Shown: positions 1 through 64,000 of the stretch, in pieces
Layout of the letters: each line of letters opens with the position of its first letter
Position numbering within the stretch: the stretch's first letter is position 1
From: Comamonadaceae bacterium
GTDB lineage: Bacteria > Pseudomonadota > Gammaproteobacteria > Burkholderiales > Burkholderiaceae_C
Length of the DNA: 64,000 nt
Direction of reading: 5' to 3'
Assembly (NCBI GenBank): GCA_947443645.1
Contig: CANEXF010000004.1
Location: 82,642 to 146,641, forward strand
Notes under the pieces: model-generated
The model's database searches: none
What the model was told of the DNA's origin: nothing
Seen by the model: the letters and a program-made list of their open reading frames with translations, nothing else
Program-made: the position numbers and the translations under genes

Positions 1-691
1 CATTTAACGGTACTCCCCGAGGCGTGCCGTTCTTGGTCTTGTTCAGCCAGGCCGTATGCCTATTCAGATCGACCCGACTCCACTCCAGACCCGTGATCTC
101 AGCGGCGCGGCAGCCTGTTGCCAGGGCAAACCGTACCAGGGCCGCCAGGTGGGGCGCACAGCAGCGGATCAGTCTCTCCGCTTCCTCCTGCGTCAACCAG
201 CGGTCCCGCTCGACTTCACCTTTTAAGAGCTTGATCTTCGGGAAGTTGTCGATCCACTGCCATTCATCACGCGCCATTCGAAGCAGGCTTCGCATGGTGG
301 ACAGATAGCGATTGACCGTCGCGGGTTTGTTGCCTTTCTTGAGCTCTCCCTGGACGACGGACCAAACCACATCACCATTGATTTGGTTGAGCATCATCGA
401 CCCCAGGTAAGGATCCAAAAAGCGGCAGATCCGCTGCACATCCGAAAAACTTCTCAAGGTCCGCTTCAGTTCGAGGTACCTAATCACGGCCTCTTGCCAG
501 CTACGTTGAGGCTTGATGCCAAAGTGATTCTCCCGATACGCATCCAGCTTTAACTTAGCGAGATAGGCTTCGGCATCCTCCTTGACGTCAGTCCCAGCGC
601 TTTGGCGTACTCTTTTGCCGTTGGGGAGCGTTGCATTGATCCACCAGGAACCCGAGTCGGGCCTCCGGTAGATTCCTTCATGACGGGCCAT
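1..691 (-). CDS. int: Tyrosine recombinase / phage-type integrase (partial, cut by window edge)
   Basis: Reading leftwards from an ATG at 691, 230 codons are open to the window edge. Residues 1-45 look like the small N-terminal domain of phage integrases (GIYRRPDSGSWW...ATLPNGKR). Residues 60-150 fit the SAM-like core-binding domain. The catalytic domain begins near 165 and shows the first active-site arginine (R195) in TGCRAAEITGLEW. The histidine box and nucleophilic tyrosine lie outside the window. It should catalyse site-specific insertion and excision of the element at tRNA-Asn. The gene overlaps the 3' end of the HTH gene by about 140 bases, which suggests coupled expression. Confidence 0.88.
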   Translation of the reverse strand, partial: MARHEGIYRRPDSGSWWINATLPNGKRVRQSAGTDVKEDAEAYLAKLKLDAYRENHFGIKPQRSWQEAVIRYLELKRTLRSFSDVQRICRFLDPYLGSMMLNQINGDVVWSVVQGELKKGNKPATVNRYLSTMRSLLRMARDEWQWIDNFPKIKLLKGEVERDRWLTQEEAERLIRCCAPHLAALVRFALATGCRAAEITGLEWSRVDLNRHTAWLNKTKNGTPRGVPLN

Positions 692-912
692 ACATTCTCC
701 TTTCCGGCCCGCCTTCGCTCGTCCTTATAGTCATCGAGCCAGGCATCGATGTCAAGTTTGTCGTAGACACATCGACGACCAAAGCGCACATGAGGGATAG
801 CCAGCTCAGCCAGGAGGGTGAGCCCGATCCCCAGGTAGGCCGCCGTTTGTTCTTTGCTGAGACAGCGCGCCGCAGGCAGCGGTAAGCCCGCCTGATCCAG
901 GTTGTTATCCAT
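550..912 (-). CDS. AlpA/excisionase-like helix-turn-helix protein
   Basis: This 120-residue protein has a compact MerR/AlpA-type winged HTH at residues 18-62 (LSKEQTAAYLGIG...RFGRRCVYDKLDIDAWL), the usual layout of excisionases and integrase activators. It sits between the rep gene and the integrase on the same strand, where such directionality factors are normally found. The last 45 or so codons overlap the integrase start in another frame and are basic and low in complexity, so the functional domain is probably only the first 70 residues. Binding to the attachment site or the int promoter is inferred from family and position. Confidence 0.75.
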   Translation of the reverse strand: MDNNLDQAGLPLPAARCLSKEQTAAYLGIGLTLLAELAIPHVRFGRRCVYDKLDIDAWLDDYKDERRRAGKENVWPVMKESTGGPTRVPGGSMQRSPTAKEYAKALGLTSRRMPKPISLS

Positions 913-921
913 GGTTGATCC

Positions 922-2265
922 TTATTCACCGTTGGATTCCTTGCGATACCTCTTGGCACCTTCGGACTCTTCGGGCTCTTCGAGTTCTTGGTAGTTCACG
1001 CCCGAGTTAAACAGCCGAGTGCGCGCTGCCATGCGTTGAATAAGCAGTTCGTCGACCTGAAGGCCTTGCTGCACCGCGATCGCTTGAAAGTGCTCATGCA
1101 TTTTTCCGAGCAAGCCGTCCAGGGCAACGTTCTTATCGTCGATCTGGTGAATGGCCATGTAAGAGGCCAGTGAGCCAAAGACTGTGCCGTAAAGCCTTTT
1201 CTCGTCAGGCATTCGGGCATTGGTGAAGCGTTTGAGCAAAACGCCGCCATCCGTTTCCCAATCGACAGAGGCAAGGGCGATCCACAGGGGATGGGTAGGC
1301 CAGCGGGCACGGGTGGAGTCGTTGGGATTGGGCTCTGTCAGGCGCAGCCATTCGGTCGTGGCATAGCTCCACAAGCCGTTGAGGTTGACCAGGACGCTCT
1401 CCAGGGAGGTCAAACCTCTTTCCTTGAGGTAGTCTCGCTTGCACTCGAATTCGAGCCGCCAGACTTGTTGCCCGGGTTCCCATCCAGCCGGAAGCCACAG
1501 GCGTTCAGCCCAGGACTTGCCGCTATGGGTTATTTCCTTTGTTTTGTCATAGAGACGGGCAGCAATAATCCCGCCCATGCCAATGGTCCAGCCCGTGAAC
1601 TCTTGATCTTTGGCGTAGCTGTGAATCTCAACCGCCCGCGTGACCCAAGCCGAGCGGTGCCAGGAATCCATGATGCAAGGCGAACTGAAGTCGGCAGCCA
1701 GGTCAATCCGGCTCACCATGTTTCTTCCTGTTATCTCGCCAAATTCGGAGAGCAGCTTTTCCAATTCTTCTTGGATAAGACGGGGGCCTTTGTGCGCCAG
1801 GTACTCCGCCGAAATCTTGACGTAGGCCATGGGCAGTTTCTTGTTGGGCCTGGAAAACTGAATGCGAAAAGCGTTGTCGTCGAGGACAAAGGGGAACATG
1901 CCAGCGCCCTTGTCCTTGACCTCAAAGATGTGGTCCCTGGCCACGAATTGGGCCTTGGACTGCTCTATAGGGTCAGGTGATTGGGCTTTGCCCTTGAGCT
2001 CTGTTAACCGGGTCAGAACGCCAGGATGGAGGTCGCCTGGGTAGGAGAGATACAAGCTATCGACAGCCAGGCGAAGCAGCCGGAAGCCATCCGATAAGGT
2101 GTTATTGCTGTTATGGGGTGCTGTGTTACCAGGCGACGCACCCTGAATACCTTCCGACCCGGATTCGCTGGCTGGCGCTTCGCGCCCGTCCACGAATACC
2201 GCGTCGGCTGGTTTTTGAGAGTGAGACTTGACAGTAGGCTTGTCAGCGTTTGACGATGCAGACAT
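922..2265 (-). CDS. Replication initiation factor (Rep_trans-like)
   Basis: The protein has 447 residues. After a Ser/Gly-rich N-terminus of about 60 residues comes a region resembling replication initiation factors of rolling-circle plasmids, filamentous phages and small integrative elements: residues 60-140 include DSLYLSYPGDL, then SRIDLAADFSSP, then ARLYDKTKEI and VWRLEFECKRDYL. The RIDLA.D, YDK.kEI and RLE patterns are typical of the Rep_trans superfamily, in which a tyrosine nicks the origin. It ends 10 bases before the HTH gene, so rep, HTH and int look like one transcription unit. Autonomous replication of the excised element is inferred. Confidence 0.72.
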   Translation of the reverse strand: MSASSNADKPTVKSHSQKPADAVFVDGREAPASESGSEGIQGASPGNTAPHNSNNTLSDGFRLLRLAVDSLYLSYPGDLHPGVLTRLTELKGKAQSPDPIEQSKAQFVARDHIFEVKDKGAGMFPFVLDDNAFRIQFSRPNKKLPMAYVKISAEYLAHKGPRLIQEELEKLLSEFGEITGRNMVSRIDLAADFSSPCIMDSWHRSAWVTRAVEIHSYAKDQEFTGWTIGMGGIIAARLYDKTKEITHSGKSWAERLWLPAGWEPGQQVWRLEFECKRDYLKERGLTSLESVLVNLNGLWSYATTEWLRLTEPNPNDSTRARWPTHPLWIALASVDWETDGGVLLKRFTNARMPDEKRLYGTVFGSLASYMAIHQIDDKNVALDGLLGKMHEHFQAIAVQQGLQVDELLIQRMAARTRLFNSGVNYQELEEPEESEGAKRYRKESNGE

Positions 2266-2360
2266 TTGAAATCCTTTCCGTTCCAGCTTGCGAAATGCTC
2301 TGGACGGATATGGATTTCATACATGTAGGACGCTTTGGACGACCATCTCAAATCGCGATT

Positions 2361-3206
2361 TCAGATGGTTTTGAATTTGCGGAAGTTTTGATAGTGCATT
2401 CGCAGGTTTTTGCGAGCGCCCGGGACGTTCTTGTAAACATCCAACGTGTGGACCATCAACTCTTCAAGCTCGTCGTCCGACAGATCGTTGAGTTCGAACT
2501 CCCGCAGGACGTTGAAAGAAAGCTTCATGCCAGCCAAGCCGGCCCATTCCTTTTGGGATGGCCCCTTGAAGGCGTTACTCAACCTCCTGAAAAATACTTT
2601 GTCGTTGCGCAATTCCGCTTTGGCAATGCAATCCGCGACGGTGGGGCAATTCACAACGGTACGGTCCACCTTGATGGCCTTGAACAAGCAGTCTAGGTCG
2701 TTGTTATCGCGGACTTCCTGGATCAACGCCGACAGGCTGCGTCCGAACAACAGAACGCATTGCATGGTGCGGGTAATTGAGACGACTAGACCCAGACCAT
2801 GTTGCGCCTGGACATCCGGGTGAAACTCATCCGAGGTTTCTTCGTGCATGTCGTCGAGGACACGCTGTTGCGGATCGTCTGAGGCGGCCACTTCATTGAT
2901 CCACTCTGTCAGGTTGAGCGCATACACCACCACCCCGAGGTGGACGACTAAGGGGAGCTCGTATACCCAGGCCCAGCTGTAGTCCTCCGTCAGAATCTTG
3001 TCCCACTTCTCGCTAGGTGTGTCCTGCATGAATTGGCGCAAGTCGTCGGTCTTGCTCTGGAATTCAGGAAGGTGATCCACGAAGGTGCGGAACTGGGCGG
3101 GGGTGAGTCTTGCATATTTTTTTTTCATGACAATATGATCTCTGGCATTCCCCCAAACCTGTAGACACTTTTCATAGCGCAGTTTGGTGCTGCCTCTCGA
3201 ACTCAT
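2361..3206 (-). CDS. Uncharacterised cargo protein, 281 aa
   Basis: I do not recognise a family. The product is soluble and acidic in its middle third (DDPQQRVLDDMHEETSDEF), with a central hydrophobic helix near residues 158-180 and a basic C-terminus (KNLRMHYQNFRKFK). No signal peptide or clear catalytic motif is visible. It begins with ATG at 3206; an internal ATG at 3128 (MKKKYARLTPAQF) is an alternative start. It lies in the same orientation as rep, 95 bases upstream of it, and next to an equally unknown membrane protein gene. As cargo of a small integrative element it may serve defence, exclusion or maintenance, but nothing in the sequence proves this. Confidence 0.6.
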   Translation of the reverse strand: MSSRGSTKLRYEKCLQVWGNARDHIVMKKKYARLTPAQFRTFVDHLPEFQSKTDDLRQFMQDTPSEKWDKILTEDYSWAWVYELPLVVHLGVVVYALNLTEWINEVAASDDPQQRVLDDMHEETSDEFHPDVQAQHGLGLVVSITRTMQCVLLFGRSLSALIQEVRDNNDLDCLFKAIKVDRTVVNCPTVADCIAKAELRNDKVFFRRLSNAFKGPSQKEWAGLAGMKLSFNVLREFELNDLSDDELEELMVHTLDVYKNVPGARKNLRMHYQNFRKFKTI

Positions 3207-3294
3207 GAGGGATCGGTAGGTTCAAGGCTTCTTGAGCAGACTGAAATTAGAGATGGACTAACCCCGCATTGAGCGTTAGCTGCCTAAGTGCTTG

Positions 3295-4242
3295 CTACTC
3301 GACCTTGGTCCTAGTTCTTTTTCGCCAAGCTGAAACTTCTTCCGTAAAGGAGAACACTAAACCAACTATTGCAAGAATGGCGAGTATGACTACACCCGCC
3401 GCCATCCACTCCCTTCCTTTAATCATTGGCGTCGTCATCGCGTAGTCGTAGCCAAAATCCCAAAGAACCCCAACCAATCCGAAGCAAGAGAGCGTAAAAG
3501 CAGTCCAAAAAATGCTCCGAATACTCCAACTCCTATCTGCCTGATCTTTTACAGCTTTCTCTGCTTCTAGCGTTAATTTCAGGTCTGCTATGCGCTGAAT
3601 CGAGGCTGCTCTGCGGCTCTCGCCTTCTTTCTCAAAAACTTCCAGCGCCTCGGGTGTGTGCTCTGTTTGCTGAAAGGTCTCCCATAACCGTTGTTCTGAC
3701 TTCCTAAAGACGTCATTCTCACGCTCAACAACAAGCCAAGGCTCATCCTTGTCAGGTTCCTGAAACCATACATTCCTGCCTTTGGACCAAGTCATCGAAC
3801 GCCATGTAAGCACAGTTCCCGTGAAGAACATTGTGAAGAGCAAGATGCTCCACCCAATATAGGGAAAGGCGTTCTTGACCTCTTGAAAGAGGACGATGGC
3901 GCACATGATGCCGAAAATGTAGGCAGCGAAAGCTGCTGTCCACTTAATGGCGGAGGGTCGGTCTTTATCAAAACTACGCCTGATCGTGCCCCAGTTGAGG
4001 TACAGCAGAGTTGGGGGTATAAGAGTGGCTAAAACGATAGCGACGATCTTCTCCCAAGTACTCTTTAGGTACGCTTCGTAGAACCAGAGGGTGTAGCCCA
4101 AAAGAATACCCCATGCGAAAAGCAGCAGACCGCCAACCAAGATCCAGCGCAAAACCTTCAATACGCCGTTAGCGGCCGCAGGGTTAGATGAAACCATGGC
4201 GACAAGAATGAGCGCCAGCAGTATTGCAATTGCTACTTCCAT
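3295..4242 (-). CDS. Uncharacterised multi-pass membrane protein, 315 aa
   Basis: The protein shows hydrophobic segments near residues 2-20, 30-55, 65-83, 101-120 and 128-148, then a charged cytoplasmic-type segment (about 150-235) containing a heptad-like stretch (ASIQRIADLKLTLEAEKAVKDQ), and two further hydrophobic segments near 245-265 and 282-300. No transporter or enzyme motif is recognised. The ATG follows a GA-rich stretch (gaggggg). It is the last gene before the first attachment repeat at 4348 and lies upstream of the 281-residue gene on the same strand, so both may be co-expressed cargo. Its codon use looks more AT-rich than the chromosomal genes further right. Confidence 0.6.
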   Translation of the reverse strand: MEVAIAILLALILVAMVSSNPAAANGVLKVLRWILVGGLLLFAWGILLGYTLWFYEAYLKSTWEKIVAIVLATLIPPTLLYLNWGTIRRSFDKDRPSAIKWTAAFAAYIFGIMCAIVLFQEVKNAFPYIGWSILLFTMFFTGTVLTWRSMTWSKGRNVWFQEPDKDEPWLVVERENDVFRKSEQRLWETFQQTEHTPEALEVFEKEGESRRAASIQRIADLKLTLEAEKAVKDQADRSWSIRSIFWTAFTLSCFGLVGVLWDFGYDYAMTTPMIKGREWMAAGVVILAILAIVGLVFSFTEEVSAWRKRTRTKVE

Positions 4243-4347
4243 GCTTTCGACCCCCTCGTTGACTTGTAATTGGGTCTTATATTACTTCTGTCCAGCTTCA
4301 CAACGACTTGTGATCGTGGCGTTAGTGAGGACGACTAGCGAAACGTG

Positions 4348-4406
4348 ACGAGCGAAGGCGAGCGTAAGTGGTTGATAAATAAGGGTTTTATCCCCCTGTT
4401 AATCCG
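4348..4406. repeat. Direct repeat copy 1: attachment site between two tandem elements
   Basis: This 59-bp stretch matches 5881-5939 at 57 positions; the two differences are g/c at the 23rd base and c/t at the 48th. It ends in ctgttaatccg, the anticodon loop and stem segment of tRNA-Asn, but here unrelated DNA follows instead of the tRNA 3' half. That is expected where the right end of one element joins the left end of another. Confidence 0.8.
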
Positions 4407-4571
4407 GGCGACTTCCCAATGGCAGTTACGTTCAATGTGACAGATCACGACCTCTCACCAAGAACACCTCAGTCGAAATTCCACGGACACTAGCAAACCG
4501 GAATAGCGGCATTTTTTTCGAAGTAAACGCCTCGCAAGGAGGCCGTTTTATCGCGTTGTGCTCAGCTCAGC
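4407..4571. other. Left arm of the second element, no gene seen
   Basis: No supported coding sequence. A short inverted repeat (gcctc / gaggc at 4529-4543) followed by gtttta lies just downstream of the small secreted-protein gene and could be a weak terminator. Otherwise I see nothing. Confidence 0.4.
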
Positions 4572-4913
4572 TTACTTGCCGATTTGCCGGCTGACTTGGT
4601 TTTCTTGCGAGTTCAAAGTCGCCTGCTCTTGCTTGGTAATGTGACCACCGTTTTGCGAAGCCATCAGGCGCTCTTCATGGCGGATTCTGCGGTCTTCTCT
4701 GTGAAGCTTAGCTGCTTGACCTTTTGTCATCTCACCTTCTTTCACTTCTTCGTTAATGCGGCGATTCTGATTCGCAAGTCGATCATTGACCTGTTCACGA
4801 CGAGGGTGATTTTTCTGCCACTGGGTGTCACCTTTTTCATTGACTGGCGACGCGGCAAAGCTGCTCGCAGCAACGATGGAAAGAATGGATGCAATGACAA
4901 GGTTCTTTTTCAT
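4572..4913 (-). CDS. Small secreted charged protein, 113 aa
   Basis: A clear Sec signal peptide (MKKNLVIASILSIVAASSFA, cleavage near residues 20-21) precedes a very hydrophilic mature part rich in Arg, Glu, Gln and Asn (RLANQNRRINEEVKEGEMTKGQAAKLHREDRRIRHEER...), predicted to be largely helical. An aggag motif lies 7 bases before the ATG. Similar short periplasmic proteins of unknown role occur in Burkholderiales as far as I recall; no function is known to me. It is one of two genes between the tandem attachment sites and is transcribed opposite to the DUF2147 gene. Confidence 0.65.
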   Translation of the reverse strand: MKKNLVIASILSIVAASSFAASPVNEKGDTQWQKNHPRREQVNDRLANQNRRINEEVKEGEMTKGQAAKLHREDRRIRHEERLMASQNGGHITKQEQATLNSQENQVSRQIGK

Positions 4914-5154
4914 GGTGAAATCTCCTGTGTTGGGCTACGGGTCAAAGTGCCTGCATGCCTGCTCATTCAACGGCGGGTAAATACATGCCGTTGACCACAA
5001 GTCCTGTCTAAAGTCCATGAATTTATCGCATTGCCGTATTCGTTAAAAAAACCGGAACTATTTGGCATTTGTGAGCGACCGCGTCAGTTGACCTTGCCAT
5101 TGATTGCTTAATACTCACAACGTTCCCAAATGCTGCATTTGGTCTGATCAACAA

Positions 5155-5670
5155 ATGAAAAAAAACATGAAGTTGATTCATGCAATCCTAACTATCTTTT
5201 TGTCTTTCCAGTTAACGTCCACCATTGCCCAGACGAATGTGCATTTGGAGGCGGCTACCTTAACCAAAGATTCACTGCATAGCCAGACTATCGCTTCGAG
5301 TCCCGTAGGGCAGTGGCGTACCTTTGGCGATAGCGGCTCCCAGCCGCAGGCGCTCGTGCGCATATCGGAAGACGGAGGAGTCCTGACGGGTGCGTTGATT
5401 GAGAACTTGGTATCTGGAGAGGATTTAAGCGGCACCTGCAACAAGTGCTCAGGGGCTCACAAGGACGTGCCACTAGCTGGAATGGCATTTCTCACCGCGT
5501 TGAAATTACGGGACGGTGAATATCGAGACTGCGAGATACTTGATCCGGAAACTGGTTCTGTCTACCACTGCACTTTAAAAATTTTGGATGCTGGCCGAAA
5601 GCTTGTCGTACGTGGTTATGTCGGTTTGTCTCTATTCGGTCGGTCACAAGAGTGGATACGTGCCGACTAA
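5155..5670 (+). CDS. DUF2147 secreted protein
   Basis: A signal peptide (about residues 1-26, ending in STIAQ) is followed by the DUF2147 signature: an N-terminal GQWRTFGD block, paired cysteines in CNKCSG, the block LRDGEYRDCEILDPETGSVYHCTLKILDAGRKLVVRGY, and the C-terminal GLSLFGRSQEWIR. The fold is a lipocalin-like beta structure known from periplasmic or exported proteins; no catalytic role is established. I chose the ATG at 5155 because it starts the signal peptide; an ATG at 5167 is an alternative. The gene lies between the two att repeats and is probably element cargo. It carries more A/T codons than the chromosomal genes downstream. Confidence 0.78.
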   Translation: MKKNMKLIHAILTIFLSFQLTSTIAQTNVHLEAATLTKDSLHSQTIASSPVGQWRTFGDSGSQPQALVRISEDGGVLTGALIENLVSGEDLSGTCNKCSGAHKDVPLAGMAFLTALKLRDGEYRDCEILDPETGSVYHCTLKILDAGRKLVVRGYVGLSLFGRSQEWIRAD

Positions 5671-5880
5671 ATATATTTGTACGTCGCCAGAAGCCGATTT
5701 CGTCTTATCAACTAGTCAAATTATCCGATGTCTGGTCGAGCAATCAAGTCGATTTGACTTGCCGTTAAAACATCCGGTAAGTGTGACAATTGATGCCTCA
5801 ATTGCTTGATCGGGTTGCGACTCCGCCCTCACCAGAGAAAACAGGAACGTGACAATCTTTACGAGTGCTGGCGAAAATTA

Positions 5881-5939
5881 ACGAGCGAAGGCGAGCGTAA
5901 GTCGTTGATAAATAAGGGTTTTATCCCTCTGTTAATCCG
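5881..5939. repeat. Direct repeat copy 2: right attachment site in tRNA-Asn
   Basis: Second copy of the 59-bp repeat at 4348-4406. Here the terminal ctgttaatccg continues straight into the tRNA-Asn T-arm and acceptor stem, so this is the chromosomal junction (attR-like). The shared 11-bp core falls in the anticodon loop, a common crossover site for tyrosine integrases. Confidence 0.82.
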
Positions 5940-5973
5940 TAGGTCCCTGGTTCGAGCCCAGGTTGAGGAGCCA
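5929..5973 (+). pseudogene. tRNA-Asn 3' half left at the insertion junction
   Basis: The sequence runs from the anticodon loop (tgttaat, GTT anticodon) through variable loop, T-arm (ctggttcgagcccag) and acceptor stem to an encoded CCA at 5971-5973. The 5' half is absent: element DNA stands in its place. Alone it cannot form a tRNA. A reconstituted or intact tRNA-Asn is expected beyond the left edge of the window. Confidence 0.82.
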
Positions 5974-5999
5974 CATAAGCCTTACAGGCATTGAAAATT

Positions 6000-6032
6000 C
6001 CGCTATTTAAACGATAGCGGGCTTTTTTTATT
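6000..6032 (+). terminator. Rho-independent terminator after tRNA-Asn
   Basis: A 7-bp perfect stem (ccgctat / atagcgg) with a 7-base loop is followed by gctttttttatt. It sits 27 bases downstream of the tRNA-Asn CCA end and is probably the original terminator of that tRNA gene. Confidence 0.8.
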
Positions 6033-6039
6033 AGAGCTT

Positions 6040-6262
6040 TTCTAGAAGTCCTCGTGGTAACCGGCAACGCTGACCCCTAACACTAGGCACTGCACCTAGA
6101 TCGGCCACACCCGCCGGTGGCGCTCGATGAAGGCGTACTTCAACCCTATGCCCTTGCGAAGTACGCCGTCGCTTTTCCCGGAATACCGCGCTCCATCTTC
6201 ACGTGCGCCAATTCGGCTAGCAGCCGACTGATCTCCCTCTGCTCGGCGCTGACTTTGGCCTG
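6040..6262 (-). pseudogene. IS3-family transposase remnant (OrfA end and OrfB start)
   Basis: Read on the minus strand, the DNA encodes fragments typical of IS3-group transposases. The end of OrfA appears as AEQREISRLLAELAHVKMER followed by GIPGKATAYFA. After a frame change the start of OrfB appears as LKYAFIERHRRVWPI and VLGVSVAGYHE. Stop codons interrupt both parts and no complete frame remains. No flanking inverted repeats were identified. It is a dead insertion-sequence scar beside the tRNA integration hotspot. Confidence 0.72.
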
Positions 6263-6269
6263 ATCGATT

Positions 6270-6500
6270 CTAGTTTTCGGGATTCAGCGACAAATCCCTT
6301 ATGGCCAGGGGATTGTTGTCAAAACTGACATGGGCCAAGGCTGTGGATGCGTCTGGGACTGCATAAACGTGAGACGTAGGCGCTGGCGAAAATCTTTCCT
6401 GTGCTGCAGCGGGTTCGGCATGAAAGCCTTGAGCGGCGCCAACGCCCAGAACCATTCCAGTTACAAGTGCCACCAAATAAAAGCCTTTCGAGTTTGTCAT
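6270..6500 (-). CDS. Small secreted protein, 76 aa
   Basis: A signal peptide or N-terminal anchor (about MTNSKGFYLVALVTGMVLGV to residue 25) is followed by a short Ala/Pro-rich tail without recognisable motifs. A ggagaaag ribosome-binding site lies 6 bases before the ATG, which supports a real gene. The stop codon lies next to the IS3 remnant, so the 3' end may have been trimmed by the insertion. I know of no function. Confidence 0.5.
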   Translation of the reverse strand: MTNSKGFYLVALVTGMVLGVGAAQGFHAEPAAAQERFSPAPTSHVYAVPDASTALAHVSFDNNPLAIRDLSLNPEN

Positions 6501-6830
6501 GGTTACTTTCTCCGATCAAAAAAACCAACCGAGAAATTCAGCTGGTAACAAATAGTATGTTTTTGCGGCGATATGTAACTATATATTTCTTGAGGCCGTG
6601 AGGGATTTGGTGAACTTTTTCACAAAAGACCCGAAATACGGTCAGTCCCATGATTCGGCTTGCTGTTCAAACCGAGTGAAACAGGCCTTCTCTGCAGGCT
6701 CTCGAGAAAATGAGGCGCCTGGGCCGTGTCAAATAGTGCAGAAAACTGTATCAACGCCCGTCATCAAACGGCTGCGCTCACAAGATTGCCCATTTCAAGC
6801 GGAATTGCCAGCACTTCCGCCAGGCGGCGT
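6501..6830. other. Intergenic stretch, no gene seen
   Basis: About 330 bases between the small secreted protein and the histidine kinase. Part of it near 6550-6600 is AT-rich and could hold a promoter for the minus-strand gene on its left. I see no conserved coding or RNA structure. Confidence 0.35.
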
Positions 6831-9434
6831 TCAGCTGACAGGGTGCTCAAGATGCGTACGCAAAGTCTCCACCAAGTGGTTGATATTGAATGGTTTGCCC
6901 ACGTGATCGTTCATGCCCGCGGCCAGGCAATCTGCGCGGTCCGACGCCATGGCATTAGCGGTCATCGCAATGATGGGCAGGTCGGTCAGGTGCAGTTGTT
7001 CGCGAATCATTCGAGTTGCGGTGTAGCCGTCCATGATGGGCATCTGTAAATCCATCAAGACCAGATCGAACTGGGGTTTTGCCGCGCCCACGGCGTCCAC
7101 GCCCAGCTGGCCATTTTCTGCCAGTGTGACAAGCGCACCCTCGGCTGTGAGAAGTCGTTCTGCGACCAGCTGGTTGAGTGCGTTGTCCTCCACGACCAGC
7201 AGGCGCAAGCCGTTCAGCCTGCGCGACGTCGCCTTGTCGGCTGCAGACTCAAGCGCTTCCATGTTGGTCGATCTTGCCTCGACGACCGTATCGTGCAGCA
7301 TGGAGGCCGTCACGGGCTTGACCAGAAAGCCGTTGATTAGCGCTTGCTCGGCTGCCATACGGCTCGTCAGCGTCTCGTTTGCGTTGGCGCTCAGCATCAC
7401 CAGAAATGGCGGCGCTTGCAAGCCTGTGGGCAGCGCGCGTATGCGCTGACAGGTTTCCCAGCCGTCCATGTCTGGCATTTGCCAGTCGACAAAAATGGCG
7501 TCAAAGCGCTGCGTTGTCGACTCCTGCAGCAATTGCAGCGCTTGTTCTCCGCCTTCCAGAGCGGTTGCTTGCCAGCCCAAGGATTTCGCCAGCTGCATCA
7601 TGGCGGCGCGCGCGTCCGGGTTGTCGTCGACGATCAACACCTTGCGGCCTGTGCCGGATGACGTGACCTTGGCTTGACGACCTGACGTCTCAGGAGCACT
7701 GGCCAGCGACAGCGTCAACTGAAAATAGAAGCGACTGCCTTGGCCTGGTTGGCTAGTCAGCTGCAGTTTGCTGCCCATGGCCTCAACCAAGCGTTGGGAA
7801 ATAGCCAGCCCCAGGCCTGTACCCCCGAATCTTCGCGTGGTCGACGCCTGGGCCTGAGAGAAACCTTCGAAGATGAGCTGCTGGTCTTCCTCTGCGATGC
7901 CTATGCCTGTGTCGGAAACCGCGATGTTGATGCTCACGTTGTTGTCGTTGCGCTGTGACACCTTGATGGCGATTGCGACTTGACCGCGTTCCGTGAACTT
8001 GATGGCGTTGCCACACAGATTGATCAGGATTTGGCGCAGGCGCATGTCATCGCCGATCACCCATTCTGGCAGTTCTGGATCAATGTCAAACAATAGTTCA
8101 AGCTGCTTGTCACCTGTATTCGTTGAAAGAATCACGGACAGGTCGCGCAACAGATCTTCAAAACAAAACGGCTGAAGGTCCAGTTCAATTTTTCCAGCTT
8201 CAATCTTGGAGAAATCCAGGATGTCGTTGATCAGGCCAAGCAGGGCAAGTGCTGCCCCTTCGGACTTCTCGATGTAGTCAGTTTGCTGCGCCGTCAATGG
8301 CGTTTTCTTGACCACCGCAAGCAGACCCAGGATGGCGTTCATGGGGGTTCTGATCTCGTGGCTCATATTGGCCAGAAACTGACTTTTGGCCAGGTTGGCC
8401 ATTTCTGCTTCGGTTTTCAGATGATTCATCACCTCAATGTCGTTTTCTCGGCGGCGCAGATTGCGCATCAATGCGGTCAGGCCAATCAGCATGGCCATCA
8501 GGCCCAGTGCTGTGACGCCCGCCACCAGGCTGGCCGAGCGTCGCCAGCCGGCCAGGATCAGATCCTCTGTCAGCACCAGATTGATCACCATCGGGTACTT
8601 TGCTGCCTTGCGCACCGCAGACAACCTGAGCGTTGCTACGCCGTCACTGAACCGCGGTGTCTTGTAAAGCGCAACGTCATCTGACTTCTTTTGATTCTTG
8701 ATGATGTCGAAGGTCGAGCCGCTTTGATTGACCTTGCCTATCAGGTCATCGTTGAGGGGCCAGCGTGCCAGTAGTGTCAGGTCTTCTCGATAAAGACTGA
8801 TCGCAGCGCCCTCGCCAAGATCACGCGCCACGCGGGCGTAGAAATCGGTAAATACTTCGACGGAGATGCCTACCAGCGCCAGCCCCATGAAGTTTCCGGC
8901 TTTGTCATTGAGACGACGGCTGATGTAAAAAGTCCACTTGCCATTGCCCTTGTTGCGCACAGGCTGGCTGATGAAATCACCTAGGTTGGGGTTTTGCTGC
9001 TGGTTCTTGAAGTAGTCGCGATCTGCCAGATTGATCGTTGGCACCGGATAGGCGCGGCTGAAGTTGATGTTGTCTCCGTTGGCTGCGACTATGGTTGCCA
9101 CATCAACCTGCGGAATGCCCTTGATTTTTTCACGCAGCATTTCATAAATCGGACGCGTGGCCAGTTTGGCGCGAAAGCTCGCTTGATCTGTCACGCCGGC
9201 TTGTTCGACGTTGTCAGTTACGGAGTCGAGTATCAGATAAGCTGCGGCAATCGTTTGCGACGATTGGTCAGCCAGAATCAGCGACATGCTGCGCATTTGC
9301 TTGCGCCAGTCCTCAATGTCCCTGTCGCGCATGGCGATCACCGAAGTCGCGGCGCCCACCAGCATGGTAATCATGACCAGCACGCCGAATGCCAGTGCAG
9401 CGTGGCTTGTTTTAGGACTTTTTCCTGGGTTCAT
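6831..9434 (-). CDS. Hybrid sensor histidine kinase with two receiver domains
   Basis: The protein has about 867 residues. A first membrane helix (residues 16-36) and a second (302-324) enclose a periplasmic sensor of about 265 residues resembling a Cache-type domain ([33 protein letters not shown]). A HisKA domain follows with the phosphoacceptor His360 in [15 protein letters not shown], then a HATPase domain with N-box (near 473-481) and G boxes ([16 protein letters not shown]). Two receiver domains have Asp651 ([10 protein letters not shown]) and Asp796 ([10 protein letters not shown]). No output domain or neighbouring response regulator is seen, so it must act through a distant partner. 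It uses ATG at 9434, with GTG at 9437 possible. Confidence 0.9.
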
Positions 9435-9502
9435 CACGGCTTCTTTCTAACTGGTGATTTCAGTATATTTCTCGAACAGTTGCAATTCGTGTGGTAATTT
9501 TT

Positions 9503-10738
9503 TTAGTAGCTACGCTTGAGCATGACGCTTGCAATGCCGCGCCTGTAGTTGCTCAGCGCCAATGTCGAGTCGTTCTTTTCGAGCCCTAGCTCCACGACTG
9601 GCGTCAGCCCGGCGATGCGTAAACTTGCCGGCTCCAGCGCCAGTCGGATGGTGTTGCGCTTGTCGTCACGAACCACACCAAACAGGGGATCTGCTTCAGC
9701 ATGCCTGCGGTTTGAGCGTGTCCATTTGAGCTGGATGCGGCTGGCTATCGATGTCGAGAAGTAAGTGCCCTTCAAACCCTGGCTCGTGGTGGCATAGGAA
9801 TATGGCCGCTCAAGCGCGCGGCCTTGCTCCCAGCCGAGCTCAAAACCAAGTGACGCGAATTGCGAGACGCTCTTGTCGGCCGCCAGCCGGTAACTGGTCA
9901 AACTGCTGTTTTGATAGCTGTAGGTGGGAAAATTGATCAGGCCGTGTCGCAGCTCGTTGTTCCAGCGCCATCCCGCGGGTGTTTCAAGAACATGCGACAA
10001 GGTCGCCCACGAATAACGATAGAGCGGGGCACCGCCCATATCCATGTGCTCATGCGATATTTTCAACTCTGCCCTGGGTTCGATTTGCAGCCGGTAAGTC
10101 AAGTGCAAATCGACGCCGGTCTTGTTCAGTGCCTGCTCGCCATAGTAAGCACCCAGAACGCCTGCGCTGGCAATCCAGCGGCGCGACTCATCCAGCCCCT
10201 TGCTGCCCGCCAGCCGGTAATTGGTGCCCCATTTGGCGCCGCTGTCCATCGCAGGTTTGTATTCAAAAGGCAGGCCGAAAAGATTGAAGGTTCGCACGCT
10301 GGGGATGACCCTGGGGTTGCTGTCACGTTCGAGTGAGAACGAATAGTCCAGCCGGCCCTGTGCGAGGCTCATGTCGTCCAGAAAGTAATTGATTTTTTCG
10401 CTGACGGCCAGCGGCGGTGTCGTGGCCAGCACCGCCTTGAACAGGATCTGCGCCTGTTCGTAGTCCTGCAGCAAATAATCTGCCCTGGCCCATTCAAGCC
10501 TGACGCGCTCGCTGCCTGTGGCCTGATAAAGACGCTCAAACGAACGGGCTGCGGCGGCATAGTCTTTTTCCAGCAAGAGCTGCAAGCCTTGCTCGAACTC
10601 GATCTGGGGCGGATTCGTCTCGGCCGCTTGCACATGTGCGTTCGCAAGGCCCATCAGCAGTGCTGCCATGGTTGTTGACCTGGTGAAAAGGATGACGCTG
10701 GTTGGTGAGGTGCAGGCATCAGGTCCCAGCAAGTTCAC
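9503..10738 (-). CDS. Slam-type surface lipoprotein assembly modifier (DUF560)
   Basis: This 411-residue protein has an N-terminal export signal ending near NAHVQAAE (residue 40), then TPR-like helices (EQGLQLLLEKDYAAAARSFERLYQ...VRLEWARADYLLQDYEQAQ) at about 45-120. The rest fits a DUF560 outer-membrane barrel: alternating strands, DSNPR near the domain start, and the ending ELGLEKNDSTLALSNYRRGIASVMLKRSY with a terminal aromatic residue. Slam proteins move particular lipoproteins across the outer membrane to the cell surface. Its GTG start overlaps the stop of the upstream lipoprotein gene (gtga), implying translational coupling with that probable substrate. Confidence 0.82.
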   Translation of the reverse strand: MNLLGPDACTSPTSVILFTRSTTMAALLMGLANAHVQAAETNPPQIEFEQGLQLLLEKDYAAAARSFERLYQATGSERVRLEWARADYLLQDYEQAQILFKAVLATTPPLAVSEKINYFLDDMSLAQGRLDYSFSLERDSNPRVIPSVRTFNLFGLPFEYKPAMDSGAKWGTNYRLAGSKGLDESRRWIASAGVLGAYYGEQALNKTGVDLHLTYRLQIEPRAELKISHEHMDMGGAPLYRYSWATLSHVLETPAGWRWNNELRHGLINFPTYSYQNSSLTSYRLAADKSVSQFASLGFELGWEQGRALERPYSYATTSQGLKGTYFSTSIASRIQLKWTRSNRRHAEADPLFGVVRDDKRNTIRLALEPASLRIAGLTPVVELGLEKNDSTLALSNYRRGIASVMLKRSY

Positions 10739-11655
10739 TTCTTGCCGCCGAATGCCCCGAGGTAGGAGGATGAACCTCCGCCGGTAAGGACGAACGTGCC
10801 GCCAATTTCCTGCGCCGCGGGCCCATAGAACTTGCCTGTACTTGTGCCTGTCATTGCGGCATTTCCAACCCCACTGCCTGTGCTGGTGACGTTGCCACTG
10901 AACTGATTCACGCCGCTGCCATAGTTGAGCGTGCCCGTCATGTTCAGATTGGTGTTGGCTGTTGTGTTCACAAGATTGCTTGACGTCTGCGTGTTGCTTG
11001 TGACGAATGAAATGGCCCGCGTGCCAAAGTTGGCATTGGCGCTCATGTCTGATTTGGTGAAATACGCCGTACCGCCGCTGTCAACGTAGAGTCCGCCGCT
11101 CACCCCAACATAGCTACCTGTGCCGGTCGTGGGAATCGCCGCGCCTGCGGTCTCAGCGCCAAAGTTGACTACGCCGACGCTGCCGCTGCCAGTTCCGAAT
11201 CCGGTAGCCCAAACGCCGAAAGACTGGTAGTCCCAGCCGTTTGCTGCGATATTTGGTGTCAGCAGCCGGGTCTGGCCATTCACGCCAAGAGTGGTGTTGG
11301 AAAAAGCGACCGAGGCAGCAAGTGAGTCGCCATGCGATCTGTCGAAATTGATGTTTCTGCCGGCCGCTGTGGTCAGGTCAATGATGCTGGGGGCGTCAAT
11401 ACCGGCGCTGTAAGCCACGTTGTAGGCCGCGCCAGCAGTCAAGGTGGTGACGCCGGCGATCCCGCTGCCGTTTGAATAGCTCGCGTCTCGCGACATGCCA
11501 TTGATGCTGACGGCGCCCGAGGGCAGCGCAATCGCGCTGAACTTCACAAACGGTGCGAGTGTCGAATTGCCGCTGGCAGCACTGCCGCCGCCACCGCCGC
11601 CACATCCGCTCAAAAGCAGGACTAGTGTGCAAATGAGTGGGCTCTGGAAATGCAT
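10735..11655 (-). CDS. Putative Slam-dependent surface lipoprotein (TbpB-like domain)
   Basis: A lipoprotein signal peptide ends in the lipobox LLLSGC with Cys18, followed by a poly-Gly/Ser linker (GGGGGGSAASGNS). The 306-residue protein is rich in Gly, Ser, Thr and Asn and looks all-beta. Its C-terminal part (YGSGVNQFSGNV...GKFYGPAAQEIGGTFVLTGGG...LGAFGGKK) matches the small barrel domain shared by TbpB-like and other Slam-exported lipoproteins, where KFYGP..eE.GG.F is the hallmark. It is followed by the Slam gene with a 4-base overlap. The ligand is unknown; in known systems it can be iron proteins, haem carriers or complement factors. Confidence 0.78.
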   Translation of the reverse strand: MHFQSPLICTLVLLLSGCGGGGGGSAASGNSTLAPFVKFSAIALPSGAVSINGMSRDASYSNGSGIAGVTTLTAGAAYNVAYSAGIDAPSIIDLTTAAGRNINFDRSHGDSLAASVAFSNTTLGVNGQTRLLTPNIAANGWDYQSFGVWATGFGTGSGSVGVVNFGAETAGAAIPTTGTGSYVGVSGGLYVDSGGTAYFTKSDMSANANFGTRAISFVTSNTQTSSNLVNTTANTNLNMTGTLNYGSGVNQFSGNVTSTGSGVGNAAMTGTSTGKFYGPAAQEIGGTFVLTGGGSSSYLGAFGGKK

Positions 11656-11720
11656 ATTCCATCTTTCAGGGTAGGGTGCGGGGCAGGAAAATCGGGCGCG
11701 TCAAACTTGACATCGTGATT

Positions 11721-11749
11721 AAACGTTTCTTAGTGATTAGAAACCGTTT
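11721..11749. promoter_or_regulatory. Inverted repeat upstream of the lipoprotein-Slam unit
   Basis: The arms aaacgtttct and agaaaccgttt are separated by 8 bases and pair with a single one-base bulge. The dyad lies about 65 bases before the lipoprotein start codon. It resembles an operator; no Fur-like or other known consensus is recognised. Confidence 0.4.
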
Positions 11750-11929
11750 CATTCATTAAATCTTAACTTCATTTGACTTTATAGTGATTTGGTGACATTT
11801 GCCACGCTTTGCATGTGTCCCAGCGGCCGTTACGGCATCGCTTGATGCGCAAAAGCCTTGCCGCTTTGTCATACTGGTCTGTTGGCGTGCGCTATATGTG
11901 CAGTGATAAACTGAAATGTGTACCAACAG

Positions 11930-11962
11930 GCACTTGTCGCGACAGCAACAGGTGCTTTTTTT
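11930..11962 (+). terminator. Hairpin with U-run in the thiD leader
   Basis: The arms gcacttgt and acaggtgc (one G-U pair) are followed by seven T. It ends 49 bases before the thiD start on the same strand. With no gene upstream on this strand it could be a leader attenuator or the end of a short leader RNA. Confidence 0.5.
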
Positions 11963-12011
11963 CATTCAGAGTCCGGGCGCTCTTTGACCGCTCATGGGCT
12001 GAAGGCAGAAC

Positions 12012-12863
12012 ATGAATCAGGCTTTTGAATTTGAATACCCACGCGTGCTGAGCATTGCGGGCTCTGACAGTGGCGGCGGCGCGGGCATCCAGGCTGACCT
12101 TAAAACCTTTGCGGCGCTGGGCTGCTACGGCACGACGGCGATTACCGCATTGACGGCTCAAAACACCCTGGGCGTGCGCGCCATTCATGGCGTCCCGCCG
12201 GCCATGCTGACGGACCAGATAGACGCCGTGGTCGAGGACATAGGCGTGCATGCGGTGAAGATCGGCATGCTGCATTCCCCGGAAATCGTGCGTGCGGTGG
12301 CCCAGGCTATTGACCGCCATGCGCTGCAAAACGTGGTGCTGGACCCGGTCATGGTCGCCACCAGCGGCGCGGTGCTGATAGACAATCCGGCGATTGCGGC
12401 GCTGGTGAGCGAGCTGTTCTGGCGCACGGCGCTGGTCACGCCCAATCTGGACGAGGCGGCCTTGCTGGTGGGGCGCCCACTGGACAGCGAGCACGCCATG
12501 GAGATCGCAGCGGGCGAATTGCTCGCCAAAGGCGCGCGGGCGGTGCTGCTCAAGGGCGGACATCTGCCGGGTGACCTGGTCAGCGATTTGCTGATGTCGC
12601 AAAACGGCCAGCCGCACTGGATGCGCGCGCCGCGTATTCCAAGTGCCAACACCCATGGGACGGGTTGCACCTTGTCGTCTGCGATTGCGGCGCACCTGGC
12701 CTTGGGCCAACCGTTGCTGGCGGCGGTTGAGGCCTCACGCAGCTATGTGCGGGCAGCGCTTGAAGCCGGCGCCAGGGTCCGCACCGGCGCAGGCAGTGGC
12801 CCGCTCAACCATGCGCATGCGCCTTTGGCCATGCGCCTGATTCCGCTCAAGCCGTCGCGCTGA
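12012..12863 (+). CDS. thiD: Hydroxymethylpyrimidine/phosphomethylpyrimidine kinase
   Basis: ThiD phosphorylates 4-amino-5-hydroxymethyl-2-methylpyrimidine (HMP) and then HMP-P to HMP-PP for thiamine phosphate synthesis. The 283-residue ribokinase-fold protein is complete: N-terminal [20 protein letters not shown] (residues 14-33), [21 protein letters not shown], the LVTPNLDEA motif near 141-149, LLKGGH, and the catalytic [10 protein letters not shown] with Cys219. It converges with cytX and overlaps its 3' end by 17 bases. The leader has a hairpin with U-run but no recognisable TPP aptamer. Together with CytX and the TPP-controlled operon downstream it suggests a pyrimidine salvage locus. 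Confidence 0.95.
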
Positions 12864-14133
12864 GTGCTGCGGCTGCCGGACGGCTCAGGCGCGCCAGCAC
12901 AAAGGTCAGTGCCAGCGTCGGCAGTGCCGCGCCCAGATCGGGAAGCTGCAGCGAACACAGGTGGTAGCAAACGATGCCCATGAACCAGATCAGCACCGCG
13001 CTGTAGTCAACCTTGCGCTTCGAGACCATCTCGGCCACGCCGTTGTGGCCAGTCAGGCGCGCCAGGATCACGCCATAAAGCGGAATGAACACCGAGCTGA
13101 GCATCAGCAAAAACGGCTCCAGGCTGTGCATGGGCAGCACCAGCGCCAGCGCGGTACAGACCACGGCCATCAGCATGCCCCAGCGGCGCACAGTCCAGTT
13201 GGGCTTGAGGCTGTGGCCGGCCACGGAGCCGGAGTACAGGTCGCCGTAGGCGTTGTCTACTTCGTCAATCAGAATCAGTCCCAGTGCGATCAAGCCGCCT
13301 TGTGCCAGCAGCAGTGCCGCGACCAGGTCGGTGCTGGGCGTGGTGATGGCCACCAGAACGCCCAGCGCGTAGCACCAGACGTTGGCAATCGTGTAGCCCA
13401 GCCAGGTGCCGCGCAACGCGCTTTTGCCCTGGCGACCATGGCGGGCGAAGTCGGCTACCAGCGGCAACCAGGACACTGGCATGGCGATCACCAGATCCAG
13501 CGCCGACAGCGTGCTCATGCCGCCCGCGCCAGCGCGATTCCACAACTCGGCAAAGCTCATGTCATTGGCCTTGCCCAGGAATTGCCAGCTCAGCCAGACC
13601 AGCGATGCCAGCACCAGCGGCAGGCCGTAGCGGCCTATGAACTGGCGCACCAGGGTGACCATGGAGCCTGACAGCAGGGCCAGCAAGACCGCGCCCCAGA
13701 GCACTGTGGCCAGCAAGGGCCAGTAGTCACTGGCGAAACCACCGGACTGGCGCGCAATGGCCATGCTGCCGTCGCGCATGATGACCAGCTCAAAAGCGGT
13801 CCAGCCCACCAGCTGCACGATGTTGAGCAGCACCGGCAGGCGCGCAAAGCTGCCGCCGTATGTGGCATGCATCAGGCCCGCGCTGGACAGGCCGCTGTCG
13901 CAGCCAATCCTGGCGGTCCAGGCCAGCAGGCCCGAGCCCAGCACCGAGCCGAGGACGATCACAAAAACCGCCTGCTTGGCGCCCAGCGCCGGCACCAGGT
14001 AAGCGCCAATCTGCATGACCAGCAGGCCGACGCCCAGGCTGAACCAGAGCGCTGCATGGTCGCGAAAGCCAAAGGTACGCTCGCTGCTTGCGAGCGGCGA
14101 AAGCGCAGTATTTTCAGTAGGCGTAGCAGCCAT
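12847..14133 (-). CDS. cytX: CytX-type hydroxymethylpyrimidine permease (NCS1 family)
   Basis: The 428-residue membrane protein has about 12 hydrophobic segments and resembles the cytosine/purine permease (NCS1) family in its CytX branch. Seen features are the N-terminal FGFRDHAALWFSLGVGLLVMQIGAYL, WTARIGCDSGLSSAGLM, NIVQLVGWTAFELV and ADFARHGR. CytX proteins are predicted importers of HMP and are usually under a TPP riboswitch. Here the upstream region keeps only the last 19 bases or so of such a riboswitch (14200-14218), so normal TPP control looks lost. The gene itself is intact. Substrate assignment rests on the family and on the neighbouring thiD. Confidence 0.82.
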   Translation of the reverse strand: MAATPTENTALSPLASSERTFGFRDHAALWFSLGVGLLVMQIGAYLVPALGAKQAVFVIVLGSVLGSGLLAWTARIGCDSGLSSAGLMHATYGGSFARLPVLLNIVQLVGWTAFELVIMRDGSMAIARQSGGFASDYWPLLATVLWGAVLLALLSGSMVTLVRQFIGRYGLPLVLASLVWLSWQFLGKANDMSFAELWNRAGAGGMSTLSALDLVIAMPVSWLPLVADFARHGRQGKSALRGTWLGYTIANVWCYALGVLVAITTPSTDLVAALLLAQGGLIALGLILIDEVDNAYGDLYSGSVAGHSLKPNWTVRRWGMLMAVVCTALALVLPMHSLEPFLLMLSSVFIPLYGVILARLTGHNGVAEMVSKRKVDYSAVLIWFMGIVCYHLCSLQLPDLGAALPTLALTFVLARLSRPAAAALSATA

Positions 14134-14199
14134 CAGTATGTCCAGTTTTGAATGACAGGTCTGCGTGCTTCAAGCCCACTGCGGTAGGCGCGCAAACAT

Positions 14200-14218
14200 G
14201 CTTCCCTGCGCGAGGATT
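14200..14218 (-). promoter_or_regulatory. 3' stump of a TPP riboswitch upstream of cytX
   Basis: The plus-strand stretch gcttccctgcgcgaggatt is identical to 20741-20759, the 3' end of the complete TPP riboswitch at 20741-20830. The 5' aptamer parts (ctgaga and the ctttgaacctgat arm) are absent; decayed thiD sequence begins directly next to it. It lies 67 bases upstream of cytX on the cytX strand, where a THI-box would be expected. Confidence 0.75.
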
Positions 14219-14801
14219 CCATGCGGTACCCGCCGAGTTTTTGAAGGTGCAAATCCAGTCGGTGGTTGAAGTCATCGGCTTTGACGCCGTAAATATCGGG
14301 ATGCTGCATGCACCTGAAATTGTCGAGGTCGTGGCTTGGGCCATTGACCAATATCGACTCACCCGCCTGGCGCTTGACCCCGTGATGGTGGCCACCAGCG
14401 GTGAACGTGTGATCGCTGCTGACACCTTGACCCCTGCCGCGAAAGAACTGCTGGCCGTGGGCGCCCAAGCGGTCTTGCTCAAAGGTGGTCACCTGATAGC
14501 CGATGAGGTGGTTGACTTGCTGCTGCAAGCCGACGGCAGTGCGCAGCGCTTGGCAGCGATGCGCATTGCAAGTCGCAACGTGCATGGCACGGGCTCTACC
14601 TTGTCGTCTGCTATTGCTGCTCACTTGGCACTGGGCCATCCACTGCAAGAGGCCGTCACCTTGGCGCGCGGTTTCATCTTGAGCGCGATCGCCCAAGGAT
14701 CCAAGGTGACTACGGGCCAGGGTCACGGACCGTTGAATCATGGTTTTGCTCCCATGCCGCTTCATCGCATCACCAACCCGCCATCGACCGTCAACACCTG
14801 A
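14219..14801 (+). pseudogene. Decayed second thiD copy
   Basis: The reading frame is open but the protein is a damaged ThiD. The first 59 or so residues, including [17 protein letters not shown], are missing. The match starts at HAVPAEFLKVQIQSVVEVIGF and continues through NIGMLHAPEIV and [10 protein letters not shown]. Compared with the intact ThiD at 12012 about 36 residues are missing after VMVATSG, including the TPNLDEA motif. The catalytic GTGCT has become GTGST. The frame upstream of the match runs through the riboswitch stump and non-homologous DNA. It overlaps the dehydrogenase gene 3' end by 40 bases. Loss of kinase function is very likely. Confidence 0.8.
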
Positions 14802-15556
14802 CCGGTCATAAAACGGCTCCAGTCAGACGCCAAAAACAGCACCGGCCCTGCCACGTCATCGGGCGTGGCCATGCGGCCCAGAGGGGTCTGTGCAATCAGT
14901 GCCTCTTTTACCGACTCTTTGGTGGCACGACTGGAATCGGTCGGACTGACCAAGCCCGGCGCCACGCAATTGACGCGGATGCCCTGGGCGCCTAACTCGG
15001 CGGCCAGGTTGCGGCTAAAGCCTATCAAGGCTGATTTAGCCGTGGTGTAGTCGTGGTACGCGATGCTGGGGCGGTCTACCAGGTCACTCACCAAGTTGAT
15101 AATGCTGCCTTTTGCGCGTTGCTTGAAATGCGGCAGTACGGCTTGACAAAGGTTGTAAGCCGCACGCACCGCGCCGTCGAACTGAGTTTGGTAGGCCTGC
15201 CAAGGCATGTCTCCAAAGCGGGTGCGGTTCTCGGGGTCGAAGATGTAGGGGCTGAATGCGTTGTTCACCAGCACATCAATGCGGCCAACTTCGCGAAGTA
15301 TTTGCTCCACCATCGCGTGTACTGCGTCAGAGTCGCGCACATCAGCGGCAAAGGCCCAGGCGTCGCCGCCACTGGCTTGGCCAAGTTGTTGGCAGTCAGC
15401 CACCACTGCATTGGCGGCTGCGCTGTTGCGCAGGTAGTTAACCAGCACCATTGCGCCTTCGCTAGCAAACGCACGTGCAATGGCCGCACCGATGCCGCGG
15501 CTGGCACCCGTGACCAAGACCACTTGGCCTGCAAAGTGGCAAGAGTGCTTGTTCAT
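14762..15556 (-). CDS. Short-chain dehydrogenase/reductase (FabG-like)
   Basis: The 264-residue classical SDR shows the cofactor motif TGASRGIG (residues 16-23), NNA (98-100), and the catalytic Ser157, Tyr170 and Lys174 in YHDYTTAK. The C-terminal TGQVLTVDGG is typical. It should reduce a carbonyl or oxidise an alcohol with NAD(P)H/NAD(P). It is the last gene of the TPP-controlled operon and overlaps the binding-protein gene stop by 4 bases. After a LuxE-like activating enzyme and a LuxC-like acyl reductase, an SDR would be the natural step from aldehyde to alcohol; this role is inferred. Confidence 0.85.
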   Translation of the reverse strand: MNKHSCHFAGQVVLVTGASRGIGAAIARAFASEGAMVLVNYLRNSAAANAVVADCQQLGQASGGDAWAFAADVRDSDAVHAMVEQILREVGRIDVLVNNAFSPYIFDPENRTRFGDMPWQAYQTQFDGAVRAAYNLCQAVLPHFKQRAKGSIINLVSDLVDRPSIAYHDYTTAKSALIGFSRNLAAELGAQGIRVNCVAPGLVSPTDSSRATKESVKEALIAQTPLGRMATPDDVAGPVLFLASDWSRFMTGQVLTVDGGLVMR

Positions 15557-16578
15557 CGGTTCGCTGGCTTGTGTGGGGGCAACAGGTCTTGGCTGACCAC
15601 GTCACGGACCTGAATGTTGCGTTCGATGACGCCAAAGGCTTTGTAGGCCTGGGCACCTTTTTGCAGTCCTGCCATGTCAAACGCGCCCAAGCCTCGCTGC
15701 GCGGTGATGTTTGACACGCTGCTGTCGTTGCGTAGGCGGATGATGTCCAAGTTCAGAACGGCGTTTTGACCGTCAATGGCGTACTTGACAGCGAGCTTGG
15801 CAGCCTCTTCGGGGGACTGCATCATCCACTTGGCACTTTCTTGGTAGGCCAGCAAGAACCTCTTGAGCAATTCTTTTTTCTGCTGATACGTGTCTTCGCG
15901 CACCACAAAAAAATCGCTCGAAATATTCAGGTGGTTTTTGACTTCCATCACATTGACACCGCCCAAGCCCCTTTGGCGGCCGACCAGCAATCCGGTGTCG
16001 GTGGCAGCTGTGGCATCGACTTGGCCTTGCATTAAAGGGGCGAAGTTCAGCAAACCGGTCACTACCACGGTCACGTCGGCTTCGGTCAAGCCGGCCTGGT
16101 GCAGCAGCACCTGCAGGTTTTGGCGCGTGCCGCTGGCCAGGCTGTAGACGCCGATGCGTTTGCCCTTTAGGTCGGCTGGCTTGAAAATATTTTGAGATTT
16201 CAAAGACACCACGTTGAAGACATTTTGCGGATAGATGTCGTAGATGGCCCTGAGCTTCTCGCCTTTGTCTAAAGCTGTGAAAAACGAACCGGGGTCGGTG
16301 AAAGCCACTTCAGCTTGTCCGCTGAGTAGGTTGCGCAGGGCGTCACCGCCGCCTGAACCCGGAACGTAGCCCAGATCAATGCCGCGGGCTTTGAAAAAGC
16401 CTTTGTCTTCTTCCACCAGCAAGTTGGTGATTTCGGTGATTGGTTTGCTCCAGCCCGCTACCACCACTTTATCCAGTTTGGCTGCCGCTTGCGCCCAGCC
16501 CAGGCAGGGCGTTGTCAAAGCTAACGCGATACTGAGGGCCCAGCCCAACAGGGAATACATGCCCATTTTCTTCATCAT
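15553..16578 (-). CDS. NMT1/THI5-type ABC substrate-binding protein (ThiY-like)
   Basis: A signal peptide (residues 1-30, ending in GWAQA) is followed by an NMT1/THI5-like periplasmic binding fold: KVVVAGWSKPITEITNLLVEEDKGFFKARGIDLGYVPGSGGGDALRNLLSGQAEVAFTDPG, then LKGKRIGVYSLASGTRQNLQVLLHQAGL. ThiY proteins of this family bind pyrimidine thiamine precursors such as formylaminopyrimidine. The gene lies in a TPP-riboswitch operon with its permease and ATPase, so a thiamine-related ligand is likely. The exact ligand cannot be read from the sequence. Confidence 0.83.
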   Translation of the reverse strand: MMKKMGMYSLLGWALSIALALTTPCLGWAQAAAKLDKVVVAGWSKPITEITNLLVEEDKGFFKARGIDLGYVPGSGGGDALRNLLSGQAEVAFTDPGSFFTALDKGEKLRAIYDIYPQNVFNVVSLKSQNIFKPADLKGKRIGVYSLASGTRQNLQVLLHQAGLTEADVTVVVTGLLNFAPLMQGQVDATAATDTGLLVGRQRGLGGVNVMEVKNHLNISSDFFVVREDTYQQKKELLKRFLLAYQESAKWMMQSPEEAAKLAVKYAIDGQNAVLNLDIIRLRNDSSVSNITAQRGLGAFDMAGLQKGAQAYKAFGVIERNIQVRDVVSQDLLPPHKPANR

Positions 16579-16587
16579 GCTTTCCTT

Positions 16588-17340
16588 TTAAAAAGTTGTG
16601 TCTAAGGGCAAGCAACGATGTGCCAGCCATTGCGCCAATTTGTAAAACGCCAGGCCGAGAACCGTGATAACGGTAAGCACCGCAAACATCAGCGGTGTGT
16701 CCATCGAGCCCTGCGCAGCAATGATCAGCGCGCCCAATCCCCGACTGGCGCCAATGAACTCACCCACTACAGCGCCCACCCAGGCAAGCACCACGGCAAC
16801 TCGCAAGCCCGCAAAAATGTGCGGCAAGCCTGCTGGGATCTTTAAGCGCCACAGTGTTTGCAACCGACTGGCGCGCAGCATGCGAAACAGCTCCAACTGG
16901 CGCGCGTCCACTTGTTGCATGCTGGTGGATGTATTTTCGAGCAGTGGGAAAAAACAAATCAAGGCCGTCATCACAACGGTGGGCAAGGTGCCAAAGCCAA
17001 ACCAGACAATGAACAAGGGCGCAAGTGCCAGCTTGGGCAGAACTTGGCTGATCACCACATAAGGCATCAATACACGACGCCAGCGCAGTGACTCGCCAAG
17101 TACCACGCCACCCGCAAAGCCCAGGGAGGCACCAAGAAGCAAACCCAGCACGACCTCGGTGAGCGTGAGAACGATGTGGGGCAAGAGGTAACCACTGGCC
17201 AAGCCCTGCAGCAGCGACTGCGCCACCGCCGAGGGCGCTGGCAGCACCAAGGGTGAGGTGTGGCAGAGCCGCACCACGGCTTCCCAAGCGGCCAGGAAGG
17301 TCAACCCCAGGGACCAAGACAGAGCCAAATCGCGCCGCAT
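16588..17340 (-). CDS. ABC transporter permease (ThiX-like)
   Basis: This 250-residue BPD_transp_1 permease has about six membrane segments and the EAA-type loop (SMQQVDARQLELFRMLRASRLQTLWRLKIPAGLPHIFAGLRVAV). The ATG at 17340 overlaps the TGA of the ATPase gene, which fixes the start (MRRDLALSWSLG) better than the longer upstream frame. It forms the membrane channel of the importer with the ATPase and the NMT1/THI5-type binding protein, all on one TPP-controlled transcript. Confidence 0.85.
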   Translation of the reverse strand: MRRDLALSWSLGLTFLAAWEAVVRLCHTSPLVLPAPSAVAQSLLQGLASGYLLPHIVLTLTEVVLGLLLGASLGFAGGVVLGESLRWRRVLMPYVVISQVLPKLALAPLFIVWFGFGTLPTVVMTALICFFPLLENTSTSMQQVDARQLELFRMLRASRLQTLWRLKIPAGLPHIFAGLRVAVVLAWVGAVVGEFIGASRGLGALIIAAQGSMDTPLMFAVLTVITVLGLAFYKLAQWLAHRCLPLDTTF

Positions 17341-18086
17341 CACACGCCCCCATCCATAGAGCGGCGCAGCTGGGCGCACAAAGCGGCAAAAGGGGCGCTG
17401 TAGCGCAAGTCCGCCAGGCGCGGGCGCGGCAAATCAATCGCCAAGGGTTCTTGGATGGCCCCGGCCTGCATGAGGCTGACCCGATCAGCTAGGAACACGG
17501 CTTCGCCAATATCGTGTGTGACAAAAAGTACCGAGGTGCCTTGGGCTTTGCACAAGGCCAAAAAGTCTTGATGCAATTCGTCTCGGGTGATGGCATCTAG
17601 AGCTGCAAAGGGCTCGTCCATGAAAAGCACCGAGGGCCGCGTGATCAACGCACGAGCAATCGCCACTCGGCTTTGTTGACCGCCAGAGAGTTCAGCCGGT
17701 CGCGCGTGCAGCAAATTCGAAAGCCCCATCGAGGCCAACAGTTGCTGGGCATGACGGCGGTCGTCATCTGTCACCAGGGCGTGCAAACGCACTGGCAGCA
17801 GCACGTTGTCGGCCACGCTTAGCCAGTTCAGCAGCGTGGGCAATTGAAAGACAAAGCCCATCTCAGGAACAGGGGCCCGCACGTGGCTATCTTGCAGCAA
17901 CACCTGGCCTTGTTGTGGCTGAAGCAGACCTGCGGCGAGTTTGAGTAAGGTGGTTTTCCCGCAACCGCTGCGGCCAATAAGGCAATGGATTTCGCCTGGC
18001 TCCATCTGCAAACTCACGTCACGCACTACTACGCCCCGCTCGGGATATGCGAAATGAACATCTTTAAGTTGCAGAAATTGCGCCAT
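17340..18086 (-). CDS. ABC transporter ATP-binding protein (ThiZ-like)
   Basis: The 248-residue ATPase has Walker A IGRSGCGKTT, Q-loop VFQLPTLLNWLS, signature LSGGQQSRVAIARAL, Walker B VLFMDEPFAALD and the H-loop FVTHDIGEAVF, as in the nitrate/taurine/thiamine-precursor (TauB/SsuB) group. I start it at the ATG at 18086 (MAQFLQLKDVHF), which follows the stop of the acyl reductase gene by one base. It drives import by the neighbouring permease and binding protein. Confidence 0.88.
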   Translation of the reverse strand: MAQFLQLKDVHFAYPERGVVVRDVSLQMEPGEIHCLIGRSGCGKTTLLKLAAGLLQPQQGQVLLQDSHVRAPVPEMGFVFQLPTLLNWLSVADNVLLPVRLHALVTDDDRRHAQQLLASMGLSNLLHARPAELSGGQQSRVAIARALITRPSVLFMDEPFAALDAITRDELHQDFLALCKAQGTSVLFVTHDIGEAVFLADRVSLMQAGAIQEPLAIDLPRPRLADLRYSAPFAALCAQLRRSMDGGV

Positions 18087-18087
18087 A

Positions 18088-19566
18088 TCAGAGCTCGTAT
18101 GAGGTGAAATTTTCGGCACTGCGCTCAGTGCTGTCCTCTATGTCGACCCATCGCACCAGGTCGAGCAAGCTGAAGCGTCCGTCGTGATGCCAGCCCGCTT
18201 CTGGAGCGGTCATCGAGCCCAATGCACATAGGCGTGTCACACCAACTTGGCCCAAGCACTCACCCAAATGCAGCAGCTCTTCGGGGGCTGCGGCCAAACC
18301 TACAGTTTGCAAAAAGTCGCGTTGAGGCACGACCAATTCTGCTACTTCATCTAGGCTATCCACGGCCACCACCAACACGTTGCGGTTAAGCGGGCCGGGT
18401 GTGAGTGGCAAGGCTTGATCGGAAAATACCACGCAGCCCCAATGGGCATCGCCACCCAATACCTTGCGCCTGGCACCATTGAGCACGGCCAACTCATGCG
18501 TCTCTCTCCAAGCGCCCACCACTGCGCTTTCTTCAAGGGCCAAGACGCGACGTGACCATTTGTGCTTCAAAGCGGCTAAGGCGCTGGCGAGATGCTGCGC
18601 AAATTCTTCGGGGCTCAAGCGCCCTCCGCGTTGCACATAAAACACATGCGGCGAGTAGCAGCCTTGTTGCTCAAAGCGCGCCACGTCCGAAGCCGCTTGG
18701 CGGGCGACAACCGGGCCTTTATTGTCCGAGAGCGTCGCCGCCGACACCATGCCAAAACTCAGTTTGTGACCGTGTGGCAAAAACCTTGTGGTCACCGGGA
18801 CCTGCACTTGGATGGCGCTAAGTGCGTCATTGCCGCCATAGGCAAGCACCACATCGGCCAAGTCGAAGGCGCGCTGCTCGGCGCTGGGTGTGGGTACGGT
18901 GGCATTTTCGCCGCTGGGCCACCACACCACGGCAAAACAGTCGGCCCAGCGGGGTTCGACCTCAGCCAACAACCTGGCATAGAGGCTGGCAAAAATGGGT
19001 TCGGCACTGGCAACTTTGCCAATCGAGCCGGCTTTGACCAACAGACCCGAGACCCAGCTCCACATCGGCAGGGCGGGCACATTACCGGCCCAGACATGAA
19101 CCAGCAATTCGGGACCAAAGGCTTTGCTCCAACCGCCTTTGGCTCGGGGCTGAAACTCGTCCAGCAGCTTGGGGTTGGCGAAATCTTCGGTCACGAAACG
19201 CTGCAATTGCAGCGCACGAAAAGTTTGCAGATAGGAGCTCAGATTCAGCCGCACCATATCCGCATCGAAGCCGGTGGCTTGAGGCAGTAGTCGATCGAGC
19301 TGTTGGCGGTATTCGTCCTGCGAGTCAAGCAAACGGGCTGTTGCGCTGTCCAGCACGCGCACGATGTCCGACACGGTCATGGTCTTCAAATGCACTTGAC
19401 TGGCTGCACGAATGCGCGCGGCTAATGTTGTCATTTGATCGGGGCTGGGCTGGGGCACGTCGACCAGGAGCGGCGCATCGGGCGTGCCCAGGGTCAGTCG
19501 ATGCCAGACCACCTCGGCGCTCCTTAACCCGGGCAGATAACCTGCTTGAAAGACCGACGTGTTCAT
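18088..19566 (-). CDS. LuxC-like acyl-CoA/acyl-thioester reductase
   Basis: The 492-residue protein belongs to the LuxC acyl-CoA reductase family, related to aldehyde dehydrogenases. It shows the conserved VHVWAGNVPALP block (157-168) and the catalytic cysteine Cys303 in FEQQGCYSPHVFYV, which in LuxC takes the acyl group before NADPH reduction to an aldehyde. It is translationally coupled to the LuxE-like gene (4-base overlap) and followed at once by ABC transporter genes. No luciferase genes are near, so this is not bioluminescence. The TPP riboswitch implies a thiamine-linked acyl substrate, which is inference. Confidence 0.83.
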   Translation of the reverse strand: MNTSVFQAGYLPGLRSAEVVWHRLTLGTPDAPLLVDVPQPSPDQMTTLAARIRAASQVHLKTMTVSDIVRVLDSATARLLDSQDEYRQQLDRLLPQATGFDADMVRLNLSSYLQTFRALQLQRFVTEDFANPKLLDEFQPRAKGGWSKAFGPELLVHVWAGNVPALPMWSWVSGLLVKAGSIGKVASAEPIFASLYARLLAEVEPRWADCFAVVWWPSGENATVPTPSAEQRAFDLADVVLAYGGNDALSAIQVQVPVTTRFLPHGHKLSFGMVSAATLSDNKGPVVARQAASDVARFEQQGCYSPHVFYVQRGGRLSPEEFAQHLASALAALKHKWSRRVLALEESAVVGAWRETHELAVLNGARRKVLGGDAHWGCVVFSDQALPLTPGPLNRNVLVVAVDSLDEVAELVVPQRDFLQTVGLAAAPEELLHLGECLGQVGVTRLCALGSMTAPEAGWHHDGRFSLLDLVRWVDIEDSTERSAENFTSYEL

Positions 19567-20705
19567 TCTCTAGCAGCTTGCAAAAATTCGTCTACCGCTA
19601 AAGAGCAGCCTTTGGCTTGTGTACCCTGGGCGCGGCCTAGCAAGACGAAGCCATCCTCGCTGCTCTGCCCCACGTCTTCTGTGAGGATAGTGACTACGGA
19701 GTTGAAGTTGGCGAGGTCGGTGTGGGCCAAGATGCCACGCTCGCCATCCGGTACGTCGTTGCCGGTTAGTGGATCGACCAAGCGTGAACGAATCCAGTGG
19801 GGGCCACGTTTGACCGAGGGCACTGTGCGGTTGCCCGCGTCGTAGAACTGAGTGCTCAACTCGGTCATCCCGTACATGTTGAGGCAATGGTCGCGGCTGA
19901 CGCCAAATGTGGCTGAGAGTTGAGCGTAAAACGCGTCCATAGGAACTTCGCGGGACTGGCCTTTGAAACTGCCGGTGTCCAGCAGGCGGCTGCCTGAAGG
20001 CAGTTGAAAAGTTTGGCCACGCGCCTGCAGAGCGTCCATCAGATGCACAAAGCTGTAACTTGCACCAAGTAAGAAAAAGGCTTCCCCACTGAGTTGGGCT
20101 TGCGTGAGGGCGTCGCAGAGCGAGTCGACCTGCAGGCCTGACTCGTTCAGGTAGTAAGCGCTGTCTGATGTACCCAACTGGGCGATGGCCAATGCCAGGT
20201 AATGAGCCAGTGATGAATTGGGCATCAGTGTTTCATTGGGAAACAGCAGGCCCATACGCACCTGCGAGCGCCCTTGCATCACATGGTGTGCAAAGTTGCG
20301 CAGCATAGACGCGTCATAAACGGCCATTGTGGGGTGGTGGTGGCGGCCTTTCACATCACCACGGGTGGTTCCGCTGGTCATAAACACGCGGGCACAGTCT
20401 TCAGGTGCAGCGCAGCTGAGGGTCAAGTCTTTGAAGGCATTGATAGGTACAGCCGGGATGTCGCGCCAACTTTTCACCACTCGAGGTGTTTTCCCCCGCC
20501 CCTGACAAAACCGCTGGAACGGATGGTTGTTTTCAAATTGGTAGGCAAAAAGGCGAAGGGCAAACGCGTTGAACTCATCGTCACTGACCGTGGGACGTCC
20601 CAAAAAAGCCAGAAGGTCTGAAACGATCAATTCAGATTGTGCGTTCTCTAAAGCCACAGTGCTTCGCCATTTCAAAAATATGGCAGGTCGGCTAGGTAAG
20701 AGCAA
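19563..20705 (-). CDS. LuxE-like acyl-protein synthetase (AMP-forming)
   Basis: The protein of about 380 residues belongs to the LuxE acyl-protein synthetase family within the adenylate-forming enzymes. The phosphate-binding FMTSGTTRG (108-116) and the adenylate motif YGMTELSTQFYD (278-289) are present, as is LLDTGSFKG. LuxE activates a carboxylate with ATP and hands the acyl group to LuxC. It is the first gene after the TPP riboswitch. Starts are weak: TTG at 20705 gives the longest frame, GTG at 20657 (VALENAQ) is an alternative. With the reductase and SDR it forms a carboxylate-to-alcohol reduction set. Confidence 0.83.
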   Translation of the reverse strand: MLLPSRPAIFLKWRSTVALENAQSELIVSDLLAFLGRPTVSDDEFNAFALRLFAYQFENNHPFQRFCQGRGKTPRVVKSWRDIPAVPINAFKDLTLSCAAPEDCARVFMTSGTTRGDVKGRHHHPTMAVYDASMLRNFAHHVMQGRSQVRMGLLFPNETLMPNSSLAHYLALAIAQLGTSDSAYYLNESGLQVDSLCDALTQAQLSGEAFFLLGASYSFVHLMDALQARGQTFQLPSGSRLLDTGSFKGQSREVPMDAFYAQLSATFGVSRDHCLNMYGMTELSTQFYDAGNRTVPSVKRGPHWIRSRLVDPLTGNDVPDGERGILAHTDLANFNSVVTILTEDVGQSSEDGFVLLGRAQGTQAKGCSLAVDEFLQAARE

Positions 20706-20740
20706 AGGTGCTCAGACGGAACACTACTCTTTTAAACAAA

Positions 20741-20830
20741 GCTTCCCTGCGCGAGGATTACCTCAATCAGGTTCAAAGGGACTTTCTCAGTCGCAGCCGT
20801 CTGTAACAGAAAGCCGAAACACCCCTAGCG
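20741..20830 (-). promoter_or_regulatory. TPP (THI-box) riboswitch
   Basis: On the minus strand the order of conserved TPP aptamer parts is complete: ctaggggtg, a variable stem, ctgcgactgagaaag, ccctttgaacctgat, taatcctcgcgcaggg, and aagc closing P1 with gct. The CTGAGA and CCTGAT boxes are exact. It lies 36 bases upstream of the first possible LuxE start. TPP binding normally turns off such genes by termination or by hiding the ribosome-binding site; no strong terminator hairpin is seen here, so translational control is more likely. Confidence 0.93.
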
Positions 20831-21056
20831 AATGCACTGTCGCCAGTGCAGGCGGCAAGTGTAGGCGAAAGTTCGCACTATGAAAAGAGGAGCTGCTTGC
20901 GCCAGTCGCCATTGGTTCACAAGCTGTTTTGGGTGAAAAAGGCGGTGGCATGGGCGCCTGGTTAGCGCATTTCTTGCACCAGATAGTCTCGCAAAGCAAT
21001 AGAGACGGGCGCTGGCAGCTAGCAAATAAGGAGCGGTCTGGGCGTGCTGGCGGGTT

Positions 21057-22115
21057 TCAAGCCGGTGCGGGGCGCGGCGTGTCGTGATCCACGCCCAGCA
21101 ACTGGTGCAGCCGGCTGCTGGTGGTGGTGTACTGCAACTGCACCTTCTTGTCCGGGAAGATGATTTCTGCGGCACCAAATGCGGCCAGCGCGCACTCATG
21201 AAAACCGCTCAGGATCAGCTTTTTCTTGCCTGGGTAGCTGTTGATGTCGCCGACTGCAAAAATCCCGGGAATGCTGGTTGAAAACTTCTCGGTATCGACC
21301 AGAACCTGCTTGCGCTCGATCTCCAGCCCCCAATGTGCGACTGGTCCCAGCTTGGGCGACAGGCCAAAGAACACCAGCAGCGCGTCCAGCGCGATGGCCC
21401 GGGTTTGGCCATCCGTGCCGGTGATGTGGATGGCGCTCAGCTGAGCTGCGATCTCGTCGTAGCCGGTTGCCTGACCAACGACAAACTGGATTTTTTTGGC
21501 TTCGCACAGTGCCTTGAAGGCTTGAGTCAGCTCAGGCGCGGCCTGAAACACCTCACGCCTGTGCACCAGCGTGACGCTTTTGGCCTGTTCCGCCCCTGCC
21601 GAGGCCAGGCGCACCGCCCAGCCTAGTGCGGCGTCATCGCCACCCATGATGACGATATCCTTGCCGGCAAAGCGCTCAGGCTCGGCGACGCGGTAAAACA
21701 GCTGGCTGCCTTCAAATTTCTCCAGGCCTTCCAGCACCAGGCGTTTGGGCTGAAAAGCGCCTACGCCGGCAGCGAGAAATATGGTTTTGGCTAGGAAACG
21801 GCTGCCGTTGGACAGGCTCGCGAGAAAGCGCCCATCGGGCTGTGGTTTAAGTTCGCTGACTTCCTGACCCAGATGAAAGCTGGCGTCAAAGGGCTCAATC
21901 TGCTTGAGCAGGTTGGCAACCAACTCGCGGCCGGTGCAGCGGACCGTGCCGGGAATGTCGTAAATCGGTTTGTCGGGGTAAAGCTCAATGCACTGACCGC
22001 CAGGGTAGGGCAGGGAATCCACCACATGCGCCTTGATTTCCAGCAGGCCGAGCTGAAAAACCTGGAACAGGCCGGCCGGGCCAGCGCCTATGACAAGCGC
22101 ATCGGTTTCAATCAT
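21057..22115 (-). CDS. Ferredoxin-NADP reductase, thioredoxin-reductase-like type
   Basis: The 352-residue flavoprotein has an FAD motif at the N-terminus ([18 protein letters not shown]), [22 protein letters not shown], a central NADPH-binding motif ([16 protein letters not shown]) and C-terminal [22 protein letters not shown]. It lacks the CxxC of thioredoxin reductase, which is characteristic of the TrxR-like ferredoxin/flavodoxin NADP reductases. It lies directly downstream of the ferredoxin gene fdxA and of the sulfate-reduction genes, so NADPH to ferredoxin to sulfite reductase is a plausible electron path. Confidence 0.88.
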
Positions 22116-22227
22116 TCAAACACCCCTGCCGGATGCTCACTTTGTGTCGCACCACATCCCCTTGCAGGGGAAGACGCCTGCGGCCTGGCAAACCCAGTTC
22201 TGCGGCGTCTACTTGCAGGGTACATGT

Positions 22228-22557
22228 TCAGCGAACCAGTTCCGACAGTTTCCCGGTTTTGTCTTTCCACTCGTCCGCATCGGGCAAGGCGTCTTTGCGC
22301 TTGGTTATGCTTTTCCAGCCGGGGGCATGGCTCAATTCCATATTGAGCTTGATGAAGTGCAGTTGATCGGCCGGTGTGTCTTCTTCGGCATAAATGGCAT
22401 TGACCGGGCACTCCGGGATGCACACGGCGCAGTCAATACATTCGTCCGGATCAATCACCAGCATGTTGGGACCTTCACGGAAGCAATCAACAGGGCAGAC
22501 GTCCACACAGTCGGTGTATTTGCAGCGGATGCAGGAGTCGGAGACGATGTGGGTCAT
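22228..22557 (-). CDS. fdxA: 7Fe ferredoxin FdxA
   Basis: This 109-residue ferredoxin has the Azotobacter FdI-type pattern: N-terminal [18 protein letters not shown] for the mixed 3Fe-4S and 4Fe-4S set and the second motif [16 protein letters not shown]. The C-terminal extension (about residues 60-109, ending in [13 protein letters not shown]) is typical for FdxA. It is a low-potential electron carrier in the cytoplasm. The reductase gene lies 112 bases downstream on the same strand, separated by a GC-rich palindromic stretch. Confidence 0.94.
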
Positions 22558-22662
22558 GATGTGTTGGCTGATCGGTGGAAACCCCCGATTTTAAAGGCTT
22601 TCCAAGGGCAGGATTGAGCAGGGTTAAAGAAACGCAGCCGCGGCTGCGATGGTTTGCGGCGC

Positions 22663-24087
22663 TCAGACGATCAGAGCGGCGCCTGAGGTCTTGTGCGATG
22701 CGGTATCCACGAGCACCAGCGAGCCCAGCACGCGCGAACGCTTGTAGGGCAGGGCGGCTATGGGTTCAAGCAGCGCCAGCTCGACCACACCAATTGCATT
22801 GGCGTCGAGCTGCGTGGCCTCATGGCTTTCCAGCGTGTTGATGTTGATGTGGCTAACGATGCGCTTGATCTTGGCCTTGACCCAGCGGTGGCCGTGCAAG
22901 GCCCAGTACATGCGGCCGGGCACCAGTGGTTCTTCGTCCATCCATGCCACCGTCGCGGTGATCTCGCGTGAACCCAACGGTGGCTCGAAGCCGCCATCGG
23001 CCAGTAACCAGTCGCCGCGGGATACATCGAGCTCGCGATCCAGAATGATGCCGGCGCTGTGTCCGGCCTTGATGCTCTTGGGCTGACGCGCGTGGTCCAG
23101 CACCTGGGCCACGGTGGCGGTTTTGCCGCCGGGCAGCACGGTGATTTGCTGGCCGGGCTGCAGCGTGCCACTGGCGATGCGGCCCCAGAAAATGCGCCGG
23201 CCCTGCGATGTGTCGGCGTTTGGTGAGGAATGTTCCGCCGACAGGCCGCCCTTAGGCGGAACAGCCCCCTCGGGGGGCAGAGAGGACACCTTGGTGCCGA
23301 ACGTGGGGGCCGGTTTCTCGACCCACTGCACCGGAAAGGCAAAGGGCTGCGCGGTGTCGGCCGGATTGGACGACAACTGCTCAAGGATTTGCAGCAGACC
23401 GGGGCCGCTGTAGTCGCACCAGCCGGGATGGGCATCGACGACGTTGTACCCTATCAGTGCGGACACCGGGACGATGGCCGTGACGGGAATGTCGGCATGT
23501 TCTGCAAACTTTCGCAGTGCTGCGCTGATGTGGGCAAAGGCCAGCGCCGGGTTGGCCACGGCATCAAGCTTGTTGACGGCAAACACGATGGACGGCACGC
23601 GTAGCAGGTTGACCAGCAGCGAATGGCGGCGCGTTTGCGGCAGCAGCTCAGGCAAGGGCGATTGCCAGTCGAGCTTGGTGGCATCGACCAGCACCACGGC
23701 CGCGTCGGCGCTGGAGGCTGCCGTGACCATGTTGCGGGTGTACTGCTCGTGGCCGGGCGCGTCGGCAATGATGAACTTGCGCGCGGCCGTGTTGAAGTAA
23801 CGGTAGGCCACGTCGATCGTGATGCCCTGCTCGCGCTCGGCCTGCAGGCCGTCGGTCAGCAGGGCCAGGTCGGTCTGGCCGCCGCGCTGCACGCCTGCAA
23901 GCTGGTCCTGCAGCACGGTTTTGCTGTCAACCAGCAGGCGGCCTATCAGCGTGCTTTTGCCGTCATCGACGCTGCCGCAGGTGACAAAGCGCAGGGCGGC
24001 GCGGGTGTCCTGACCGCTTGCCGCAGTTGTGTCTATCTGTCTGTTTTCGAAGCTTTGGGGCTGGGGTGCGGTGGTCGAAGTGTTCAT
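22663..24087 (-). CDS. cysN: Sulfate adenylyltransferase subunit 1 (GTPase)
   Basis: CysN is the GTPase subunit that drives ATP sulfurylase (with CysD) to make adenylyl sulfate. G1 CGSVDDGKSTLIGRLL, G3 DAPGHEQY and G4 NKLD are present, followed by an EF-Tu-like beta-barrel domain. The ATG at 24087 (MNTSTTAPQPQSF) has gaga upstream; another ATG at 24117 is possible. The frame holds an unusual insertion of about 35 residues after VEKPAPTF, encoded by a dispersed palindromic repeat (23197-23309). No APS kinase domain is fused. It follows cysD in the cys operon. Confidence 0.93.
   Translation of the reverse strand: MNTSTTAPQPQSFENRQIDTTAASGQDTRAALRFVTCGSVDDGKSTLIGRLLVDSKTVLQDQLAGVQRGGQTDLALLTDGLQAEREQGITIDVAYRYFNTAARKFIIADAPGHEQYTRNMVTAASSADAAVVLVDATKLDWQSPLPELLPQTRRHSLLVNLLRVPSIVFAVNKLDAVANPALAFAHISAALRKFAEHADIPVTAIVPVSALIGYNVVDAHPGWCDYSGPGLLQILEQLSSNPADTAQPFAFPVQWVEKPAPTFGTKVSSLPPEGAVPPKGGLSAEHSSPNADTSQGRRIFWGRIASGTLQPGQQITVLPGGKTATVAQVLDHARQPKSIKAGHSAGIILDRELDVSRGDWLLADGGFEPPLGSREITATVAWMDEEPLVPGRMYWALHGHRWVKAKIKRIVSHININTLESHEATQLDANAIGVVELALLEPIAALPYKRSRVLGSLVLVDTASHKTSGAALIV
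23197..23309 (-). repeat. Dispersed GC-rich palindromic repeat inserted in frame in cysN
   Basis: The core cagccccctcggggggcag at 23262-23280 is the exact reverse complement of 43943-43961 in the intergenic repeat after the peroxiredoxin gene. The flank cgaacgtggggg (23298-23309) and a GGGCGGCC-like part match too. It encodes about GTKVSSLPPEGAVPPKGG and following residues, which are absent from usual CysN proteins between the VxKP strand and WGRIASG. Confidence 0.75.
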
Positions 24088-24117
24088 GTCGGTCTCAAAA
24101 ATAGTCGATGTCTTCAT

Positions 24118-24200
24118 CAGCGGGGGCCGGGGTCCGGCTTTGCCGGCTCCAGGCGCCTGCCCCCTGGGGGGAAGCGGGCAAAGCCCGCTCAGGGGGGAGC
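24118..24200. repeat. Palindromic GC-rich intergenic repeat between cysD and cysN
   Basis: The stretch contains ggctttgccggctcc, ctgccccctggggggaagc and gggcaaagcccgctcagggggg, two or three nested GC-rich dyads. It resembles the repeat copies in cysN and at 43917. It may form a strong RNA hairpin between the two reading frames. Confidence 0.5.
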
Positions 24201-25145
24201 TTAAAAGTAGCCTTCTTTTTTACGTTTTTCCATGGACGCATCCGAGGTCTTGTCGTCCATGCGGGTGGCACCGCGTTCGCTGACGTCAGCGGCCAGGGTT
24301 TCCAGCACCACATCCGCGGCATTCAGGGCCGGACTGTCGACCGGGCAGGTGCAGGTGATGTCGCCCAGGGTACGAAAACGCACGGTTTTTTCAACCGCGA
24401 TCTCGCCATCCTTGAGCGGCGTGAGTTCGGTGACCGGCACCAAGAGGCCTTTGCGCTCGACGACTTTGCGCTGGTGCGCGTAGTACAGCGAAGGCAGCTC
24501 GATGTTTTCACGTTCTATGTATTGCCAGACGTCGAGTTCGGTCCAGTTGGAGATGGGGAACACGCGAAAATGCTCACCGGGCTGCAGACGGGTGTTGAAC
24601 AGCGTCCAGAGCTCGGGGCGCTGGGCCTTGGGCTGCCACTGGCCAAAGGCATCGCGGTGCGAAAAGATACGCTCCTTGGCCCTGGCCTTTTCCTCGTCGC
24701 GCCGCGCGCCGCCTATCAGCGCGTCAAAGCGGAACTCGTCAATCGCCTCGAGCAGCGTCACCGACTGGTGCACGTTGCGTGACTCGCCTGGATGCGCGAG
24801 ACGCACGGTGCCGCGCTTCATGGAGTCTTCAACGTTGCGCACGATCAGCTTGGCGCCCAGCTGTTTGGCGCGGTAGTCGCGGAAGTCGGTCACTTCCTGG
24901 AAGTTGTGGCCGGTGTCAATCATCAGCAGCGGGTAGGGAATGCTGCCGCCGCGTTGCGTATCGACAAAGGCTTTCTCGGCGCATTTGAGCAAGACCAGCG
25001 AGTCTTTGCCGCCCGAAAAAAGCAGGGTGGGGCGTTCGAAAGCAGCCGCGACTTCGCGCAGTATGAAGATGGCTTCTTCTTCGAGTGCGTCCAGATGGGC
25101 GTTGCTCAGTTTGCCAAGCAGTTGGGGTTCGGCTCTTGCGTTCAT
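24201..25145 (-). CDS. cysD: Sulfate adenylyltransferase subunit 2
   Basis: CysD is the catalytic ATP sulfurylase subunit of the PP-loop family, forming APS from ATP and sulfate. The PP-loop SGGKDS lies at 44-49, followed by LMIDTGHNFQEVTDFRD, PISNWTELDVWQYIERENIELPSLYYAHQR and the C-terminal RFRTLGDITCTCPVDS. The 314-residue length is normal. Its ATG overlaps the cysH stop by 4 bases, so it is co-translated with cysH, and cysN follows after a palindromic spacer. Confidence 0.96.
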   Translation of the reverse strand: MNARAEPQLLGKLSNAHLDALEEEAIFILREVAAAFERPTLLFSGGKDSLVLLKCAEKAFVDTQRGGSIPYPLLMIDTGHNFQEVTDFRDYRAKQLGAKLIVRNVEDSMKRGTVRLAHPGESRNVHQSVTLLEAIDEFRFDALIGGARRDEEKARAKERIFSHRDAFGQWQPKAQRPELWTLFNTRLQPGEHFRVFPISNWTELDVWQYIERENIELPSLYYAHQRKVVERKGLLVPVTELTPLKDGEIAVEKTVRFRTLGDITCTCPVDSPALNAADVVLETLAADVSERGATRMDDKTSDASMEKRKKEGYF

Positions 25146-25942
25146 GCGGGGATTTCTTTGATGGGAATGCTTGAAATACGGGAAATGGATTCAAAGGCCG
25201 GCGGCTCTTCGGCGACGTGCAGGCCGCACTCCTTGGCGTTTTCATTCTCCCACCACCAGCGGCCGGAGCGCACGTCTTCGCCCAGCGTCACGGCGCGGGT
25301 GCAGGGGGCGCAGCCAATGCTGGGGAAGAACTCGTCGTGCAGCGGGTTGTAGGGAATGCTGTTGACCGATATGAAATGCCAGATGTCACCCTGCGTCCAG
25401 TCGGCCAGCGGGTTGATCTTGGCGCGGGTGACGGCCTGGCCGTCAATCAGCAGATTTTGTTGCTCCACATCATGCACCTCGGCGCGTGCGTTGGACTGCT
25501 CGCGCCGCAGGCCGGTGATCCAGGCCTTTTTGCCGGCCAGTGCGCGTTCAAGCGGCACCATCTTGCGGAAATCGCAGCAGGCTTTGCGCAAGTCCAGGCT
25601 TTTGTACATGGCGTCAGCGCCGTTTTCACGAACGAATTGTTCTGCAACCAGAGGGTCCGGCTGGTACACGTCGACCTTCACGCCGTAGCGCGCTTCGAGC
25701 CGCTCCACCAGCACCAGTGTCTGCGCATGCAGCATTCGGGTGTCAAGCACAAAGATGCTGGAGGCAATGCCGGTCTCGACGATCAGGTGGCTGACCACCA
25801 TGTCTTCGGCGCCAAGGCTGGAGGCCTGGGTCAGCGGCGAGTACAGCGCGGCCGCTGACTGCAGCAGCGCCTTGCTGGCCGCGAGCTTTTGCTCAAAATT
25901 GGCAGACGGTTTTGCGTAAAGCGAAATGGCGCCCATGGTCAT
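25142..25942 (-). CDS. cysH: Adenylyl-sulfate (APS) reductase, 4Fe-4S type
   Basis: The 266-residue protein belongs to the PAPS/APS reductase family. The cluster cysteines Cys122-Cys123 (KACCDFRK) and Cys211/Cys214 (GCAPCTR) mark the iron-sulfur subgroup that acts directly on APS. The catalytic cysteine lies in ECGLH (Cys239). It reduces APS to sulfite with thioredoxin. In keeping, no APS kinase (cysC) gene is seen in the cluster. It overlaps the DUF934 stop (atga) and the cysD start. Confidence 0.94.
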   Translation of the reverse strand: MTMGAISLYAKPSANFEQKLAASKALLQSAAALYSPLTQASSLGAEDMVVSHLIVETGIASSIFVLDTRMLHAQTLVLVERLEARYGVKVDVYQPDPLVAEQFVRENGADAMYKSLDLRKACCDFRKMVPLERALAGKKAWITGLRREQSNARAEVHDVEQQNLLIDGQAVTRAKINPLADWTQGDIWHFISVNSIPYNPLHDEFFPSIGCAPCTRAVTLGEDVRSGRWWWENENAKECGLHVAEEPPAFESISRISSIPIKEIPA

Positions 25943-26352
25943 GCCTTCCCAATGCTTGCGTTGCTAGCGGTGACGAAATGCGGACGCGGCTGGACCGCAT
26001 CGCCTTGGTAGCGGCCAACAGCGAAACCTGGGTAGCTGTCCAGCGCATGCTGGGCAAAGGCGAGGTCCTGGTCGGCGCGCAACACGGCGCTGGTAAAACC
26101 GCTGCGCGCCATTTGCGCGAGCTGGTCGACCAGCACATCGCCGGTGGCGCATATTTCGCCCTTGAAGCCCAGGCGGCGACTGAGCAGGAAAGCCTGGCTG
26201 AATGCGCGGCCGTCGGTGAACTTCGGAAAGTGCAGCTCTATTCGCTCCACGCCCTCGAGAGACACCTCGCGCGGGTCTGCGTCGTTGGCAATTGCAGTGC
26301 TTTTTTGGCCTGTAGCGCCCGGGGTATGGGCGGAGGCAGCTATTAATTTCAT
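25939..26352 (-). CDS. DUF934 protein of sulfite reduction clusters
   Basis: This 137-residue protein has the DUF934 core (RIELHFPKFTDGRAFSQAFLLSRRLGFKGEICATGDVLVDQLAQMARSGF). DUF934 genes regularly accompany cysI/cysH in proteobacteria that lack cysJ; the function is not established to my knowledge. The first 25 or so residues (MKLIAASAHTPGATGQK...) are encoded by a dispersed repeat (26299-26350), so the true ancestral start is unclear. It is flanked by cysI (12 bases upstream) and cysH (4-base overlap), within one operon. Confidence 0.88.
   Translation of the reverse strand: MKLIAASAHTPGATGQKSTAIANDADPREVSLEGVERIELHFPKFTDGRAFSQAFLLSRRLGFKGEICATGDVLVDQLAQMARSGFTSAVLRADQDLAFAQHALDSYPGFAVGRYQGDAVQPRPHFVTASNASIGKA
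26299..26350 (-). repeat. Short dispersed repeat forming the DUF934 N-terminus
   Basis: On the minus strand: aattaatagctgcc, gcccat, gggcgctacaggcc and a run of A. The same order occurs at 52056 and 37373. It supplies the start codon region and about 20 codons of the DUF934 gene. Confidence 0.6.
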
Positions 26353-26364
26353 AGTGTTCTCGTT

Positions 26365-28203
26365 TCAGGCGGTTTGTTCTTCGGCGGGCTTGGCCGACGC
26401 GGAAAAACGCGCACCGTTGGAAGCCGCCTTGAACGGCTCGATTCCGATCCGGCGCAGCGTGGCGATAAAGGTTTCCTGCTTGTCGCCAGTTGCCAGGCGC
26501 TGCTCACGGTAGGTGTCCAGCACGGCTTCAATCACGGCGGGTACCTCGGCTGCAGAAAACGACGGGCCAACGACCTTGCCGACAGCCGGCGTGCCGGACA
26601 GGCTTGAGCCGTCGGAGCCACCCAGTGTGATCTGGTACCACTCCTTGCCGTCCTTGTCGACACCAAGAATGCCGATATGGCCGCTGTGGTGGTGTCCGCA
26701 GGAGTTGATGCAGCCGCTGATGTGCAGGTCAATCTCGCCCAGGTCATGCAGCTCGTCCAGGTCCTGGTAGCGCTGCGTGATGGCCTCGGCCAAAGGCAGT
26801 GAGCGGGCATTGGCCAGCGAGCAGAAATCACCTCCGGGGCAGGCGATCATGTCGGTCAGCAGGCGAATATTGGGTCGCGCAAAGCCAGCCTTGCGGGCGG
26901 CTTTCCAGAGTTCTGGCAACTGGTCGCAACGCACCCAGGGCAGCACCAGATTCTGGTCGTGCGTGACACGCACTTCGCCTGAGCTGAACTGGTCGGCAAT
27001 CGTCGCCGCCGTATCGAGCTGCTCGGCTCGGGCATCGCCCGGCGCCTGCCCCAGCCGCTTGAAGGACAGCGTGACGATGCGCAGGTCAGGGTTTTTGTGC
27101 GCCCCGACATTTTGCTGCAGCCAGCGTGAAAACTCCACGTCGTCTTCGGCCGCGGCACGCAGCACGTTGGCAATTTTGAGCTCGGCACTGCTGCGGTTGC
27201 AGTTCAGCTCGGGGGCTGCGAAGCTGGCCGAGACGCGTGCCAGCTCGGCTGGCGTGATGGTGTGCGGCGCGCCGTCGATCTCGACAATGTCCCGGTACTC
27301 GGCTTCGACCTGATCAATGAACTGCTGGCCTTCGGCCTTGACCAGAATCTTGATGCGCGCCTTGTAGATGTTGTCCCGGCGGCCAAATCGGTTGTAGGCG
27401 CGCACGACCGCTTCAATGTAGTTCAGCAACTGGTCCCAGGGCAGGAATGAGCGCACTGTGGTGGCCAGTATCGGCGTGCGGCCCATGCCGCCGCCAACCA
27501 TGACCTTGAAGCCCAGATCGCCGCTGTCGTTCTTGATCAGATGCAGGCCGACGTCGTGCCAGGCGGTGGCTGCGCGGTCTTCCAGCGCGCCGGTGATGGC
27601 GATCTTGAACTTGCGCGGTAAAAAGGCAAATTCAGGATGCAAGGTGCTCCACTGGCGCATGATTTCCGCAAACGGCCGCGGGTCGGCAATCTCGTCGACA
27701 GCAATGCCGGCGCGCTCATCGCTGGTGATGTTGCGTATGCAGTTGCCGCTGGTCTGGATGCCGTGCATGTTGACGCTGGCCAGCAGGTCCATCACATCGG
27801 CCGACTTGCTCAGGGGAATCCAGTTGTACTGGACGTTCTGGCGCGTGGTGAAGTGCGCATAGCCCTTGCTCAGGTGCGAGGCCACCGATTGCCCACCGGC
27901 TAGCGGGATCGCGCCGAGCTTGTCCTGTGCCGCCTGCGCGTTGTTGAGCAGCTCGGCATTGGGCTGGTCATAGTCGCGGGCAATCCGGGCCAGTACACGC
28001 AGCTGGGCGCTGGAGAGTTCGCCATAAGGTACGGCGACGCGCAGCATGGGCGCATAGCGCTGCACATACCAGCCATTTTGCAGACGCAAGGGGCGAAATT
28101 CATCTTCGGGCAACTGGCCGGACTGCCAGCGTGTGAGCTGGTCACGGTACTGGTCGGCTCTGGCCTGGACGAACTGGCGGTCAAATTCTGTGTATTGATA
28201 CAT
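26365..28203 (-). CDS. cysI: Siroheme sulfite (nitrite/sulfite) reductase
   Basis: The 612-residue protein has two ferredoxin-like half-domains and two siroheme/4Fe-4S domains. The cluster cysteines are visible: Cys455 and Cys461 (ACPGGDFCSLA), Cys498 and Cys502 (ISGCINSCGHHHSGHIG). An earlier substrate-side arginine cluster appears as GYAHFTTRQNVQYNW and NCIRNIT. The company of cysH, cysD and cysN points to assimilatory sulfite reduction to sulfide rather than nitrite reduction. No cysJ flavoprotein gene is present; ferredoxin and its reductase are encoded nearby and may serve as donor. Confidence 0.92.
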   Translation of the reverse strand: MYQYTEFDRQFVQARADQYRDQLTRWQSGQLPEDEFRPLRLQNGWYVQRYAPMLRVAVPYGELSSAQLRVLARIARDYDQPNAELLNNAQAAQDKLGAIPLAGGQSVASHLSKGYAHFTTRQNVQYNWIPLSKSADVMDLLASVNMHGIQTSGNCIRNITSDERAGIAVDEIADPRPFAEIMRQWSTLHPEFAFLPRKFKIAITGALEDRAATAWHDVGLHLIKNDSGDLGFKVMVGGGMGRTPILATTVRSFLPWDQLLNYIEAVVRAYNRFGRRDNIYKARIKILVKAEGQQFIDQVEAEYRDIVEIDGAPHTITPAELARVSASFAAPELNCNRSSAELKIANVLRAAAEDDVEFSRWLQQNVGAHKNPDLRIVTLSFKRLGQAPGDARAEQLDTAATIADQFSSGEVRVTHDQNLVLPWVRCDQLPELWKAARKAGFARPNIRLLTDMIACPGGDFCSLANARSLPLAEAITQRYQDLDELHDLGEIDLHISGCINSCGHHHSGHIGILGVDKDGKEWYQITLGGSDGSSLSGTPAVGKVVGPSFSAAEVPAVIEAVLDTYREQRLATGDKQETFIATLRRIGIEPFKAASNGARFSASAKPAEEQTA

Positions 28204-28265
28204 GGTTGGCGACGGGTCAATCGAAAACGTTTGGCGTGGGGGAGTGCTGTCCGGTCAGCAGGGCA

Positions 28266-29057
28266 CTAAATGGAAATCAACTTGGCGCCGGCATAAGCCA
28301 GCAATACCGACAGCAAGGAGCGGATCACGCGGTCGGGGGTTTTATGCATCAGATAGCTGCCTAGCCAGATGCCGGGTATGGAGCCGGCCAGCAGTTTGAC
28401 CAGCAGCGGCCAGTCCACCGAACCGATGGATGCATGGCCCAGTCCGGCGATCAGCGTGAGCGGCACGGCGTGGGCGATGTCGGCCGCCACAATGCGCGGC
28501 AGCGGCAGGGCGGGGTAAAGCAGCATCAGCACAATCACGCCAATCGCGCCGGCGCCTACCGAGGTCAGCGTGACCAGCGAGCCAATCACCGCGCCAAACA
28601 GCACGGGCATGGCCCAGTGGCTGGCGCGCGTCGCTTGGCTCAACATCTCGGGGGCAATTCGCGCTGGTGCCGCCTTGCCGCGCAGCGCCTTGTAAAGCGT
28701 CGCAATGGCGGTCAGCAGCAGCGCCACGCCCAGCGTGGTGGTCATCAGGGTCTGGGTCGCAGGGTTGGCCGGTCCAAGCCGCTGCAATAGATAGAGGGTC
28801 AGCAAAGTGGCGGGAATGCTGCCGGCTGCGACCTGGCACACGATGCGCCAGTCCACCACCCGGGCGCGCACCAGGCTGACGGTGCCGCCCATTTTGGTGA
28901 AAGCTGCAAACAGCAGGTCGGTGCCAATCGCCAGGTGCGGTTTGACGCCAAAAAAGAAGATCAGCAGCGGCGTCATCAGCGAGCCGCCGCCGACCCCCGT
29001 GAGGCCTACAACGAGGCCCACGGCGAATCCGGCAAATACAAAGGCAAATTCATGCAT
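28266..29057 (-). CDS. TauE/SafE family sulfite/sulfonate exporter-type permease
   Basis: This 263-residue membrane protein has eight or so hydrophobic segments and the two TauE/SafE repeats: GLVVGLTGVGGGSLMTPLLIFFFGVKPHLAIGTDLLFAAFTKMGG and, in the second half, GSLVTLTSVGAGAIGVIVLMLLYP. Members export sulfite or sulfonates or import sulfur compounds. It lies 62 bases upstream of cysI on the same strand, probably the first gene of the cys operon, so sulfite or sulfate handling is likely. Confidence 0.88.
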   Translation of the reverse strand: MHEFAFVFAGFAVGLVVGLTGVGGGSLMTPLLIFFFGVKPHLAIGTDLLFAAFTKMGGTVSLVRARVVDWRIVCQVAAGSIPATLLTLYLLQRLGPANPATQTLMTTTLGVALLLTAIATLYKALRGKAAPARIAPEMLSQATRASHWAMPVLFGAVIGSLVTLTSVGAGAIGVIVLMLLYPALPLPRIVAADIAHAVPLTLIAGLGHASIGSVDWPLLVKLLAGSIPGIWLGSYLMHKTPDRVIRSLLSVLLAYAGAKLISI

Positions 29058-29119
29058 AGGCAGGCAATGTAAAGCTGCGGCTTATGAAAACAAACTACAA
29101 ATTTGTTCTGCCGTTATGT

Positions 29120-29133
29120 GAATAAGCTTATTC
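29120..29133. promoter_or_regulatory. Perfect 14-bp palindrome upstream of the cys operon
   Basis: gaataagcttattc is its own reverse complement. It lies 63 bases before the TauE gene start and about 200 bases before the LivK-like gene on the other strand. It may be an operator for the divergent region, possibly for CysB, but no CysB consensus can be confirmed. Confidence 0.4.
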
Positions 29134-29335
29134 GCCAGCAAGCATGCGGGTTTGCCAGGGTTTATCGGGCTCCGGGAATGCTGCTGGTATCGTATGCATA
29201 CATCTGATTGCACCTGAATCCGGCTTACGCTGGTACAGTGCCTGCTTTCCTGACCTGCCTGTGCGCCACCGGGTCCATGCGAGCCCGCAGCAAGGCATGA
29301 AAATATTCGGAATCAATTATCTTGTGGAGAAAAAC

Positions 29336-30574
29336 GTGAAATTCAAAAAACGCGAACTGTTGGGCGCCGGCTTGCTGGCGGTGCTGGCGGGTTTGGCCGC
29401 AGTCAACAGCACCGCGATGGCACAGTCGGGTTCGAAAAAACCCATCAAGATCGGCGAGATCAACAGTTACTCCAGCATTCCGCAGTTCACGCTGCCTTAC
29501 CGCCAAGGCTGGCAATTGGCGGTAGAAGAAATCAACGTGACTGGCGGCCTGTTGGGCCGCAAGGTTGAAGTCATTGCGCGCGATGATGCCGGCAAGCCCG
29601 AAGAGGCCCTGCGCCATGCAATTGAGCTGACCTCCAAGGAAAAGGTCGATGTGCTGGCGGGCGGCTTCCTGTCCAACGTCGGTCTGGCGCTGGCTGATCA
29701 CGCGCAGAAAAACAAGCGGGTATTCATCGCCAGTGAGCCCTTGAGCGACGCCATCGTCTGGGAAAAAGGCAATCGCTACACCTTCCGCCTGCGTCCCAGC
29801 ACCTATATGCAAGCGGCCATGCTGGTCGAAGAGGCCGCCAAGCTTCCCGCCAAGCGCTGGGCCATGATCGCGCCCAACTATGAATACGGCCAGAGCGCGG
29901 TGGCCAGCTTCAAGGAACTGCTCAAGGCCAAGCGTCCTGATGTCGAGTTTGTCAGCGAGCAGTGGCCGGCACTGGGCAAGCTCGACGCAGGTACGACGCT
30001 GCAGGCCACCATGCAGAGCAAGCCGGATGCGATTTTCAACGTGACCTTTGGCGCTGACCTGGCCAAGCTGGTGCGCGAAGGCAACCAGCGCGGCATCTTT
30101 CCGAAAACGCCCGTGGTGTCTCTGCTTTCCGGCGAGCCCGAGTACCTGGACGTGCTCAAGGACGAGACGCCCAAGGGCTGGATAGTCACGGGTTACCCCT
30201 GGGACCAGATTGATTCGCGTGAGCATGCCAGCTTTGCCGCCAACTACTACCGCCGCTTTAACGAGTACCCCAAGGTGGGCTCGGTGGTCGGCTATGCCAC
30301 CATGCAGGCGATTTTTGCCGCCATTCTCAAGGCCAACTCCACCGACAACGAAAAGCTGGTCACAGCCTTGCGTGGCTTGAAGTTTTCCACGCCTTTTGGA
30401 CCGGCCGAGTTCCGTGCGTTGGACCAGCAGTCCACCATGGGCGCGTATGTCGGCAAGCTCGATGTGCGCGGCAGCAAGGGCACGATGGTGCAGTGGCGCT
30501 ACGCGGATGGCAAGGCTTACATGCCCAGCGACGCCTATGTCAAGGCACGGCGTCCGGCTGAGGCGATGAAGTAA
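29336..30574 (+). CDS. Branched-chain-amino-acid-type ABC substrate-binding protein
   Basis: I place the start at GTG 29336 because ggaga lies 6 bases upstream and the product then begins with a clean signal peptide (KFKKRELLGAGLLAVLAGLAAVNSTAMAQ). An in-frame ATG at 29297 is less likely. The mature part is a Peripla_BP_6 (LivK/AmiC-like) type I binding protein: IKIGEINSYSSIPQFTLPYRQGWQLAVEEINVTGGLLGRKVEVIARDD. No permease or ATPase gene is adjacent, so it is an orphan binding protein. Ligand unknown; amino acids, amides or aromatic acids are possible. It overlaps mnmC convergently by 35 bases. Confidence 0.85.
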   Translation: MKFKKRELLGAGLLAVLAGLAAVNSTAMAQSGSKKPIKIGEINSYSSIPQFTLPYRQGWQLAVEEINVTGGLLGRKVEVIARDDAGKPEEALRHAIELTSKEKVDVLAGGFLSNVGLALADHAQKNKRVFIASEPLSDAIVWEKGNRYTFRLRPSTYMQAAMLVEEAAKLPAKRWAMIAPNYEYGQSAVASFKELLKAKRPDVEFVSEQWPALGKLDAGTTLQATMQSKPDAIFNVTFGADLAKLVREGNQRGIFPKTPVVSLLSGEPEYLDVLKDETPKGWIVTGYPWDQIDSREHASFAANYYRRFNEYPKVGSVVGYATMQAIFAAILKANSTDNEKLVTALRGLKFSTPFGPAEFRALDQQSTMGAYVGKLDVRGSKGTMVQWRYADGKAYMPSDAYVKARRPAEAMK

Positions 30575-32513
30575 CTGGCGCGGCCGGCGTGCGGCTCTGG
30601 GGCAATTCCAGCTCCAGGGCTTGCGCCAGGCGCTTTTCCAGTGGCAGTGGTTCACCATGCAGGCGGGCGGCCAGCAACTCCGCGCATAGCGCGGCAAAAG
30701 TCAAGCCGCGCGAGCCCATGCCGGTACACACCCAGATTTGCGCGCCTGAGCTGCTTGTCGCGATCGGGCCCAGCACAGGCAGTCTTGCTGGCGTGGCGCA
30801 TCGCACGCCGGTCCAGGCCTGGAGGCCGGCATCGGCAAATTCACCGGCCAATTGCGCTGCAGTTTTGGGCAGCAGAACTTGCAGCCGTGCCAGATTTTGC
30901 TGGTGGTCCTGCGACTGAACATCGAGAGACTGTGAACCCCGCTCATAGGTCGCGCCCATGATCCAGCGCAAACCGTCAGGGCCGGGTACTGCTGGCATCA
31001 GGCCGCCGTGGCCGTTGACCGGAAACGGTGGTAACAGAGGCGGTGAAAACGGTGTTTGCTCGGGGGGGTCATGGCTTTCATGTTGCGGGTGCCTGCCCCA
31101 GGAGACCTGTCCTCGGACGGGCTGCAATGCCAGCTCCACGGCTTGCACCTGAGCTGCCAGCCCCTGCGTGGAAAAAGCCGCAGCTACAACCACCAGCTGC
31201 GCCTCGGCCAGCAATTGCCCTGATGCATCGAGCACTTGCCAGCCAAGCGGGCCTGGCCTGAGTTGCGCGGCCCTGGCATGGCCGCGCCATTCAATGCCCG
31301 CACCTGCCAGCCAGGCCTGAACCAGGCTGGACGGCTTGATCCAGGCCGCTGGCTTGTGCCACAGCGCCAGACTGGTGGCTGGCAGACCGCATTGCGCCAG
31401 CTGTTCGGCGGTGGCAGCGCGGCTCCAGTCGGCAGCCGCGTCCGGCCAGTCTTGCGACCAGCCTGGCAGCGTTCTTGGCATGCCGTCCACGCCATGCTCG
31501 AGCACGCCTGTGGCGTTCCAGTCCGTGCCTTGCTGCAGCAAAGCCTGCGCCTGTTGCAGCGTTAACCGAACACCGCTGCGTGACAGGCGCGACAGCAGAC
31601 TATCGTCTGGTGACACATGCGGCACAAGCAGACCCGCAGGCAGACCAGAAGCGCCGCTGGCAGGCGTGTTGGCGGCGTCTAACACGGTGACTTTCCAGCC
31701 GCGTCTGGCCAGACTGGCCGCAACCGCCGCACCAGCCAGCCCCGCGCCAATCACCACGCAAGTTGATGCGGCAAGGGGTGAGTGCTTCGTTACAGGTTTT
31801 TTGGGTTCCCAGTGCGGGTCGTACTCGCCTTGCAGCATGTCCCGCTTGGGCGGCGTACCGGGTGCTTTTTTGACCACGAAGCCGCATTGAGTCAAGGCAT
31901 CACGTACGCTGCGCGCCACCGTCCAGGTGGCTATTCGGGTGCCGCGCCTGCAGCAGCGGGCCACGGCCTTGAAGGTATGGATGTCCCAGATAGCCGGATT
32001 CTTCTGTGGGCTAAAACCATCGAGGTAAACCGAATCGGCCTCGAACTGCTGCTGGCGCAGCACAGCTTTCGCATCGCCTATGCACAGCGTCAGCAACAGT
32101 TGCCCGTCTTCAAACACCAGCCGGTGAATACCCGGCAGCAAACCCCAGAGCTGGGCCTGCAGCTGCCGGGCAAACGGAAGCAGCTCGGGCAGGTCAGCGA
32201 CGCTGCGCAGCACGTCCGCAGCACTCGCAGGGTAGGCTTCGGTAGAAACAAAGTGCAGCAGCCTGGGCCGATTCAGGTCGGCTTTCCAGGCGGCCCAAGT
32301 TGCCAGAAAATTCAGGCCCAGGCCAAAACCGGTTTCCAGAATGCACCACTGTGCCTGCCCGCTCCAGGCTTGCGGCAGGCCGCAACCGGCCAGGAAGACC
32401 TCTTGGGCCTGACGAATGCCGCCCAGCTCGCTGCGGTATCGGTCCGCAAAGCGCGGGCTATAGGGTGTGCCGCTGACGCTCCCGTCATCCAGCCATTCAA
32501 TGCGCTCGGGCAT
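30540..32513 (-). CDS. mnmC: Bifunctional tRNA 5-(methylaminomethyl)-2-thiouridine biosynthesis protein
   Basis: MnmC completes the mnm5s2U34 modification of tRNAs for Lys, Glu and Gln. The N-terminal methyltransferase domain (about 1-240) shows ETGFGLGLNFLATWAAW and DSVYLDGFSPQKNPAIWD. The C-terminal FAD oxidoreductase domain begins near residue 253 with VVIGAGLAGAAVAASLARRGW and ends with GMGSRGLTFAALCAELLAARL. The length of 657 residues is normal for a fused MnmC. yggX lies 22 bases upstream on the same strand. Confidence 0.95.
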   Translation of the reverse strand: MPERIEWLDDGSVSGTPYSPRFADRYRSELGGIRQAQEVFLAGCGLPQAWSGQAQWCILETGFGLGLNFLATWAAWKADLNRPRLLHFVSTEAYPASAADVLRSVADLPELLPFARQLQAQLWGLLPGIHRLVFEDGQLLLTLCIGDAKAVLRQQQFEADSVYLDGFSPQKNPAIWDIHTFKAVARCCRRGTRIATWTVARSVRDALTQCGFVVKKAPGTPPKRDMLQGEYDPHWEPKKPVTKHSPLAASTCVVIGAGLAGAAVAASLARRGWKVTVLDAANTPASGASGLPAGLLVPHVSPDDSLLSRLSRSGVRLTLQQAQALLQQGTDWNATGVLEHGVDGMPRTLPGWSQDWPDAAADWSRAATAEQLAQCGLPATSLALWHKPAAWIKPSSLVQAWLAGAGIEWRGHARAAQLRPGPLGWQVLDASGQLLAEAQLVVVAAAFSTQGLAAQVQAVELALQPVRGQVSWGRHPQHESHDPPEQTPFSPPLLPPFPVNGHGGLMPAVPGPDGLRWIMGATYERGSQSLDVQSQDHQQNLARLQVLLPKTAAQLAGEFADAGLQAWTGVRCATPARLPVLGPIATSSSGAQIWVCTGMGSRGLTFAALCAELLAARLHGEPLPLEKRLAQALELELPQSRTPAAPVTSSPQPDAVP

Positions 32514-32535
32514 CCGTAGCGGCTAAGTCTCTAAC

Positions 32536-32808
32536 TTATTGGCTTGGTGGGACGTAGCCTTGGACAGCGTCTGCGCCATCGCCAAAAAAATGCTTTTCCA
32601 TCTGACGGGCGAGGTATTGACGGGCCCTGGCGTCGGCCAGATTGAGCCGGTTTTCATTGACCAGCATGGTTTGCTGCTTCATCCACTCGGCCCAGGCCTG
32701 TTTGCTAACTTCTTCCCAGAGGCGTTTGCCCAGTGGTCCCGGGTAGGGCGGAAAGTCCAGTCCTTCGGCTTCTATTCCGAGCTTGATACATTTAACGAGG
32801 CGTGCCAT
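32536..32808 (-). CDS. yggX: Probable Fe(2+)-trafficking protein
   Basis: The 90-residue protein matches YggX end to end: N-terminal [39 protein letters not shown] with the conserved cysteine at residue 7, then [29 protein letters not shown]. YggX proteins protect iron-sulfur clusters against oxidative damage and are thought to handle labile iron. It is expressed with mnmC, 22 bases apart. Confidence 0.95.
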
Positions 32809-32942
32809 GTGGTGATGTGTTTCGTGGTCTATCGATAGTTTGAGTATAAAGAACTGAATTTATATTCGTTCCAGTTTTCAAGTTTGGCTTCCAGAATCCA
32901 GTTTCTCGCATTCACATGCATTAATTGAACCGAAAGCAGAAC

Positions 32943-33971
32943 ATGAATTCCCGTCGCCACTTTATCAATGTTTCAACCCTCACTGCTTTAGCCGTAGCGC
33001 TGGCAGGGTTAGCCGGCCTGGTCCAGGCCCAGCCGGCACCGGTGACCTTGCTCAATGTGTCCTACGACCCGACCCGGGAGCTGTATGTCGATTACAACGC
33101 CGCCTTCATCAAATACTGGAAAGCCAAAACCGGCCAGGATGTGAGCATCAAACAGTCGCATGGCGGCTCGGGCAAGCAGGCGCGGTCCATCATCGATGGT
33201 CTGGATGCCGACGTGGCCACGCTGGCTTTGGCGGGCGATACCGACGCGCTGGTCAAAAATGGCGCGTGGCTCTCGCCTGACTGGCAGAAAAAGCTGCCGC
33301 ACAACGCCTCGCCTTACACCTCGACCATTGTGCTGGTGGTGCGCCAGGGCAATCCCAAGGGCATCAAGGACTGGGATGACCTGGTCAAGACTGGTGTCAG
33401 CGTGATCACGCCCAACCCCAAGACCTCTGGTGGCGCGCGCTGGAATTACCTTGCAGCCTGGGAATTTGCCAAACGCAAGTACGGCGGTGATGCCAAAGCC
33501 AAGGATTTTGTTGCAAAACTCTACGGCAACGTGCCCGTGCTCGACACCGGTGCCCGTGGCTCCACCATCACGTTTGCGCAGCGCGCCCAGGGTGATGTGC
33601 TGATCGCCTGGGAAAACGAAGCCTATCTGCTGGAAAAGGAATTCGGCGCGAAGTTTGACGTGATCGTCCCGTCGCTGAGCATCCTGGCCGAACCGGCGGT
33701 GGCTGTGGTCGATAAAAACGTCGACAGAAAAGGCACGCGTGCCGTCGCCGAGGAATACCTGAAATACCTGTATTCGGAAGAAGGCCAGGACATCGCCGGC
33801 AAGAACTTCTACCGTCCTGCGGTTTCCGAGAAAGCCAAGGCCAAATACGCCAAGCAGTTCGCCAAGTTGAACCTGTTCACCATCGATCAGGCCTTTGGTG
33901 GCTGGACCAAGGCCGATAAGGAACACTTTGCCGATGGCGGATCGTTCGATCAGATTTACACAAAAAGGTAA
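32943..33971 (+). CDS. sbp: Sulfate/thiosulfate ABC substrate-binding protein
   Basis: The 342-residue periplasmic protein starts at ATG 32943 ([22 protein letters not shown]), with a signal peptide ending at VQAQ. The mature part carries the sulfate-binding family motifs [63 protein letters not shown] and [18 protein letters not shown]. No transporter genes follow it; the cysTWA genes are 12 kb away with their own binding protein at 44604. It probably feeds the same transporter. Confidence 0.92.
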
Positions 33972-34236
33972 CTCGCCACTTGCTGCGGTCAGTTGCGGCC
34001 TGGATCAGCAATGCCCGCTCACTCTGAGCTGCCATCTGATGCGGCTAAAACCCTGCGTTCCGCGTTTGGGGTAAAATATAACCCTAGGCCACGGTAGACT
34101 TGCACCAGTAGCTACATATTTTATAGCATCCGGAGCTTGCCAAGCATAGCTTGAGTCGTGCCGGCAGGCGCCCCGGAGCAGTATGGTCTGATCCGTCGGT
34201 GCTTGTATTTGGGGAAGAAACCCCCAGATTTTGTTC

Positions 34237-34614
34237 ATGAACGCTACCAAACCCAAGTCTTCCAAGACCAACCTGACGGTGACCCACGTGCTGGCCGAAC
34301 TTCTTGAGCGGCTGGAGCGCAGTGTGGAGCCGGTAGGTCCCGAGCAGTACCGCTCTGTGGTGCTGCATCTTGTCAACGAATTCGGCGATGTCGAGCCTGG
34401 TCCCGACCTGCGCGCCTTGCTGGATGCCCACCCGGCGGCCGCTGAACTGTATGAAAACATCAATTACCAGTACGCGGGGCTGTGCCGCTCCGCGCTGGAC
34501 GCGTCGCTGACTGCAGAGCGGCAGGCAAAACAGGCCATCTCTCACGCGATGAGTCAGGGCCGAAACCAATCCACCATCCAACCCAAGGAAGATCCAAAAA
34601 ATGGCAAGAGCTGA
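34237..34614 (+). CDS. Conserved small protein of unknown function, 125 aa
   Basis: The ATG at 34237 (MNATKPKSSKTNLTVTHVL) is preferred over a TTG six bases earlier. The product is hydrophilic and predicted mostly helical (LAELLERLERSVEPVGPEQYRSVVLHLVNEFGDV...AELYENINYQYAGLCRSALDASLTAERQAKQA). No motif is recognised. It overlaps the next gene by 14 bases and probably forms an operon with the two small genes after it. Confidence 0.65.
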   Translation: MNATKPKSSKTNLTVTHVLAELLERLERSVEPVGPEQYRSVVLHLVNEFGDVEPGPDLRALLDAHPAAAELYENINYQYAGLCRSALDASLTAERQAKQAISHAMSQGRNQSTIQPKEDPKNGKS

Positions 34615-34849
34615 CGCAAAAACCGCCGTACTCGCTGATGGCCTGCGCTACAAGTCCAAGGTGTCGGGTTCTCCGTTTGCCGCAACCACCTCGTTTGGTG
34701 CGGCCACCATGTCCTGCTTCATGTGCGGCAAGCACCGCGCCCGCTCCCTGATGGGAACGCGCAAGGTTCTGGGAAAATCGCAGGCGGTGTGTTCGCCGTC
34801 GTGCAAGGCGCTTGATGAAGCGCTTTTGAACGCTGCAGCTGGCGGTTAA
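34601..34849 (+). CDS. Small protein with cysteine pairs, 82 aa
   Basis: The protein contains CFMCGKHRAR and, 20 or so residues later, CSPSCKALDEALL: two Cys-x2/3-Cys pairs that could bind one zinc ion. The pattern resembles small zinc-ribbon or treble-clef proteins but I recognise no named family. It overlaps the upstream gene by 14 bases and is followed after 3 bases by the DUF6172 gene. Confidence 0.65.
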   Translation: MARADAKTAVLADGLRYKSKVSGSPFAATTSFGAATMSCFMCGKHRARSLMGTRKVLGKSQAVCSPSCKALDEALLNAAAGG

Positions 34850-34852
34850 ACG

Positions 34853-35182
34853 GTGCGCAAAACCTATCTCCTGACGATCGAAGGCAAGAACCGCGATCGG
34901 CTGCTGGACGCCAGCAAACACGATATTCGCAAATACGTCAAACGTGAACGCAACCGGGTGCTGCCCGAAGGCGTTGATTTTTGGGACTTTGACTGCAAGT
35001 TCGGCACCAGCGAAAGCACGGCTGCCGTGGTTCACTTCGCGACCCTGACGGGTTTGATCGACACACTGGCCGCCGAAGGTGGCGAGCAGTTCTACGTGGA
35101 AATCGTTGCCAAACACGGCCACCGAACGGCCAGGCCGCTTGCCGCGGTGTCACAAGAAGAGTTTGACGCCGACGCTGAATAA
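34853..35182 (+). CDS. DUF6172-like small protein
   Basis: The 109-residue protein starts with GTG at 34853, 3 bases after the preceding stop. It has the sequence pattern I associate with DUF6172: RKTYLLTIEGKNRDRLLDASKHDIRKYVKRERNRVLPEGVDFWDFDCKFG and FYVEIVAKHGHRTARP. The function is unknown. It is the last gene of a three-gene unit and is followed by a bidirectional terminator shared with rhlE. Confidence 0.72.
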   Translation: MRKTYLLTIEGKNRDRLLDASKHDIRKYVKRERNRVLPEGVDFWDFDCKFGTSESTAAVVHFATLTGLIDTLAAEGGEQFYVEIVAKHGHRTARPLAAVSQEEFDADAE

Positions 35183-35195
35183 GCCGGCTTGAATT

Positions 35196-35214
35196 AAAGC
35201 GCCCTAGGCGCTTT
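35196..35214. terminator. Bidirectional terminator between DUF6172 gene and rhlE
   Basis: A perfect 8-bp stem (aaagcgcc / ggcgcttt) with loop cta, flanked by AT-rich sequence on both sides. It follows the DUF6172 stop by 13 bases and overlaps the rhlE stop codon on the other strand. Confidence 0.7.
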
Positions 35215-36487
35215 CTTGCTTGCCCGCAGCAGCTTCCCGCAGCTTGTCCTTCTTGCTTGGGCGCTTGCCCTTGATGCCGCCATTGGCGGTGGCCTCACCG
35301 GCCGGGTTCAAGGTCGCAATGGCCGCCTCGGTCGGCTCAAAGCCTGCCACCTGCTCGCGCGGCACCAGCATATGGTGGCGCTTTTCAATCAGCTTGAAAT
35401 GCGCCTGGGTAGCCGCAGTGATAAAACTGATCGCCACGCCGCTTTCACCGGCACGCCCGGTGCGACCAATGCGGTGGGTGTAGTCAACCGCCGAGCGCGG
35501 CAAATCATAATTCACGACCACCGGCAATTGCGCGATGTCTATGCCGCGGGCCGCCACGTCCGTGGCGATCACCACCTGCAAGGCTTTGGCCTTGAAATCC
35601 TGCAACACCTGATGGCGCTTGCCCTGGCTCAGCTCACCATGAAAAGGCTCGGCCTCGATGTGGCATTTGCGCAGCTTGTCAGCGACGATTTCCGCGGCAT
35701 GCTTGGTCGCGACAAAGACCAACACACGGCTCCATTTCTCGGTCTGCACCAGGTGGCGCAGCAGCTGGGTTCGGCGGCTGGGGTCTACTTCAATCGCGCG
35801 CTGGGTGATGTCGGGCTCGCCCTCGGGCTCGGCGACGACTTCAACCCGCAAGGGCTCGTGCAGCATGCTTTGGGCCAGTGCTTCAATCGCAGGGGCAAAG
35901 GTGGCTGAAAAGAACAGGTTTTGCCGCTTGGGTGAAAGCATGGCCACGATGCGGTTCAGTTCTTCGCCAAAGCCCAGATCGAGCAGGCGGTCTGCCTCGT
36001 CTAGCACCAGCGTCTTGACCTGTGCGAGGCTCAAGGCATTGTGGTCCAGCAGGTCTATCAGTCGCCCCGGCGTGGCCACCACGATGTCCGCACCACCGCG
36101 CAGATTCATCATTTGCGGGTTGATGGACACGCCGCCAAACACCACCGCAACCTTCACGCGCTGCGGCAGGTATTTGGCCAGGCTGACAATGGCTTCGCCG
36201 ACCTGGGCTGCCAGTTCACGCGTGGGCACCAGAACCAGCCCGTGGACCTGGCGACGCGCGGCCGGCGGGCTGGTCTGTGCCTGGGCGATCTGCTGCAGCA
36301 TGGGTAAGGCAAACGCCGCTGTTTTTCCCGAGCCGGTCTGGGCTGAGCCGATCACATCTCGACCCTGCAAAATAGCCGGAATCGCCGCGGATTGAATGGC
36401 CGTGGGCGCGAGATAGCCTTTTTCGGCGATGGCGCGCAGCAGTGCCGGCAAGGTGGCGGGGGAAAAGCCCAGTGTGGAAAATGGCAT
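35204..36487 (-). CDS. rhlE: DEAD-box RNA helicase
   Basis: The 427-residue protein has the full set of DEAD motifs: Q-motif FSTLGFSPATLPALLRAIAEKGYLAPTAIQ, I AQTGSGKT, Ia PTRELAAQ, II DEAD (VLDEADRLLDLGF), III SAT (FFSATF), and helicase C motifs IATDVAARGIDIAQLPVVVNYDLP and HRIGRTGRAG. The basic tail (GIKGKRPSKKDKLREAAAG) is as in the RhlE group. Such helicases act in ribosome assembly and RNA decay. Promoter sequences should lie in 36488-36706. Confidence 0.92.
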   Translation of the reverse strand: MPFSTLGFSPATLPALLRAIAEKGYLAPTAIQSAAIPAILQGRDVIGSAQTGSGKTAAFALPMLQQIAQAQTSPPAARRQVHGLVLVPTRELAAQVGEAIVSLAKYLPQRVKVAVVFGGVSINPQMMNLRGGADIVVATPGRLIDLLDHNALSLAQVKTLVLDEADRLLDLGFGEELNRIVAMLSPKRQNLFFSATFAPAIEALAQSMLHEPLRVEVVAEPEGEPDITQRAIEVDPSRRTQLLRHLVQTEKWSRVLVFVATKHAAEIVADKLRKCHIEAEPFHGELSQGKRHQVLQDFKAKALQVVIATDVAARGIDIAQLPVVVNYDLPRSAVDYTHRIGRTGRAGESGVAISFITAATQAHFKLIEKRHHMLVPREQVAGFEPTEAAIATLNPAGEATANGGIKGKRPSKKDKLREAAAGKQESA

Positions 36488-36706
36488 GAATGGGGCTTGC
36501 TAGCTCGGGTACGTTGAGAGGGTTGGGGCGACACGGCGCGCGGCAGATGCTTTTTAGATGCGCGTTTTCGCGCGCAGACTCGATGATCTGTCGCGGTCAA
36601 TTTTAAGCCCATACCCCTGGCATGTGATTTGCCGGCAGGTCTGAGCCAGCTGGACTCTAAACTCATTGAATTAAAGCGCCTGTGAACAGGCGCGACTGGA
36701 GCGCGT

Positions 36707-37369
36707 TTGACCGCTGATCTTTTTGATGACTTGCCGCCAGTCCCGATGGCCAGACCCGATGTCGTGACTGTCGCTGCAGGCGTTTTTCTGCTGCGCGGCT
36801 TTGCGCGGGACCTTGATGTGGCTCTGCTGCAGGCGGTCGAGGAAGTGACGGCCATCTCGCCCCTGCGCCACTCGCTGACGCCCGGCGGTCAGGCCATGTC
36901 TTTGGCGATGAGCAACTGCGGCCCGCTAGGCTGGGTGTCCAGCCGTAGCGGCTACCGTTACGAAGCGCGAGACCCGATGACGGGCCAGCCTTGGCCGGCC
37001 ATGCCAGCATCGCTGTCGGATCTGGCGCTACGCGCCGCAGCGCAGGCCGGTTTCGCGCACTTCAGACCGGACGCCTGCCTGATCAACCAGTACGCGCCTG
37101 GCAGCAAACTTTCATTGCATCAGGACAAGGACGAGGCCGATTTTTCGCAGCCCATCGTCTCGGTGTCCTTGGGCTTGCCCGCGGTTTTTCTGCTCGGCAC
37201 GACGCAGCGGCGCGATCTTCCCCAACGTCTGCGGCTGATCCACGGTGACGTGCTGGTCTGGGGCGGCCCCGCACGATTGGCCTTCCACGGCGTGATGACG
37301 CTGTCCGACGGCGCGCATGCGCTGCTCGGACGTCGGCGCGTCAATCTGACCTTTCGCAAAGCCGCTTAG
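36707..37369 (+). CDS. alkB: Alpha-ketoglutarate-dependent DNA repair dioxygenase
   Basis: AlkB removes methyl groups from 1-methyladenine and 3-methylcytosine in DNA. The protein shows the N-terminal LFxD...AGVFLLRGFA pattern, SPLRHSLTPGGQAMSLAMSNCG, the iron-binding HxD (LSLHQDKDEADFSQPIVSVSLGLPAVF) and the later His/Arg block (LAFHGVMTLSDGAHALLGRRRVNLTFR). The TTG at 36707 is chosen because E. coli AlkB begins similarly with a DLF segment; ATG 36746 is an alternative. No LexA or Ada box is seen upstream. Confidence 0.92.
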   Translation: MTADLFDDLPPVPMARPDVVTVAAGVFLLRGFARDLDVALLQAVEEVTAISPLRHSLTPGGQAMSLAMSNCGPLGWVSSRSGYRYEARDPMTGQPWPAMPASLSDLALRAAAQAGFAHFRPDACLINQYAPGSKLSLHQDKDEADFSQPIVSVSLGLPAVFLLGTTQRRDLPQRLRLIHGDVLVWGGPARLAFHGVMTLSDGAHALLGRRRVNLTFRKAA

Positions 37370-37372
37370 TTG

Positions 37373-37430
37373 AAAAAACAGGCTGCAGCGCCCGCTGAAA
37401 GGGCGCTAGATGCTATTTAAAGAGTAGCAC
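37373..37430 (-). repeat. Short dispersed repeat downstream of alkB
   Basis: On the minus strand: gctactctttaaatagc, ctagcgccc, gggcgctgcagcc and a T-run. It shows the same order of blocks as the copies at 26299 and 52056. Its hairpin and T-run could act as a terminator. Confidence 0.6.
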
Positions 37431-37584
37431 GCATAAGCAAAGCAGAAAACAATTGTTGCCAAGAAGCGGCACTGCCGCGACACTCGCTGCCTATGAATTT
37501 AATCCACGCTCTCTCGAGGCGGGCAAAAAAGCCTTGTTCATGTTTCCTGCCGCAGCACGGCTGGCCACGACCGACTGCGGCCGC

Positions 37585-38445
37585 ATGAGCGCTGAACAGA
37601 ACACCCATGGCGTCGATTCTGCAGGTCAAGCGCCAAGTCCCGGCCATGTACTCCAAGCCAGTGCACTGACACTCAGCTACGGCGCCGGCAAGCCGGTTTT
37701 CTCAGACGTCTCGCTGCACATCGGGCAACAGGAAATTGTTTGCCTGCTGGGCGGCAGTGGCTGTGGAAAGTCAAGCCTGCTGAGGGTGCTCGGTTGCCTG
37801 GAAAACAGCGACAAGGTGCAGACCAGCGGCGACTTGCAGTTTCTTGGGCAGGCCTTGAGCGAGCCCCATCCTCGGACTGCACTGGTATTTCAGCAGCCAA
37901 GTTTGTTGCCCTGGCTGGACGCGGCAAAAAACGTCGGCTTTGGACTCGATTTTGCAAGTCAGCCCAAGATCGACGCACAGTCTTCTTCGCAGCGCGTTCA
38001 GGACGCGCTGTCTGCGGTCGGCCTGGACGGGCAGGGTGGGCTCTATCCGTCAGAGCTTTCCGGCGGCATGGCGCAGCGCGTGGCACTGGCCCGTGCGCTG
38101 GTGCGCGAGCCCATGCTGCTGCTGGCCGATGAGCCCTTTTCTGCGCTCGACGCCATCACGCGCGCCGAGATGCAGGAGCTGCTGGTCGATCTGGTGCACC
38201 GCTGGAAGACCGCCGCGCTGCTGGTAACCCACGATATTGATGAAGCCATTCTGGTCGGTGACCGCATCCTGCTGATGGGCGGCAAGCCGGGACAAATCGT
38301 GCGCGAATGGCGCGTGAACATTCCCCGCCCGCGTGAAGCTGACCCGGTTGCCGTGACCGCGCTGCGTCTGGACATCCTCACGGCGCTGCACAGCGTGCGT
38401 CACGGCCTGGCGCCGCAGGCTGAGGCGCTGAATTTTTCTATCTGA
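37585..38445 (+). CDS. ABC transporter ATP-binding protein, nitrate/sulfonate/taurine type
   Basis: The ATPase has Walker A LLGGSGCGKSSLLR, Q-loop VFQQPSLLPWLDAAKNVGFGL, signature ELSGGMAQRVALARALV, Walker B LLLADEPFSALD and LLVTHDIDEAILVGDRI. The frame is open upstream; ATG 37585 (MSAEQNTHGVDSAG) gives 286 residues, and ATG 37540 is also possible. It is followed after 19 bases by the Tat-type binding protein and then a permease, forming a complete importer for an anion such as nitrate, sulfonate or cyanate. The position between sulfur genes favours a sulfur compound, weakly. Confidence 0.86.
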   Translation: MSAEQNTHGVDSAGQAPSPGHVLQASALTLSYGAGKPVFSDVSLHIGQQEIVCLLGGSGCGKSSLLRVLGCLENSDKVQTSGDLQFLGQALSEPHPRTALVFQQPSLLPWLDAAKNVGFGLDFASQPKIDAQSSSQRVQDALSAVGLDGQGGLYPSELSGGMAQRVALARALVREPMLLLADEPFSALDAITRAEMQELLVDLVHRWKTAALLVTHDIDEAILVGDRILLMGGKPGQIVREWRVNIPRPREADPVAVTALRLDILTALHSVRHGLAPQAEALNFSI

Positions 38446-38464
38446 ATCCCGAAAGTTATTTGTA

Positions 38465-39718
38465 ATGAACAAGAGCTCAACTTCCTTGGCCGCTTCCGGC
38501 ACTGTGCATGTCTGCGCCTCATCGGCGTGCGACTGCGGCCTGACGCGGCGCGACATGTTGCGCCTGACCGCGCTGGCCGGCGCCAGTGTTGCCGCGCAGC
38601 TGCTGAGGGCCGCAGACGCGCGTGCCCAGGCTTTCAAGGGCGATGACCAGCCTGTGAAAATTGGCTACCTGCCCATCACCGATGCCACGCCTTTGCTGGT
38701 GGCACACGGCCGCGGCCTGTTTGACAAGGAAGGCCTGCGCGCCGAAACACCACGCATGTTCCGCACCTGGGCTCAAATTGTTGAGGCCTTTGTCTCCGGC
38801 CAGGTCAATGTGATCCATCTGCTCATGCCGGCGACCTTGTGGGTGCGCTATGGCGCGAAATTCCCGTCCAAGGTGGTGGCCTGGAACCATGTCAACGGCT
38901 CAGCCCTGACGGTTGATCCGGCCATCAACAGTGTTGCAGAGCTGGGCGGGCGCACGGTGGCCGTGCCTTTTTGGTATTCGATCCACAACATCTTGCTGCA
39001 GCAAATGCTGCGCACCGAAGGTTTGACGGCCGTGACGCGCGCGCGCGGTGCGACCCTTGGGCCCAAGGAGGTCAACCTGGTGGTGTTGCCACCGGCCGAG
39101 ATGGTGTCGGCGCTGGCGGGTAAATCAATTGCCGGTTTTATTGTTGCCGAGCCCTTCAATGCCGCAGCCGAGGTGGCCGGTATCGGCAAGGTGCTGCGCT
39201 TTTCCGGCGATCTCTGGAAGGACCATGCATGCTGCGTGACCTTTTTGGCCGAGCGCGACATCGTTGAGCGGCCGGAGTGGGCCCAGCGCGTGACCAATGC
39301 CATCGTCAACGCCCAACTCTGGGCGCGCAACAACCAGCTGCAGACCGTGCAGCTGCTGGCCAACAGCGGTGAACATCGCTACACGCCGCATAGCCAGCAG
39401 GTACTGGCAAAAGTTCTTGCTAGTACCGACTACGCCAGCTACGAGGCCAGCGGTGTCGTCCGTCACAAAGGCTGGCAACAGCGCCGCATCGACTTCCAGC
39501 CCTATCCCTATGCCTCTTACACAGAGCAACTGGTGCGGGCGATCAAGACCACGGCGGTTGAGGGCGACACGCGTTTTCTGCAGGCGCTCGAACCCAGCTT
39601 TGTCGCGGGTGATATGGTGGACGAGCGCTTTGTGCGCAAGGCCATCAATGCCGTCGGCGGTCCCCAGGCCTTTGGCGCGCCGGCCGATTTCAAGCGCCGC
39701 GAAGTCGTGCTGGGCTGA
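38465..39718 (+). CDS. ABC substrate-binding protein, nitrate/sulfonate type, Tat-exported
   Basis: The 417-residue protein has an unusual leader: a Cys-rich segment (VCASSACDCGL) followed by the twin-arginine motif TRRDMLRLTALAGAS (RR at 28-29) and a cleavage site near ARAQA (56). The mature part is an NrtA/CmpA-like fold: VKIGYLPITDATPLLVAHGRGLFDKEGL, LLMPATLWVRYGAKFPSKVV, AGFIVAEPFNAAAEVAGIGKVL. The ligand is not evident. It lies between its ATPase and permease genes. Confidence 0.85.
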   Translation: MNKSSTSLAASGTVHVCASSACDCGLTRRDMLRLTALAGASVAAQLLRAADARAQAFKGDDQPVKIGYLPITDATPLLVAHGRGLFDKEGLRAETPRMFRTWAQIVEAFVSGQVNVIHLLMPATLWVRYGAKFPSKVVAWNHVNGSALTVDPAINSVAELGGRTVAVPFWYSIHNILLQQMLRTEGLTAVTRARGATLGPKEVNLVVLPPAEMVSALAGKSIAGFIVAEPFNAAAEVAGIGKVLRFSGDLWKDHACCVTFLAERDIVERPEWAQRVTNAIVNAQLWARNNQLQTVQLLANSGEHRYTPHSQQVLAKVLASTDYASYEASGVVRHKGWQQRRIDFQPYPYASYTEQLVRAIKTTAVEGDTRFLQALEPSFVAGDMVDERFVRKAINAVGGPQAFGAPADFKRREVVLG

Positions 39719-39721
39719 CCC

Positions 39722-40471
39722 GTGGCAGCTCGTCGCGCTCTACTTCCCCTGATGGGCCTGTTGCTGATACTGGGCCTGTGGTCGATTGGCAGCATGCTGC
39801 TGATGCGTCGCACGCCGGTGGCTGCCGCTTTTGCGCCCATGCCTTCGCTGACCGCCTTGTGGCAGCTGCTGACCGGTGCGGACATCTGGCTGCACACGGT
39901 GCTGAGCTTGCAGCGCGTTGGCGTTGGCCTGCTGCTGGGCATCGTGTTTGGTGTGCCGCTGGGCATACTGACCGGCTTGTCGCGTGGTTTTTCACAAGCC
40001 AGCACACCGGTCTTCCAGTTTCTGCGCATGATCTCTCCGCTGTCGTGGATGCCGATTGCCGTGATGGTCCTGGGTGTGGGCGATGCGCCTGTGTATTTTC
40101 TGCTGGCGTTTGCAGCGGTCTGGCCGATCTTGCTCAGCACGGCTGCAGGTGTGGCCCAGATTGACAAGAATTGGCTGCTGCTGGCACGCAGTCTGTCCGC
40201 CACGCGGCGCGAAACCGTGCTGCGCGTGATCGTGCCGGGCATCACGGCGCACATCCTGACCGGCGTTCGGCTGGCCATAGGCATTATCTGGATAGTGCTG
40301 GTGCCCGCAGAGATGCTGGGCGTGTCTGCGGGTCTGGGCTACTTCATTCTTGACACGCGGGACCGGCTGGCCTATTCGGAGCTGATGGCCGTGATCGTGC
40401 TGATTGGCGCATTGGGCTACTTGCTGGACCATCTGGCGCGCTGGCTGCACGCGCGCTGGCTGCACGCCTGA
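39722..40471 (+). CDS. ABC transporter permease, nitrate/sulfonate type
   Basis: The 249-residue membrane protein starts with GTG 3 bases after the binding-protein stop. It has six or so membrane segments and the EAA loop (IDKNWLLLARSLSATRRETVLRVIVPGITAHILTGVRLAIG) of the SsuC/NrtB/TauC group. It is the channel of the three-gene importer. The C-terminus repeats HARWLHA twice, an oddity of the last codons. Confidence 0.87.
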   Translation: MAARRALLPLMGLLLILGLWSIGSMLLMRRTPVAAAFAPMPSLTALWQLLTGADIWLHTVLSLQRVGVGLLLGIVFGVPLGILTGLSRGFSQASTPVFQFLRMISPLSWMPIAVMVLGVGDAPVYFLLAFAAVWPILLSTAAGVAQIDKNWLLLARSLSATRRETVLRVIVPGITAHILTGVRLAIGIIWIVLVPAEMLGVSAGLGYFILDTRDRLAYSELMAVIVLIGALGYLLDHLARWLHARWLHA

Positions 40472-40617
40472 CGCGACAAGACCGCGGGGGCCGTGCTGTA
40501 CGCGGCCTGTAGGGCAGACTTTCGGGGCAGCGTTAAAGCGCGCTTGCTGCCTGGGTCCTGCAGGTTCAGAATGAGCCTTCCACGGTCTGCTCCGGTCTTT
40601 TTTTAAAAGGGGTTTTT

Positions 40618-41166
40618 ATGAGCCAGATAAAAATTGCTGTCATCGTCGGCAGCCTTCGCAAGGAGTCTTTCAATGACAAGCTCGCCAAGGCGCTGGAAAA
40701 GCTGTTTCCCGCAGACTTCAGCCTGAGTCATGTGCGCATTGATGACTTGCCGCTTTACAACCAGGACGATGATGGCCATCCGAGCGCGCAGGTCACTCGC
40801 CTGAAAAGCGAGATCAAGGCCGCTCAGGGCCTGCTGTTTTTCACGCCTGAATACAACCGCTCGATTCCCGGCGTGCTGAAAAACGCGATTGACCATGCGT
40901 CGCGGCCTTACGGCCAGAGCGCCTGGGACGGCAGGCCCGCAGGCGTGATCGGTGCATCGGTCGGCCCCATAGGCACGGCGCTGGCCCAGCAGCACCTGCG
41001 CAACATCCTGGCGTATCTGAATGTGCCCACGCTGGGTCAGCCCGAAGCCTTTATTCACAACAAGGAGGGGCTGTATGACGCGAACGGCGCTATTGGTGAA
41101 GCCAGCCTGAAGTTTTTGCAGAGCTGGGTTGATGCTTATGTGCAATGGGTCAAAAAACACCTCTGA
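40618..41166 (+). CDS. NADPH-dependent FMN reductase / quinone reductase (ChrR/SsuE-like)
   Basis: The 182-residue flavodoxin-fold protein shows the FMN-phosphate loop IVGSLRKESFNDKLA, FFTPEYNRSIPGVLKNAIDHASRP and GVIGASVGPIGTALAQQHLRNILAYL, typical of NADPH-dependent FMN reductases. It may reduce FMN, quinones or chromate. A purine-rich aaaagggg lies 6 bases before the ATG. It stands alone, ended by a bidirectional terminator, 146 bases after the ABC importer. Confidence 0.87.
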   Translation: MSQIKIAVIVGSLRKESFNDKLAKALEKLFPADFSLSHVRIDDLPLYNQDDDGHPSAQVTRLKSEIKAAQGLLFFTPEYNRSIPGVLKNAIDHASRPYGQSAWDGRPAGVIGASVGPIGTALAQQHLRNILAYLNVPTLGQPEAFIHNKEGLYDANGAIGEASLKFLQSWVDAYVQWVKKHL

Positions 41167-41202
41167 GCCCAAATCGATGTTCCTGTCTGAATGACGCCCA
41201 TG

Positions 41203-41229
41203 AAAAAGCCCGCTACAGCGGGCTTTTTT
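41203..41229. terminator. Bidirectional Rho-independent terminator
   Basis: An inverted repeat (aaaaagcccgct / agcgggctttttt) with loop aca lies between the convergent FMN reductase and azoR genes. A-runs and T-runs on both sides let it work in both directions. Confidence 0.85.
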
Positions 41230-41254
41230 CTTAACTGGCGCCAGGCGCCCAGCT

Positions 41255-41905
41255 TCAGGCGGCCAGGCTGGCTTTGGCCTGGTTGGCCGCGTCCTGGGTA
41301 TGGGCTGCGATTTCAAGGTTTGCGGCGCTCAAGGCTGCTGCCTTGGCCGCGTCGCCCATGGCCAGACCTTCGGCGCGCACGATGCGCACGTCGGTGATGC
41401 CCAGAAAGCCGAACACCGTCTTGAGGTAGCTTTCCTGGTGTTCCATGGCGTTGCCCGCATCGCTGGTGGAATAAGCGCCACCGCGGGTTGAGGCCACGAT
41501 CACCGTTTTGCCGGTAGCCAGGCCGACGGGACCCTTGTCGGTGTAGCTGAAGGTGCGGCCGACCTGCGCGATGCGGTCAATCCAGGCCTTGAGCTGGCTG
41601 GGGATGGAGAAGTTGTAGAGCGGTGCGCCAATAACGATCACGTCGGAGGCCAGCAATTGCGACACCAGGGCCTCGGACACTGCATTTTCGCGCTGCTGGA
41701 CTGCGCTCAACTCGGCTCCGGCAGGCAGGCGAAAACCGAGCGACTCGGCCGACAGGTGGTTGGGGGTGTCGACGGCGAGATCGAGGTAGCTGACTTCAGT
41801 GTCAGGCTTGGCCGCGCGCCATGAGGCGACGATTTGTGCCGTGAGTTGGCGGGAGACCGAGTTGCCACCCAGGATGCTGGAGTCGATGTGAAGAAGCTTG
41901 CTCAT
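41255..41905 (-). CDS. azoR: FMN-dependent NADH-azoreductase
   Basis: The frame is open further upstream, but homology begins at ATG 41905 ([22 protein letters not shown]), giving 216 residues, the usual AzoR length. The flavodoxin-like fold shows [15 protein letters not shown] at the FMN phosphate, [38 protein letters not shown] and [10 protein letters not shown]. It reduces azo bonds and quinones with NADH. It is divergent from a LysR-type regulator gene, which probably controls it. Confidence 0.92.
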
Positions 41906-42101
41906 GGTGAATACCTTGGAGTAGTGGGTTAAAAAAACAGAGAGGGGGTGTTTTGGCGGCCAGCAGCGTGAAGCGCACGAACCGAGACAAAACCCGAGCT
42001 TCGATTGTGGCAATGAGTCGATTGTTTGATAAGCTCGCAAATTTGAGATTGATTGTCCTGAATATAGGACGATGAAGCGCGCAAACCCATGGAGTAGATT
42101 G

Positions 42102-43007
42102 ATGCAGGACTTGAACGACATGCTGTATTTCGCCGAAGTGGCTGAGCGAGGTGGCTTCGCGGCGGCGGGTCGGGCGCTGGGTTTACCCAAGTCAAGGCTG
42201 TCGCGCCGGGTCGCCGAACTGGAGGCGCAGCTCGGTGTGCGCTTGTTGCAGCGCACCACACGCAAGCTGTCGCTCACGCAAGCCGGCGAGCTTTATCTCG
42301 GCCACTGTGCAGCCATGCGCGATGAAGCGCTGGCGGCGGCAGACGCCGTGGCGAAGATGCAGGTCGAGCCTCGCGGCACTTTGCGCATCAGCTGCCCGGT
42401 CACGCTCGCACAAAGCACGGTGGGCTACCTGGTGCCGCGCTACCTGGCCATGCATCCACACGTCAAGCTCGACATGCGCGTGACCAACCGGGTGGTGGAT
42501 CTGGTCGAGGAGGGCATAGACATCGCCTTGCGCGTGCGCCCCACACTGGACGACAGCGGCAGCCTGGTGGTCAAACAGCTGGGCGCCTCGGTGGGTTACC
42601 TGCTGGCCAGCCCGGCGCTGCTCAAGCGTCAGGGCCAGCCCGCCAGACCCGAGGATCTTCAGCAGCTGGACACCATTGCGATGTCGTCCAATGACGGGCG
42701 CAGCAGCTGGGAGCTGGTGGGGCCGCAAGGGCAGGCCTTTGTGTTTCAACACCAGCCGCGCTACGTGGCCGATGATCTGCAGACCCTCAAGCTGGCCATG
42801 CTGGCCGGAACCGGCATTAGTTTTTTGCCCGAGATGCTGAGCAAAGCCGAGTTGCAGGCGCAATTGCTGGTGCCGGTCTTGCCGGGCTGGACGCTCAAGC
42901 CAGGCATGCTGCACGCCGTGTTCCCCTCACGCCGTGGCCAGGTGCCGGCGGTGCGCAGTTTCCTGGACTTTCTCGGTGAATGTCTGCAAGGCGATCAATT
43001 GCTTTGA
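42102..43007 (+). CDS. LysR-family transcriptional regulator
   Basis: The start at ATG 42102 ([19 protein letters not shown]) has ggag upstream at good spacing and matches the usual LysR N-terminus; an earlier ATG at 42072 is less likely. The winged HTH covers residues 5-60 ([45 protein letters not shown]). The effector domain follows with [28 protein letters not shown]. It is divergent from azoR; a role in sensing quinones or electrophiles is inferred from the neighbour only. Confidence 0.9.
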
Positions 43008-43035
43008 ATGCAGCCTTTGCTGCCTGGGTGAATTT

Positions 43036-43100
43036 GCTTTTAATTTGATAGCAGCTCGCGACCGTCAATAAAGCCCAGAAAGCGTATTCGGATCAAAAAC
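43036..43100 (+). repeat. Short dispersed repeat after the LysR gene
   Basis: tttaatttgatagcagctcg, then aaagccc and gatcaaaaacgcc. It is a diverged member of the family also seen at 26299, 37373, 50428, 51231 and 52056. Confidence 0.45.
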
Positions 43101-43269
43101 GCCAAAACAGGCGCTGACGGCTTTCAGGGTATGGGCCGGTGGTGACGGGTATCTATATTCAATTAATTGCATAAATTAAGAGATATATATTCTTTTGAGT
43201 TTTAACTCTTGCTCTTCACAATGCGTGCTTAGACGCTTTTGACGCGTCGCCACTCATCAGGAGCACAGC

Positions 43270-43911
43270 ATGACAACACTCAGATTGGGCGACATCGCCC
43301 CGGACTTCACGCAGGACTCGACGGCAGGCAAGATTTCCTTCCATCAGTGGGCTGGTGATTCATGGGTGGTGCTGTTTTCACACCCGGCTGACTTCACGCC
43401 GGTGTGCACCACCGAACTGGGCAAAACCGCGGCCCTGAGCGCCGAATTTGCCAAACGCCATGTCAAACCCATTGCCGTCAGCGTTGACCCGCTCGATTCG
43501 CACACCCAATGGGTCAACGACATCAACGAGACGCAAAACACCACGGTCAACTTCCCCATCCTGGCCGACGCTGACAGGACTGTGGCGAATCTTTACGACA
43601 TGATTCACCCGAACGCGTCCACCACGGCAACGGTGCGCAGTGTCTTCATCATCGACCCGAAAAAGGTGATCCGCACCACCTTCACTTACCCCGCGAGCAC
43701 TGGCCGCAACTTTGACGAGATTTTGCGCGTCATCGATTCACTGCAGCTCACCGACGGCTACAAGGTGGCCACGCCGGTGAACTGGAAAGACGGCGACGAC
43801 GTGATCATCGTGCCCAGCCTGCAGGACCCGGCCGAGCTGGCGCAGCGCTTTCCAAAGGGTTTCAAGGCCGTGAAGCCTTACCTGCGCATCACGCCGCAGC
43901 CGAATAAATGA
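43270..43911 (+). CDS. 1-Cys peroxiredoxin (Prx6-type)
   Basis: The 213-residue protein has the peroxidatic cysteine in FSHPADFTPVCTTELG (Cys49) and the conserved arginine region later (RSVFIIDPKKVIRTTFTYPASTGRNFDEILRVIDSLQL). The long C-terminal part and the lack of an obvious resolving cysteine place it in the Prx6 or 1-Cys group. It reduces hydrogen peroxide and organic peroxides. aggagcacagc lies just before the ATG. A dispersed GC-rich repeat follows the stop codon. Confidence 0.93.
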   Translation: MTTLRLGDIAPDFTQDSTAGKISFHQWAGDSWVVLFSHPADFTPVCTTELGKTAALSAEFAKRHVKPIAVSVDPLDSHTQWVNDINETQNTTVNFPILADADRTVANLYDMIHPNASTTATVRSVFIIDPKKVIRTTFTYPASTGRNFDEILRVIDSLQLTDGYKVATPVNWKDGDDVIIVPSLQDPAELAQRFPKGFKAVKPYLRITPQPNK

Positions 43912-43916
43912 TGCCC

Positions 43917-44000
43917 CCACGTTCGTCGCTTCGCGTACTTCACTGCCCCCCGAGGGGGCTGTGCTTGCTTGGGGCGGCCCGGCGCGGCGCACTTCCATTT
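43917..44000 (+). repeat. Dispersed GC-rich palindromic repeat
   Basis: Contains cccccacgttcgtcgcttcg, the dyad ctgccccccgagggggctg (43943-43961) and ggggcggcccggcgcggcgc. The dyad and flank recur inside cysN at 23262-23309. It may serve as a terminator for the peroxiredoxin gene. Confidence 0.7.
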
Positions 44001-44019
44001 CTTTTTAGGTAATACCACT

Positions 44020-44607
44020 GTGCGTTTCGTTATCGTCCCCGGCTGGCGCGACTCCGGCCCCGGCCATTGGCAAAGCCTGTGGGCTGAGCAGCTCGATGGC
44101 GCGGTGCGCGTGCAGCAGGACGACTGGGTCTCACCGGCGCGCAATGCCTGGGTGGCTTCGATCGCCAAAACAATACTCCAGCAAAACGAGCCGGTGGTGG
44201 TGATTGCGCACAGCTTGGGCTGCATCGCGACCACGCACTTGCCGCCAGACGCCGCCGCGTGCATTCAAGGTGCCTTGCTGGTGGCTCCGGCTGACCCGGA
44301 GCGACGCGCAATATTGAGTGACTTTGCGCCCGTGCCTTACCAGCCGCTGCCTTACCGCAGCGTGCTGGTGGCCAGCAGCAACGACCCGTTTTGCCCGGTG
44401 CGGCTGGCCGGCGCTTATGCGCGGGCCTGGGGCAGTGAGTTTGTACGCATGCAAAACGCCGGGCATATCAACATCGAGTCAGGCCACGGCGAATGGCCGC
44501 TAGGCGTGGCCTTGCTGCAGTCGCTGGCCGGGCATGTGTCGCTCGCGGCAAGCAGTGCCCATTTTTCATCTTCTTCATCTACCTTCGGATCCCTGGAAAC
44601 TGCATGA
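44020..44607 (+). CDS. RBBP9/YdeN-family serine hydrolase
   Basis: The start is GTG 44020 (MRFVIVPGWRDSGPGHWQSLW); the open frame before it is repeat DNA. The 195-residue alpha/beta hydrolase shows the nucleophile elbow AHSLGC (VVVIAHSLGCIATTHL), the acid in ASSNDPFC and the histidine in NAGHINIESGHGEWPLG, all typical of the RBBP9/YdeN family. Substrate unknown. The stop overlaps the start of the sulfate-binding protein gene (atga), so it may be translated with the sulfate transporter genes. Confidence 0.86.
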   Translation: MRFVIVPGWRDSGPGHWQSLWAEQLDGAVRVQQDDWVSPARNAWVASIAKTILQQNEPVVVIAHSLGCIATTHLPPDAAACIQGALLVAPADPERRAILSDFAPVPYQPLPYRSVLVASSNDPFCPVRLAGAYARAWGSEFVRMQNAGHINIESGHGEWPLGVALLQSLAGHVSLAASSAHFSSSSSTFGSLETA

Positions 44608-45596
44608 CTTCAAAAATAAAAACGGCCCTTGCGGTGCTGGCATTCGCTGCCAGCGGCATGGCTTCAGCACAAACGCTGCTCAACGGCTCATACGACGTGG
44701 CACGCGAGTTCTACAAGGACTACAACGCCGCATTCATCGCCCATTACAAAAAGACCACCGGCAAGGACATCAAGGTTGACCAGTCGCACGGTGGCTCGAG
44801 CGCCATTGCGCGTTCTGTCGCTGACGGTCTGGATGCTGACGTGGTCACCATGAACACCTCCACCGACATCGACTTTCTTGCCAGCGTCGGCTTGGTTGCC
44901 AAAGACTGGCCGAAAAAATTCCCCGGTAATGCCTCGCCCACCACATCGACCATGCTGTTTCTGGTGCGCAATGGCAACCCCAAACGCATCAAGGACTGGG
45001 ATGACCTGATCAAGCCCGGCATTCAGGTCATCGTGGTCAACCCCAAGACCGGCGGCAATGGCCGCTACGCCTATCTGGCGGCCTGGGGTTATGCGAAGAA
45101 GACGGGTGCCACCGATGCGCAAGCGGCAGAGTTTGTCGGCAAGCTCTACAAGAATGTGCCGGTGCTGGGCAAGGGCGGGCGCGATGCGACCACCGTGTTC
45201 CTGCAGCGCAATATTGGCGACGTGTTGATCACGTTTGAATCCGAAGTGCTGTCGGTCAACAAGGAGTTTGGCGAAGGCAAGGTAGACGCCATCTACCCGT
45301 CCATCAGCATCGTGGCAGAAAACCCCGTGGCCGTGATTGAACGCACGGTGGCCAAAAAAGGCACGGCTGAATTGGCCAAGGCTTACCTGGATTACCTTTA
45401 TTCAGAAGAAGGTCAGGAGATCGCCGCACGCCACGCGCTGCGTCCACGTTCGGCGACAGTGCTGAAAAAATACGCCACCACCTTCAAGCTGCTGCAACTG
45501 TTTACGGTGCAGGAGATGTTTGGCTCATTGGGTGAGGCGCAGAAAGTCCACTTCAACGACGGTGGCCAGTTCGACAAGCTCTACACGGTGAAGTAG
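44604..45596 (+). CDS. sbp: Sulfate ABC transporter substrate-binding protein
   Basis: The ATG at 44604 starts a clean signal peptide (MTSKIKTALAVLAFAASGMASA). The 330-residue protein carries the Sbp/CysP motifs NGSYDVAREFYKDYNAAF, VDQSHGGSSAIARSVADGLDADVV, VVNPKTGGNGRYAYLAAW and [19 protein letters not shown]. It is followed 3 bases later by cysT, cysW and cysA, so it is the dedicated receptor of the sulfate importer. The product is clearly paralogous to the binding protein encoded at 32943. Confidence 0.95.
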   Translation: MTSKIKTALAVLAFAASGMASAQTLLNGSYDVAREFYKDYNAAFIAHYKKTTGKDIKVDQSHGGSSAIARSVADGLDADVVTMNTSTDIDFLASVGLVAKDWPKKFPGNASPTTSTMLFLVRNGNPKRIKDWDDLIKPGIQVIVVNPKTGGNGRYAYLAAWGYAKKTGATDAQAAEFVGKLYKNVPVLGKGGRDATTVFLQRNIGDVLITFESEVLSVNKEFGEGKVDAIYPSISIVAENPVAVIERTVAKKGTAELAKAYLDYLYSEEGQEIAARHALRPRSATVLKKYATTFKLLQLFTVQEMFGSLGEAQKVHFNDGGQFDKLYTVK

Positions 45597-45599
45597 TCC

Positions 45600-46493
45600 A
45601 TGACCGCCTTGTCTTCAATTGCGCCACCCTCGGCGGTGGTGCCGGGTCAGCCCGTGGGCGATAAAAGGTCGACCAGACGTGTGTTGCCCGGCTTTCATCT
45701 GACGCTGGGTTACACGGTTTTGTACCTGAGCCTGATCGTGCTGATCCCGATCTCGGCGCTGTTCTTCAAGACTTTCACGCTGAGCTGGGAGCAGTTCCTG
45801 GCCGCTGTGACCTCGCCGCGTGTGATGGCGTCCTACCGCCTGACCTTTGGCGCTTCGCTGATCGCCGCGCTGGTCAATCTGATCTTTGGCCTGTTGCTGG
45901 CCTGGGTGTTGGTGCGCTACAAGTTCCCCGGTAAAAAGATTGTTGATGCGCTGGTCGATTTGCCGTTTGCGCTACCCACGGCTGTTGCCGGCATCTCGCT
46001 GACCGCGTTGCTGGCCGGCAATGGCTGGATTGGCCAGTACCTCGAACCCATGGGCATCAAGCTGGCCTTCACACCTGCCGGTGTGGTGATTGCGCTGATC
46101 TTTATTGGCCTGCCCTTTGTAGTGCGCACCGTGCAGCCCGTGCTTGAAGACTTTGAAAAAGAGCTTGAAGAAGCGGCCACTTCGCTGGGCGCCACGCGCC
46201 TGCAGATTTTCAACAAAGTCATATTGCCGCACATCGCGCCTGCGCTGCTTACAGGCTTTGCCATGGCGTTTGCGCGTGCGATTGGTGAATATGGCTCGGT
46301 GATTTTCATTGCCGGCAACATGCCCATGATTTCAGAAATCACGCCGCTCATCATCATTGGCAAGCTGGAGCAATACGATTATGCAGGCGCTACCGCCGTC
46401 GCGGTGGTGATGTTGGTGATGTCCTTTGTGCTCTTGCTGGTCATTAACGCACTGCAAGCCTGGCAACGTCGCAACACAGGAGCACCCGCATGA
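45600..46493 (+). CDS. cysT: Sulfate/thiosulfate ABC permease CysT
   Basis: The 297-residue membrane protein has about six hydrophobic segments and the CysT signature around the EAA loop ([60 protein letters not shown]). With CysW it forms the channel for sulfate and thiosulfate uptake. It begins 3 bases after the binding protein and its stop overlaps the cysW start by 4 bases. Confidence 0.95.
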
Positions 46494-47443
46494 AACAGCC
46501 CAACAGGCCGGACATTGGCGCGCTGCCGCAGCCCTCCACAGGCAATGTGATTCGCCGCAAGCAGATCAACATTACCGAAGCGCCGTGGGTGCGCTACACC
46601 TTGACGGGTATTGCGCTGCTGTTTGTTTTCCTGTTTCTCATTTTGCCTTTGGCCGCCGTGTTCACCGAAGCCTTGCGCAAGGGTTTGGGTGCTTACCTGG
46701 CGGCCTTGCAGGAGCCTGACGCCTGGAGCGCCATCGAGCTCACGCTGATCGCCGCAGCGGTCGCCGTGCCGCTCAATCTGGTGTTTGGTGTGGCTGCCGC
46801 CTGGGCGATTGCCAAGTACGAGTTTCGCGGCAAGTCTTTTTTGACGACGCTGGTGGATCTGCCGTTTTCTGTCTCGCCCGTCGTGGCCGGCCTGATCTAC
46901 GTGCTGATGTTTGGCGCCCAGGGCTGGTTCGGGCCGTGGCTGCAGGCGCATGACATCAAGATCATTTTTGCCGTGCCCGGCATTGTGCTGGCGACCGTGT
47001 TTGTGACTTTCCCGTTTATCGCACGTGAACTGATCCCGCTGATGCAGGCGCAGGGCAATGACGAAGAGCAGGCCGCGATCGTGCTGGGCGCGACCGGCTG
47101 GCAAACCTTCTGGCATGTGACCCTGCCCAACATCAAGTGGGGCCTGATTTACGGCGTCATCTTGTGCAACGCACGGGCCATGGGCGAGTTTGGCGCGGTG
47201 TCGGTGGTGTCAGGCCACATACGCGGGCAGACCAATACCTTGCCGCTGCACGTCGAGATTTTGTACAACGAATACCAGTCGGTCGCCGCCTTTGCCGTGG
47301 CCTCGCTGCTGGCCATTCTTGCGCTGGTCACGTTGGTTATCAAATCGGTCGCCGAATGGCGCCATGAAGTGGAAATGATGGCTGCAGCAGACCTGCCGCC
47401 AGAGCAGCCGCGCGCAGCCGCACCTGTCATCGCCGCGCGCTAA
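46490..47443 (+). CDS. cysW: Sulfate/thiosulfate ABC permease CysW
   Basis: The 317-residue partner permease shows the N-terminal [56 protein letters not shown], the EAA loop ([55 protein letters not shown]) and the tail [25 protein letters not shown]. These are hallmarks of CysW. It is translationally coupled with cysT; cysA follows after 23 bases. Confidence 0.95.
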
Positions 47444-47466
47444 CTGCCGCCCAAAGGAAAAACACC

Positions 47467-48564
47467 ATGAGCATAGAAATACGCAAGGTCAGCAAACAAT
47501 TCGGTAACTTTCAGGCGCTGAGCGACGTCAGCCTGGACATCCATTCGGGCGAACTGGTCGCGCTGCTCGGCCCCTCGGGCTGCGGCAAGACCACCTTGCT
47601 GCGCATCATCGCCGGTCTGGAAACAGCTGACCGCGGCAATATTTTCTTTAGCGGCGAAGACACCACCGATGTGCACGTGCGCGAGCGGCAGGTGGGTTTT
47701 GTGTTCCAGCATTACGCGCTGTTCCGCCACATGACGGTGTTTGAAAATGTCGCCTTCGGCCTGCGCATGAAACCGCGCAGCCAGCGGCCCAGCGAGGCGC
47801 AGATCAAGGAGAAAGTGCACTCACTGCTGAATCTGGTGCAGCTCGACTGGCTGGCTGACCGCTTCCCGTCGCAGCTGTCTGGCGGCCAGCGTCAGCGCAT
47901 CGCACTGGCGCGCGCGCTGGCGGTCGAGCCCAAGGTGTTGCTGCTCGACGAACCCTTTGGAGCGCTAGACGCCAAGGTGCGCAAGGAGTTGCGCCGCTGG
48001 CTGCGTCGTCTGCATGAAGACCTCAATGTGACCAGTATTTTTGTCACGCACGACCAGGAAGAAGCGCTTGAAGTGGCCGACCGCGTGGTGCTCATGAACC
48101 AGGGCAAGGTCGAACAGATAGGCTCACCGCAGCAAGTCTGGGACCATCCGGCCAGCCCCTTTGTCTATGGTTTTCTGGGCGACGTCAATCTGTTTCATGG
48201 CCGCGCACATGAAGGCGAAGTGCAACTCGAAGGCATGCGCATTGATTCACCCGAGCACGCTGGTGCGCAGGACGCCAGGGCCTTTGCCTATGTGCGCCCG
48301 CATGACTTTGACGTGCAGCGTTATGCACCAGGTGCGCAAGGCATCGTGGCGCAACTGAGCCGCGCCATTGTCATAGGCCCGACCGCCAGGCTGGAGCTGG
48401 TGCCCCAAGAGCAAAAGCAGACAAGCCAGGGTTCGGACGAAGGGCTGATTGAAGTGCAGATAGCTGCGCAGCAATACAAGGACATGGGCCTGCGCGAAGG
48501 CGAGATGCTGGTCCTGACGCCGCGCAATGTGCGCGTGTTTGTGGAGGAGGGGGCGGGAATTTGA
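47467..48564 (+). CDS. cysA: Sulfate/thiosulfate ABC ATPase CysA
   Basis: The 365-residue ATPase shows Walker [13 protein letters not shown], signature [16 protein letters not shown], Walker [30 protein letters not shown], and the H-loop [19 protein letters not shown]-terminal TOBE-like regulatory domain follows ([23 protein letters not shown]...[13 protein letters not shown]), as in CysA. It powers the CysT/CysW channel. The last gene of the operon; aaaggaaaaacacc precedes the ATG. Confidence 0.95.
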
Positions 48565-48708
48565 GGCCTGGCCAACAATCTGCTTCATGCCGCAAGCAGA
48601 ACAAGGCCGCAGATACAGACCGCAGATACGTCTGAGGGGAACTAATCCCTCCCCAGCATCACGAACCATCAGACAATCCATAAAATCGGTCAACAAAGAG
48701 GGATTTAG

Positions 48709-49215
48709 ATGTTCTTGAAATATTTCGACGCCGTGCCGCGCCGCTTGCTCGCGCTGACGGCTGTGCTGTGTGTGGCCATGCTGGCCTTTGGCCTGTACCT
48801 GCAGCATGTGGTGGGTCTGGAGCCTTGCCCGATGTGCATAGTTCAGCGTTACGCGCTGGTGTTGGTGGCGATTGTTTGCAGCCTGACGGCGTTCGCCAAA
48901 AGCCGGGGCGTGCTGATGGGCGGCTCGGCGTTGACGCTCGTCATTGCCGGTTTCGGCGCTTTTGTTGCTGCCCGCCAGAGCTTTTTGCAGTGGTTTCCGC
49001 CGGAATTCGCGTCCTGCGGCCGTGACCTCTACGGAATGATTGAAACCTTTCCGCTCAAGCGCGCCATCCCCATGATCTTCAAGGGCAGCGGCGACTGCAC
49101 CAAGATTGACTGGACTTTCCTGGGCGGCTCGATTGCCAACTGGTCGTTTGTCTGCTTTGTCGGCATTGGTTTGGTGATGCTGGTGCTGATCGTGCGCCAG
49201 GCCCAAAAACGCTAG
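48709..49215 (+). CDS. dsbB: Disulfide bond formation protein B
   Basis: The 168-residue inner-membrane protein has four membrane helices, the quinone-linked CPMC pair (EPCPMCIVQRYAL, Cys40/Cys43) and the second periplasmic cysteine pair (FASCGRDLYGM and GSGDCTKIDW). DsbB reoxidises DsbA and passes electrons to ubiquinone. It stands alone between cysA and the SOS cassette, ended by a strong terminator. Confidence 0.95.
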   Translation: MFLKYFDAVPRRLLALTAVLCVAMLAFGLYLQHVVGLEPCPMCIVQRYALVLVAIVCSLTAFAKSRGVLMGGSALTLVIAGFGAFVAARQSFLQWFPPEFASCGRDLYGMIETFPLKRAIPMIFKGSGDCTKIDWTFLGGSIANWSFVCFVGIGLVMLVLIVRQAQKR

Positions 49216-49235
49216 GCACGCAGGCTGTCCAGTCC

Positions 49236-49269
49236 AAAGCGCCAGGCCGCAAGGCCTTGGCGCTTTTTT
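49236..49269 (+). terminator. Rho-independent terminator after dsbB
   Basis: A long GC-rich hairpin (aagcgccaggcc / ggccttggcgctt with loop gcaa) followed by a T-run, 20 bases downstream of the dsbB stop. Confidence 0.9.
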
Positions 49270-49364
49270 ATTTTCTTTAACGTAATCAGTCACTTGAGCG
49301 CTGAAGCGCTGACCAGCCAGAGTCTGCTGCAAGGGTATTGCGACCACACTTCAATCCGGTCATA

Positions 49365-49384
49365 TACTGTACGTAAATACAGTA
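49365..49384. promoter_or_regulatory. LexA (SOS) box upstream of imuA
   Basis: tactgtacgtaaatacagta has the CTGT-N8-ACAG core of proteobacterial LexA boxes and near-perfect dyad symmetry. It lies 17 bases before the imuA start codon, so LexA binding should block the promoter of the mutagenesis cassette. Confidence 0.9.
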
Positions 49385-49400
49385 TTTGCACAGATTCAAG

Positions 49401-50237
49401 ATGCCAGCCATGCTTTCCTCAACCCCATCGTCCCGCACGCTGCCGGCGCTTGCCGCCCAGCTTGCCAACACCCATGTCTGGCGTGCCGGCGAGCTCGGCA
49501 GCGCCAGTCTGCAGGTGGTGGACACAGCTTATGCCGCGCTCAATGCCGTCCTGCCCGGCGGTGGCTGGCCGCTGGGGGCGCTGGTTGAAGTCTTGCAGCC
49601 GCAGGCGGGCCAGCATGAATGGGGTTTGATCGCGCCAGCACTGGCCAGCCTACAGGCCCAGGCACCTGCGAAATTGATGCTGCTGGTAGGGCCGCCTTAT
49701 CTGCCGTTTGGCCCGGCATTGGGCGCGCGCCAGCTCGACCTGCAGCGGCTGCTATGCGTGCGCGCCGGGCAGGGCCAGGCGCCCGCGCTGCTTTGGGCCA
49801 CGCGCGAGGCCCTGCAATGCGCCGACGTGGCTGCCGTGCTGGCCTGGCTGCCCGATGCCAGAAGCGCGCATTTGCGCCGCCTGCAGATTGCCGCGCATGC
49901 GCATGGCAAGCTGCTGTTTGTTTTCAGGCCATTGCGGGCGCAAAACGAGTCATCGCCCGCACCGCTGCGCCTGCGGCTTGAAGGCGCGGCCGGTGACGCC
50001 GGCAACTTGCTGGTCCATGTGCTCAAGCGCCGCGGCCCGCCGCTGGCTGCACCCTTGCTGCTCGACACCCGGCCGGCGCGGCTGTCGGCGCTGCTGTCCG
50101 CCAGCCGCGAGCGGGCGCGCCGCCAGCGCGAAGAGCTTGCGCCTTTGCTGCCTTCGTTTGTTTCGCAGCTTGCCACTTCACCGCAAAGTCCCATCCATGC
50201 GCTGCTGGATCGCATTGCACATCTCGATCACCACTGA
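49401..50237 (+). CDS. imuA: Translesion synthesis-associated protein ImuA
   Basis: The 278-residue protein has the RecA/SulA-like ImuA pattern: VWRAGELGSASLQVVDTAYAALNAVLPGGGWPLGALVEVLQPQAGQHEWGLIAPAL, then LMLLVGPPYLPFGPALGARQLDLQRLLCVRA and the C-terminal LLDRIAHLDHH. ImuA works with ImuB and DnaE2 in damage-induced mutagenesis. The ATG at 49401 follows the LexA box. The 3' end overlaps imuB by 41 bases in another frame. Confidence 0.9.
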   Translation: MPAMLSSTPSSRTLPALAAQLANTHVWRAGELGSASLQVVDTAYAALNAVLPGGGWPLGALVEVLQPQAGQHEWGLIAPALASLQAQAPAKLMLLVGPPYLPFGPALGARQLDLQRLLCVRAGQGQAPALLWATREALQCADVAAVLAWLPDARSAHLRRLQIAAHAHGKLLFVFRPLRAQNESSPAPLRLRLEGAAGDAGNLLVHVLKRRGPPLAAPLLLDTRPARLSALLSASRERARRQREELAPLLPSFVSQLATSPQSPIHALLDRIAHLDHH

Positions 50238-51621
50238 GGCCGGGGCGGCGGTGCTGGACGACAGCGCAGCGCAGCAGGCGGTGGCCAGCCTGGCGCTGGG
50301 CCTGACGCCGCGCGTGGCGCTGGTGGACGAAGCCGTGCTGCTGGACGTGACGGCCAGCCTGCGCCTGTTTGGCGGGCTGGCGCGGCTGATGCAACTGCTG
50401 GAGCAACGCCTGGCGCATTTCTTCAAGCAAAATAGCCTTGTAGCGACCGTCCGGCGTGCGCAAGGTGCTACATCTTTGATAGCGATTGGACGCCTGCGCT
50501 CATTCGGCGACCAGGCTGACGGCGTGAAAAAACGCGTGGCTGATCTGCCCATGCACACGCTCACGGCCGCCCGCCGGCATCTGGGCGTGCTGGAGCGTAT
50601 CGGCTGCCGCAGATGGGACGACTTGCTGCGTTTGCCGCGCGACGGTGTGGCCAGGCGCTTTGGCGCGGAGCTGCTGGCGGCGCTGGACCGCGCGCGCGGC
50701 AGCGCATCGGATGACTATGTGTGGCTGGTGCTGCCCGAGCATTTTGAGGAAAAGCTCGAACTCGACGCCCTGGTGACGCACGCGCCGGCGCTGATGGCCG
50801 GTGTGGAGCGCTTGCTGGTGCGCCTGCAGGCCTGGCTGCTGGGCCGACAGAGCGGGCTGAGTGCGCTCAGGCTGACCTGGCACCTGGACAAGCGCCGCGA
50901 TGTGGCGCCCACCGGCGAGCTCGAGATACGCACCGCCCAGCCCGCGCAGGATTTGCGGCACGTGGCGCGGCTGCTGTCCGAGCATCTGGCGCAGCAACAG
51001 CTGCCCGCGCCTGTTCACAGCTTGACGCTGCAGTCGCTGGTGACCGAAGTCCTGGTCGATTCGGCCGCAGCCACCGGCAGCCTGCTGATGGAGACGCGCC
51101 AGCAGGGCGACAGCGCGGTGGAACTGGTCGAGCGTTTGAGCGCGCGCCTGGGTGATGCCCAGGTGCAGGCCTGGCAAGCCTGCGCCGACCACAGACCCGA
51201 GCAGATGCAGCGCTGGGTGCCGGCCCGGTCTGCTATTAAATCAATAGCTGGTAGCGCTCGTTCCACGGCCGCAAAGAGTATTAAACGCTTGCAAGACGCA
51301 GACGCCCCCAGAACCGAAGCCCTGTACCCGAGCTGGTTGCTGCCCGAGCCGCTGCAGCTCGCCACTCTAGGCAACAGCCCGGTTTACCAGGGCAAGCTGG
51401 TGCGTCTGACCGGGCCGCAGCGGCTGGAAGCGGCCGAATGGCTGCTGCCCGATGCTGCGGCTGCGCGTTCCGGCCTGTCTGCCAAGCCCTGGGCGCTGCG
51501 TGACTACTTCATCTACCGCAGCCAGCAGGGCAGCCTGCTGTGGATTTACAGCGAACGCCTGGTGGCCACGCCCGAGGCCGTGCAGCAGCGCGCCTGGTAT
51601 CTGCATGGTTTTTTTGCCTGA
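50197..51621 (+). CDS. imuB: Y-family polymerase-like protein ImuB
   Basis: The frame is open far upstream within imuA, but homology starts at ATG 50197 (MRCWIALHI), giving 474 residues. ImuB resembles Y-family polymerases without the full catalytic triad and links DnaE2 to the beta clamp. Seen: LTPRVALVDEAVLLDVTASLRLFGG, LHTLTAARRHLGVLERIGCRRWDDLLRLPRDGVARRFGAELLAALDRARG and the C-terminal RDYFIYRSQQGSLLWIYSERL. Two short dispersed repeats lie in frame within it (50428 and 51231). It overlaps imuA and dnaE2 at its ends, so the three genes are translationally coupled. Confidence 0.9.
   Translation: MRCWIALHISITTEAGAAVLDDSAAQQAVASLALGLTPRVALVDEAVLLDVTASLRLFGGLARLMQLLEQRLAHFFKQNSLVATVRRAQGATSLIAIGRLRSFGDQADGVKKRVADLPMHTLTAARRHLGVLERIGCRRWDDLLRLPRDGVARRFGAELLAALDRARGSASDDYVWLVLPEHFEEKLELDALVTHAPALMAGVERLLVRLQAWLLGRQSGLSALRLTWHLDKRRDVAPTGELEIRTAQPAQDLRHVARLLSEHLAQQQLPAPVHSLTLQSLVTEVLVDSAAATGSLLMETRQQGDSAVELVERLSARLGDAQVQAWQACADHRPEQMQRWVPARSAIKSIAGSARSTAAKSIKRLQDADAPRTEALYPSWLLPEPLQLATLGNSPVYQGKLVRLTGPQRLEAAEWLLPDAAAARSGLSAKPWALRDYFIYRSQQGSLLWIYSERLVATPEAVQQRAWYLHGFFA
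50428..50485 (-). repeat. Short dispersed repeat inside imuB
   Basis: The plus strand reads aaaatagccttgtagcg, ccgtccggcgtgcgc, gtgctacatctttgatagc: the family blocks in reverse orientation. It encodes about QNSLVATVRRAQGATSLIAI without breaking the frame. Confidence 0.55.
51231..51290 (+). repeat. Second short dispersed repeat inside imuB
   Basis: gctattaaatcaatagctgg, tagcgctcg and a later agtattaaacgc. It encodes the linker SAIKSIAGSARSTAAKSIKR just before the conserved C-terminal part of ImuB, in frame. Confidence 0.55.
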
Positions 51622-54600
51622 ATGGCCTGAGGTGATGCGCGCGCCGGCCCCCCAGCTTCCCGACTATGCAGAGCTGCATGCGCTGAGCAACTTCAGCTTG
51701 CAGCGCGGTGCCTCGCACGCGCAGGAGCTGGTCGAGCGCGCCTTCAAGCTCGGCTACAAGGCGCTGGCGATCACCGACGAGTGTTCGGTCGCCGGTGTGG
51801 TGCGCGCCCATGTAGAGGCCAAGGCGCTGGGGCTCAAGTTGCTGCCGGGCGCCGAGTTTTTGGTTGCGGCCGAGTACGCTTTTCGTCTGGTCGTGCTGCC
51901 TCATAACGCCCAAGGCTGGGGCAATCTTTGCGAGTTCATCACCAGCGCCAGACAGGCCGGTGACATTCAAGAAAAAGGCAGCTACCGGGTGGCGCTGGGC
52001 GAGACTGACTTTTCAGTGCTTACAGATTGCGAAGTGCTGCTGTCGCCATTACCGGATGCTATCAATACAGAAGCGCTTTGCGCCCATGCCGATTGGGCTA
52101 CAGGGATTTTTGGCATGCATTGCTGGCTTGCCGTCGAGTTGCTGCAGGGTCTGGACGACGCGCTGCGCCTGCAGCAGTTGCAGCAGGTGGCGCAGCGCAG
52201 CGGCATACAGCTGGTGGCTGCCGGCAGCGTGCTGATGCACAAACGCTCGCGCAAGCCGCTGCACGACATGATGACGGCCATACGGCTGGGCCGGGTGGTG
52301 CACGCCTGTGGCTTTGAACTGCAGGCCAATGCCGAGGCGCACCTGCGGCCGCGCATGCGGCTGGCCGACATTTACCCGGCGGCACTGCTGCGCGCCACAC
52401 TGGAGGTGGCGGCGCGCTGCAGCTTCAGCCTCGACGAGATACGCGATCTGTACCGGTATCCGCAGCAGGGCATCGTGCCCAGCGCCGAAACGCCGGCGCA
52501 GTGCCTGCGGCGCCTGGTCGCCGAGGGCGCGAAAAAACGCTATCCGCACGGCCTTGACGCCAAAGTCCAGCTTCAGCTTGAAAAGGAACTCGCGCTGATC
52601 GAAGAGTTGGGTTACGAGATGTACTTCATCACCGTGCATGACATCGTGCGCTTTGCCAACACGCAGCAAATCCTCTGTCAGGGGCGCGGCTCGGCCGCCA
52701 ACTCGGCGGTCTGCTTCTGCCTGGGTGTGACGGCCGTCAACCCGCTCGAGAGCGAACTGCTGTTCGAGCGCTTCATCAGCCGTGAACGCAGCGAGCCGCC
52801 CGACATTGACGTGGATTTTGAGCACCAGCGGCGTGAGGAGGTCATCCAGTACATCTACGGCAAATACGGCCACGACTGCGCCGCGATTGCCGCCACCGTC
52901 ACCAGCTACCGGCCGCGCAGCGCGATTCGTGACGTTGGCAAGGCGTTGGCGATAGCGCCTGAACTGGTAGAGCAGTTTGCCAAAGAGCATTTCTGGTTTG
53001 ACGGCAGCCAGGCGCTGAAAGAAAAACTCAAGGAAGCCGGCCTCGAAAGCCAGGCCGGGCCGGTGCTGCAGTGGCTTGAGCTGTCGGCGCAACTGATAGG
53101 GTTTCCGCGCCATCTGGGCCAGCATGTGGGCGGCTTTGTGCTGACCCAGGACAAGCTCACTCGGCTGGTGCCGGTGCAGCCTGCAAGCATGGAAAACCGC
53201 CGCATCATCCAGTGGGACAAGGACGATCTGGACGCCATAGGCCTGCTCAAGGTCGATGTGTTGGCGCTCGGCATGCTGTCGGCCATCAGGCGCTGCCTTA
53301 GCCTGGTGAACCAGACGCGCGGCAGTGGTCTTGAAATGCACACGGTTCCACTGGCTGATGTGCAGACCTACGACATGATTTGCGAGGCCGACACCGTGGG
53401 CGTGTTCCAGATCGAAAGCAGGGCGCAGATGAGCATGCTGCCACGTCTGCAACCCCGCAACTATTACGACCTGGTGGTGCAGGTAGCCATCGTGCGGCCA
53501 GGGCCGATTCAGGGCGGCATGGTGCCCCCCTACCTGAAGGCGCGCGAGACGCTGCGCCTTGGCGGTGAGGTGGTGCCCGAGTACCCTGCGCTCAATCCGG
53601 CGCTTGAACGCACGCTGGGCATACCGATTTTCCAGGAACAGGTGATGCAGATCGCCATGATTGCGGCCGACTTCACGCCTGGCGAAGCTGACGAGCTGCG
53701 TCGCTCCATGGCGGCCTGGAAGCGCAAGGGCGGCGTCGAGCGTTTTCACGACCGTCTTGTGAACGCCATGCTTAAAAATGGCTACAGCCCGGAGTTTTCC
53801 GAGCGCATCTTCAACCAGATCAGGGGCTTTGGCGAGTACGGCTTCCCCGAAAGTCACGCCGCCAGTTTTGCCAAGCTGGTTTATGTGAGCTGCTGGCTCA
53901 AGTGCCATGAACCGGCCTGTTTTCTGGCCGCGCTCATCAACTCGCAGCCCATGGGCTTTTACACCCCCTCACAGCTGGTGCAGGACGCGCGCAAGCATGG
54001 GGTCGAGGTCCGCGCGGTCGATGTCATGCACAGTTACTGGGACTGCACGCTGGAGCCGGCCAGCGCTGCAGCCTTGATGCCCCAGTACCCCGGCATCCAT
54101 GCGGCGCAACCCGCCGTTCGCCTGGGCCTGCGCCTGGTTGCCCGCCTGTCCGAAGCTGCCGCGCGGTGCATAGTGCAAGCCCGCGCGCAAGCGCCTTTCG
54201 CGTCCACCGAAGACCTGGTTTCGCGCGCGCATTTGGGCACGCTGGAGATCAACGCGCTGGCGGCTGCCGATGCACTGATGCAACTGGCCGGCCACAGGCG
54301 CCAGCAGGTGTGGCAGGCCTCGGCCATCAAGCCGGCGCCGCTGCTGCTCAAATCTGTGCCCACACATGAGGCCGCGCTTGCATTGCCCGACACGCCCGAA
54401 GGCGAAAACATATTGTTTGACTACCGGTCCACCGGGCTCACGCTCAGGCGCCATCCGCTGGCCCTGCTCAGGCCGCGCCTGGCCAGGCGTGGCCTGCTCA
54501 ACGCGGCTGAACTACAGACCTTGCCTGACGGCGAAGAGGTGGCGGCCTGCGGCATCGTGACCTTGCGCCAGCAGCCGCAAACCGCCAAGGGCACGATCTT

Positions 54601-54841
54601 CATGACGATTGAAGATGAAACCGGTTCGGTCAATGTGATTGTCTGGAAGTCCGTGCGCGAGGCACAGCGCGGCGAGGTCCTGCATGCCCGCTTGCTGGCT
54701 GTTTATGGGCTGTGGCAACGCAGCGAGGAGAGCGGCAGGGACAAAGGTTTTGGCGCCGTTCGCAACCTGGTGGCGTACCGACTGGAAGACCTCACGCCGC
54801 TGCTTGGAAGGCTGGCAAGTGAAAGTCGGGATTTTCATTAA
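51605..54841 (+). CDS. dnaE2: Error-prone DNA polymerase III alpha subunit DnaE2 (ImuC)
   Basis: This 1078-residue C-family polymerase starts at ATG 51605, overlapping the imuB stop; the open frame upstream lies over imuB. Domains: N-terminal PHP (YAELHALSNFSLQRGASHAQELVERAFKLGYKALAITDECSVAGVV), polymerase core with CQGRGSAANSAVCFCLGVTAVNP and the catalytic ERSEPPDIDVDFEHQRREEVIQYIYGKYG, then DKDDLDAIGLLKVDVLALGML, helix-hairpin-helix region and an OB fold near the end (GTIFMTIEDETGSVNVIVWKSV). It carries out induced mutagenic synthesis past lesions. A dispersed repeat lies in frame near residues 151-169. Confidence 0.94.
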   Translation: MVFLPEWPEVMRAPAPQLPDYAELHALSNFSLQRGASHAQELVERAFKLGYKALAITDECSVAGVVRAHVEAKALGLKLLPGAEFLVAAEYAFRLVVLPHNAQGWGNLCEFITSARQAGDIQEKGSYRVALGETDFSVLTDCEVLLSPLPDAINTEALCAHADWATGIFGMHCWLAVELLQGLDDALRLQQLQQVAQRSGIQLVAAGSVLMHKRSRKPLHDMMTAIRLGRVVHACGFELQANAEAHLRPRMRLADIYPAALLRATLEVAARCSFSLDEIRDLYRYPQQGIVPSAETPAQCLRRLVAEGAKKRYPHGLDAKVQLQLEKELALIEELGYEMYFITVHDIVRFANTQQILCQGRGSAANSAVCFCLGVTAVNPLESELLFERFISRERSEPPDIDVDFEHQRREEVIQYIYGKYGHDCAAIAATVTSYRPRSAIRDVGKALAIAPELVEQFAKEHFWFDGSQALKEKLKEAGLESQAGPVLQWLELSAQLIGFPRHLGQHVGGFVLTQDKLTRLVPVQPASMENRRIIQWDKDDLDAIGLLKVDVLALGMLSAIRRCLSLVNQTRGSGLEMHTVPLADVQTYDMICEADTVGVFQIESRAQMSMLPRLQPRNYYDLVVQVAIVRPGPIQGGMVPPYLKARETLRLGGEVVPEYPALNPALERTLGIPIFQEQVMQIAMIAADFTPGEADELRRSMAAWKRKGGVERFHDRLVNAMLKNGYSPEFSERIFNQIRGFGEYGFPESHAASFAKLVYVSCWLKCHEPACFLAALINSQPMGFYTPSQLVQDARKHGVEVRAVDVMHSYWDCTLEPASAAALMPQYPGIHAAQPAVRLGLRLVARLSEAAARCIVQARAQAPFASTEDLVSRAHLGTLEINALAAADALMQLAGHRRQQVWQASAIKPAPLLLKSVPTHEAALALPDTPEGENILFDYRSTGLTLRRHPLALLRPRLARRGLLNAAELQTLPDGEEVAACGIVTLRQQPQTAKGTIFMTIEDETGSVNVIVWKSVREAQRGEVLHARLLAVYGLWQRSEESGRDKGFGAVRNLVAYRLEDLTPLLGRLASESRDFH
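52056..52112 (+). repeat. Short dispersed repeat inside dnaE2
   Basis: gctatcaatacagaagcgc, gcgcccatgccgattgggct, acagggattttt. It encodes about AINTEALCAHADWATGIF, a stretch between the PHP domain blocks that is not conserved in DnaE2 as far as I recall. Same block order as 26299 and 37373. Confidence 0.6.
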
Positions 54842-54896
54842 ACGCCTGGTGGCAGACGCAAATCGCGGTACTCAATTTAGAAAAAAGGTTTCACTT

Positions 54897-55454
54897 TCAG
54901 GGCGATTTTCTTTTGTCTGTGCCAAACACACGGTCCCAAAAAGAAGTCGTCACCCCGTAGCAACCGGCCGGGCCATGGCGCTGATGGTGCAGCGCGTGCC
55001 AGTGTTTGCGTTGCCGCAACCAGGCACGGCTTGCTCCCCAATGGTGGGTGGCGTGGTGGGTGATAGCGTAGGCCAGATATCCGCTCAGAACGCCCAGCGT
55101 GAAGGCGCTGGCCCACCACAGGTTGCTCATCAGCCTTGCAGGCAGAAAAACCAGCGTGAAAATAAGCGTTGCACTCAAAACGGTGGGCGCATAGATGAGC
55201 GCTGTTGGCCTTCTGTGGTGCTCCGCATGCCAGCTTTTGAACGGCTGCACACCATGCAGTATGAAGCGGTGCAACAAGTATTCGATGAGTGACCAGCTCG
55301 CCAGACCGGCGACGCTGATGGCGGCTATTGGAATTGACTGCGCACGCGGGCTTTGCATCGCCAGAAAGCCGCTCAGCAAGGTAATTACGCAGCCATAAAG
55401 CGCGAAGTCCGCACGGTAAGCCGCCCGGCTGTGTTCCAGCGTGAAGATCCCCAT
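54897..55454 (-). CDS. Fatty acid hydroxylase/sterol desaturase family membrane protein
   Basis: The protein has several membrane helices and the histidine clusters of the di-iron hydroxylase family: HRFILHGVQPFKSWHAEHH and, in the C-terminal part, HHATHHWG and HWHALHHQ. ATG 55454 (MGIFTLEHSRAAYRADF) is taken as start; a longer frame begins at 55505. Such enzymes hydroxylate or desaturate lipids or carotenoids. Substrate unknown. It is convergent with dnaE2 and lies downstream of the VIT1-type transporter. Confidence 0.85.
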   Translation of the reverse strand: MGIFTLEHSRAAYRADFALYGCVITLLSGFLAMQSPRAQSIPIAAISVAGLASWSLIEYLLHRFILHGVQPFKSWHAEHHRRPTALIYAPTVLSATLIFTLVFLPARLMSNLWWASAFTLGVLSGYLAYAITHHATHHWGASRAWLRQRKHWHALHHQRHGPAGCYGVTTSFWDRVFGTDKRKSP

Positions 55455-55614
55455 ATTTGTGCCCCGCCTTGTTTTGAATAGCCCTGGATCGGCCATTCTG
55501 ACCATTCCGTCAAGCGGCGTCTAGAGACCTGGCCAGTCTGGTTTTAAAAGTCTGTGCGACAGCACGCATTTGAAATGCGAAATTAAATCTCAAAAAGCGA
55601 AACTTTTTCCCACC

Positions 55615-56304
55615 TCAACTGACTGCACCAAGCCAGGCACCCACGCCCGAGGTGATCAGCATCGCCAGCGCGCCCCAAAAGGTCACGCGCCAGGCGCCTG
55701 TCAGTGCAGCTGCGCCGCCTACCTTTGCTGCGATGGCACCGAGCAGGGCCAGAAAAAACAGTGCGCTGGCAGATACCCAGAAAATCAGGCTTGTTGCCGG
55801 AACCAGATAACTCACGAGCAGGGGCAGGGCGGCGCCCAACGCGAAGCTCGCAGCTGACGCGGCCGCGGCCTGAAGCGGCCGGGCGCTAAAAGCCTCGGAA
55901 ATACCCAGCTCATCGCGTGCATGGGCAGCCAGAGCGTCATGCGCCGTCAACTGATCCGCCACTTGTTGCGCCAGCTCGGGCTCCAGGCCACGTGCGATGT
56001 AGATGGCGGTCAGTTCACGCTTTTCACTCAGGGGGTCGGTTTCGAGTTCCTTGCGTTCGCGCGCCAGATCGGCGTTTTCTGTATCGGCCTGCGAGTGAAC
56101 CGACACATACTCACCGGCTGCCATGGACATCGCGCCGGCGACCAGTCCTGCAACGCCTGTCAGCAGGATGCTGCTCTGGCTCGCATGGGCCGCTGCAACG
56201 CCGACCATCAGGCTGGCGGTGGAAACAATCCCGTCATTGGCGCCCAGTACCGCCGCCCTGAGCCAGCCAACGCGGTCTGTCCTGTGACGTTCGATATGCC
56301 TCAT
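55615..56304 (-). CDS. VIT1/CCC1 family iron/manganese transporter
   Basis: The 229-residue protein starts at ATG 56304 (MRHIERHRTDRVGWLRAAVLGANDGIVSTASLMVGVAAA), the typical VIT1/CCC1 beginning. Further signs are AGAMSMAAGEYVSVHSQADTENADLARERKEL, the central acidic metal-binding stretch, and paired C-terminal membrane helices (FALGAALPLLVSYLV, WRVTFWGALAMLITSGVGAWLGA). Family members move Fe2+ or Mn2+ out of the cytoplasm. The gene follows cytochrome b561 by 31 bases on the same strand. Confidence 0.9.
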   Translation of the reverse strand: MRHIERHRTDRVGWLRAAVLGANDGIVSTASLMVGVAAAHASQSSILLTGVAGLVAGAMSMAAGEYVSVHSQADTENADLARERKELETDPLSEKRELTAIYIARGLEPELAQQVADQLTAHDALAAHARDELGISEAFSARPLQAAAASAASFALGAALPLLVSYLVPATSLIFWVSASALFFLALLGAIAAKVGGAAALTGAWRVTFWGALAMLITSGVGAWLGAVS

Positions 56305-56335
56305 CTTGCGTGCGCTCTGCAAACAAGGCGGGCCA

Positions 56336-56884
56336 TCATTTGCGGCCTCCAAGCATGCGTTGCAGGGTGTTATCGCGCACGATGTAGTGGTGGTACAGGG
56401 CCGCTACTGCATGCAGGCCGACGAGAAAATAGCCTGCAGTGGCGCCGGTCTCATGAATATCCTTGATCCAGCTGGCCGCCTGGCGGTTTTCTGCCATCAG
56501 GGACGGTAACTGGAGTCCGAAAAATGGCACGGGCTGTCCTTTGGCGCTCAGAAGCAGCCAACCCAACACCGGCAAACCTGCCATCAGCAGATAAAGCGCC
56601 ACTTTCATGAATTGCGCCAGGCGCATTTGCCAAAGAGACGGTTCTGGCGTGATCGGCGGGGCCTGGCCTGCCAGGTTGATCGCAAGGCGAATCCAGACCA
56701 GCAGAAAAACGGACAGGCCGAGCATGTAATGCCAGGTTTTCAGTGCCTCGCGGGTATCACTGCCTTTGGGAAAGCTGCCCCTGAACTCCATGCTGGCATA
56801 AACCGCAACCAGTAAAAGCAGCATGAACCAGTGCAAACCTATGGATAACAGCCCGTAGCGGTCTTTGACATTATTTGATTTCAT
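56336..56884 (-). CDS. Cytochrome b561
   Basis: The 182-residue protein starts at ATG 56884 (MKSNNVKDRYGLLSIGLHWFMLLLLVAVYASMEFRG). It has four membrane helices with haem-ligand histidines in LHWFM, TWHYMLGLSVFLLVWIRLA, DIHETGATAGYFLVGLHAVAALYHHYI, as in bacterial cytochrome b561 (CybB). It probably carries electrons between quinol and superoxide or periplasmic partners. It lies upstream of the VIT1-type gene. Confidence 0.9.
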   Translation of the reverse strand: MKSNNVKDRYGLLSIGLHWFMLLLLVAVYASMEFRGSFPKGSDTREALKTWHYMLGLSVFLLVWIRLAINLAGQAPPITPEPSLWQMRLAQFMKVALYLLMAGLPVLGWLLLSAKGQPVPFFGLQLPSLMAENRQAASWIKDIHETGATAGYFLVGLHAVAALYHHYIVRDNTLQRMLGGRK

Positions 56885-56939
56885 GGGTGCGCTCCAGAGG
56901 TAGGAAAAAGACGGACGGGAATGTTTTTTTGAGTGCATT

Positions 56940-57338
56940 GCTCATGTTCGTGTTGAAGGTAGGAACGCTTCATCTTGGCACGAATGTCCCAGTTCAATGT
57001 TTGCGCTGCATCAAGCTGCAGGCACTGAAACCTCCGCGCAGGTCACGACTACGATGCCATCGGGCTTGTGGTGATTGATGGCGTTGTACAGCAGCTTGAT
57101 TATTAGCTGCTTGGCCCGGGTCCGGTCGACCTTCACGACGTAGCTGCTCGCAGCTCGGGAAAGCGCATGCTGATGCTGCGCTTTTTTTTGCTTGCGGCTC
57201 GATCATGGCCTCGCACGCCTGCAAGACGCAATCAGTGCCGGTCGCGTATTTCGTTGATCAGGTTTGGAACACGCCAGCCGGCCAGAAAAATCTTGTCTAT
57301 GCGACGATATTGATAGTAATTCGCGGCGCCCGGCCTGC
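56940..57338. other. Intergenic stretch with a possible gene remnant and a hairpin
   Basis: No convincing gene. On the minus strand 57016-57139 reads VKVDRTRAKQLIIKLLYNAI and then NHHKPDGIVVVT, which looks protein-like but has no proper start and no family I can name. On the plus strand agcgca / tgcgct at 57162-57182 followed by eight T resembles a terminator without a gene in front. Both may be leftovers of a deleted locus. Confidence 0.3.
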
Positions 57339-58568
57339 TTAAAACAGCACCCGACTGCGTATCGTGCCCGGCACTTCGGCGAGTTTGGCCAGCGCCACGT
57401 CGGAATGGGCTGCATCAATGTCAATCACCACGTAACCAATGGCTTCGTTGGTCTGCAGGTATTGCGAGGCAATGTTGATGTGGTTGACGCCAAACACCTT
57501 GTTGATCTCCGACAGCACACCGGGCACGTTGCGGTGTATGTGCAGCAAGCGGTGCTTGCCCGGATGGGCCGGCAGCGCCACTTCCGGAAAGTTGACAGAC
57601 GAGGTCGAGGTGCCGTTGTCGCTGTACTTGACCAGCTTTTCGGCCACCTCAATGCCTATGTTTTCCTGTGCTTCCATGGTTGAGCCGCCTACATGCGGCG
57701 TCAAAATGACGTTGTCCAGTCCGCGCAAGGGGGATTCGAACAGGTCCTTGTTGCTGCGCGGCTCCACTGGAAAAACGTCAATCGCGGCGCCCAGCAGTTT
57801 TTTCTGGCGCAAGGCTTCGGCCAGCGGCGCTATTTCGACCACCGTGCCGCGCGAGGCATTGATGAATACGCTGCCGGGCTTCATAGCTGCAATCTGCGCC
57901 GCGCCTATCATCCACTGCGTGGCCTGGGTTTCCGGCACGTGCAGGCTGACAACATCGGACAGTGCAAGTAAATCGTTCAAGTCGGAAATCTGCCTGGCAT
58001 TGCCCAGCGCGAGTTTGGTGACGACGTCAAAAAACACCACCTGCATGCCCAGCGCCTCGGCCAGCACCGACAACTGCGTGCCAATGGAGCCGTAACCAAC
58101 GATGCCCAGGGTCTTGCCGCGTATCTCGTAGGCCTTGTCGGCCGACTTGAGCCAGCCGCCACGATGCGCCACGGCGCTTTTCTCGGGCACGCCGCGCAGC
58201 AGCAAAATCGCCTCAGCCAGCACCAGTTCGGCCACCGAACGGGTATTGGAAAAAGGCGCGTTGAACACCGCAATGCCGCGCTCGCGCGCCGCGTCAAGGT
58301 CCACCTGGTTGGTGCCTATGCAAAAGCAGCCTATGGCAGCTAGTTTGCCGGCATGGGCCAACACTTCGGCCGTGAGTTGGGTGCGAGAGCGTATGCCGAC
58401 GAAATGCGCATCGGCAATTTTTGCCTTGAGTTCTTCATCGGCCAGCGCACCAGCCAGACTTTCAATCTGCGTGTAGCCTGCAGACCGCAGAACCTTGATG
58501 GCAGAAGGGTGTATGCCTTCAAGCAGCAAGAACTTGATTTTGGCTTTGTCTGTGGAGGTTTTGTTCAT
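57339..58568 (-). CDS. serA: D-3-phosphoglycerate dehydrogenase
   Basis: SerA catalyses the first step of serine synthesis, oxidising 3-phosphoglycerate with NAD. The 409-residue protein has the nucleotide motif LGIVGYGSIGTQLSVLAEALGMQVVFFD, catalytic regions FINASRGTVVEI and ILTPHVGGSTMEAQENIG, and a C-terminal ACT domain (LLHIHRNVPGVLSEINKVFGVNHINIASQYLQTNEAIGYVVIDID) for serine feedback. The length equals the E. coli-type enzyme. It stands alone on its strand. Confidence 0.94.
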   Translation of the reverse strand: MNKTSTDKAKIKFLLLEGIHPSAIKVLRSAGYTQIESLAGALADEELKAKIADAHFVGIRSRTQLTAEVLAHAGKLAAIGCFCIGTNQVDLDAARERGIAVFNAPFSNTRSVAELVLAEAILLLRGVPEKSAVAHRGGWLKSADKAYEIRGKTLGIVGYGSIGTQLSVLAEALGMQVVFFDVVTKLALGNARQISDLNDLLALSDVVSLHVPETQATQWMIGAAQIAAMKPGSVFINASRGTVVEIAPLAEALRQKKLLGAAIDVFPVEPRSNKDLFESPLRGLDNVILTPHVGGSTMEAQENIGIEVAEKLVKYSDNGTSTSSVNFPEVALPAHPGKHRLLHIHRNVPGVLSEINKVFGVNHINIASQYLQTNEAIGYVVIDIDAAHSDVALAKLAEVPGTIRSRVLF

Positions 58569-58645
58569 GAGGAAATGCCTGAGTGCTCAAAGCAGCGTTT
58601 GGGATATGAAACCCAGTATGAGGCCGCGCACTGAATATGCCGATG

Positions 58646-59158
58646 TCAGTTGAGCATGGCCTTACAAAATGCCAGGCACCTGGCCATGAGCAATTTCACG
58701 CGAGCCTTCAGTAGGCGGGCGACACGCCAAGGCGCAGAACTGCGAACTTGCGCCAGCAGCTTGTCCTTCCAGGTTTTCCAGGGCGTGTACCAGCGTGCGA
58801 ACCATTTGAGCTGCATCAGCGCCGGTTCCGTGAGCTGAAACAATCGCGCCGCCACGGCTGTGCCGGCGAGTTTGGCGGCAAGCACCAGGCCAAAGCCCAG
58901 CGCCAGGTGGCCGCGGCCAAACAAGTACAAAGCCAGCAGCTTGACCGGCAAAAGCGCCAATACGGGAAGGCCAAAAGCCAGCAGTGCAGCCCAGGGTGGC
59001 AGGCGGGTCACCTGGCGTTCGATCTGGCCCCACCAAGGCAGGCGGCCAAGCGCAGCAAAACATCTGGCGAGTGGCTCCCAGCCCCACTCCTCGAACAGCA
59101 AAAAGACCAGCAGTGGCGCAAGCAGCAGGGCGCGCAGTATTTTCTTGAGCAGGTGCAC
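58646..59158 (-). CDS. Membrane protein of unknown function
   Basis: The hydrophobic, conserved-looking part begins with GTG 59158 (VHLLKKILRALLLAPLLVFLLFEEWGWEPLARCFAALGRLP). The frame is open to 59260, where it would overlap the Bug gene end by 43 bases. Two or three membrane segments are seen (LLLAPLLVFLLFEEWGW, AALLAFGLPVLALLPVKLLALYLF, LGFGLVLAAKLAGTAVAARLF), then a basic amphipathic tail. I know of similar uncharacterised proteins in this group but no function. The start is uncertain. Confidence 0.65.
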   Translation of the reverse strand: MHLLKKILRALLLAPLLVFLLFEEWGWEPLARCFAALGRLPWWGQIERQVTRLPPWAALLAFGLPVLALLPVKLLALYLFGRGHLALGFGLVLAAKLAGTAVAARLFQLTEPALMQLKWFARWYTPWKTWKDKLLAQVRSSAPWRVARLLKARVKLLMARCLAFCKAMLN

Positions 59159-59217
59159 AAGGGCTTCGGGTTGGTTTGATGCCTGAATGTAGCAGTCCAG
59201 ACAGCTCAGCCAACCGT

Positions 59218-60195
59218 TTAATCCACGCGAGCGCCCGATTGTTTGATGACGGTCGCCCATTTAAGGGTTTCAGTTTTCATCAATTGACCCAATTGTTCGG
59301 GTGTGCTGGTTAGCGGTTCAAGTGCCGCCGCTGCAAAGCGCTCACGCGTCTCGGGCAGACGCAGTACGGCGGTGATATCGGCGTTCAGACGCGCAACGAT
59401 GGCCGCAGGCGTGCCTGCCGGCGCCAAAATTGCGAACCAGCCCGACGCGTCGTACCCAGGCACGCCGCTTTCGGCCAGCGTCGGCATCTCGGGGGCGAGT
59501 GTCGAGCGCTCCTTGCCCATCACGCCAATGACTTTCAGGCGACCAGACTTGAGCTGCGGTTGAATGGATGCGATGTCGGCAATCGCCAGCGATGTCTCGC
59601 CCGACATGACGGCCAGCACGGCTGGTGCGCTGCCGCGGTAAGGAACATGCAGGATGTAGCTGCCCGTCATGGACTTGAGCAATTCGCCCGACAGGTGCAT
59701 GGCTGTGCCGCTGCCGCCCGACGCATAACTGAGCTTGCCAACCTGTGCCTTGGCAAGCGCGACCAGTTCTTTCGCGTTGTTGGCTGGAAGCGCAGGGTTG
59801 GCCACCAACACAAAGGGACTGGTGCCAAAAAGCGTGATGGGTGCGAAATCCCGTGCCGGGTTGTAGGGCAGATTGGCATACAGCGTTGGGTTGGCCGTGA
59901 GCCCGCCAGCCGAGGCCAGCACGATGGTGTAACCATCTGCAGGCGCTTTCGCGACAAGGTCCAGACCCAGTCCGCCACCCGCTCCAGGGCGGTTATCGAC
60001 CACCACCGGCTGGCCCAGGCGTTCGGCCAGTCGCGGTGCAACGATGCGCGCAGCAGAGTCACTGCTGCCGCCTGCGGGAAAGGTTACCACCAGGCGTATC
60101 GGTTTTCCCGGCCAGGGAGATGCTGGTTGTGCACAGGCCATGCTGGCTGCGACTGCAACACAAAGAGTGCACAGCCCGATTCGGATGAGGTTCAT
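59218..60195 (-). CDS. Bug-family tripartite tricarboxylate transporter binding protein
   Basis: The ATG at 60195 (MNLIRIGLCTLCVAVAASMACA) starts the signal peptide. The 325-residue protein follows the Bug/TctC pattern: WPGKPIRLVVTFPAGGSSDSAARIVAPRLAERLGQPVVVDNRPGAGGGLGLDLVAKAPADGYTIVLAS. No TctA/TctB membrane genes are adjacent, as is common for the many orphan Bug proteins in Burkholderiales. Placement after an amidohydrolase suggests binding of a carboxylated aromatic or a product of that enzyme. Ligand unknown. Confidence 0.9.
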   Translation of the reverse strand: MNLIRIGLCTLCVAVAASMACAQPASPWPGKPIRLVVTFPAGGSSDSAARIVAPRLAERLGQPVVVDNRPGAGGGLGLDLVAKAPADGYTIVLASAGGLTANPTLYANLPYNPARDFAPITLFGTSPFVLVANPALPANNAKELVALAKAQVGKLSYASGGSGTAMHLSGELLKSMTGSYILHVPYRGSAPAVLAVMSGETSLAIADIASIQPQLKSGRLKVIGVMGKERSTLAPEMPTLAESGVPGYDASGWFAILAPAGTPAAIVARLNADITAVLRLPETRERFAAAALEPLTSTPEQLGQLMKTETLKWATVIKQSGARVD

Positions 60196-60242
60196 GATGT
60201 GTTTGCCAAATGGGTGTTTGCGGTACTCATTATTTCTGCAGC

Positions 60243-61286
60243 TCAAAGCTTGAAAATCATCTCGGCATTGGTCTGGAAAAACATCTTTTTGTGCTCGTCG
60301 CTCAGAGGCAGATTGTCCATCGCGGTGACTTCTTCCGCGACATACTGATAAGGATAGTCCATGGCGTACATCACGCGGTCGTGCCCCATGAGTTTTTGCA
60401 CATACGTGATGGGCGGCTCCCAGGCCATGCCGCTGTTGGTGTAGTAGAAATTTTCTCGCAGATAGTCGCTTGGTTTTCTCTTCAGAGCTTTCACACCGTC
60501 GCTGCGGTTGGAGCGAACAATGCCTGCGTGCATGAAGTCGATACGGTACAGCCAGTAGGGCAGGCCCTCGCCCAGATGGCCCAGCACAATCTTGAGCTTG
60601 GGGAATCGGTCAAACACCCCGCTCAAGATCAGGCGCAGCGCGTGCAGGCCAGTCTCTGCGGCAAAACCGTAAATGGCGGCATCCAGGCAGCGTGACAAAA
60701 AGGGCTCTATCATTTGCGGCGAAGGCGTGTTCGGGTGAATGTAGATGGGCACATCCAGCGCTTCGGCCGCCGCAAAAATATCCCAGAACTTCTCGTCGTC
60801 GAGGTATTCGCCCTGGGTGTGCGAATTAATGACGGCGCCTTTGAGCCCAAGCTGCTGCACGGCGCGCTCCAATTCCCTGGCGGCTGCTTGCGGCGCTTGT
60901 GGTGCGACAGCGGCCAGACCTGCAAAGCGTGTGGGGTGCTTGGCGATGGTGGCGGCCAGCTGGTCGTTGGTTGAGATGGCCAGCGCAGTTGCGGTGGGCG
61001 CGTCAAACACCTGAACGCCAGGTGAGGTGAGCAGCAGCAGCTGCATGTCAATACCAGCCGCATCCATGTCGGCCAGACGACGCTCTCCCATATCCTGAAT
61101 CCGGTTGAACAAGTCGAGCGCACGCGGCGCCTGACTCTGGCCAAAAAACCCCCACAGGCTGTAAAACCCGGGATCGTTGATCGATTTGGTTTCCAGAATC
61201 TTGACGTACATCTTCATCATTTCCGGTGTGGCCCAGCCTTCTTCGGTGGCGATGCGTTTATAGGCGCGTGGTGCGGTGATGGTCAA
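60243..61286 (-). CDS. Amidohydrolase-2 family protein (ACMSD/resorcylate decarboxylase-like)
   Basis: The start is probably TTG 61286, since aggag lies about 8 bases upstream and no ATG fits; the frame remains open to 61340. The 347-residue TIM-barrel protein has RIATEEGWATPEMM at the N-terminus, VINSHTQGEYLDDEKFW, DVPIYIHPNTP, KIVLGHLGEGLPYWLYRID and the final-strand aspartate in VMYAMDYPYQ. In related decarboxylases the first motif reads ExH, but here it is EEGW, so one metal ligand seems missing. It may hydrolyse or decarboxylate a carboxylated substrate. It is divergent from a LysR gene and followed by a Bug gene. Confidence 0.82.
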   Translation of the reverse strand: MTITAPRAYKRIATEEGWATPEMMKMYVKILETKSINDPGFYSLWGFFGQSQAPRALDLFNRIQDMGERRLADMDAAGIDMQLLLLTSPGVQVFDAPTATALAISTNDQLAATIAKHPTRFAGLAAVAPQAPQAAARELERAVQQLGLKGAVINSHTQGEYLDDEKFWDIFAAAEALDVPIYIHPNTPSPQMIEPFLSRCLDAAIYGFAAETGLHALRLILSGVFDRFPKLKIVLGHLGEGLPYWLYRIDFMHAGIVRSNRSDGVKALKRKPSDYLRENFYYTNSGMAWEPPITYVQKLMGHDRVMYAMDYPYQYVAEEVTAMDNLPLSDEHKKMFFQTNAEMIFKL

Positions 61287-61378
61287 AATTATGTCTCCTG
61301 GTTTGAATATTTTTGCGGCTGGTTTGCGACCGGACTGCAAGCGGTTTTAGGCCGATGTGGCATTGGAGGCCATCCTGA

Positions 61379-61395
61379 TTCGTTTGTAAAACGAA
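61379..61395. promoter_or_regulatory. Candidate LysR-type operator between divergent genes
   Basis: ttcgttt-gta-aaacgaa is a perfect inverted repeat of 7-base arms with the T-N11-A layout typical of LysR regulators. It lies 30 bases before the LysR gene start and 93 bases before the amidohydrolase start. Confidence 0.6.
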
Positions 61396-61424
61396 AAATT
61401 GTGGAGTATTTATAATTTTTATTC

Positions 61425-62387
61425 ATGAATAAGACTTTCTCACCGACAGTTCGCCAGCTGCGTGCCTTTCTGGCTGTGTACCGATTACGCAAGCTGGGGT
61501 CTGCTGCGCTGCAACTGTTTGTGACCCAATCGGCCATCAGCGTCTTGATACGCCAGCTTGAAGAGGGCTTGCAAGCCCGCCTGTTTGACCGAACCACGCG
61601 TTCCCTGCAGCCTACCCAGGCCGCCCACGATGCGGTAGTCGTCGCGGAGCGCATCCTGCGTGATGTGGATTCGCTGGGTAGCGCTTTTGGTGACTTGAGC
61701 GTGTTGCGCCGCGGTCGCGTGTGTTTTGCGATCACGCCGACGCTTGCCGGCATGCTGTTGCCGGACACGATACGTCGCTTCAGCGCCATGCACCCGGAGG
61801 TTCAGGTCGTGGTCGATGACTGCGCGCCGGAGCAGTTTTCGTCACGCGTGCTGGGTGAACATGTGGACTTTGGCATTGGCACGCCTGAGCGCGCCGGCGG
61901 TGAGCTCGAACTGCAGACGCTGATGCGCGACCAGCTTTGCCTGGTGTGTCAGCCTGACCATCCGCTTGCTGGCGTCAAAAATTTGCGTTGGCGCGATCTG
62001 GAGGGCCATCGGGTCATTGCCGGCAGGCCCGGTTACGGCGTGCGTCAACTGGTTGACGTGGCTGCAGCCAACGCCGATATCACGCTGCAGGTGGTCAATG
62101 AAATTTCCTTTCTCTCCACTGGCTTGTGGATGACGGCCAGCGGCATGGGGGCGTCCATCATGCCGTCTGCTTACTCCAGATATTCACAGTATTCGTACTC
62201 ACGCGAACTGGTCACCAAAAAACTGACCTCGCCTGTGGTGTCGCGCGATATCTTTGTCGTCACAAAAAAGGGGCGGTCGCTGTCATCGGTTTGCCAGAGT
62301 TTTTTGGCCGTTCTGGCCTCTGAGCTGCAGGAAAAAAAGCCATCTCCAGCGCTGAAAAGAGGCAAAAAAAAAGACCCTGCTCTTTAG
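61425..62387 (+). CDS. LysR-family transcriptional regulator
   Basis: The 320-residue protein has an N-terminal winged HTH (VRQLRAFLAVYRLRKLGSAALQLFVTQSAISVLIRQLEEGLQARLFDRTTRSLQPTQA) and a LysR effector domain (GRVCFAITPTLAGMLLPDTIRRFSAMHPEVQVVVDDCAPEQF). The tail is basic (KKPSPALKRGKKKD). It is divergent from the amidohydrolase-Bug unit with a dyad in between, so it likely controls that unit in response to its substrate. Confidence 0.9.
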   Translation: MNKTFSPTVRQLRAFLAVYRLRKLGSAALQLFVTQSAISVLIRQLEEGLQARLFDRTTRSLQPTQAAHDAVVVAERILRDVDSLGSAFGDLSVLRRGRVCFAITPTLAGMLLPDTIRRFSAMHPEVQVVVDDCAPEQFSSRVLGEHVDFGIGTPERAGGELELQTLMRDQLCLVCQPDHPLAGVKNLRWRDLEGHRVIAGRPGYGVRQLVDVAAANADITLQVVNEISFLSTGLWMTASGMGASIMPSAYSRYSQYSYSRELVTKKLTSPVVSRDIFVVTKKGRSLSSVCQSFLAVLASELQEKKPSPALKRGKKKDPAL

Positions 62388-62493
62388 TGGGCTGAAGCCA
62401 AGGCGGACCTGCCAGGCTGGCGGCGTATCAATCCCACGCCGTCACTTCGCGAAATTCTGCACTTGGCCTGGCTTTCACGGATTACGCATTGCG

Positions 62494-62979
62494 TCAATTG
62501 TTTGGTGTCAGTCTGCGCTGTATGCTTTGTTCGAGCTCGCTGAGTCGCGTCGCCATGGACCGATCCGACTGCTCGAGCCTTTGCATCAGGGCCTGCTGAG
62601 TCTGTGACAGCCGCTCACTGAGCACCGTAGCTGTTGCGGCCTCACGCGACACAGCAGCAGCTGCTTGGGCCTCAAAGTAATGGCGCAATTCTGTGAATCG
62701 AGAAGCTTCAGCCTTGTAGGCCAGATCACGCTGGGTGTTGAGTTCACGCGCATATTGGCGCGTCTCTATCAGGTTGACACTTTGCATGTAGACGGTTGCT
62801 GCGAGAAAAACAACCATTACCAGAAACAGCAGCACCAGCATCACCAGGCCTAGCGGCACCTGCACGGTTGTCACGCCCAGACTAAGCACACTGAGGCGCA
62901 TGAACTCATCGAAATTGAGTGCCGCAAAAGCGGCGACCAGTACGATGCCAAAAATCAAAAATATTGTTCTTGCGCGCAT
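62494..62979 (-). CDS. LapA-like inner-membrane protein with coiled coil
   Basis: The 161-residue protein has two N-terminal membrane helices (RTIFLIFGIVLVAAFAALNF and LGLVMLVLLFLVMVVFLAATVYM) joined by a short loop, as in the LapA/DUF1049 group, then a long helical cytoplasmic part (TRQYARELNTQRDLAYKAEASRFTELRHYFEAQ...SERLSQTQQALMQRLEQSDRSMATRLSELEQ) with heptad character. In LapA-like proteins this layout serves as a membrane anchor and scaffold; the precise role here is unknown. Confidence 0.7.
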   Translation of the reverse strand: MRARTIFLIFGIVLVAAFAALNFDEFMRLSVLSLGVTTVQVPLGLVMLVLLFLVMVVFLAATVYMQSVNLIETRQYARELNTQRDLAYKAEASRFTELRHYFEAQAAAAVSREAATATVLSERLSQTQQALMQRLEQSDRSMATRLSELEQSIQRRLTPNN

Positions 62980-63096
62980 GGCTGCTTCCTTGAATGATGA
63001 TCCTTGAACTGGCTAAAGTATCGGCCGCACGGGCTTTTTACGCTGTGGGACAATGCCTCCCCTCAACGTCAGTTTGTCCACGACAGCCAGGGCCCT

Positions 63097-64000
63097 ATGC
63101 AAAAAATAATTCACCAGATCGCGCTGGAAATCAAGGTTCAGGACCATCAGGTCAAGACCGCCGTGGAGCTGCTCGATGGCGGCGCAACCGTGCCGTTTAT
63201 TGCCCGCTACCGCAAAGAGGCCACTGGCGGTCTGGACGACATCCAGCTGAGAGAACTCGAATACCGGCTGGGCTATCTGCGCGAGCTTGAAGAGCGGCGG
63301 CTGGCGGTTTTGAAAAGCATTCAGGAACAGGGAAAGCTCACGCCCGAGTTGCGCGCGGCCATTGAGATGGCTGCCACCAAACAGGACTTGGAAGACCTGT
63401 ATCTGCCTTTCAAGCAAAAGCGCCGTACCAAAGGACAGATTGCGCGAGAAGCGGGCATTGAGCCGCTGGCCGACAAATTGTTTGCTGACCCGTTGTTGGT
63501 GCCTGCTGATGAGGCCGCGGCTTATGTCAAGGCAGAAAAAAATGAAACCGGTGACGACTTCACAACAGTGCAGGCGGTGCTAGACGGTGTGCGTGACATT
63601 CTGAGCGAGCGTTGGGCTGAAGACGCGACACTGGTGCAGTCGCTGCGCCAATGGCTCTGGAGTGAAGGCCTGTTTTCATCCAAGCTGGTTGCCGGCAAGG
63701 ACGAGAACCATGCGGACAACGCCAAATTCCGTGACTATTTTGATTACGACGAGCCGATTGGCCGCGTGCCATCACACCGCGCGCTGGCGGTTTTTCGTGG
63801 GCGGGGCCTGGAGATTCTGGACGCCAAGCTGGTGTTGCCCGAGCCGCCCGAGCTGGCGCCGCTGGCAAGCGGCAGGGCTGCGCCAGTCGTGTCGCTGGCA
63901 GAAGGCAAGATCGCCTTGCATCTGGGCTGGAGCCACAAATCCAGGCCTGCCGATGACCTGATTCGCAAATGCGTGGCCTGGGCCTGGCGCGTCAAGCTCA
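63097..64000 (+). CDS. tex: Tex-type RNA-binding transcription accessory protein (partial)
   Basis: The gene starts at ATG 63097 and runs off the right edge after 301 codons. The N-terminus matches Tex: IIHQIALEIKVQDHQVKTAVELLDGGATVPFIARYRKEATGGLDDIQLRELEYRLGYLRELEERR, then KQDLEDLYLPFKQKRRTKGQIAREAGIEPLADKL. Full Tex proteins have about 770 residues with YqgF-like, HhH and C-terminal S1 domains, which lie outside. Tex acts in transcription and RNA metabolism. Confidence 0.94.
   Translation, partial: MQKIIHQIALEIKVQDHQVKTAVELLDGGATVPFIARYRKEATGGLDDIQLRELEYRLGYLRELEERRLAVLKSIQEQGKLTPELRAAIEMAATKQDLEDLYLPFKQKRRTKGQIAREAGIEPLADKLFADPLLVPADEAAAYVKAEKNETGDDFTTVQAVLDGVRDILSERWAEDATLVQSLRQWLWSEGLFSSKLVAGKDENHADNAKFRDYFDYDEPIGRVPSHRALAVFRGRGLEILDAKLVLPEPPELAPLASGRAAPVVSLAEGKIALHLGWSHKSRPADDLIRKCVAWAWRVKL

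Follow-up and report, generated by a model that had tools for sequence, protein, structure and literature searches.

A TPP riboswitch operon with LuxE- and LuxC-like enzymes as a candidate salvage route for the pyrimidine half of thiamine

A six-gene operon of a Comamonadaceae bacterium, headed by a TPP riboswitch and contained in the 64 kb stretch of DNA analysed here (the window), is best read, with a probability of about two in three, as a TPP-repressed operon that salvages the pyrimidine moiety of thiamine and would import 4-amino-2-methylpyrimidine-5-carboxylate and reduce it to HMP for ThiD. The pyrimidine half is implicated by the enrichment of the cassette in genomes that carry thiG without thiC, the lack of detectable thiC and tenA in the window's own genome, the scarcity of thiM and TPK among cassette genomes and the presence of thiD before luxE in a number of relatives; apart from the state of the window's own genome, the same observations support HMP as the product, as had been proposed from the sequence. 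Of the testable parts of that first interpretation, most were borne out. We also lean towards a broader view, in which a widespread, horizontally mobile route in two phyla converts an oxidised pyrimidine to HMP through LuxE–LuxC and a short-chain dehydrogenase/reductase (SDR), stands in for ThiC in some lineages and makes the 5-carboxylate an unrecognised B1 vitamer. The sequence-only reading knew of no described pathway of this kind, and the open-access PMC literature, which omits most subscription papers, contains no description of LuxE or LuxC in thiamine salvage.

The operon lies on the reverse strand, and its arrangement as a six-gene, one-strand set, noted earlier, is borne out by Pfam profiles and by junctions that consist of 1–4 nt overlaps or gaps of no more than about 9 nt. 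Its first gene encodes a putative LuxE-like carboxylate-adenylating/acyl-cysteine synthetase (19563..20657; PF04443, 69.5 bits against a cut-off of 24.9); the open frame extends as far as 20705, and alignment with relatives makes the GTG at 20657 the likely start over the first in-frame TTG at 20705. It is followed by a putative LuxC-like NAD(P)H-dependent acyl (thioester) reductase, predicted to yield an aldehyde (18088..19566; PF05893, 286.5 bits), an ABC transporter ATPase in a ThiZ-like role (17340..18086; PF00005, 119.1 bits), a BPD-type permease in a ThiX-like role (16588..17340; PF00528, 107.8 bits), an NMT1/THI5-type, ThiY-like periplasmic binding protein (15553..16578; PF09084, 164.8 bits), whose signal peptide was assigned by eye, and an SDR proposed to take the aldehyde to the alcohol, HMP (14762..15556; PF13561, 203.7 bits). 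The surroundings are thiamine-related too. A neighbouring cytX-like gene of the NCS1 family, a putative HMP transporter (12847..14133, reverse strand; TIGR02358, 259.2 bits, below the cut-off of 309.85), is probably linked to the operon in function, and a thiD for the HMP/HMP-P kinase (12012..12863, forward strand; TIGR00097, 305.4 bits, above the cut-off) would consume the operon's product. A thiD remnant that lacks the N-terminus and carries an internal deletion lies at 14148..14801 on the forward strand; Limnohabitans relatives have an intact thiD downstream on the opposite strand.

The TPP aptamer (THI element) is the sole Rfam match over threshold in the window (RF00059, 20727..20836, reverse strand; 57.8 bits against 54.3, E 1e-08), and the aptamer recognised earlier at 20741–20830 sits within it. 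Its presence suggests that TPP would switch the operon off, and a single-sequence fold of the leader gave a minimum-energy structure without a clear switch. A riboswitch also lies upstream in 8/8 strong Burkholderiales homologues, five above the cut-off and three below it (48.6–54.1 bits versus 54.3). The relatives search supplied loci from the best 80 of at least 410 relatives, leaning to close kin, and the 87 loci listed include at least one duplicate (L015 and L096 are one contig). Among these listed loci, 83 of the 85 with upstream DNA carry a TPP aptamer ahead of the cassette, 78 found by an aptamer pattern and five by Rfam. The pattern, which was composed after aptamers of this group had been seen and is for most of the 78 the basis of the assignment, without an Rfam score, matched in 78/87 loci and gave exactly 78 matches in 2.94 Mb, both strands counted, so it matched nowhere else. 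Nine loci escaped it: two (L046 and L032) lack upstream sequence, five match Rfam (L102 over the cut-off; L027–L029 and L099 under it), and two (L095 and L105) gave no TPP riboswitch in the Rfam search even at E 0.05. Scores just under the cut-off include L099 at 50.8 bits and a Priestia locus at 49.0 bits.

Among the loci listed, the order of the five genes downstream of luxE is kept in 64/64 with at least 6.5 kb of downstream sequence, far beyond chance. In 13 of the 87, thiD stands directly ahead of luxE, and in all 13 the aptamer comes before thiD. The genome search that had been suggested for luxE–luxC–SDR sets behind TPP riboswitches was run and found them in Azospirillum, Pantoea, Priestia, Niallia and Lactobacillus, which places riboswitch and cassette together in alpha-, beta- and gammaproteobacteria and in Bacillota. 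The Niallia and Lactobacillus cassettes have an NCS2 nucleobase permease in place of the ABC importer; the one Pantoea cassette examined has no adjoining transporter gene. The Niallia operon includes thiW, a thiamine-precursor transporter component with what we take to be a predicted role for thiazole.

The two enzymes named as LuxE- and LuxC-like on first reading keep their cysteines. The C-terminal Cys351 of LuxE, presumably the acyl-accepting residue, is invariant in 25/25 aligned LuxE proteins, and both the LuxE K/R-G-C-S motif and the LuxC cysteine motif occur in 86/87 of the loci listed. The window's LuxE and LuxC match chains E and A of 7xc6, respectively, and LuxC aligns with 7xc6_A across the cysteine region. 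Identity as a fatty-acid LuxE (equivalog NF052244, 61.9 bits versus 550 required) or as a long-chain fatty acyl-CoA reductase LuxC (NF052251, 91.5 versus 750) was rejected. Cassette LuxE proteins form a single clade, separate from six other LuxE and about 19–25% identical to those compared. The LuxE model (pLDDT 86.7) resembles PaaK-type acid-adenylating enzymes, a likeness to aryl-acid adenylating enzymes that may reflect just the family fold.

A THI5/NMT1-type binding protein with a ThiY fold, accompanied by an ATPase and a permease, makes up a ThiXYZ-like importer, as had been supposed. The AlphaFold model of the binding protein (pLDDT 92.8) finds as best PDB folds thiamin-bound 4nmy, the first match, and FAMP-binding ThiY 3ix1 (TM 0.85 and 0.87); judged by this modelled fold the importer is ThiY/THI5-like, and its ligand is a prediction. 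A role for the binding protein as a THI5 HMP synthase was discarded: in an HMM alignment of cassette proteins with THI5, His66 is replaced by a different residue and the CCCFC motif falls in a gap, two features that we take to be catalytic in that enzyme. The SDR motif Y-x-D-Y-x-x-A-K is present in 67 of the 73 listed loci that cover the region.

From these parts we infer the identity of the substrate, the activities of the enzymes and the order and direction of the reactions. The importer would bring in an oxidised pyrimidine, for which 4-amino-2-methylpyrimidine-5-carboxylate is the likeliest candidate; LuxE would use ATP to convert the carboxylate to an acyl-AMP and then load the acyl group onto its own C-terminal cysteine; LuxC would take the group over on its cysteine and, with NAD(P)H as reductant, release it as the aldehyde; and the SDR would complete the reduction to HMP. 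ThiD would then phosphorylate HMP, and ThiE would couple the product with the thiazole made by ThiG. The cassette could be a main source of HMP in strains without thiC and a supplementary one where thiC is present. The proposed substrate is a thiamine metabolite recorded in rat urine, according to the title of a reference cited in PMC7780320.

The distribution of thiamine genes fits such a role. In the window's family, the cassette occurs in 10/18 thiG+thiC− genomes, 22/218 thiG+thiC+ genomes and 1/113 genomes without thiG; the cross-table was built on match lists of 33, 223 and 236 entries, which agree with the tallies. The enrichment in thiG+thiC− over thiG+thiC+ genomes (p=1.1e-5) counts genomes as units, related genomes not being independent, and a rough genus-level count gave p=0.0026, with groups that share genera and 87 thiC+ genera that include some without thiG. 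At 90% completeness or more and 5% contamination or less, 8/12 thiG+thiC− genomes carry the cassette. The loss of thiC alone did not go with the cassette (11/33 versus 115/316, p=0.85); a simple thiC-loss association was therefore dropped, the association being seen only within thiG+ genomes. Eight of the 18 thiG+thiC− genomes lack the cassette, four of them less than 90% complete, and only two of the eight have TenA, so other pyrimidine sources exist. Neither thiC nor tenA was detected in the window's own genome, which carries cytX besides the cassette. Among 28 cassette genomes (one duplicate, G418 of G325, left out), TenA was not found in 15 and CytX is whole in only five; of the 11 cassette genomes without thiC, six have neither TenA nor CytX.

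The same chemistry might serve another pyrimidine, be it a different thiamine-pyrimidine acid or a larger conjugate, or the aldehyde may be what is truly imported, with only a share of the flux passing through LuxE and LuxC; in each case HMP would be the end product. The thiD in the operon, the pyrimidine type of the importers and the varied ligands of the THI5/ThiY family (formylaminomethyl-pyrimidine in 3ix1, thiamin in 4nmy) would all suit it, but LuxE and LuxC require a free carboxylate, and the 5-carboxylate was the sole thiamine-pyrimidine acid met in a literature search, where it was looked for by name; we regard this variant as rather unlikely. Salvage of the thiazole half, left open at first, has lost ground and now seems highly improbable. 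4-Methylthiazole-5-acetate, which would be reduced to hydroxyethylthiazole, is a carboxylated thiamine fragment too, and the thiW of Niallia speaks for it; yet ThiM, the kinase needed for hydroxyethylthiazole, gave a strong match in only 1/28 cassette genomes, thiazole-making ThiG is present in 28/28, the kinase gene within operons is thiD rather than thiM, and the importer is replaced by nucleobase-type permeases. Repair of the whole vitamin, with thiamine acetic acid imported and reduced to thiamine, is chemically compatible and agrees with thiamin-bound 4nmy as the first fold match. It predicts neither thiG dependence nor thiD in the operon, however, and TPK was found in 0/28 cassette genomes (ThiK-type kinases lay outside this search), which makes it very unlikely.

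Two further readings would place the operon outside thiamine salvage. Known LuxE and LuxC enzymes use long-chain acyl groups, and among other LuxE the two whose annotated surroundings were inspected have AMP ligases as neighbours, together with acyl carrier or phosphopantetheine-binding proteins; on this reading fatty acyl, sugar or other acids would be handled in an unrelated process under incidental TPP control. Against this stand TPP riboswitches ahead of the set across both phyla, the separate clade of cassette LuxE, the poor score of the window's LuxE on the fatty-acid LuxE model and the lack of an acyl carrier gene among the six operon genes, and we consider it improbable. ThiD-family enzymes can phosphorylate pyridoxine, and among the many models matched by the Niallia SDR is one for pyridoxal dehydrogenase, with a score far below its cut-off; reduction of the vitamin B6 acid 4-pyridoxate to pyridoxal or pyridoxine, with ThiD as pyridoxine kinase, nevertheless seems scarcely credible beside a TPP riboswitch upstream and a cassette that tracks thiG.

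If reduction of the pyrimidine carboxylate to HMP is correct, bacteria regain vitamin B1 from a fragment known so far as waste, using chemistry of the bioluminescence type, and a vitamer is added beyond the measured vitamers listed in the accessible portion of PMC10881298. It would also help to account for the pyrimidine supply of abundant thiC-less freshwater bacteria such as Limnohabitans, which is described as thiC-less and reliant on outside pyrimidine in PMC12637900. Public annotation would need correction as well, plasmid copies of LuxE being labelled ‘long-chain fatty acid-CoA ligase’ or ‘acyl-CoA synthetase’ and LuxC bearing a bioluminescence label.

Several known systems share features with the operon. 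Phenazine biosynthesis structures (3l2k, 3hgv and 3hgu) are among the fold matches of LuxE; they presumably represent EhpF, which we take to activate an aromatic acid ahead of its reduction. Such systems serve antibiotic biosynthesis, whereas the window operon is proposed to serve vitamin salvage, and we know of no TPP control in them. The luciferase fatty acid reductase LuxC–LuxE(–LuxD) has the same LuxE C-terminal cysteine, LuxC cysteine and adjacent genes; in contrast, the six genes of the window include neither LuxD nor luciferase, an SDR partner would take the aldehyde to the alcohol, and a TPP riboswitch lies upstream. CytX–ThiD salvage, present beside the operon, likewise delivers HMP to ThiD, but CytX takes up HMP itself and no reduction is needed. 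In the ThiXYZ–TenA–YlmB pathway of FAMP salvage, TPP regulation and an ABC importer with a THI5/ThiY-type protein are likewise combined, and a pyrimidine precursor is delivered to ThiD; the window operon has neither TenA nor a deformylase, and a three-enzyme reduction from acid to alcohol would take their place.

A TPP riboswitch at 20727-20836 on the minus strand (RF00059, 57.8 bits), the sole Rfam match above threshold in the 64 kb window, is followed on the same strand by luxE, luxC, genes for an ABC ATPase, a permease and an NMT1/THI5-type periplasmic binding protein, and an SDR gene. Neighbouring genes in this compact set either overlap or lie no more than about 9 nt apart. The aptamer and six-gene order claimed by the sequence-only reading were correct. 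The likeliest luxE start is the GTG at 20657. Just past the operon, a cytX-like gene, thiD and a thiD remnant are spread over both strands. The remnant (14148-14801) adjoins the operon, lacks its N-terminus, carries an internal deletion and is 64% identical to thiD of Limnohabitans B9-3; the intact thiD (12012-12863) lies on the far side of the cytX-like gene.

The six-gene set is a conserved unit. A strong LuxE homologue occurs in 8 of 399 genomes of the order (the window's own and seven at 59-64%), and a weak one in four. Gene order is identical in all eight, and each locus has a TPP riboswitch upstream, five over the Rfam cut-off of 54.3 bits and three at 48.6-54.1 bits. A wider set of 87 loci, with at least one duplicate among them, combines these seven with the best 80 of at least 410 relatives from a genome contig scan; at all 64 with at least 6.5 kb downstream of luxE, the luxC, ATPase, permease, binding protein and SDR genes follow in order. 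A TPP aptamer pattern lies upstream in 78 of the 87, and as it has exactly 78 matches in 2.94 Mb, both strands included, it occurs nowhere else. Rfam gave a full match at L102, a Geobacillus thermodenitrificans contig (63.6 bits), and matches below cut-off at L099, from a Bacillus MAG (50.8 bits), and at loci L027-L029 (33.6-38.3 bits), while none was found at L095 or L105 even at E 0.05. By pattern or Rfam, below-cut-off matches included, the riboswitch precedes the cassette (luxE-luxC-SDR) in 83 of 85 loci, L032 and L046 being left out as they have no upstream DNA.

The predicted catalytic residues are also largely retained. The LuxE C-terminal cysteine is kept in 25 of 25 aligned proteins, with K/R-G-C-S in 86 of 87 loci; the LuxC cysteine motif, in the part of the protein that aligns with the luminescence reductase 7xc6, is also found in 86 of 87, and the SDR motif Y-x-D-Y-x-x-A-K in 67 of 73. 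Structures matched by the LuxE model (pLDDT 86.7) include PaaK and further adenylating enzymes, a number of them with aromatic acids. A tree of 25 LuxE places the 19 from cassettes in a single clade (100/98), separate from six others; two of these six, read in annotated context, occur alongside acyl carrier or phosphopantetheine-binding proteins and AMP ligases. For the binding protein model (pLDDT 92.8), the top match is a thiamin-bound protein, followed by the ThiY that binds formylaminomethyl-pyrimidine; a THI5 synthase was considered and rejected, the THI5 synthase residues being absent.

Gene linkage and co-occurrence bear on which half of thiamine is concerned. In 13 of 87 loci thiD, the HMP kinase gene, lies directly upstream of luxE, each time with the aptamer upstream of thiD. 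Among 28 cassette genomes (one duplicate removed), thiG is present in all 28, thiC in 17, a strong thiM match in one and TPK in none; TenA and CytX are both absent from 6 of the 11 lacking thiC. The window's own genome (99.97% complete) has cytX and no match to thiC or TenA. Its only other TPP riboswitch found (G000:C7:79806-79917, equivalent to L022:9807-9918) lies upstream of a thiG operon without thiC, in which thiG was confirmed and thiO, thiS and thiE, lying next to it, were identified by eye. In Polaromonas sp. CG9_12, a cytX-like gene falls into four separate matches (G414:C5:4091208-4093875), as if it were decaying while the cassette is kept.

Among 349 family genomes (cassette in 33, thiC in 223, thiG in 236), which are mutually related, the cassette occurs in 10 of 18 with thiG and no thiC versus 22 of 218 with both (Fisher p=1.1e-5), and in only 1 of 113 lacking thiG, the 55% complete G506 (thiG+ versus thiG-, p=4.5e-5). 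Restricting the first group to well-assembled genomes gives 8 of 12, and a rough genus count 8/16 versus 12/87 (p=0.0026). Loss of thiC alone showed no association with the cassette in the 349 genomes (11/33 versus 115/316, p=0.85). Eight genomes with thiG and no thiC have no cassette; four are less than 90% complete, and TenA occurs in only two. Read together, the cassette accompanies thiazole synthesis without pyrimidine synthesis, as expected of a pyrimidine source. The earlier proposal, salvage of a carboxylated thiamine fragment, is supported and narrowed to the pyrimidine by the thiD linkage, the thiG/thiC co-occurrence and the rarity of thiM and TPK.

The cassette also occurs on plasmids, with different importers. 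All six genes are present in Azospirillum lipoferum and Priestia plasmid records, and luxE-luxC-SDR alone in the Pantoea plasmid record examined. Two small plasmids, of 10 and 21 kb, from Lactiplantibacillus plantarum and Levilactobacillus brevis have a TPP riboswitch, then an NCS2 nucleobase permease gene and then luxE-luxC-SDR (L123:1390-6321 and L124:2947-7878), a portable cassette with a predicted role in vitamin salvage. On a Niallia taxi megaplasmid, two tandem TPP aptamers (L126:5763-6059; 85.0 and 72.9 bits) precede thiW, an NCS2 permease gene and luxE-luxC-SDR. Riboswitches over the cut-off precede the Lactobacillus-group, Niallia, Azospirillum, Pantoea and Pseudomonas silvicola copies, and one slightly below it (49.0 bits, E 1e-06) the Priestia copy, so that all seven fetched plasmid loci have one; in P. 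silvicola (L129:7740-11314), the luxE match is in three pieces and that of luxC in two. In the Bacillota records L102 and L099, LuxE lies behind a TPP aptamer and groups with the Priestia plasmid copy; the cassette has therefore probably crossed phyla, contamination being possible. As importer type varies between lineages and the enzymes are constant, luxE-luxC-SDR is the catalytic core; the importers are, by homology, of kinds handling pyrimidine precursors or nucleobases.

In the proposed pathway, the linked importer would bring in a carboxylated thiamine pyrimidine, which LuxE, LuxC and SDR would reduce from carboxylate to alcohol, ending in HMP. TPP riboswitches normally turn genes off when TPP is plentiful, and this, with the importer linkage, argues for salvage over breakdown. 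Traced back from HMP, we infer the substrate to be 4-amino-2-methylpyrimidine-5-carboxylate, a thiamine metabolite recorded from rat urine (Neal and Pearson 1964, by its title in the references of PMC7780320). Across plasmid records, H1, H5 and H8 among them, most listed cassette LuxE are annotated as long-chain fatty acid-CoA ligase, and LuxC is labelled bioluminescence; these public annotations are probably misleading. No such thiamine-fragment reduction pathway was found in searches of an open-access library, nor is one mentioned in the excerpted text of a TPP regulon survey (PMC3766115). Overall, the evidence supports the cassette as a variant route of thiamine precursor salvage with unexpected enzymes.
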